A stretch of DNA of 21,330 nucleotides from a virus, in the IMG/VR virus record IMGVR_UViG_3300009154_000331, positions 1 through 21,330 of that record; one strand, 5' to 3'. The position numbers and the translations under genes were made by a program. Below the pieces are notes generated by a model that saw only the letters and a program-made list of their open reading frames with translations, searched no databases and was not told the DNA's origin. The number at the start of each line of letters is the position of its first letter. Position 1 is the first letter of the stretch. Below, piece after piece: positions 1-21,330 of the stretch.

Positions 1-186
1 AACGTCACAGTAAGGCTGCTGACGAGCATCGCGGGCGAGAACTTCTCGCACGCTTACGGTGAGGAAGTGCAGCTCGACTCAGCTGAGGCGAAGCGTTTCC
101 TCGAGGCGGGTCTCGCAGAGCCCGTCGCGAAACGCGCGAGCTCCAAGAGCGAGAAGCGCGTCGTCAAGAACACCGAAGAGGCTTAG
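1..186 (+). CDS. Small head-region protein, C-terminal part (5' end cut by window)
   Basis: Frame 1 is open from the first base to a TAG at 184-186, giving 61 residues beginning NVTVRLLTSIAGENF. A short beta-strand start, a GEEVQLDSAEAKRFLEAGLAEPV segment and a basic tail (KRASSKSEKR) match a class of tiny actinophage proteins encoded between the major capsid and the head-tail adaptor. Their function is unknown; a role in head completion is only positional inference. Only a few residues are probably missing, since such proteins are usually 60-90 residues. The adaptor gene follows 3 bases later, so the two are probably cotranscribed. Confidence 0.65.
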   Translation, partial: NVTVRLLTSIAGENFSHAYGEEVQLDSAEAKRFLEAGLAEPVAKRASSKSEKRVVKNTEEA

Positions 187-189
187 GTC

Positions 190-1056
190 GTGCGCCGTGT
201 CGTAAAGGGCGCGCCTGCCCTGTTGAGTCTTCCTACTGAGGTGAAGGTCTCGGCCGGCACGGTGACGATCACAAGGGACCGTGACCGTGTCGTGCTCGTC
301 AATGCGGCATCAGTCACCCCGGAAGCCAATGAGGTGACGTACCAGTTCGCGGCTCAGTCGAGCATCGCAAATTTGACGGTCGTGTGGACGCTCACGAGGG
401 CGGACGGCACGCAGACCGTGACGGAAAAGTGTCAGGTCGTAGCGACTCGCGCGTGTCGCATCAGCCAGGTCAGGCGTTTGCGTCCCCTCGATGACGTCAA
501 CAGGTACAGCGACGCCCTGATCGACGCGGCCATTGCGCTCGTCGAGGACGAGCTGGAGTCCGCGACGGGCGTGAGCTTCTGCGGTCGCGAGTTCACCGCC
601 GTTTTGGACGGGTCCGGCACGCGCGATCAGTACGTTCAGGTCGGCCGGCCACAGACGGTCACCGCCGCGAGCACGAGTTCAACGGCGTTGAACGCCAGCG
701 AACTGAGCGTCTACACGAGTTCGACGCTGACCGCGCAGGAAATCGCGGACCTGATCGTCGACGAACGCGCCGGCACGATTTATCGGCCCGTGATTTGGCC
801 TTCGGGCCGCAAGAACGTGACGATCACCGGCACTTGCGGCTTCACGGAGTCCATTGGCATGGTCAGCACGGCCGTCGCGAAGCAAGTCAGGTACATGCTC
901 GTCGATTCCCCAACGCAGGACCGCGCCTTGAGTGTCAGCACTGAGGACGGCTCAACGCAGAACCTCATTGTCGCTGGCGTCAGGGGCAACAGGTTCGCGA
1001 TCCCTGAGATGAACGCGATCGCGGAGACGTATCGGTCTCAGTTTGGGATCGCATGA
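190..1056 (+). CDS. Head-tail adaptor (connector) with N-terminal beta domain
   Basis: 288 residues from a GTG start three bases after the preceding stop. Residues about 1-90 are rich in beta strands and read like an immunoglobulin-like or beta-sandwich domain (TVTITRDRDRVVLV, LTVVWTLTRADGTQTV). Residues about 92-288 resemble the alpha-helical head-tail adaptor family (gp6/Ad type) that docks under the portal, with a typical opening of LRPLDDVNRYSDALIDAAIA followed by a helix VEDELESATGV. The bare adaptor is usually shorter, so the first domain is an added module, an arrangement known from actinobacteriophages. The protein presumably forms a ring between portal and tail. The next gene overlaps its stop by 4 bases (ATGA), which suggests translational coupling. 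Confidence 0.7.
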   Translation: MRRVVKGAPALLSLPTEVKVSAGTVTITRDRDRVVLVNAASVTPEANEVTYQFAAQSSIANLTVVWTLTRADGTQTVTEKCQVVATRACRISQVRRLRPLDDVNRYSDALIDAAIALVEDELESATGVSFCGREFTAVLDGSGTRDQYVQVGRPQTVTAASTSSTALNASELSVYTSSTLTAQEIADLIVDERAGTIYRPVIWPSGRKNVTITGTCGFTESIGMVSTAVAKQVRYMLVDSPTQDRALSVSTEDGSTQNLIVAGVRGNRFAIPEMNAIAETYRSQFGIA

Positions 1057-1487
1057 CCAACGCATTGCGGGTCAGCCGCGCCCTCGTCGAGCAGATCGGG
1101 CAATCACCAGCGTTCCGCAACCGGCAGGTCACGCTCGCGCACCCCGGCCAGCTCGCCGAGCAGGAACTCGTCACGATCCTCACGGTTCGCAACTCCGAAA
1201 CGGCCCGCACGCTCGGGAAGGGTCATCGTCGCGAAGAGCTCACCGTCGAGCTCGGCCTCGTTGCCGAAGTGAACACGGACGACGCGTCAGAAGCCCTTGA
1301 CCGCGCGTACCTGATGCTCAGCGACGTTGAGCAGGTCATTGGTGAGAACCCTGACTTGGGGCTGCCTCACGTCCTGTTCGCTCAAGTGCAGGGCTTTGAG
1401 CAACGCAGTTTCGTCGGTGACGGCAAGCGCGTCGTTGAGATCACAGTGGAAATCGCAGTTACAGCCAACAAAGACGTGGAGGAGTAG
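1053..1487 (+). CDS. Probable tail terminator / tail-completion protein
   Basis: 144 residues; ATG overlaps the adaptor stop (ATGA). No catalytic motif is visible. The pattern is alpha/beta: helix ALRVSRALVEQIG, a strand-rich centre (LVTILTVRN, LTVELGLVAEV), then strands near the C-terminus (RVVEITVEIAVTAN). Size, fold pattern and the position just before the tail tube gene fit the tail terminator (neck type Tc/Ne) that caps the tail tube and binds the head. This is inference from gene order rather than a recognised motif. A head-closure protein is the main alternative. Confidence 0.5.
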   Translation: MTNALRVSRALVEQIGQSPAFRNRQVTLAHPGQLAEQELVTILTVRNSETARTLGKGHRREELTVELGLVAEVNTDDASEALDRAYLMLSDVEQVIGENPDLGLPHVLFAQVQGFEQRSFVGDGKRVVEITVEIAVTANKDVEE

Positions 1488-1491
1488 GCGA

Positions 1492-1671
1492 ATGCCTTGG
1501 AAGTTCCTTGGAAACGACGAGGGCGTTCTGCCCGAGTTCGGGCTTGTTCAGCCCGGTGACGTAGTGGAAGTGCCGGCCGACCTGGTCGATGGCCTGAGTC
1601 CTGACATGTGGCAGGAAGTCAAGGCGAAGAAGTCAACCAATGACAAGCCTGCGGGCGAGGAGCAGAACTAA
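1492..1671 (+). CDS. Small acidic hypothetical protein before tail tube
   Basis: 59 residues, beginning MPWKFLGNDEGVLPEFGLVQ. It contains a short beta-type motif (QPGDVVEVPADLVDGL) similar in style to the small protein at the left edge of the window, and ends in a charged tail. An upstream ATG at 1327 in the same frame would run through the preceding gene and is unlikely. ATG 1492 follows the previous stop by 4 bases, and its TAA shares one base with the next ATG (TAATG at 1669-1673). Function unknown; co-location with tail genes suggests a minor structural or assembly role. Confidence 0.6.
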   Translation: MPWKFLGNDEGVLPEFGLVQPGDVVEVPADLVDGLSPDMWQEVKAKKSTNDKPAGEEQN

Positions 1672-2663
1672 TGGCGTATTCGGCTGGCGACCTTCAAGTC
1701 GCATTCGGTGAAGAGAGCACGTGGGGCACTGCAGTGACCCCAACGAAGGTCGTGGAGGTCACGTCTGAGAGCGTGAAGCAGACCATTGACCGGATCGAGT
1801 CCAAGGGACTGCGCACTCAGCGCATGTTGCTGTCAAAGACGGACTGGGCATCAGGCCAGATCGACGTGTCCGGTGATATTGAGTTCGAGGTGCAGAGCAG
1901 GGGCGCTGGCTTGCTGTTCAAGCACATGATCGGTTGCGCGACCCCGACCGCGACGACGCCCTCGGGTGGTACTTCGTCGAAGAAGTGGTCGCTCGCGATG
2001 TCCCCGACGGACACGACGGACGGCAAGAGCCTTACGTTCGAGGTTGGTCGCACCGACATCACCGGCACTCGGCATAAGTTCACTTACGCTGGCGCGAAGA
2101 TCAACCAGTGGGAGCTGATGTGCAAGGCCGGCGAGACCGTCAACGGCAAGATCAACGTGGACGCGAAGAGCGAAACCGCAGCTGCGAGCTCGCCGACCAC
2201 ACTGACGTACCCGACCGGAACTCCCCTGGTGTTCGTTGGAGCCGCAATCAGCGTTGGTGGATCGACCGTGAGCGTCAAGGAGTTCGACATCAAGGGCGAC
2301 AACGGCCTGAACACAAGCCGGTACATGCTCGGCAGCGCGAACAAGCTCGAGCAGCTGCAGACCTCATTGCGGTCCGTGACTGGTTCATTGACCGTTGAGT
2401 GGTCCGGCCTGACCGCTTACCAGCGGTTCGTCAATGGCACGCACGCGAGCCTGAGCGCAGTGTTCGCGACCGTCGCTGATATTGAGTCCGGCGTCAAGGG
2501 CAGCGTCACGATCACGTGCCCGGACGTAAGGTTTGACGGTGACACGCCCACGGGTGGCGGGCAGATCGTTGAGCACCCGCTCAACTTCGTGGTGGTCGAT
2601 GACGAGTCCTCGGGCACGGCACCGCTCACCATTGACTACGTCACGCTCGACACGTCGCTCTGA
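1671..2663 (+). CDS. Major tail tube protein
   Basis: 330 residues starting MAYSAGDLQVAFGEESTWGT. This opening is typical of siphophage major tail proteins, followed by the usual VVEVTSESVKQTIDRIESKG segment. The whole sequence is beta-rich, with Gly/Thr/Ser loops and few helices, as expected for a tube subunit that stacks in hexameric rings around the tape measure. It lies directly before the neck and chaperone genes and upstream of the tape measure gene. Length is within the family range. No C-terminal Ig-like decoration is obvious. The start overlaps the previous stop by one base, consistent with coupled translation of an abundant virion protein. Confidence 0.85.
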   Translation: MAYSAGDLQVAFGEESTWGTAVTPTKVVEVTSESVKQTIDRIESKGLRTQRMLLSKTDWASGQIDVSGDIEFEVQSRGAGLLFKHMIGCATPTATTPSGGTSSKKWSLAMSPTDTTDGKSLTFEVGRTDITGTRHKFTYAGAKINQWELMCKAGETVNGKINVDAKSETAAASSPTTLTYPTGTPLVFVGAAISVGGSTVSVKEFDIKGDNGLNTSRYMLGSANKLEQLQTSLRSVTGSLTVEWSGLTAYQRFVNGTHASLSAVFATVADIESGVKGSVTITCPDVRFDGDTPTGGGQIVEHPLNFVVVDDESSGTAPLTIDYVTLDTSL

Positions 2664-2665
2664 TC

Positions 2666-3106
2666 GTGGCGGGCTCGGGCGATATTGGCCTGACCGTCAC
2701 TGATACGCAGGTCATAAACGCGTTGAAACGCTGCGACGAGGAATCGTTCAAGGCAATCAAGAAGCGATTCACTGACCTGGCTACTGACGGTAAGCGTGCC
2801 GTCGTTGCGAACACACCCGTGAAAACCGGGTTCGCGAAGTCGCATTGGAGCAAGCAGAGCGGCTGGACGAAGAAAAACAGCTTCAAGGCTCAGGTGACGA
2901 TCAAAGGCTGGCCGAAGGGTGAGGCTCGTTACCCGTTCATTTTGGAGCACGGTCGCAAGGCTGGTGTGTCAGCGAAGACCGGGCGTGAAGTGACGGCGAT
3001 GAGTCCGAGACCAATCATTTCGCCGGTGCGCGCGCGGTTTCAGTCGCGTGGTCAGAAGGCGTTGGAGCAGGCAACCAAGGACGCTCTCGCGGCGTTCGAT
3101 AGATAG
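2666..3106 (+). CDS. HK97-gp10-like neck protein
   Basis: 146 residues from GTG 2666, two bases after the tail tube stop. It shows hallmarks of the HK97 gp10 family: a first helix (VINALKRCDEESFKAIKKRF), the motif ANTPVKTGFAKSHW, a central beta region (FKAQVTIKGWPKGEARYPFI), the LEHGRK motif and a late RPIISPVRARFQS segment with a C-terminal helix. In characterised phages this family contributes to the head-tail junction. Oddly, it lies after the tail tube gene here rather than before it; expression or assembly consequences are not evident from sequence. Confidence 0.75.
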   Translation: MAGSGDIGLTVTDTQVINALKRCDEESFKAIKKRFTDLATDGKRAVVANTPVKTGFAKSHWSKQSGWTKKNSFKAQVTIKGWPKGEARYPFILEHGRKAGVSAKTGREVTAMSPRPIISPVRARFQSRGQKALEQATKDALAAFDR

Positions 3107-3118
3107 GGGGAAACAGGT

Positions 3119-3433
3119 ATGGCCGACAACACGGTCACGAAGGTCAAGATCGAAAGCCAGGTCTACGAGCTGGACGCAGGGAACCTCACTTGGGGTGAAA
3201 TGAGTCTTCTTGAGCAGACGATCGGCAAGCCCATCGGGCAAGTCGACTTCGAGAGCGCCACTGCAGTGCTCGCCCTCGCGTGGATTGCTCGTCGCAGGGT
3301 TCAGCCCACAGTGACGTACGAGGACATGCAAGCCCTGCCAATGGACGCCATTGAGGTCTTGGAGTCGGACCCTACGCCGGCCGTCGAGGACGGCGCGGTT
3401 ACCACGGACGATGGGACTGGCAACCAGTCCTAG
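3119..3433 (+). CDS. Tail assembly chaperone, first reading frame (gpG-like)
   Basis: 104 residues; ATG 3119 has a strong ribosome site (AGGGGG at about 3105-3110). The first half folds as strands plus helix (KVKIESQVYELDAGNLTW, GEMSLLEQTIGK). The middle carries the ALAWIARRRVQPTVTYEDMQ segment typical of siphophage tail assembly chaperones, and the last 25 residues are acidic and disordered. Such proteins coat the tape measure during tube polymerisation and are usually followed by a second frame joined through frameshifting. That second frame is present (see 3436-3549), lies in the -1 frame, and the -1 frame is free of stops from 3355 onward. Confidence 0.75.
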   Translation: MADNTVTKVKIESQVYELDAGNLTWGEMSLLEQTIGKPIGQVDFESATAVLALAWIARRRVQPTVTYEDMQALPMDAIEVLESDPTPAVEDGAVTTDDGTGNQS

Positions 3434-3435
3434 CA

Positions 3436-3549
3436 GTGCGGTTTGGGATACGCCCGTGGGAGCTTGAGTTGGTCACGGTCGAAGAGTGGAACAAGATGAT
3501 GCGGTTCCTCGACGCTGAGGATCGTGAGAACAGGAAGGCGGCGCGCTAA
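3436..3549 (+). CDS. Tail assembly chaperone, second reading frame (gpT-like)
   Basis: A 37-residue frame from GTG 3436, two bases past the TAG of the first chaperone and ending in a TAA that overlaps the tape measure ATG. The product begins VRFGIRPWELELVTVEEW and ends with a charged helix, matching the short second chaperone frame found before tape measure genes. The -1 frame is open from 3355, so residues could be added by a -1 frameshift (WDWQPVLAVRFG joins it), as in lambda G/GT. I found no canonical X XXY YYZ slippery heptamer in the overlap, so re-initiation at GTG 3436 is an equally good explanation. Confidence 0.6.
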   Translation: MRFGIRPWELELVTVEEWNKMMRFLDAEDRENRKAAR

Positions 3550-5333
3550 TGGCTCAACAAGCGGTACTGAAGCTCGTCGCTGACAACAGCCAGCTCACAT
3601 CGAAGCTGCAGCAGTCAACGAAGGAAATCAAGCGCCTTGAGAAGCAAGTCAAGGCGTCCCAGAAGGGCATGGGCAAACCATTTGATGGTTTGAAGCACAG
3701 TGCCATGTCCAGTATCGGCCCGATGGCTGGTGTGGCGGCCGGCATGGCGTCGGTGGGTGGCGCGGCGGACTTCATTAAGGAGAGCGTCACTGAGACTCGC
3801 AACCTGGCGTTGGAGACGTCCAGGCTCGCTACGCAAACGGGCATGGACGCTGAGCAGTCAAGCGCGTGGATCAGTTTGGCTAAGGAACGCGGTATTCAGG
3901 CCGCGAAGCTGCAGTTGAATTTCCGCACGTTGTCACGGCAGATTCTTGGCGCGAACTCGGGCACGAAGTCCAGTGCCGAGCTCTTTACTCGCTTGGGTGT
4001 CAGTCAGCAGGCGTTGAAGTCACAGAACTTCCCCGCAGTGATTGGTGGTGTCGCGCAAGCGTTCTCGCGCATGAAGGATGGCGCTGAGAAGACCGCGATC
4101 GCTCAGAAGTTGTTTGGCAGGGCTGGTTCGCAACTCATTCCGATCTTGAACAAGGGCAAGGTCGGCTTGAGAGAGCAGCTTGCAGAAATGAAGAAGCTGC
4201 ATTTGACGATCAACGGGCAGACTCTTGATTCAGCATCGAAGTTGAAGGTCGGGTTGCGCGAGCTCAATGGTCGGTTTGAGGGCTTGAAGGTCGCGATCGG
4301 AACGAAGATCATTCCCGTCCTCGCGCAGCTCATGCCGCATTTGACTTCGTTCATTGACGCCGTATTCCAGGGCGGCAAGGGCCTTGGCGGGTCACTTCAC
4401 AACGCCCTGGTCAGTGCCGGTCACGCACTGCAGACGATGTGGACTCAGTTGAAGCCCGTCGTCAAGGGCATGGCCGACCTGATCGCCAAGCATCCCGGCT
4501 TGTTAGGTGTCCTTGCGGCATTCATGGCGTTTATGAAGGTCGCGAGCATGATTCGCGCCGTCACGGCAGCGTTTGCCGCGTTCAACATCGTCCTCGAGCT
4601 AAACCCGATTGTGTTCATCGCGACTGCGATCGTGGCAGCAGCGTTCCTTGTCATCACGCATTGGAAGCGAGTTAAGGGTGTTCTCGCGGCCGTTTGGAAT
4701 TGGATCAAGGGAGCATTCAGGTCCGTAGCGAACGTCATCGTGACCGTTGCGCGAAGCGGGTTCCTCGGGCCCGCCGCGTGGATCATCAGCCGGTGGCGGC
4801 AGGTTGGTTCGTTCCTGCGTGGCTTGTTCGGTGGCATCGTCGGGTTCCTTGGTGGCATGATCGGCCGGCTTGGTGGGTTGGCGTCACGGATTGGCAGCGC
4901 GATCTACAACGGTATCTTGGGTGTGTTGCGCGGCCTCGGAGGAGCGATTTCCGGCGCTTTGAGTGGCATCGGCAGCGGCCTGGCCGGCGTCATAAACAGT
5001 GCCATTGACGTCGTCAACAGTGGCATCAGCAAGATCAACAGTGTTGCGAGCAAGATTCCCGGTGTTGGCACGATTGGCTTGATTCCGCATTTGGCTTCGG
5101 GTGGCATCGTGACTCGCCCGACGATCGCGCTGATTGGTGAGGCTGGCCCCGAAGCGGTTGTTCCGTTGAGTCGCGGTCGAGCCGGTGACCGGGCCCGCGT
5201 TCTGCGTCAATCCGGTGGCCTGGGCGCGGTCGAATACGTCTTCAACATCTACAACCAGGGCACACCACTCGATGAGAGCGCGTTGGCCGCGAAAATCGGG
5301 TGGCAACTGGCGAGCCGTGGGGTGAGCGCATGA
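3549..5333 (+). CDS. Tape measure protein
   Basis: 594 residues. The N-terminus is a long coiled coil (LQQSTKEIKRLEKQVKASQ, about residues 18-38). Hydrophobic helices follow at about 55-80 and about 317-375 (LLGVLAAFMAFMKVASM, NPIVFIATAIVAAAFLVI), and then Gly-rich amphipathic repeats (IVGFLGGMIGRLGGLASRIG). The end carries the conserved SGGIVTRPTIALIGEAGPEAVVPL motif of tape measure C-termini. The protein sets tail length, is held by the chaperones above and may cross the membrane during DNA entry. At roughly 0.15 nm per residue it predicts a tail near 90 nm. No peptidase or lysozyme domain is evident. Its stop overlaps the next start (ATGA). Confidence 0.9.
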   Translation: MAQQAVLKLVADNSQLTSKLQQSTKEIKRLEKQVKASQKGMGKPFDGLKHSAMSSIGPMAGVAAGMASVGGAADFIKESVTETRNLALETSRLATQTGMDAEQSSAWISLAKERGIQAAKLQLNFRTLSRQILGANSGTKSSAELFTRLGVSQQALKSQNFPAVIGGVAQAFSRMKDGAEKTAIAQKLFGRAGSQLIPILNKGKVGLREQLAEMKKLHLTINGQTLDSASKLKVGLRELNGRFEGLKVAIGTKIIPVLAQLMPHLTSFIDAVFQGGKGLGGSLHNALVSAGHALQTMWTQLKPVVKGMADLIAKHPGLLGVLAAFMAFMKVASMIRAVTAAFAAFNIVLELNPIVFIATAIVAAAFLVITHWKRVKGVLAAVWNWIKGAFRSVANVIVTVARSGFLGPAAWIISRWRQVGSFLRGLFGGIVGFLGGMIGRLGGLASRIGSAIYNGILGVLRGLGGAISGALSGIGSGLAGVINSAIDVVNSGISKINSVASKIPGVGTIGLIPHLASGGIVTRPTIALIGEAGPEAVVPLSRGRAGDRARVLRQSGGLGAVEYVFNIYNQGTPLDESALAAKIGWQLASRGVSA

Positions 5334-6226
5334 TTACGTCTGTCACATTGACGCCCGCATTGTCGGGCGCGAGCGCCGTCACATTGCACGGCAGCTCAAC
5401 TCGCAAGCTCAGTCGCATACAAGGCCTTGTGGGGCCGCCCGCGCCTCGCGACATCACAAGCATCCGTCCGGGCATGGACGGCATCGTTGATCGCACTCGC
5501 AGCGTCGGAGAGCGCATCATCACTATCGAGGGCGAAGTGTGGGGCGCGACTGGTGGTGCTGCAGCAGCGGACTTCAGCACCGTGAACGAGGCGCTGTATT
5601 CAACAATGCTGTCGTCGGGCAAACTCACGGTCACATACGACAATGGTGACGTGCGTTTCTGCAACGTGAAGCTGTCCTCGTCAGTTGACATGAGCCTTGA
5701 GGGCCAGTCACGTGTCGTGTCGTACCAAACGCAGCTCAGGGCAGCTGACCCGCGCATGTACGCAAACACCCTCAAGACAATCACGTTGACCGCCCCGAGC
5801 TCATTGACTTGGACGGCGACGTCGGCGACGGCAACGAACGCGGGGACTGCACCCAGTCCCATGACCGTCGTGGTCACGGCGGGATCAAACGCGTTGAGCG
5901 TGTCCGAAATCGCCGTGACCGTCCCAACGACGTATGGGTCTCTCGTATCGCAAACGTACTCGAGCAGCCTGTTTTCGAACCCGTCATTGTCGATCGTGAG
6001 TCAGAACGCTAATGGCACTGGCATCAACGACATTCAAGTCAGCGGCGGCACGTCAGTTTCGTTTTATGCTGCGACACGCACTGCAACTAGTTTGTCGGGT
6101 GTGGCCGCCGCTAGTGAGTTTCCTGTCCTGTATCCGGGCACGAATAGCACGGTCGGGATACGTGCGGCGGCATCCAACGTGACGGGAGCAAGATGCGTGT
6201 TCTCGTGGTACGACGCGTTCTGGTAG
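5330..6226 (+). CDS. Distal tail protein (Dit-like)
   Basis: 298 residues from ATG 5330, which overlaps the tape measure stop. An upstream in-frame ATG at 5300 lies inside the tape measure gene and is not preferred. The N-terminal half has the Dit pattern: strands followed by LSRIQGLVGPPAPRDITSIR, then RIITIEGEVWG and LYSTMLSSGKLTVTYDNGDVR. The second half contains the linker NAGTAPSPMTVVVTAG and a galectin-like beta domain ending near FPVLYPGTNSTVGIR. Position directly after the tape measure supports a role as the ring at the distal end of the tube that anchors the tail tip. Confidence 0.75.
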   Translation: MITSVTLTPALSGASAVTLHGSSTRKLSRIQGLVGPPAPRDITSIRPGMDGIVDRTRSVGERIITIEGEVWGATGGAAAADFSTVNEALYSTMLSSGKLTVTYDNGDVRFCNVKLSSSVDMSLEGQSRVVSYQTQLRAADPRMYANTLKTITLTAPSSLTWTATSATATNAGTAPSPMTVVVTAGSNALSVSEIAVTVPTTYGSLVSQTYSSSLFSNPSLSIVSQNANGTGINDIQVSGGTSVSFYAATRTATSLSGVAAASEFPVLYPGTNSTVGIRAAASNVTGARCVFSWYDAFW

Positions 6227-6229
6227 GCG

Positions 6230-7309
6230 ATGGCTAACCCTGTTTGGGCCGCGACTATTGAGACGAAGGATAAGGCCGTCCTGTCTTACGCGACAACGAT
6301 CAACAGTGCGAAGCTTTCGTTCCCGCTTAACGACGCGGGTTCGCTCGAGTGCGATTTCCTTGTCGACGGCGAAGACACAAGCGCGATCCTGACGCAACTT
6401 GCATCCGGTGGAGTGTTCATTCGCATGATGCGCGACGGCACAACGCGGTTCTTCGGGCAGCTCGCGGACATGCAGCTCGACATCGCTGATGACGCGACCG
6501 TCACGACCCGCTGGACTGACCTGGCCGGCACGTACGACTACATGCAGCAACTTGACGGGTCTTGGCCGTATCGCGGCCAAACCGTCTACTTGGCGAACCC
6601 CGCAGTCAGCAGCACACCCAACGACATCGTGGACATTTTGCTAGGCAACACGTCCGGGTCGAGCTCGTGGACTGCGCCTGACCGCAAGCCTCTTATCAAG
6701 CTGACTCGTAGTGGTTCCGTCACAAGCCCGACGCGCAGCCTCGACATGACCAACAAGACGGTGTTGGATTGCCTTGTCGAACTTGGCAGTCTCGCTAACA
6801 GTTTCGATTGGTACGTCACGCCCGATTCGACGTTCACGATGGCATCGTCATTGGGGTCAGACAAGTCGGGGAGCGTCGTGTTGGACTTGTCCGACACGAA
6901 CTTGCAGAACACTCAAAGCGTCACCGTGAAGTACCTGCCGCCCCGCAATCGCGTGTACCTCACGGGAACGGACGGCAACATCAGGCGCGTCAGCTCAGAC
7001 GCTACGTCGATTACGAACTACGGGGCGTACGACTACCTTGCGGACGGTCCCAAAGCGGGCTCAAGCACCGAAGCGGACATTACGGACTCCAGGTTGCGTG
7101 CTTCGTGGCGTCAGATCATGGAGGTCACGGTCGAGCCAGCCGTTGGCCCTCAACCGTGGGTTGACTATTACTTGGGTGACAGGGTTGCGTTGAACGTGAC
7201 TCGAGCGTCGTTTGAGTATTCGGGCAAGCAGCGAATCAACCAGATTGACGTGTCCTTCAACGATGAACTCGTTGAGACTGGCGTGAAGCTCACATTTGAG
7301 GTGATCTAA
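6230..7309 (+). CDS. Tail hub / baseplate protein (Gp37-like)
   Basis: 359 residues, beta-rich, following the Dit-like gene by 3 bases. Segments such as KLSFPLNDAGSLECDFLVDG, GVFIRMMRDGTTRFFGQLAD and WYVTPDSTFTMASSLG are typical of the siphophage hub proteins grouped as ReqiPepy6 Gp37-like, which form the tail-tip hub below Dit. The late part (DYYLGDRVALNVTRASFEYSGKQRINQIDVSF) matches the usual closing beta domain of this group. No peptidase or glycosidase motif was seen, so cell-wall degradation by this protein is not indicated. Confidence 0.65.
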   Translation: MANPVWAATIETKDKAVLSYATTINSAKLSFPLNDAGSLECDFLVDGEDTSAILTQLASGGVFIRMMRDGTTRFFGQLADMQLDIADDATVTTRWTDLAGTYDYMQQLDGSWPYRGQTVYLANPAVSSTPNDIVDILLGNTSGSSSWTAPDRKPLIKLTRSGSVTSPTRSLDMTNKTVLDCLVELGSLANSFDWYVTPDSTFTMASSLGSDKSGSVVLDLSDTNLQNTQSVTVKYLPPRNRVYLTGTDGNIRRVSSDATSITNYGAYDYLADGPKAGSSTEADITDSRLRASWRQIMEVTVEPAVGPQPWVDYYLGDRVALNVTRASFEYSGKQRINQIDVSFNDELVETGVKLTFEVI

Positions 7310-7852
7310 GTGACGGACTTTCAACGCCCACCAAACTTGACCAACACTCTGCGCGCCGTGGACAGGCAGGTGCAGGCGCATGAGGCGTTCAATCGAGGCG
7401 TTGGTCAAGTGCTGTCGTTCGATGGCCCGTTTAGTGTTCGCACGGACTCAGCTGCATATCAAATCCCGGCTTACACATGGTCGTTGGTGAAAGGAAAAAT
7501 CAGCACTTTCCTCAAGCCCGTGATCGAGATTTACGCGCAAGGGCTAGGAAGCACAAACGGCGCGGGAAAATACGCCTACATGAGCGTCTACATTGACGAT
7601 ACGCCAATCTACGCTGACACCTTGTTGCAGTGGGGAACGTCAGGTGCTGCCGTCACAAACGAGCGTCGCCGCACTATCCCCGGCTCAGCGCAGGGCACAG
7701 CCAGTCGACTTGGCGGTTTTATGATCTTGCAGCTGAACACGTCACAGTTTCCATCCAGTGACGTGCATGACATTGAAATCACTCTTGAGGGCGTGGGTCC
7801 CAGTGCAAACTGCACGATCAGCGACGTCCAAATCGTGACCCGCGTTCTCTAA
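7310..7852 (+). CDS. Minor tail protein, possible receptor-binding tip
   Basis: 180 residues from GTG 7310, immediately after the hub stop. A short helical N-terminus (NTLRAVDRQVQAHEAFNRGV) could attach to the tail. A single beta-sandwich-like domain follows (YAYMSVYIDDTPIYADTLLQW to HDIEITLEGVGPSANCTISD). Being the last virion gene before lysis and comparatively short, it is a candidate receptor-binding tip. I do not recognise a named family, so this is positional inference. No collagen repeats and no obvious chaperone domain are seen. Confidence 0.5.
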   Translation: MTDFQRPPNLTNTLRAVDRQVQAHEAFNRGVGQVLSFDGPFSVRTDSAAYQIPAYTWSLVKGKISTFLKPVIEIYAQGLGSTNGAGKYAYMSVYIDDTPIYADTLLQWGTSGAAVTNERRRTIPGSAQGTASRLGGFMILQLNTSQFPSSDVHDIEITLEGVGPSANCTISDVQIVTRVL

Positions 7853-7874
7853 ACATCCACTACCCATCGAGACA

Positions 7875-8114
7875 ATGCCCACTGACGACGCCACGAGTTT
7901 CCTGATGAAAGAGATCGAGTCGATCAAGACGACCGTCGAGAAGACACGCGATGACGTAGTCGACGTCAGGGAGCGCGTCACGCGCCTCGAGGCAAACGAT
8001 GAAGTGCGGCTCAAGAGCCTGAACCGCATCCAGTGGGGCATTGGCATCGCGGTCACGTCCGTCATTGGTGGCATTCCAGTCCTGTTCCTCATTTGGGACA
8101 GGCTCAGCAACTAG
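7875..8114 (+). CDS. XhlA-like one-TM holin or holin-associated protein
   Basis: 79 residues. Residues about 8-48 form a charged coiled coil (KEIESIKTTVEKTRDDVVDV, RERVTRLEANDEVRLK). Residues about 54-74 form one transmembrane helix (WGIGIAVTSVIGGIPVLFLIW) with a short C-terminus. This is the architecture of haemolysin XhlA-type proteins, which act with holins and endolysins. It sits directly upstream of the endolysin. The Shine-Dalgarno sequence before ATG 7875 is weak. It may be an auxiliary lysis factor rather than the main holin, because a two-TM candidate lies after the endolysin. Confidence 0.65.
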   Translation: MPTDDATSFLMKEIESIKTTVEKTRDDVVDVRERVTRLEANDEVRLKSLNRIQWGIGIAVTSVIGGIPVLFLIWDRLSN

Positions 8115-8130
8115 ACCCGAGGGGGTTCTC

Positions 8131-8844
8131 ATGGAGATTGTTAAGCGCGGTTCGCGAGGACGGGCAGTGGTCGCACTCAAAAAGCGTCTGAGGGCGCACG
8201 GGTTCTGGAAACTCGTTTGGGGTTTCACGTCGGGCTTCGGGCCCATTACGGAATCGGCCGTGCGTAGGTACCAGGCCGCTAACGGCTTGACGGTCGACGG
8301 ACAGGTTGGGCCTCAAACGTGGGCGTCGCTGAACAGCACCCCGATTAGCGGCAAGGGCGAGCGTGCTCGAGCAGTCGCTTGGGCGAAGAGCCAAGTGGGT
8401 GTGACGGAGCGGCCGGCCGGGTCGAACTGGGGTCACCCCGTGCAGGATTGGATCGTTGAGGCCGGGTATAACGAGCCCGAACCGTGGTGTCAGTGTTTCG
8501 CGAATCAGGTTGGTAAGGCCGGAACTCGCGGACGTTTGAAGAGCCGTTGGTTCGGCGGGTACACCGTGTCCGTCGTTCAGATGGCGCGTCGTGGTGAGCG
8601 TGGCCTTAAGCCCAGGTCGCTCGCGACCGTTCAGGCCGGCGACTGGGTTTACTTCGACTGGGGTTCCGGCATCGCTCACGTTGGCGTGTTCCTCGCTCAC
8701 AACAGCGACGGCACCATTCAGACAATCGAGGGCAACACGTCATTTGATTCGTCCGGTGACCAGTCGAATGGTGGTGCCGTGGCGCACAAGGTTCGTCCCC
8801 GGAGCGCGGTCGCAGCGTGCGTCCACGTTCCCTACCGCAGTTAG
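8131..8844 (+). CDS. Endolysin: PG_binding plus CHAP amidase/peptidase
   Basis: 237 residues from ATG 8131, preceded by GAGGGGG about 5 bases upstream. An earlier in-frame ATG at 8041 overlaps the upstream gene and lacks such a site. Residues about 3-70 form a peptidoglycan-binding domain (GSRGRAVVALKKRL, AVRRYQAANGLTVDGQVGPQ, TWASLN). Residues about 80-232 form a CHAP domain with probable nucleophile Cys120 in EPWCQCF, His183 in GIAHVGVF and Glu200 in TIEGNTS. The cell-wall-binding module is N-terminal. There is no signal peptide, so release should depend on a holin. Confidence 0.9.
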   Translation: MEIVKRGSRGRAVVALKKRLRAHGFWKLVWGFTSGFGPITESAVRRYQAANGLTVDGQVGPQTWASLNSTPISGKGERARAVAWAKSQVGVTERPAGSNWGHPVQDWIVEAGYNEPEPWCQCFANQVGKAGTRGRLKSRWFGGYTVSVVQMARRGERGLKPRSLATVQAGDWVYFDWGSGIAHVGVFLAHNSDGTIQTIEGNTSFDSSGDQSNGGAVAHKVRPRSAVAACVHVPYRS

Positions 8845-8852
8845 GAGTCAGC

Positions 8853-9026
8853 ATGAACAAGGCAGCATCGGCAGCTCAGGGACTTGTCGCGGCGCTCGCG
8901 TCGGCACTTGTCGCATCGGGTGTCATTGACGGTGAGACCGTGAGCGTGTGGCAGCCCGTGATCGTCGCGGCGATCGCGTTCGCCGCCGCGATTGGCATTC
9001 ACAGTGTGAGGCCACCGAAGCAGTAG
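8853..9026 (+). CDS. Small two-TM holin
   Basis: 57 residues from ATG 8853, with AGGAG at 8843-8847. Two hydrophobic helices are visible, about residues 8-24 (AQGLVAALASALVASGV) and about 33-52 (WQPVIVAAIAFAAAIGIHSV), separated by a short acidic turn (DGET). The C-terminus is short and basic (RPPKQ). Size, topology and position right after the endolysin fit a class II-type holin. An earlier in-frame ATG at 8817 is inside the endolysin gene and is unlikely. With the XhlA-like gene it brackets the endolysin. Confidence 0.7.
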   Translation: MNKAASAAQGLVAALASALVASGVIDGETVSVWQPVIVAAIAFAAAIGIHSVRPPKQ

Positions 9027-9027
9027 G

Positions 9028-9048
9028 TCCGTATCAGGTTGATACGGA
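9028..9048. promoter_or_regulatory. 21-bp perfect dyad (possible operator)
   Basis: TCCGTATCA (9028-9036) and TGATACGGA (9040-9048) are perfect inverted copies separated by GGT, starting two bases after the holin stop. A TAAAGT hexamer that could act as a -10 box lies at 9052-9057. There is no following T-run, so a terminator is unlikely. A protein-binding dyad at a promoter is the favoured reading, unproven. Confidence 0.4.
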
Positions 9049-9061
9049 AAGTAAAGTTTGC

Positions 9062-9155
9062 CCGGTGAGGCTTTAGGCGCGATCTAGTGTCCTAAAGGTT
9101 CTCAAGTGATGTACTGCTGGCCCCTTCACCCTTCGGGGTGAGGGGGCCTTTCGTC
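9062..9155 (+). ncRNA. Candidate small structured RNA ending at the terminator
   Basis: Between the holin and the next gene, TGAG (9066-9069) plus CTTTAGG (9071-9077) can pair with CCTAAAG (9091-9097) plus CTCA (9101-9104), giving an 11-bp stem with a small internal loop and a 13-nt apical loop. The stem is followed by a strong terminator (9119-9148). With the TAAAGT hexamer at 9052-9057 as a -10 box, a transcript of about 90 nt is possible. No open frame or tRNA fits. Alternatively this is just the 3' trailer of the late operon. Confidence 0.3.
9119..9155 (+). terminator. Rho-independent terminator with UUCG loop
   Basis: A 13-bp stem pairs GGCCCCTTCACCC (9119-9131) with GGGTGAGGGGGCC (9136-9148), with one G-T wobble and the very stable TTCG tetraloop, followed by the T-rich tail TTTCGTCGTTCTT. 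It is the strongest terminator in the window and marks the end of the late (virion and lysis) transcription unit. Confidence 0.9.
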
Positions 9156-9186
9156 GTTCTTGGGGCGCAAGCAAACCAGCACGCAG

Positions 9187-9201
9187 GTTGCGTACCGTCC
9201 G
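9187..9201 (+). repeat. 15-bp exact repeat shared with the early promoter
   Basis: GTTGCGTACCGTCCG occurs here and at 11548-11562. Here it lies 30 bp before the preferred start of the metallophosphoesterase gene; there it overlaps the -35 region of the early promoter. It may be a second repressor site. Confidence 0.4.
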
Positions 9202-9231
9202 ACCTTTAGCCCAGCATTTGTGGAGATTCCT

Positions 9232-10455
9232 ATGCCTGGTGCTCGTCACGAATGGCCGGACGTCGACACGGTCGCTGAGATCGTTGCTCAGGCCTCGAGT
9301 TGGGAAGAGGTCGCGGAACGCATGGGCAAGCCGCGTTCAACGGTTCAGGCGTTCTGTCGCCGGCACAAGATCGCGGCGCCGAGCACAAGTAAGGAACGCA
9401 GTTTCGCGTTTGACTCGACCGTGGACGTGCCTGACGAGGCGGAGCTTGGGAAGGTGCGCGAGCTAATTGTCGAGGAGGGCTTGAACCCCGACGAGTGGAT
9501 TGTCAGTCGCATACGGTTGAACAGGTACGGCGATCAAGAGCAACGTCGCGTTGATTTGACGCCCCGTGAGGACGTCTTGTTGCCCGTTCGGTCGGATGGG
9601 TGGCGTCCGCCTCGCAAGGCGCGTGTGAAGCCGTCAGAGGGCCGTGTGGGCTTGTTTCCCGATCAGCACGCCCCGTTCCATGACCCGTTGGTTCACGAGG
9701 CCGCGTGCCAGTGGATCAGGGATGCGAAACCGAGCAAGATCGTGTGCCTCGGGGACCTCACCGACAACCCGTCAGTGAGCCGGCATCGCCGGACCGGGCA
9801 TGAACCGTCGCTGCGCGAATGTATGCAGGGCGGCTATGACGTGCTGCGCGGCTATTGCGAGGCGATTGTCGAGGCTGGCATGACCGTCGGGCCCGACGGG
9901 TGCGAAGTGATCTTGCTGCCCGGCAATCACGACGAGGAGCGCATAAGGAACACGCTGGCGGACAAGGGCCTGTCCGAGATCGCGAACTTGACGCAGGTCG
10001 GGTCCGACATTCCGATTCATTCGCTTGAGCACATCATGCGTTTGGACGAGCTGGGCGTTCAGGTGCAGCGCCCACCAGCTGGGTACGGGTATCAGCACGC
10101 CGAGTACAGGGTCACACCGAACCTGCTTGCGGTTCACGGGTGGGTCGCGAAGAAGGGCAGTGGCGCGAGTGCGTTGGCGACGCTCGACAAGGTCAACGAG
10201 AACGTCGCCCAGGGCCACACGCACCGTCAAGCGCTCGTGTTTCACACAAGGTGGATTGGTGGCCGGCCGCAGTTGTTGACCGCTGTCGAGGCCGGAACAA
10301 TGGCGTTGATGGAGCAGAGCGCCCTGGGCTACGCCAATAGACCGGACTGGCAAAGCGGCTGGTGCGTCATGGAAGACCACGGTGACGGGGTCACGTTCGA
10401 CTTTGCAACGAAGGACGGGGATCGCGTCAGGTGGCGCGACGCCAGCTACGAATGA
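9232..10455 (+). CDS. Calcineurin-like metallophosphoesterase with N-terminal HTH
   Basis: 407 residues from ATG 9232, which has GGAG six bases upstream. A TTG at 9160 would extend the frame but lies in the T-tail of the terminator, so it is not preferred. Residues about 12-48 look like a helix-turn-helix (WEEVAERMGKPRSTVQAFCR). The catalytic metal-binding set is complete: Asp144/His146 (FPDQHAPFH), Asp175 (CLGDLTDN), Asn232/His233 (LPGNHDEER), His302 (AVHGW) and His329/His331 (AQGHTHR). It should hydrolyse phosphoester bonds; the substrate is unknown. Phages often carry such enzymes near replication genes, and the HTH suggests nucleic-acid contact. The next gene starts immediately after its stop. 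Confidence 0.85.
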   Translation: MPGARHEWPDVDTVAEIVAQASSWEEVAERMGKPRSTVQAFCRRHKIAAPSTSKERSFAFDSTVDVPDEAELGKVRELIVEEGLNPDEWIVSRIRLNRYGDQEQRRVDLTPREDVLLPVRSDGWRPPRKARVKPSEGRVGLFPDQHAPFHDPLVHEAACQWIRDAKPSKIVCLGDLTDNPSVSRHRRTGHEPSLRECMQGGYDVLRGYCEAIVEAGMTVGPDGCEVILLPGNHDEERIRNTLADKGLSEIANLTQVGSDIPIHSLEHIMRLDELGVQVQRPPAGYGYQHAEYRVTPNLLAVHGWVAKKGSGASALATLDKVNENVAQGHTHRQALVFHTRWIGGRPQLLTAVEAGTMALMEQSALGYANRPDWQSGWCVMEDHGDGVTFDFATKDGDRVRWRDASYE

Positions 10456-10466
10456 AGGGGGACACA

Positions 10467-10868
10467 GTGCAGGTAGTCGAGGAATGCAATCACGAGGTCG
10501 GTAACGATCCGAGGCGCGCGTCGGAGTGCCTGAAGTGCGGCAGGACGTTGCCGGCCGCAATGATCCGTGACCCTGAGCGCGAGCTCGCACTGCTCAAGCG
10601 CCACACGGAGCACAAGGGTTTGGCGCAGTACGCGTTGAGCCAAGTGCAAGCCAGGGCTGGCGTCGATCGGCCGTGGCAGGGCCTCGCGCACCGTGACTTC
10701 GGCCGCGAAGCCTTTGAGGAAGTCATCGACCTCTGCGCCTACATGCTCGGAAGGGCACAGCAGCGCGACCTACAGGGCCACGAAACCGAGCTAAGCGTCT
10801 CAGAGAGCATGGTCTTGTTCCACGCCCTTGAGGCGCTCAAGGCACTGCTCGCAGCTGACGACGACTGA
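10467..10868 (+). CDS. Small Cys/His hypothetical protein
   Basis: 133 residues from GTG 10467, chosen because AGGGGG lies just upstream at 10456-10461. ATG 10452, which overlaps the previous stop, would add five residues. The N-terminus holds a possible zinc site, CNHEV at residues 6-10 followed by CLKCG about ten residues later. The rest is helical and charged (ERELALLKRHTEHKGLAQYA, ESMVLFHALEALKALLA). I do not recognise the family. It is the last gene before the immunity region and probably shares transcription with the metallophosphoesterase. Confidence 0.6.
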   Translation: MQVVEECNHEVGNDPRRASECLKCGRTLPAAMIRDPERELALLKRHTEHKGLAQYALSQVQARAGVDRPWQGLAHRDFGREAFEEVIDLCAYMLGRAQQRDLQGHETELSVSESMVLFHALEALKALLAADDD

Positions 10869-10885
10869 CCCGTAGAAACCACTGG

Positions 10886-10914
10886 TTGAAAACCATTAGT
10901 CGTGGCTGTAGGTT
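10886..10914 (+). promoter_or_regulatory. Candidate sigma70-type promoter
   Basis: TTGAAA (10886-10891) and TAGGTT (10909-10914) are separated by 17 bp, a good match to a vegetative promoter. It lies just after the Cys/His gene and points toward the G12 tract and the small frame at 11016. Transcription would start near 10921. Confidence 0.4.
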
Positions 10915-10951
10915 GCGCGGCATGAATCACCCATCACAGTTCCCCTGTTGC

Positions 10952-10963
10952 GGGGGGGGGGGG
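10952..10963. repeat. Homopolymer tract of 12 G
   Basis: Twelve consecutive G residues occur in a 147-bp non-coding gap upstream of the repressor region. Such tracts are prone to slippage. It may be a genuine variable tract in a leader or an assembly-uncertain length. Confidence 0.75.
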
Positions 10964-11015
10964 CATTCAATGCCCACCCATCCCGTTACCGACCGTTTGG
11001 TAGGTTCCAGCACCC

Positions 11016-11210
11016 ATGATCGACTGGGAGACGGAAACATGGAAAGTCGGAATGCTCATCGACCGCGCGGCACAAACCCTGCCATCAGGCGACCCTGACC
11101 GCGATCTACTCGAACGCTTGTCTAACGCTTTGGCTCGAGCAAACGAGCTACGCGACGAGCAATCAGCGGTGCCAATCGCTCAGCGAGTCGGTCTAGTTCC
11201 TCGTCCGTAA
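11016..11210 (+). CDS. Possible small hypothetical protein overlapping repressor end
   Basis: 64 residues from ATG 11016. The first part reads like a real protein, with helices WKVGMLIDRAAQTLPSGD and RDLLERLSNALARANELRDE. Its last 89 bp overlap the 3' end of the minus-strand repressor gene, and no strong Shine-Dalgarno sequence precedes it, so it could be a chance frame. A candidate promoter (10886-10914) lies upstream on the same strand. If real, convergent transcription with the repressor could give mutual interference. No function can be assigned. Confidence 0.3.
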   Translation: MIDWETETWKVGMLIDRAAQTLPSGDPDRDLLERLSNALARANELRDEQSAVPIAQRVGLVPRP

Positions 11211-11454
11211 ACCGCTCGTCAACGGGCGTGTCACTGACCAGGTCGTAGAGATCGCGCAAGTCGACGCTGAAGCCTTCAGCGATCCTGCGTAGCGTTGCTG
11301 GCTGAGCTCGCGTGTTCCTGCGCTCAAGGTTCTCCCACGTCTTGAAGCTGATGCCCGCTACGTGAGCTGCTTCGGCTTGCGTTAGCGGCCCGCGTAACGC
11401 CTTCAATTTCGCTGCGAGCTTCGTGCTACCGGGCTTAGGGGGGGGTTGAGCCAT
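11122..11454 (-). CDS. XRE-type phage repressor
   Basis: 110 residues on the minus strand, starting MAQPPPKPGSTKLAAKLKAL. An in-frame ATG at 11502 would add 16 residues; neither start has a clear Shine-Dalgarno sequence, so leaderless translation is possible. Residues about 13-66 form an HTH_XRE domain (LTQAEAAHVAGISFKTWENL, then RRIAEGFSVDLRDLYDL). The C-terminus is a charged helix (DEELDRLAERLAPLIARRVA) that may dimerise; no RecA-triggered peptidase domain is present. It is the only convincing leftward gene and faces the early promoter across a short divergent region, which fits an immunity repressor. Codons 4-6 contain a run of eight C, a possible slippage site. Confidence 0.8.
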   Translation of the reverse strand: MAQPPPKPGSTKLAAKLKALRGPLTQAEAAHVAGISFKTWENLERRNTRAQPATLRRIAEGFSVDLRDLYDLVSDTPVDERFTDEELDRLAERLAPLIARRVARLLEPKR

Positions 11455-11540
11455 TGAGGGAGCGTACCGCCCCCCCGAACTTGTAGGAAGGAGAAAGCCC
11501 ATTCATGTGGAAACTGCGCAACGTGCGGCAAGAAAGCCGT

Positions 11541-11578
11541 CGGTAAAGTTGCGTACCGTCCGCAGGTCGGTATACGGT
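11541..11578 (+). promoter_or_regulatory. Early rightward promoter overlapped by operator half-sites
   Basis: A -35-like TTGCGT at 11549-11554 and TACGGT (TANNNT) at 11573-11578 are 18 bp apart; TATACG at 11571 is an alternative -10. Three half-sites interleave with it: CGGTA 11541-11545, TACCG 11554-11558 and CGGTA 11568-11572, forming two overlapping inverted repeats with 8- and 9-bp spacers. The arrangement suggests repression by the adjacent XRE protein. Confidence 0.5.
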
Positions 11579-11608
11579 GCGCCGCAATCCAGACCAGGAG
11601 GGATTCAC

Positions 11609-11827
11609 ATGGACGTAGCAATCGCATTCGCAGTCGCTGCAGGGATGCTCGTGTTCTTGCCGTTGCTCGCACTGAGCATCGTCAAGGACATGCGCAACAT
11701 GCGCGCAGCTGAGGCGTATTGGGAGACACAGAACAGGTTGGCGCGACGCCTTGAGGCATTGCCGCCGTTTGACCGCGACCGGTTCTGGACGGACATTGAC
11801 GAGTTCCGCACTGAGGTTTCGCGTTGA
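11609..11827 (+). CDS. Small membrane protein, first early gene
   Basis: 72 residues from ATG 11609, with a strong AGGAGGG at about 11596-11602. An earlier in-frame ATG at 11507 would cross the promoter. One N-terminal transmembrane helix spans about residues 3-24 (VAIAFAVAAGMLVFLPLLAL), followed by a charged cytoplasmic helix (AYWETQNRLARRLEALPPF). It is the first gene downstream of the repressor-controlled promoter, where phages often place superinfection exclusion or host-takeover genes. That role is inference only; no family is recognised. Confidence 0.65.
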   Translation: MDVAIAFAVAAGMLVFLPLLALSIVKDMRNMRAAEAYWETQNRLARRLEALPPFDRDRFWTDIDEFRTEVSR

Positions 11828-11961
11828 GGCTCGCTGACCGCATCCCGATGAAGATCGCCTTGAAGCGCGCCCGTAGGGCAGCTCGTGTGCGTCGCGTGTT
11901 GACGCCGGAGCAGAAGGTGCGCGCGTGGTTCCCGAACCTGCCCGTGGAGGACGAGGCATGA
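11824..11961 (+). CDS. Small basic hypothetical protein
   Basis: 45 residues from TTG 11824, overlapping the previous stop as TTGA with AGG about seven bases upstream; ATG 11848 would give 37 residues. The product is very basic (MKIALKRARRAARVRRVL) and ends with an acidic tail (VEDEA). It is bounded by start/stop overlaps on both sides, which supports a genuine gene. It may bind nucleic acid, but this is composition-based speculation. Confidence 0.5.
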   Translation: MRLADRIPMKIALKRARRAARVRRVLTPEQKVRAWFPNLPVEDEA

Positions 11962-12494
11962 GCGGCCTGCAGGGGTACACCGAGGTCGCTGACCGCATCG
12001 CCATGTTCTACGAGCGTTACCCCGAGGGGTCGATTCGCACGGAGAGCGTTGAGTTCCTCGAGGTCGACGGCAAGAGCGCCGTCTTGGTTCGCAGCGCTTG
12101 CTACAGGACACCAGGCGATCCGACGCCGTCGTCAGGGACAGCGATGGAGCTGATCCCCGGCAAGAACAAGGTTGTTGCCGGCAGCGAAGTCGAGGTTTGC
12201 GAAACGAGCAGTTGGGGCAGAAGCCTTGCGGCGCTCGGACTGGGCGGCAAGGTTGCCAGCGCGGACGAGCTGCGCGCGAAGGGCGTTACACAGGCGTCAC
12301 AGAAGCCGGACACGATCACGGCATCGCAGGCGAAGTCCATCGCGGAGCTCGCAGCTGAGAAGAACGCGACCACAGCTGAGCTGCGCAAGCTCGTCGCTGA
12401 GGTCATGGGCAAGCCCGTCAACGACGCGCGCATGTTGGACCTGACGTTGGAACAGGCAGCGGCGGTCACGGAACGTTTGGCGGCGCGGTCGTGA
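11958..12494 (+). CDS. Possible ssDNA-annealing/recombination protein
   Basis: 178 residues from ATG 11958, overlapping the previous stop (ATGA) with GGAGG about 8 bases upstream. The N-terminal half has a pattern common in phage recombination-region proteins: YTEVADRIAMFYERYPEGSI, then SSGTAMELIPG and the motif VCETSSWGRSLAALGLGG, close to the frequent CETSxxGRALAxLG signature. The C-terminal part (ITASQAKSIAELAAEKNATT) is a helical domain of the kind that often follows it. Proximity to an Hjc-like nuclease and SSB fits a recombination role. I cannot place it firmly in ERF, RecT or another family. Confidence 0.45.
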   Translation: MSGLQGYTEVADRIAMFYERYPEGSIRTESVEFLEVDGKSAVLVRSACYRTPGDPTPSSGTAMELIPGKNKVVAGSEVEVCETSSWGRSLAALGLGGKVASADELRAKGVTQASQKPDTITASQAKSIAELAAEKNATTAELRKLVAEVMGKPVNDARMLDLTLEQAAAVTERLAARS

Positions 12495-12826
12495 GTCAGC
12501 GCATGAACGCCGAGTGGGTCGTCCGGTGGGGCACCAACAAGAACATGTGGCCCGCTGAGACGTGTGACTGGGTTGCGCACACGCTCGCAGTGCCGGAGCG
12601 CGAAGCAGGGCAGTCGTGCGTCACGTACATCGCGTTGGTTCTTGAGCGGCACACGGACCCGCACGGCGCGTTCGCGCGCTTGAAGACCGTGTTCGAGGGT
12701 TTGCCCGACGGGAGCATGACCCCGGAGGATCACGCGGCCGAGGCTCGACGTGAGCGCGCGCACTACGACCGTTGGCGACGAAATTCCAGTGACCCCACTG
12801 GGCAAGTGAACGGATGGGTGTCGTGA
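12491..12826 (+). CDS. Hypothetical protein in recombination block
   Basis: 111 residues from GTG 12491, overlapping the preceding stop (GTGA); ATG 12503 is an alternative. It is rich in Trp, His and Cys in the first half (AEWVVRWGTNKNMWPAETCD, WVAHTLAVPE), followed by a helical, charged half (EDHAAEARRERAHYDRWRRN). No known motif is evident. It sits between a possible annealing protein and an Hjc-like nuclease and is probably cotranslated with them. Confidence 0.55.
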   Translation: MSQRMNAEWVVRWGTNKNMWPAETCDWVAHTLAVPEREAGQSCVTYIALVLERHTDPHGAFARLKTVFEGLPDGSMTPEDHAAEARRERAHYDRWRRNSSDPTGQVNGWVS

Positions 12827-13188
12827 GCGGCAAGCGATCCCGACACAAGGGTGCTCGAGGCGAGCTCAGGGTGCGCGACGTGTATCGCCGGCACGGGTTC
12901 GACTGCCGCCGCAACTTCGGGTCAGGCAGCCAGGGCATGGGGGACCTGATCGGCAACGACATGCCCGTCGTGCCCGAGGTCAAGAACACTGAGCGCGTCA
13001 CGTTGTGGCCGTGGGTTGAGCAGGCCCAGAGTGGGATTCGCCCACCGTACGGCGAGGACGAGTGGTGCCTGCACATCACAGGCAACAACCGTCCGTACGT
13101 CGTCGTGATTGACGAGGCGTACTTCATGCGCCTGCTCGTCGACTCACGCAACGTGCAACGCGCCCTGCTGCCGGAGGAGCTTCGGTGA
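12814..13188 (+). CDS. Hjc-like Holliday junction resolvase (PD-(D/E)XK nuclease)
   Basis: 124 residues from ATG 12814; GTG 12823, which overlaps the upstream stop as GTGA, is an equally plausible start. The active-site pattern is intact: Glu17 in KGARGELRV, Asp44 in GMGDLIG, and Glu55 and Lys57 in VVPEVKNTER, followed by the WPWVEQAQS helix. This matches archaeal Hjc-type and phage resolvases with a PD-(D/E)XK core. It should cut four-way or branched DNA during recombination or before packaging. The context of an annealing-type protein and SSB agrees. Confidence 0.7.
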   Translation: MGVVSGKRSRHKGARGELRVRDVYRRHGFDCRRNFGSGSQGMGDLIGNDMPVVPEVKNTERVTLWPWVEQAQSGIRPPYGEDEWCLHITGNNRPYVVVIDEAYFMRLLVDSRNVQRALLPEELR

Positions 13189-13577
13189 CCCAGAAGCAAC
13201 GCGTGCTGCGCGCCCTCGAGCGCCAACAAGGACTCGGCGTGAAGACCACGGACTTCGACGCCGGCCAGGTCATCGACGGTGGCAAGCCCATTCGTCGACT
13301 CGCGGCCCGCATCGGTGAGCTGCGCGACGACGGTTACACGATCCGCAGCACCACAAGGAACGGGATTTGCACGTACACGCTGATTCCTAGGACTGCGCCT
13401 TTCGTGGGTTCTGTGTTGACCACTCCGTTGACGGGGGACTCCGAGGTCGTGGTGACCAGTGAGAACGGGGCGGAGTGGTCAACAGAGAGTGCTGCGATAG
13501 CGACTCCCGTGTCGGGGCGGGCACTGGAGTCGCTTTCAGAGGACTACATCGACGAGGGGGAGTTGCTGTGGGTATGA
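13185..13577 (+). CDS. HTH (HTH_39-like) protein with acidic tail
   Basis: 130 residues from GTG 13185 (GTGA overlap). Residues about 1-66 resemble the winged-helix HTH_39 family: TQKQRVLRALERQQGLGVKT, then IRRLAARIGELRDDGYTIRS and a wing (NGICTYTLIP). Residues about 70-130 are low-complexity and acidic, possibly disordered. It may regulate early genes or act in replication; the target is unknown. Translational coupling places it in the same operon as the resolvase and the coiled-coil protein that follows. Confidence 0.6.
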   Translation: MTQKQRVLRALERQQGLGVKTTDFDAGQVIDGGKPIRRLAARIGELRDDGYTIRSTTRNGICTYTLIPRTAPFVGSVLTTPLTGDSEVVVTSENGAEWSTESAAIATPVSGRALESLSEDYIDEGELLWV

Positions 13578-13828
13578 ACAACGAGTTCGACCATTTGCCC
13601 GGTAGCTCGAAGGGCACTTGGGTTGAGCAGGCCCGGCGTGCGCGTGAAGCCGGGAGGCATTACCGCAGACGGTGTCGCGCCCTGTCGTTTCAGTTGGACA
13701 TCGCTGAGAAGCGCTGCAAGGCGTTGGAGCGCGAGAACGCGTTACTTGAGGCGCAGGTCGAAGTTTTGGAGCTGACCATTGAGGGAATGCGCCGCACTGG
13801 CGGCCGGCCACGAGAGGACGCAGTCTGA
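13574..13828 (+). CDS. Small coiled-coil protein
   Basis: 84 residues from ATG 13574, overlapping the previous stop (ATGA); an in-frame ATG at 13475 lies inside the upstream gene. It has a basic first half (EQARRAREAGRHYRRRCRAL), then a clear leucine-patterned coiled coil (AEKRCKALERENALLEAQVE, VLELTIEGMR). It probably oligomerises and could be an accessory replication factor, given that the next gene is a replication initiator. No family is recognised. Confidence 0.6.
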   Translation: MNNEFDHLPGSSKGTWVEQARRAREAGRHYRRRCRALSFQLDIAEKRCKALERENALLEAQVEVLELTIEGMRRTGGRPREDAV

Positions 13829-14349
13829 TGGCCTGGTTCCGCGCCGACGATCGCATCTGCGAGCACCCGAAGTTCATCGCTGCTCGAGCACGTGGCGGTC
13901 ATTCCGCCCTGGGCGTCTGGTTCCACGCTGGAACGTGGTCGAACGCGATGCAGACCGACGGGTTCATTCCGAACACGTGGGTGATGCTCAACCGCGCCGA
14001 GACCGAAGCGGCAGTGCTCGCGGAGGTCGGGTTGTGGCATGAGGACGCGTCGCGTGATGGGTGGCAGATGCACGACTACGCCGAGTACCAGCCCACGAAA
14101 GCGGAGCTGGATGCGAAGCGTGAGAAGGACTTGGAGCGCAAGCGGCGTGGTGGTTCCACGAGTGCGACGAAGCGTTCCGCGCGGAATCCGAACGGAATCC
14201 AAACGGAAGTTTCAAGTCCCGTACCCGTACCCGAACCCGTCACACCACTTCGTGGTGTGAAGCGCGGCGCACGTCTTTCAGAGAAGGAGATTCGGACCAG
14301 ACAACGACTCGGCCTCGATGCCGAAGGACCAGGAGGAACAGCAGCATGA
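13828..14349 (+). CDS. Replication initiator-like protein (O/DnaD-type)
   Basis: 173 residues from ATG 13828 (TGATG overlap). The N-terminal domain, about residues 1-90, has the familiar phage replication pattern: MAWFRADDRICEHPKFIAAR, then ALGVWFHAGTW, TDGFIPNTWV and a late WQMHDYAEYQPTKAE. It is probably winged-helix and origin-binding. A basic linker (EKDLERKRRGGSTSATKRSA) follows, then a low-complexity VPVPEPV stretch. The linker DNA carries ordered repeats (14175-14260) resembling the lambda arrangement where ori lies inside gene O. It presumably binds the origin and recruits host helicase through later genes. Confidence 0.65.
   Translation: MAWFRADDRICEHPKFIAARARGGHSALGVWFHAGTWSNAMQTDGFIPNTWVMLNRAETEAAVLAEVGLWHEDASRDGWQMHDYAEYQPTKAELDAKREKDLERKRRGGSTSATKRSARNPNGIQTEVSSPVPVPEPVTPLRGVKRGARLSEKEIRTRQRLGLDAEGPGGTAA
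14175..14260. repeat. Repeat cluster, candidate replication origin
   Basis: Inside the initiator gene: a 12-bp palindrome TTCCGCGCGGAA at 14175-14186; GGAA phased exactly every 11 bp at 14183, 14194 and 14205, the first two within CGGAATCC; a GTACCC/GTACCC/GAACCC hexamer series at about 14221-14238; and a hairpin TCACACCAC/GTGGTGTGA at 14240-14260 with a 3-nt loop. The phasing resembles initiator binding sites. An AT-rich unwinding region was not seen. Confidence 0.45.
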
Positions 14350-14852
14350 ACGAGATCACTGAGATCAGGGACGCCCTTGCTGAATGGGCTGCAAGCGCAA
14401 CTCAAGGCAAGAAAGACGCCCTGAGGGTTGAGCTTGAGGCATTGATGGCGGAGTGGAAGCCCTCGGTCATTGACCGCATCAAGAACGCGTCGACTTCGGG
14501 GACGGTTAGGCGGTCACGGACGCCTAAGGAGTACCAGGAAGCCGAAATGGGTTTCCTGCTTGCCGCTATTCGCAGGTCGAAGAAGCCGGTCAACCCGAGC
14601 GACCTCAAGTCGCTGTTCGTTGCGGAGTTTCCGCAGTACGGAGACCCCGGTCGCAACCCGTTGAACGTCGTCACGACGCGTCTTCGGCAGCTGTACCGCG
14701 ACGGCAAGATCGACGTGAGCCCGCGCCCAGCGGTCGACGTGAACAACTGGAAGCCGCGCAAGCACGACGCGATTACTGCTCGCGGCGCGACGTTCAAGAG
14801 AACGTCAATCGACGTGCAGCGGCCGGGCCTTTGGGGAGGTGAGGTTGCATGA
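14346..14852 (+). CDS. Hypothetical protein, probable winged-helix
   Basis: 168 residues from ATG 14346, which overlaps the initiator stop and has AGGAGG about nine bases upstream. A helical N-terminus (IRDALAEWAASATQGKKDAL) is followed by a segment resembling a winged helix at about residues 65-125 (AEMGFLLAAIRRSKKPVNPS, DLKSLFVAEF, TRLRQLYRDGKIDVSP). The C-terminus is basic. It may be a DNA-binding helper of the initiator. No named family is recognised; the replication role is inferred from position. Confidence 0.5.
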   Translation: MNEITEIRDALAEWAASATQGKKDALRVELEALMAEWKPSVIDRIKNASTSGTVRRSRTPKEYQEAEMGFLLAAIRRSKKPVNPSDLKSLFVAEFPQYGDPGRNPLNVVTTRLRQLYRDGKIDVSPRPAVDVNNWKPRKHDAITARGATFKRTSIDVQRPGLWGGEVA

Positions 14853-15364
14853 GCGCGCTCAAGCAGCCGCAACCCGCTGACGGGCCGACCGTTCGGGATC
14901 ACATTCGCCGCGAGTACCGCAAGGTCATAGCGAGCCCGTCGAATCGTCAGGGCAGCGACATTCCCGGCAAGGTCGCGGATCGCGTTAGCAAGGCCATGCA
15001 GCCCGCCGAAAAGATCGTCGCGTTTGACGCTTATGTGCGGCAGTTGTGTCGCGCTGAGATCAAGGACATCAGGAACAGTCACATCCCCGAAGATGATCAG
15101 TCGGCGTCGCAAGGTGGCCGGCCGAATCAGCGATGGGTTGCTACGCCGTTCGACAAGTCGATCGAGTGCGGGTCCGTGTGGAAGACCCTCGGTGAGCTGA
15201 CGGTCGAGGACTGCGAACTGGCGATTGAGAGTTACGCGGTTCGCGTCAGGGGATTGTCGGCCTCAATGCAGCGGTTTGAGGGCTTGCGTGACCTGATGCT
15301 CGCTGAGGGTGCGGATAAGGCGCGCGAGTTGCCGGAGTCGGCCCTGTTGGAGCTTGGGTTCTGA
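14849..15364 (+). CDS. Hypothetical early protein
   Basis: 171 residues from ATG 14849 (ATGA overlap). The protein is mainly helical: VRDHIRREYRKVIASPSNRQ, VADRVSKAMQPAEKIVAFDA and YVRQLCRAEIKDIRN near the N-terminus, then VEDCELAIESYAVRVRGLSA and RFEGLRDLMLAEGADKAREL. No catalytic motif, membrane segment or signal peptide is visible. It is the last gene of the tightly overlapping early block before the 256-bp non-coding gap, so a transcription break may follow it. Confidence 0.5.
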   Translation: MSALKQPQPADGPTVRDHIRREYRKVIASPSNRQGSDIPGKVADRVSKAMQPAEKIVAFDAYVRQLCRAEIKDIRNSHIPEDDQSASQGGRPNQRWVATPFDKSIECGSVWKTLGELTVEDCELAIESYAVRVRGLSASMQRFEGLRDLMLAEGADKARELPESALLELGF

Positions 15365-15620
15365 TGAACCGCCGCCACGACCATAAAGGACCCGAAAACC
15401 AGACGTCTCGCGTCGTGGCGCAATCTTTATGCGTCCAGAGTCCCTTTGTTTTCCAAGCGGATTACGGCGCACACACTTCGCGCGCGCATAGCTCAATCGC
15501 AGCCCAGCTCTGCTTCCGCGCGCACATCTTCAACGCCCGGCCAGGGTCGCCCCGGTTGCCAAGGAGGACGCGCCGGGCACATCTGCCAATAACGCCAAGT
15601 CGGATTAACCAGGAGGAGCA
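15365..15620 (+). other. 256-bp structured non-coding leader
   Basis: This is the longest non-coding gap among the early genes, which otherwise touch or overlap. CGCCACGAC (15373-15381) pairs perfectly with GTCGTGGCG (15412-15420). ATAAAG (15383-15388) inside that loop can pair with CTTTAT (15425-15430), allowing a pseudoknot. AGACGTCT is a palindrome at 15401-15408. GCCCGG (15535-15540) pairs with CCGGGC (15573-15578) around a second AGGAGG that has no start codon. It ends at the strong AGGAGG for the next gene. It may be a structured RNA, a regulated leader, or remnants of a mobile-element end. Confidence 0.4.
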
Positions 15621-16376
15621 ATGGACCAATACATGATGATCGGCTTGACCGCCGAACGCGTCAACGAACTTGAGGCGGTCAGGATCGCCGACGAGAACCG
15701 AGTCAGGTCAATCACGCAAGCTGCCGACGCTCGAGAAGCAACACTTGATCACATCGTCGCGGTAAAGGACGGTATCGCCGACCTCGAAACGAAAGCGATA
15801 AAGCAGCTAGAACGGGAACTCAAAAACTTGCCCGCCACCTACCAGTGGGTCAGTGAAACACCCGGCCTCGGAGCGAAGACCGTCGGTCGTCTGATCGGGG
15901 CTCTTGGTAACCCCGCATGGAACTTCATGCACGACCGCCAGCGTCGCGGCCCCGCCGAACTTTGGGCGTACATGGGCCTGCATGTCGTCGAAGGTCAGGC
16001 ACCTCGTCGCAGGCGTGGTGAGCGCGCGAACTGGAGCACCGAAGCAAAGACACGAGCGTTCCTGTGCGCCGAAGGGTGCGTGAAAGCAGTCGGTGGCGAA
16101 ACTAAGTCGGGGGCCGTCAGGAAACGCAGCCCTTATCGCGACGTCTATGACGCCGCACGAGAGAAGCACGCCGAGGCCGTGCACACCACCGATTGCGTGA
16201 GGTGCGGCCCGAGCGGAAAGCCAGCACAGCCCGGATCGCCGCTTGCCGACGGCCATAAGCACGCTCGAGCGATGCGCGAAGTGATGAAGGCCATTACCCG
16301 CGACCTGTTCCTCGCGTCGCGTGACGACAACGAGCGGTTTGAGCGTGCGATGTACGCAAGGGACGACCGGAGCTGA
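15621..16376 (+). CDS. IS110-transposase C-terminal-domain protein lacking the RuvC-like domain
   Basis: 251 residues from ATG 15621, with AGGAGG seven bases upstream. Residues about 8-70 are coiled coil. Residues about 78-180 resemble the Transposase_20 domain of IS110/IS1111 proteins: a helix-hairpin-helix-like ETPGLGAKTVGRLIGALGN, then AELWAYMGLH, a basic patch APRRRRGERANWSTEAKTRA and SPYRDVYDAAREKHAEA. The N-terminal DEDD (RuvC-like) domain of IS110 is absent, and where family members usually have Ser-Gly after the AGL motif this protein has Glu124-Gly125, so the conserved serine seems missing. It therefore probably binds DNA or RNA without recombining it. Cys192 and Cys195 (CVRC) may bind zinc. 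A domesticated phage function is inferred. Confidence 0.6.
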   Translation: MDQYMMIGLTAERVNELEAVRIADENRVRSITQAADAREATLDHIVAVKDGIADLETKAIKQLERELKNLPATYQWVSETPGLGAKTVGRLIGALGNPAWNFMHDRQRRGPAELWAYMGLHVVEGQAPRRRRGERANWSTEAKTRAFLCAEGCVKAVGGETKSGAVRKRSPYRDVYDAAREKHAEAVHTTDCVRCGPSGKPAQPGSPLADGHKHARAMREVMKAITRDLFLASRDDNERFERAMYARDDRS

Positions 16377-16378
16377 TC

Positions 16379-16711
16379 GTGACGCGCCAGGAGTGGGACA
16401 GGATCGCCGCCGTGCTCGATTGCTGCTGGCCCGGTCACTTCGGTGAAGCCAAGAGCGCAACGTACTGGGCGGTACTCGGCAATCGGCCGGCCCGTCAGGT
16501 CGAGGACGCCGTCAGGCGCGCCGTCGACACGGCCATGAGGTACAGGCCCACGCCGTCGGAGCTTGTCGCCCTAATGCGTGAGGAGACGAGCACCGTGGAG
16601 TCCAGGCGTGAGGAGTGGCGCGCGATCTACACGAGGCGGTACGGAGATGCTCGAGCGGACGAGCTCGTGGCGTCATTGAACTTCGGGGATGGCAGGGCAC
16701 TCAATGCGTGA
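16379..16711 (+). CDS. Possible helicase loader / G39P-like protein
   Basis: 110 residues from GTG 16379, three bases after the preceding stop. The N-terminal 75 residues follow a pattern seen in phage helicase loader/inhibitor N-domains: EWDRIAAVLDCCWPGHFGEA, then YWAVLGNRPARQVEDAVRRA and RYRPTPSELVALMREE. The rest is a charged helix. In SPP1-type systems such proteins escort the replicative helicase to the origin. Position in the replication region agrees, but similarity is by pattern only. The stop overlaps the membrane micropeptide that follows. Confidence 0.5.
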   Translation: MTRQEWDRIAAVLDCCWPGHFGEAKSATYWAVLGNRPARQVEDAVRRAVDTAMRYRPTPSELVALMREETSTVESRREEWRAIYTRRYGDARADELVASLNFGDGRALNA

Positions 16712-16784
16712 CCTGATTCCCGTCGGATTGTTGTTCGCGTACGCCGTCGTGGTGGGCGTGGCTTGTTGGTGGTGGAACGAATGA
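16704..16784 (+). CDS. 26-residue membrane micropeptide
   Basis: ATG 16704 has AGGG six bases upstream and overlaps the previous gene's end; its TGA overlaps an ATG at 16781. The product MRDLIPVGLLFAYAVVVGVA plus a CWWWNE tail is a single transmembrane helix with an aromatic interface cluster. The overlaps on both sides and good ribosome site argue for a real gene. Function unknown; candidates include a membrane anchor, a small inhibitor or an exclusion peptide. Confidence 0.45.
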   Translation: MRDLIPVGLLFAYAVVVGVACWWWNE

Positions 16785-16795
16785 AAGGAGACGGG

Positions 16796-17155
16796 GTGAC
16801 GGTTGAGGAGCAGCGCATCAGCGCGTTGCGTAAGGGCAACGACATCAGGTTGCGGAACTCACGGTTGAAGCGGTCGTTGAAGGAACTGGGGCCAGCTGCG
16901 AGTCGCAGGGCCGCCGTTGACGTCATTGAGAACTTGCATGACCACGAGGGCGCTGAGCGCATGAGGGTCGTGACGTACCTCGAGGCGATCAAGCACGCGG
17001 GCCCGGTAAGCGTGAACCGTTGGCTAAACCGCGCGGGCATCACGCCCACACGCAGGTTTCAGGACTGCACGCACAGGCAGTTGCAGGCGTTGGCCGTCGA
17101 GTTGACGGCTAGTGCTAATCGAATGGAGAGGAGTCGTAAGGAACATGGCCGTTGA
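16796..17155 (+). CDS. Phage-encoded mIHF-like integration host factor
   Basis: 119 residues from GTG 16796, chosen for the AAAGGAG at 16784-16790; ATG 16781 would add five residues. The sequence follows the actinobacterial mIHF/sIHF layout: a basic helix (RLRNSRLKRSLKELGPAASR), then RVVTYLEAIKHAGPVSVNRW, LNRAGITPTRRFQDCTHRQL and QALAVEL, equivalent to the helix-two-turns-helix DNA-binding region with its PTRR motif. mIHF bends DNA and was first found as a host factor for phage L5 integration. A phage copy near SSB, Xis and Int suggests a role in integration or replication complexes. It overlaps SSB by 11 bp. Confidence 0.7.
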   Translation: MTVEEQRISALRKGNDIRLRNSRLKRSLKELGPAASRRAAVDVIENLHDHEGAERMRVVTYLEAIKHAGPVSVNRWLNRAGITPTRRFQDCTHRQLQALAVELTASANRMERSRKEHGR

Positions 17156-17537
17156 TCACAACGTCGTATCGCTAGTCGGGCGCCTTACCAGAGACCCGGA
17201 ACTCAGATCGCTGGGCGAGCACACCGTCGCGAACTTCTCGCTTGCCGTGAACGGACGAAAAGACACCGTCTCGTTCTTTGACTGCGTCGCTCGGAACCAC
17301 TTCGCGTCAGTGCTTGAGCGATTTGCTGGCAAAGGCAAACAGATCGCGGTGCGCGGCGAGCTTCGTCAGGAGCGATGGGAGAAAGACGGCCAGAAGCGTT
17401 CGAAGGTCGTCGTGAGTGTCAGTAACGTGCAGCTGCTTGGAGGTCGCGAGGCGACGTCAACGGCAGCTGGGGAGATCACGACGGATGACGGGTTCGATCA
17501 GCCGAAAGCCGTGAGCACGGAGGACATCCCGTTCTGA
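17145..17537 (+). CDS. ssb: Single-stranded DNA-binding protein
   Basis: 130 residues from ATG 17145. The OB fold is complete: NVVSLVGRLTRDPELRSLG, VANFSLAVNGRKDTVSFFDC, NHFASVLERFAGKGKQIAVR and GELRQERWEKDGQKRSKVVV. It ends with the acidic STEDIPF tail, the conserved SSB tip that docks partner proteins. At 130 residues it is shorter than typical bacterial SSB (about 160-180) because the linker is short. It coats ssDNA in replication and recombination. Upstream AAGGA is close to the start; AGGAG lies further back. Confidence 0.9.
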   Translation: MAVDHNVVSLVGRLTRDPELRSLGEHTVANFSLAVNGRKDTVSFFDCVARNHFASVLERFAGKGKQIAVRGELRQERWEKDGQKRSKVVVSVSNVQLLGGREATSTAAGEITTDDGFDQPKAVSTEDIPF

Positions 17538-17773
17538 TGAAGCGTCGCGACTGGACAAAAGCTAGGGCGAAGGTCGAGGAGGAGGGCCGGTGTCGGGTCT
17601 GCCGCAAGGCGGGCCCGGTCGACCCGTTGTGTCGGTTCTGTCATTCGCGGCAACACTCGCAGGGCTTGGACCTGTTGCCGTACTTGACACTCGAGGAGCA
17701 GGTGCAGGCCGTCAAGAACGCCGGCGGCATTGTCGGGGCGTACCGCCATGCGACGGGGGAGCGGCTGCCATGA
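17537..17773 (+). CDS. Degenerate HNH-type zinc protein
   Basis: 78 residues from ATG 17537 (TGATG overlap). The N-terminus resembles phage HNH endonucleases (RDWTKARAKVEEEGRCRVCR) and the C-terminus resembles the tail of that same family (LLPYLTLEEQVQAVKNAGGI). The middle is short: CRVC is followed only 10 residues later by CRFCHSRQH, with no AHI-type His segment. The two CxxC pairs could still bind zinc. The catalytic H-N-H core appears deleted, so nuclease activity is doubtful. It may be a DNA-binding remnant. Confidence 0.55.
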   Translation: MKRRDWTKARAKVEEEGRCRVCRKAGPVDPLCRFCHSRQHSQGLDLLPYLTLEEQVQAVKNAGGIVGAYRHATGERLP

Positions 17774-17973
17774 AGCGCAAGAGCCGTTTCTTGAGGATGT
17801 GGGACGACGCGATCGAGGAGGCGACCCTGCATCACTCGCAGGGCACCGTGTACGAGTTCGACGACGACCCCGAAGGTGGCCCGTACCCAGTGCTGCGCGT
17901 AGCGGCTCGGACAATGCACGCGGCGTTCATGCAGCCGAAGCCACCGAAGTACGACCCGGAGCGCGACAAGTGA
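17770..17973 (+). CDS. Small acidic hypothetical protein
   Basis: 67 residues from ATG 17770, overlapping the previous stop (ATGA), with GGGGGAG about nine bases upstream. A basic start (MKRKSRFLRMWDD) is followed by an acidic turn (YEFDDDPEGG) and a helix (VLRVAARTMHAAFMQ). The longer frame beginning at 17590 lies in another frame of the HNH-like gene and is not preferred. No family is recognised; it is part of the tight early operon. Confidence 0.5.
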   Translation: MKRKSRFLRMWDDAIEEATLHHSQGTVYEFDDDPEGGPYPVLRVAARTMHAAFMQPKPPKYDPERDK

Positions 17974-18203
17974 GCACGATTACGCTCCCGGCCCCGCACT
18001 CATTTTGGCGAGCTGACAACGGGCGCATCATCATGGTCACCGGCTACCACGTCGAGCCGTCCCGGCACGGTCGCAAGCCAACAACCCTCGTGCACTTTCG
18101 CTACGGCGCGAAGGCGTGGGAAGTGTCCTCAGCGCACTCGAAGGTCTGGGATTCCGAGTTTGAGCCCGCCGAGTGGGATGAGTTCCAAGAGGTGGGCGCG
18201 TGA
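17970..18203 (+). CDS. Small beta-rich hypothetical protein
   Basis: 77 residues from GTG 17970 (GTGA overlap). The sequence suggests a compact beta protein: HSFWRADNGRIIMVTGYHVE, TLVHFRYGAKAWEVSSAHS, then an acidic helix (EPAEWDEFQEVGA). No transmembrane or catalytic motif is seen. It immediately precedes the excisionase-like gene and is probably cotranslated with it. Function unknown. Confidence 0.5.
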   Translation: MSTITLPAPHSFWRADNGRIIMVTGYHVEPSRHGRKPTTLVHFRYGAKAWEVSSAHSKVWDSEFEPAEWDEFQEVGA

Positions 18204-18430
18204 GCGCAACCGTCCACAACCTCGCGGACGCACGCCGACCAACGTCAACGATCGACTGGAACGAACCACTCGTGACCAAGTCCCAGTTAGCCGATCACCT
18301 CGGGTTCAGTACCCGCTGGGTCGAGTTGCGTGTCGCGGAAGGTCTGCCGCACTACCGAGTCGGGGGTAGGCTCAGATTTCACAAGAGCCAAGCGACCAGG
18401 TGGCTCGTGGACAGGGAGGATCACCAGTGA
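18200..18430 (+). CDS. xis: Excisionase-like HTH protein (RDF)
   Basis: 76 residues from GTG 18200 (GTGA overlap). Residues about 25-70 form a MerR/excisionase-type winged helix: VTKSQLADHLGFSTRWVELR, then VAEGLPHYRVGGRLRFHKSQ and ATRWLVD. The pattern matches small recombination directionality factors, and the gene directly overlaps the integrase start, the usual place for Xis. It should bind and bend attachment-site DNA to favour excision. A purely regulatory role is possible but less likely given context. Confidence 0.7.
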   Translation: MSATVHNLADARRPTSTIDWNEPLVTKSQLADHLGFSTRWVELRVAEGLPHYRVGGRLRFHKSQATRWLVDREDHQ

Positions 18431-19464
18431 GCGTGTTCAAGAACGAGCGGGGCAAGTGGATCGTGCAGGTCTACGACGGTGCGACCCGCAGGATGCGGCA
18501 CGTCGGGACGTACCCGACGAAGCGTGAGGCACTTGACGCCGAGCACAGGAACCGCGCGTTGGGCCCAGCGTCGAGCGTGACCGTCGCTGACTTCGCCGAC
18601 AGATGGATGATCGACTACCCACGCCCGAAAGCCAGCACCCGCAAACACAACACGGAGCGCGTCCGGCAGTTCTCGGAGACGTATGGCAACCGTCGCCTCG
18701 CGATGATCGACCGCCGGACCGCGAGGGCGTGGGCGTTGGAGCACCCCGGCGAACTGTCGGCACTCAGGGCGATGTTCTCGGACGCGTTGAACGACGACCT
18801 TGTGCACACCAACCCGTTCGCGAACCTCGGGCTCAGGCAGAAGCGAGCGAAGCGCGACCTGCAACCCGACTGGCTCAAGGAAAGCGACGTGCTCACGCTC
18901 GCTGACATTGCCCTCGAGGTGCACGATCAGGTGACTGGCCGCATGGTCAAGGCCGCAATCCTCACTAGTGCCTACACGGGCGTCAGGCCCGGTGAACTCT
19001 TTGCTCTTGAGCACCGTGACGTGCTGGACGGCGAGCTGTGGGTCACGAAGGCGTTCAGCTCAAGCACGAAGGAACTTGGGCCACCAAAGAACGGCAAGCC
19101 TCGCCGCATCGTCCTGCCGCGTGTCGCACAGGCCGCGATCGAAAACACGATGCCCTTGCATGACTCACTTGTGTTCACGAGCCCGTCCGGCCGGCAGTTG
19201 TACCTGAGTGCCTGGCACAACCTTTGGAACCCCGTCAGGCAAGCGTTCAAGTCACGATCGGGCCACGAGGGCAAGCTCGCGTATTACGAGCTGCGGCATT
19301 GGGCTGCGACGCACATGATCCAACTTGGCCTCAGCCCGAGTGATGTTGGTTATCAGCTCGGTCATGTCGACGGCATCCTCGTCATGAACACGTATTCCCA
19401 TCCGTCGGAGGAGCAGGCACGTGAGCGCATCCGGCAAGCGTTGGACAATAGGAATGCAGCATGA
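18427..19464 (+). CDS. int: Tyrosine site-specific integrase
   Basis: 345 residues from GTG 18427 (GTGA overlap). Residues about 1-45 form an arm-type DNA-binding beta domain (VFKNERGKWIVQVYDG, HVGTYPTKREAL). About 52-130 is the core-binding helical domain. The catalytic domain follows, with Arg187 in TGVRPGE, a lysine near 221-224 (PPKNGKPRR), Arg290 in YYELRHW, His313 in LGHVDG and nucleophile Tyr323 in NTYSHP. The usual His of the HxxR box is Tyr287 here, a tolerated variation. The arm domain predicts arm-type sites in attP; candidate repeats lie 220-470 bp downstream. Confidence 0.95.
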   Translation: MSVFKNERGKWIVQVYDGATRRMRHVGTYPTKREALDAEHRNRALGPASSVTVADFADRWMIDYPRPKASTRKHNTERVRQFSETYGNRRLAMIDRRTARAWALEHPGELSALRAMFSDALNDDLVHTNPFANLGLRQKRAKRDLQPDWLKESDVLTLADIALEVHDQVTGRMVKAAILTSAYTGVRPGELFALEHRDVLDGELWVTKAFSSSTKELGPPKNGKPRRIVLPRVAQAAIENTMPLHDSLVFTSPSGRQLYLSAWHNLWNPVRQAFKSRSGHEGKLAYYELRHWAATHMIQLGLSPSDVGYQLGHVDGILVMNTYSHPSEEQARERIRQALDNRNAA

Positions 19465-19730
19465 GTGACTATCGCAGCCATGACTTCAAGGTGGGGCATT
19501 GCGAGTGCTTCGTTGAAGCGTGGGACGCGGACGAGCGCGACCCTGCCGGACTGATGATTCATTACGCGCTGCCCGCAACTGCGGAAAGCCCATCGCATGG
19601 CAATGCTTGGATCGAGGACGACGTTGCAGGGTTTCGCATGCTGGCACACAAGATCCTCGCGGCGTGCGATGCACTCGAAGCTGGCGGACCACACACAAAC
19701 CACACACGGGACGCTTCAGAAGCCCAGTAG
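19461..19730 (+). CDS. Small acidic hypothetical protein after int
   Basis: 89 residues from ATG 19461, overlapping the integrase stop (ATGA). It is acidic with His, Cys and Trp residues near the N-terminus (FKVGHCECFVEAWDADERDP), a central helical part (VAGFRMLAHKILAACDALEA) and a short tail. The tail (GGPHTNHTR) is encoded by the first of the CCACACAC repeats, so its last residues may reflect DNA-site constraint rather than protein function. No family is recognised. Confidence 0.5.
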   Translation: MSDYRSHDFKVGHCECFVEAWDADERDPAGLMIHYALPATAESPSHGNAWIEDDVAGFRMLAHKILAACDALEAGGPHTNHTRDASEAQ

Positions 19731-19935
19731 CTTCGTGAACTTTCGCACCTGATGAAAGACTCTCCCCGACTAGTTCAAAACCTGCGAAGCGACGCGCAGA
19801 AGCGCGAAGCTCGCAGGGCATTCGGAGCGTCGAGTGCACACACGCCGTATGTGGATTGTGTGGTCGAACCGGCTGGTTTCGCGGCGGACCACACACAGAC
19901 CACACACGCGACGGGCCCGAAACCACACACGCCCA
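19683..19935. other. Candidate attP arm region downstream of int
   Basis: A 31-bp segment (19683-19713) recurs at 19883-19913 with two mismatches, exactly 200 bp apart. Each copy holds two ACCACACAC units. A related inverted unit lies at about 19848-19866 and a further ACCACACAC at about 19921-19929. The copies fall in different reading frames of the two genes they overlap, so selection acts on DNA. Between them CTTTC (19740-19744) and GAAAG (19754-19758) form an inverted pair with a 9-bp spacer that could be core sites. Confidence 0.45.
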
Positions 19936-20384
19936 GCGACGCGACATCAACGCTGGGCCGCCAACTCGACGAGCGCATCAGGCTCAGGCTCGCGCAGCTT
20001 GAGGTGCTACCCGGCCCCGTGAGCGGGAAGGGCGTTGAGCAGTCATCGCAGGGCGTGGAGCGTGCGTTGCCCGTCTCATTGTCTGGCAAGGCAAAAGGCG
20101 TCGATCGCGAAACGGACGTGTTCGTGTTCCGCATCAGGATCAGTCGAGCAAAGAGCATTCCGGCGAAGGTCGCGGTGTTGCGTTCGTTGAACGACGCGAT
20201 CGCGACGATCACGGTATCGAAGCGTAAGGGCCGCCCGGAGTTCGACCTGTCGGTGAAAGAGGGCCGCATTGCAGCAGGACGGCTCAGTGAGACTCACGGC
20301 GTCAGGTGGGCGTGTGAGGCATTGGGTGGCGTGCCGGAGCGCACAATGCGCAGGTACCGCGACGAGTACCGCAGGGCCGCATGA
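19752..20384 (+). CDS. Hypothetical protein with Thr/His-rich N-terminus
   Basis: 210 residues from ATG 19752, although no Shine-Dalgarno sequence precedes it and the first 70 residues cover the repeat region, so the true start may be further in. The C-terminal 140 residues look like folded protein: strands and helices in VDRETDVFVFRIRISRAKSI, PAKVAVLRSLNDAIATITVS and FDLSVKEGRIAAGRLSETHG, then a basic end (PERTMRRYRDEYRRAA) that may be an HTH. No family is recognised. The stop overlaps the secreted protein that follows. Confidence 0.5.
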   Translation: MKDSPRLVQNLRSDAQKREARRAFGASSAHTPYVDCVVEPAGFAADHTQTTHATGPKPHTPSDATSTLGRQLDERIRLRLAQLEVLPGPVSGKGVEQSSQGVERALPVSLSGKAKGVDRETDVFVFRIRISRAKSIPAKVAVLRSLNDAIATITVSKRKGRPEFDLSVKEGRIAAGRLSETHGVRWACEALGGVPERTMRRYRDEYRRAA

Positions 20385-20797
20385 AGGCACTCCTCGTCAT
20401 CCTCGCCGTGTTGCTGATGGCGCAACCAGCGGCCGGCCAGTCGCTCGAGCATCGCGTCAGGGTCGCACCCGTCGGCCCGAGCTGGGGGCCAGTCTTGTCA
20501 ACGTACACGGGTGGCTACTACTCCACGGGCCTCGTCAATCAACTCTGGCCGAAAGCACCGAAGGGACCACGCAGGGGAATCATCCTCGAGGCGTGCATCC
20601 GACATCGCGTGCCCTGGCGACTCCTGTTGGGCGTGTGGGGTGCCGAGTCAACGTTCGGACGGGCCCAGTCGCACTTCGGGCTGACCGGGTACTTTCCGGG
20701 ACGTGGCACCAGCGGGTCGTTCAGTCGTGACGCCGACCTCGCTTCCGGGTTGTTCGCTCGCCTGTACCGCGCACGGCATGGACGGAGCGCGTTGTGA
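20381..20797 (+). CDS. Secreted lysozyme/transglycosylase-like protein
   Basis: 138 residues from ATG 20381 (ATGA overlap). The N-terminus is a clear signal peptide: MKALLVILAVLLMAQPAAGQ, with an A-A-G site near residue 19. The mature part resembles lysozyme-like or SLT-type glycosidases: CIRHRVPWRLLLGVWGAE with Glu89 as the probable catalytic acid, then TFGRAQSHFGLTGYF and RDADLASGLFARLYR. It lies outside the lysis cassette among early genes, suggesting a role other than lysis, such as cell-wall change during infection or in the lysogen. The stop overlaps the next start. Confidence 0.6.
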   Translation: MKALLVILAVLLMAQPAAGQSLEHRVRVAPVGPSWGPVLSTYTGGYYSTGLVNQLWPKAPKGPRRGIILEACIRHRVPWRLLLGVWGAESTFGRAQSHFGLTGYFPGRGTSGSFSRDADLASGLFARLYRARHGRSAL

Positions 20798-21330
20798 AAG
20801 TGCTGAACGGTGATTGCCGTGACCTGTTCGCCGGACTGGATGACGACTCGATTGACGCGATCGTCACGGACCCCCCTTACGAGCTGGGGTTTATGGGCAA
20901 GGCGTGGGACGCGTCGGGGATCGCGTATGACCCCGTCGTGTGGACTGAGGCGTTGCGCGTCCTGAAGCCCGGTGGTCATCTCCTTTCGTTCGGTGGCTCA
21001 CGGACGTATCACCGAATGGCTTGCGCGATTGAGGACGCCGGGTTTGAGGTCCGGGATCAGATCATGTGGCTGTACGGGTCCGGGTTCCCGAAGTCGCTGA
21101 ATGTCGGCAAGGCCATTGACAAGGCAGCTGGGGCTGAGCTTGAGGTTGTGAGGCAGAGAAGGCAGCGAGGCAAGCCCGATGGAGTTGCGCCGTTCAATCT
21201 GGCATCAAGCCCCGTTGAGCTGATTACTTCCCCGGCCACCGATGCTGCAGTTCAGTGGGACGGCTGGGGAACCGCTCTAAAGCCCGCGCATGAACCGATT
21301 GTGGTGGCGCGTAAGCCCCTTACGGGAACT
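20794..21330 (+). CDS. DNA methyltransferase, N-terminal part (3' end cut by window)
   Basis: 179 residues from GTG 20794 (GTGA overlap), open to the window end. It starts MKVLNGDCRDLFAGLDDDSI and carries the catalytic motif IV as TDPPYELGF, followed by VLKPGGHLLSFGGSRTYHRM, GFEVRDQIMWLYGSGFPKS and WDGWGTALKPAHEPIVVARK. The DPPY motif near the N-terminus, with no FxGxG yet seen, fits the beta-class N6-adenine/N4-cytosine order with the SAM-binding motif further downstream. No restriction partner is visible, so it is probably an orphan methylase for anti-restriction or regulation. Confidence 0.85.
   Translation, partial: MKVLNGDCRDLFAGLDDDSIDAIVTDPPYELGFMGKAWDASGIAYDPVVWTEALRVLKPGGHLLSFGGSRTYHRMACAIEDAGFEVRDQIMWLYGSGFPKSLNVGKAIDKAAGAELEVVRQRRQRGKPDGVAPFNLASSPVELITSPATDAAVQWDGWGTALKPAHEPIVVARKPLTGT

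What the first reader, a model, noticed from the sequence alone, without database searches (positions are those of the whole stretch)
19683..19935. 31-bp repeats exactly 200 bp apart, conserved in different reading frames
The two copies fall in different frames of the two genes they overlap, so the shared sequence cannot be a protein constraint. Related inverted and partial units lie nearby. The integrase has an N-terminal arm-binding domain, and the repeats lie just downstream of int, so arm sites of attP are the simplest reading. The small inverted CTTTC/GAAAG pair between them is a core candidate.
Basis: partly seen in the sequence, partly recalled or inferred. Interest (0 to 1): 0.6.

Follow-up and report, generated by a model that had tools for sequence, protein, structure and literature searches.

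The report
Phage integration site beside integrase gene
The repeats are most likely the docking sites where this bacterial virus's integrase grips its own DNA (attP) to insert into the end of a host proline tRNA gene: a complete example of a known kind of site, with its likely target gene and host group now proposed.

Summary
GGCGGACCACACACARACCACACACGSGACG occurs at 19683 and 19883 (29/31 identical, exactly 200 bp apart, different frames). All six ACCACACA octamers of the 21-kb window lie in 19688-19929. The unit is not 31 bp: it is two 9-bp sites one helical turn (11 bp) apart.

Best reading: a complete attP of a lambda-type tyrosine integrase. The P arm has one direct pair. The P' arm has an inverted pair, a direct pair and a single site. 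The key evidence is integrated relatives of the same xis-int module (Int 33-43%, Xis 44-55% identical) in Solirubrobacterales-type genomes, at tmRNA, tRNA-Val or tRNA-Pro. With other repeat sequences, their P' arms carry the same direct triple at +118-123, +11 and +34 from the core; P-arm pairs lie near -80 or -105.

The core, in register with the relatives, is TCTCCCCGACTAGTT (19761-19775), identical to the 3' end of tRNA-Pro(GGG) in a genome of that order, so attB is probably tRNA-Pro. A decayed relative at tRNA-Pro has the same layout. No integrated copy of this phage was found and Int binding is untested. New member of a known kind.

The parts
18200..18430 (+). Xis-like small helix-turn-helix protein (candidate recombination directionality factor), overlapping int by 4 bp
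   Evidence: HTH_17 E=5e-4 but below the curated cut-off; excisionase families E=2e-4 to 3e-3. 44-55% identical small proteins sit directly upstream of int in L091, L093, L099, L103, L108.
18427..19464 (+). Tyrosine integrase, 345 aa
   Evidence: Pfam PF00589 E=1.8e-12; PHROG integrase E=4e-49; relatives 33-43% identical in actinobacterial MAGs; AlphaFold model with N-terminal 3-stranded sheet plus helix, best Foldseek matches Tn1549 Int and lambda Int.
19683..19713 (+).
   Evidence: offset-11 pair at -83/-82 from the core, as at -80 to -78 in G005 and -80 in G250.
19741..19756 (+).
   Evidence: 14/16 identical to the attR of G005a (TTTCGCACCTACTGAA), with close forms in G005b, G006 and G006c at the same distance from the core.
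19761..19775 (+). Core shared with attB: TCTCCCCGACTAGTT; inferred 7-bp overlap 19762-19768 (CTCCCCG = 3' acceptor strand of tRNA-Pro)
   Evidence: 15 bp identical to the 3' end and flank of tRNA-Pro(GGG) in G052, 13 bp in G002; next best of 89 tRNA genes is 10 bp. Same register as the tmRNA 3' end in the relatives' attR.
19782..19789 (+). CTGCGAAG, conserved right-hand flank (GCGAA at +14); role unassigned (core-type, Xis or accessory site)
   Evidence: GCGAA at +15 or +16 in G002, G003, G005, G006 and again at about +25, +68, +78 in G003, G005, G006.
19847..19864 (-). P'-arm inverted pair (ACCACACAA 19864-19856; TCCACATAC 19855-19847)
   Evidence: G002 has an inverted GCGACC pair at about +58 to +67 of its P' arm.
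19883..19913 (+).
19922..19930 (+). P'-arm single site, +152 from the core
19752..20384 (+). ORF of unknown function whose first ~60 codons are overlapped by the core and P' arm; true start may lie downstream
   Evidence: no family match.

Best explanation
19683-19935 is the complete attP of a temperate actinophage with a lambda-type (two-domain, heterobivalent) tyrosine integrase. Int would bind the ACCACACAC sites with its N-terminal domain: a pair on the P arm, and an inverted pair, a direct pair and a single on the P' arm. It would bind the core with its C-terminal domains, the DNA being bent so that both are held at once. It would then exchange strands across about 7 bp (CTCCCCG, 19762-19768) with the identical 3' end of a host tRNA-Pro(GGG) gene. 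Because the core carries the end of the tRNA, the gene is rebuilt at attL. The Xis-like protein encoded just upstream of int would direct excision. Shown here: repeats, layout, homology of the module to integrated elements, their att junctions and tRNA identity of the core. Inferred: Int binding, exact overlap, Xis role, bending factor, host.
For: (1) Repeats and clustering. (2) xis-int module with relatives in Solirubrobacterales-type MAGs. (3) Their attR lies just downstream of int, and in G002, G005, G006 the tmRNA 3' end is followed by repeats (attL). (4) Direct triple at +118-123, +11, +34 in the P' arms of the window, G002, G003, G005 and G006, with unlike sequences, 0 of 500 shuffles each. 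(5) P-arm pair at -82 (window), -78 (G005, two copies), -80 (G250), about -103 to -107 (G006, two sites). (6) Core in register with a tRNA 3' end; 15 bp identical to tRNA-Pro(GGG), best of 89 tRNAs. (7) A decayed 0.85-kb element at tRNA-Pro in G250 keeps a frame ending like this Int family's tail (YGHPSE), a GGGAGCAG pair at -80 and a TCGGGAGC pair at +116/+127. (8) N-terminal sheet-plus-helix in the Int model.
Against: No integrated copy, attL or attR of this very phage was found in 232 genomes of the order. The viral contig has no host label. Pfam does not call an arm-binding domain in the window's Int. The core match is short: one other place in the window, 9750-9765, matches an antisense tRNA for 16 bp, so length alone is not decisive. 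The two arms overlap predicted frames. G001 and G002 show no clear offset-11 P pair.
Confidence: 0.93

Rival explanations
1. The ACCACACAC repeats bind the Xis-like protein (or another accessory protein) rather than Int; the site is still attP, but the protein assignment is different.
For: Winged-helix proteins of the Xis type can bind head-to-tail direct repeats about one turn apart (BldC/RdfS, PMC11963761); a Xis-like gene is next to int.
Against: The sites lie on both arms far from the core, as arm-type sites do. Their sequence differs between elements while the Xis proteins are the better conserved of the two (44-55% against 33-43% for Int). A second, conserved motif (GCGAA, on the P' side only) is a better Xis candidate.
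Confidence: 0.1
2. Iterons of a replication origin, bound by a phage initiator.
For: Clustered direct repeats next to an orphan ORF; a replication-initiation-like protein is encoded at 13828-14349.
Against: The same layout recurs at attL and attR of integrated elements, split between the two ends by integration, which an origin would not be. The array flanks a tRNA-identical core in register. The initiator-like gene is over 5 kb away.
Confidence: 0.03
3. Operators of a repressor controlling the downstream genes.
For: Repeats overlap the beginning of ORF 19752-20384; a Xre-like regulator frame lies on the minus strand at 11122-11502 (reading of the translation).
Against: No sigma-70-like promoter match in 19400-20100; spacing conserved relative to the att core in relatives.
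Confidence: 0.02
4. attP is correct but the target is not tRNA-Pro: the 15-bp match is chance and the true attB is unknown.
For: 15-16 bp tRNA matches occur at two places in the 21-kb window.
Against: The match is in the exact register predicted from relatives (TGAA + 5 + 7 + A), is 5 bp longer than any other tRNA match in the 300-bp segment, and a decayed relative sits at tRNA-Pro with the same arm spacing.
Confidence: 0.12

Closest known systems
attP of mycobacteriophage Pixie (Subcluster K3; PMC3203893)
   Same: Tyrosine integrase; putative arm-type sites as a pair left of the core and three in direct orientation right of it, plus one inverted site; core overlaps a tRNA gene.
   Different: Core 47 bp at tRNA-Lys; the inverted site is on the left; in the window the core match is about 15 bp at tRNA-Pro and the inverted pair is on the P' arm.
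attP of Cluster K1 mycobacteriophages such as CrimD and Adephagia (PMC3203893)
   Same: Pairs of 11-bp arm-type repeats on each side of the core; tmRNA 3' end as attB, which is also the target of several of the window's relatives.
   Different: Two pairs only, inverted to each other; attP is 5' of int, here it is 3' of int.
Phage lambda attP / Int (PMC4880445)
   Same: Heterobivalent Int, separate core- and arm-type sites on both arms, Xis.
   Different: Lambda attB is not a tRNA gene (general knowledge); arm number and order differ; IHF-like sites not testable here.
Integrated xis-int elements of Solirubrobacterales-type MAGs (L091, L093, L099, L101, L103, L108)
   Same: Int 33-43%, Xis 44-55% identical where aligned; same xis-int order, with att just 3' of int in most; where the P' arm could be read, same arm geometry.
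   Different: Arm-site sequences (GGGTCGCA, GGTAGCA, CGTACGCA) and target genes (tmRNA, tRNA-Val) differ.

Membership tests
attP of a lambda-type (heterobivalent) tyrosine integrase | Adjacent tyrosine recombinase gene with catalytic residues | tested here: met
   PF00589 E=1.8e-12; R187, K221, R290, H313, Y323 invariant among relatives; the usual first His of box II is Tyr in the window and in four of five relatives.
attP of a lambda-type (heterobivalent) tyrosine integrase | Integrase N-terminal arm-binding domain (3-stranded sheet plus helix) | tested here: met
   Model: strands 3-5, 11-17, 22-29 and helix 32-44, block pLDDT about 75-84; Foldseek hits Tn1549 and lambda Int at low TM-scores. 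Pfam gives only sub-threshold Arm-DNA-bind_4 hits in two relatives and none in the window's Int.
attP of a lambda-type (heterobivalent) tyrosine integrase | Repeated arm-type sites on both sides of a core | tested here: met
attP of a lambda-type (heterobivalent) tyrosine integrase | Core identical to a host attB | tested here: met
   15 bp with the tRNA-Pro(GGG) 3' end of G052, 13 bp in G002; the actual host is unknown.
attP of a lambda-type (heterobivalent) tyrosine integrase | Arms split to attL and attR after integration | tested here: inconclusive
   Seen in relatives, not in this phage.
attP of a lambda-type (heterobivalent) tyrosine integrase | Int binds the arm sites and recombines the core | not testable with these tools
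   needs footprinting and an integration assay
Excisionase / RDF gene in the module | Small winged-helix protein beside int | tested here: inconclusive
   Sub-threshold HTH_17 and excisionase hits, but homologs at the same place in five relatives.
Replication-origin iterons | Array independent of integration junctions, near its initiator gene | tested here: not met
   In relatives the array is split across attL and attR.

The most novel reading that the evidence does not exclude
A family of integrative modules in Solirubrobacterales keeps a fixed spatial arrangement of Int arm sites (direct P' pair and single at about +118/+129/+152, P pair near -80 or -105) while the arm sequence and the target gene (tmRNA, tRNA-Val, tRNA-Pro) are both exchanged. 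The geometry would be the conserved part of the code, and arm sequences would co-vary with the Int N-terminal domain.
Probability: 0.6. Interest if true: 0.5.

Novelty: new member of a known kind. Interest (0 to 1): 0.38.

Why it matters
It turns an orphan metagenomic phage contig into one with a predicted integration system, target gene (tRNA-Pro) and host order; no phage closely related to it turned up in the collections searched. It gives a set of homologous attachment sites with unlike arm sequences at equal spacing, useful for asking how integrase N-terminal domains choose their sites. The int-attP segment is a candidate integration tool for Solirubrobacterales.

Tried and rejected
Direct search for relatives of Int in viral contigs and genomes with exact 8-residue patterns found none; the repeat itself, the neighbouring ORF and a box-II pattern in viral contigs found none. 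An alignment-based viral search returned mostly integrases about 20-30% identical. tRNA and Rfam scans of the core were negative, probably because only about 9 nt of the tRNA are carried. The palindrome CCTGCGAAGC...GCTCGCAGG (19781-19817) was considered as core or terminator: the segment folds better than shuffles, but its left part is the conserved CTGCGAAG flank. Symmetry of the whole core about 19765 scores 13/21, reached at 24 places in the window in all, so it is not used as evidence. The G082 stretch at tRNA-Pro has no Int of this family. blastn of the core region against 232 genomes of the order gave only short, chance-level matches. A query with substituted residues to widen the pattern search was considered and not used; a degenerate DNA pattern was used instead.

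Full report
Observation. The two 31-bp copies are real: 29/31 identical, 200 bp apart, in frames 0 and 2 of the two ORFs; the next-best 31-mer pair within 400 bp in the whole window is 22/31. All six ACCACACA octamers of the window fall in 19688-19929 against 0.81 expected. The paired form occurs only at 19688 and 19888. The working unit is a 9-bp site, ACCACACAC, used as a direct pair 11 bp apart (19688/19699), an imperfect inverted pair (19864/19855, minus strand), a second direct pair (19888/19899) and a single (19922).

Surroundings. The window is a 21.3-kb IMG/VR virus record without host. Upstream of the repeats are a small HTH protein (18200-18430) and a 345-aa tyrosine integrase (18427-19464) that overlap by 4 bp. 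No tRNA or Rfam element was found in the interval. Other genes resemble actinophage genes.

Relatives. Exact-peptide searches found no close integrase. A degenerate pattern for the QLGHxDGxxLVM motif found 15 genome loci; L091, L093, L094, L099, L101 and L103 carry full or partial integrases 34-48% identical over the aligned part, and L095 a weak one. A further copy, L108, came from the genome of L103. L093, L094 and L099 lie in MAGs labelled Actinomycetes, L101 Thermoleophilaceae, L103 Solirubrobacteraceae; L091 is in a bin labelled Fimbriimonadaceae, whose contig may be misbinned. G002 to G006 all fall in the same order as G052; I call it Solirubrobacterales from the record titles. Alignment of five of these integrases gives 33-43% identity to the window's Int. 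Small Xis-like proteins 44-55% identical sit directly upstream of int in five loci.

Attachment junctions of relatives. Just downstream of int, G005 (two tandem copies), G006, G002 and G001 carry a sequence ending like the 3' end of tmRNA; G006 has one more such site (C113) whose upstream gene was not examined. In G002, G005 and G006 the host tmRNA gene itself is followed by foreign repeats, i.e. attL. In G001 the tmRNA gene found is intact with CCA and does not show an element, in keeping with a misbinned contig. The attR form TTTCGCACCTnnTGAA-CCCAC-CGTCTCC-A-CT (G005) aligns base for base in register with the window's TTTCGCACCTGATGAA-AGACT-CTCCCCG-A-CT.

Arm geometry. Measured from the base after the core, the best direct triple (i, i+11, i+33 to 35) is at +118/119 in the window, +118 in G005, +120 in G002 and G006, +121 to +123 in G003 (beside tRNA-Val). 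The motifs differ: ACCACACAC, CGGTAGCA, GGGTCGCA, CGTACGC, GTAGCA. None of 500 shuffles of each sequence reached the observed score. P-arm pairs with 11-bp offset lie at -83/-82 in the window (8/8), -78 in both G005 copies (6/8), and about -103 to -107 in the two G006 sites (8/8 and 7/8); G001 and G002 show none that is clear. Equal spacing with unlike sequence, split between the two ends of integrated elements, is what Int arm-type sites do and what iterons or operators do not.

Target. The register predicts that 19762-19769 (CTCCCCG-A) is the acceptor strand and discriminator base of a tRNA starting CGGGGAG. tRNA-Pro(GGG) genes of this bacterial group end exactly so. Against 89 tRNA genes of two genomes, the 300-bp attP segment matches tRNA-Pro(GGG) for 15 bp in G052 (TCTCCCCGACTAGTT) and 13 bp in G002; the next tRNA reaches 10 bp. 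Length alone is weak: a 16-bp antisense tRNA match exists at 9750. The register makes it strong. Eleven of 232 genomes of the order carry CNNTCTCCCCGACTAG, each inside a tRNA-Pro gene or what looks like a copy of its 3' end, so tRNA-Pro seems to be a used integration hotspot. In G250 one such copy and a partial tRNA-Pro bracket 0.85 kb that still holds a frame ending ...YGHPSEAGARARVLAAWD, like the tail of this Int family, a GGGAGCAG pair at -80 (8/8; 6 of 2000 shuffles) and a TCGGGAGC pair at +116/+127 (8/8; triple score reached by 9 of 500 shuffles). That remnant is the nearest thing to a worked example at tRNA-Pro.

Integrase. The AlphaFold model (mean pLDDT 81, pTM 0.60) starts with three strands and a helix followed by core-binding and catalytic regions. 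Foldseek's best matches are Tn1549 Int and full-length lambda Int, at modest TM-scores. Pfam has only sub-threshold arm-domain hits in two relatives, so the domain assignment rests on the model.

Mechanism. Shown: the sites, their layout, the homologous integrated modules, the tRNA identity of the core. Inferred: Int's N-terminal domain binds ACCACACAC, its C-terminal part binds the core, strand exchange spans about CTCCCCG, tRNA-Pro is rebuilt at attL, Xis drives excision. A second motif, GCGAA at +14/+34 in the window and at about +15/+25/+68/+78 in three relatives, is unassigned; Xis or an accessory protein is likely.

Known context. Pixie (K3) has a pair left of the core and three direct sites right of it plus one inverted, at tRNA-Lys; CrimD-type (K1) phages have two pairs of 11-bp sites around a tmRNA core (PMC3203893). 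Lambda supplies the mechanism (PMC4880445). The window is therefore a new member of a known kind. No copy of this phage was found integrated.

Noticed in passing
L101 / G005:C203 4173-6647: Two related integrative elements stand in tandem, each with int and a tmRNA-3'-end att copy; one int copy (near 4165-5074 of L101) is broken by a frame change.
   Followed up: partly
L162, L262-L270 (G052, G232, G774, G361, G339, G799 and others): tRNA-Pro(GGG) of this order looks like a crowded integration site: several truncated 3' copies, some next to other integrases.
   Followed up: partly
window 9750-9765: 16 bp identical to the antisense strand of tRNA-Pro(CGG) of G052 and G002, inside the metallophosphoesterase gene; probably chance.
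   Followed up: no
window 15621-16376: Protein of a 'transposase' family (PHROG 4285) about 44% identical to proteins of many mycobacteriophages, annotated there as transposase or hypothetical.
   Followed up: no
window 18427-19464: The first histidine of integrase box II (HxxR) is a tyrosine (YELRH) here and in four of five relatives.
   Followed up: partly
window 19752-20384: First ~60 codons are att DNA with a repeat-like peptide; the real start is probably downstream.
   Followed up: no
window 11122-11502, minus strand: Xre-like HTH frame (by eye from the translation) on the opposite strand to its neighbours; candidate lysogeny repressor.
   Followed up: no
P' arms of L121, L126, L099: GCGAA motif at about +15, +25, +68, +78 with about 10-bp spacing; candidate Xis or accessory-protein sites.
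   Followed up: partly
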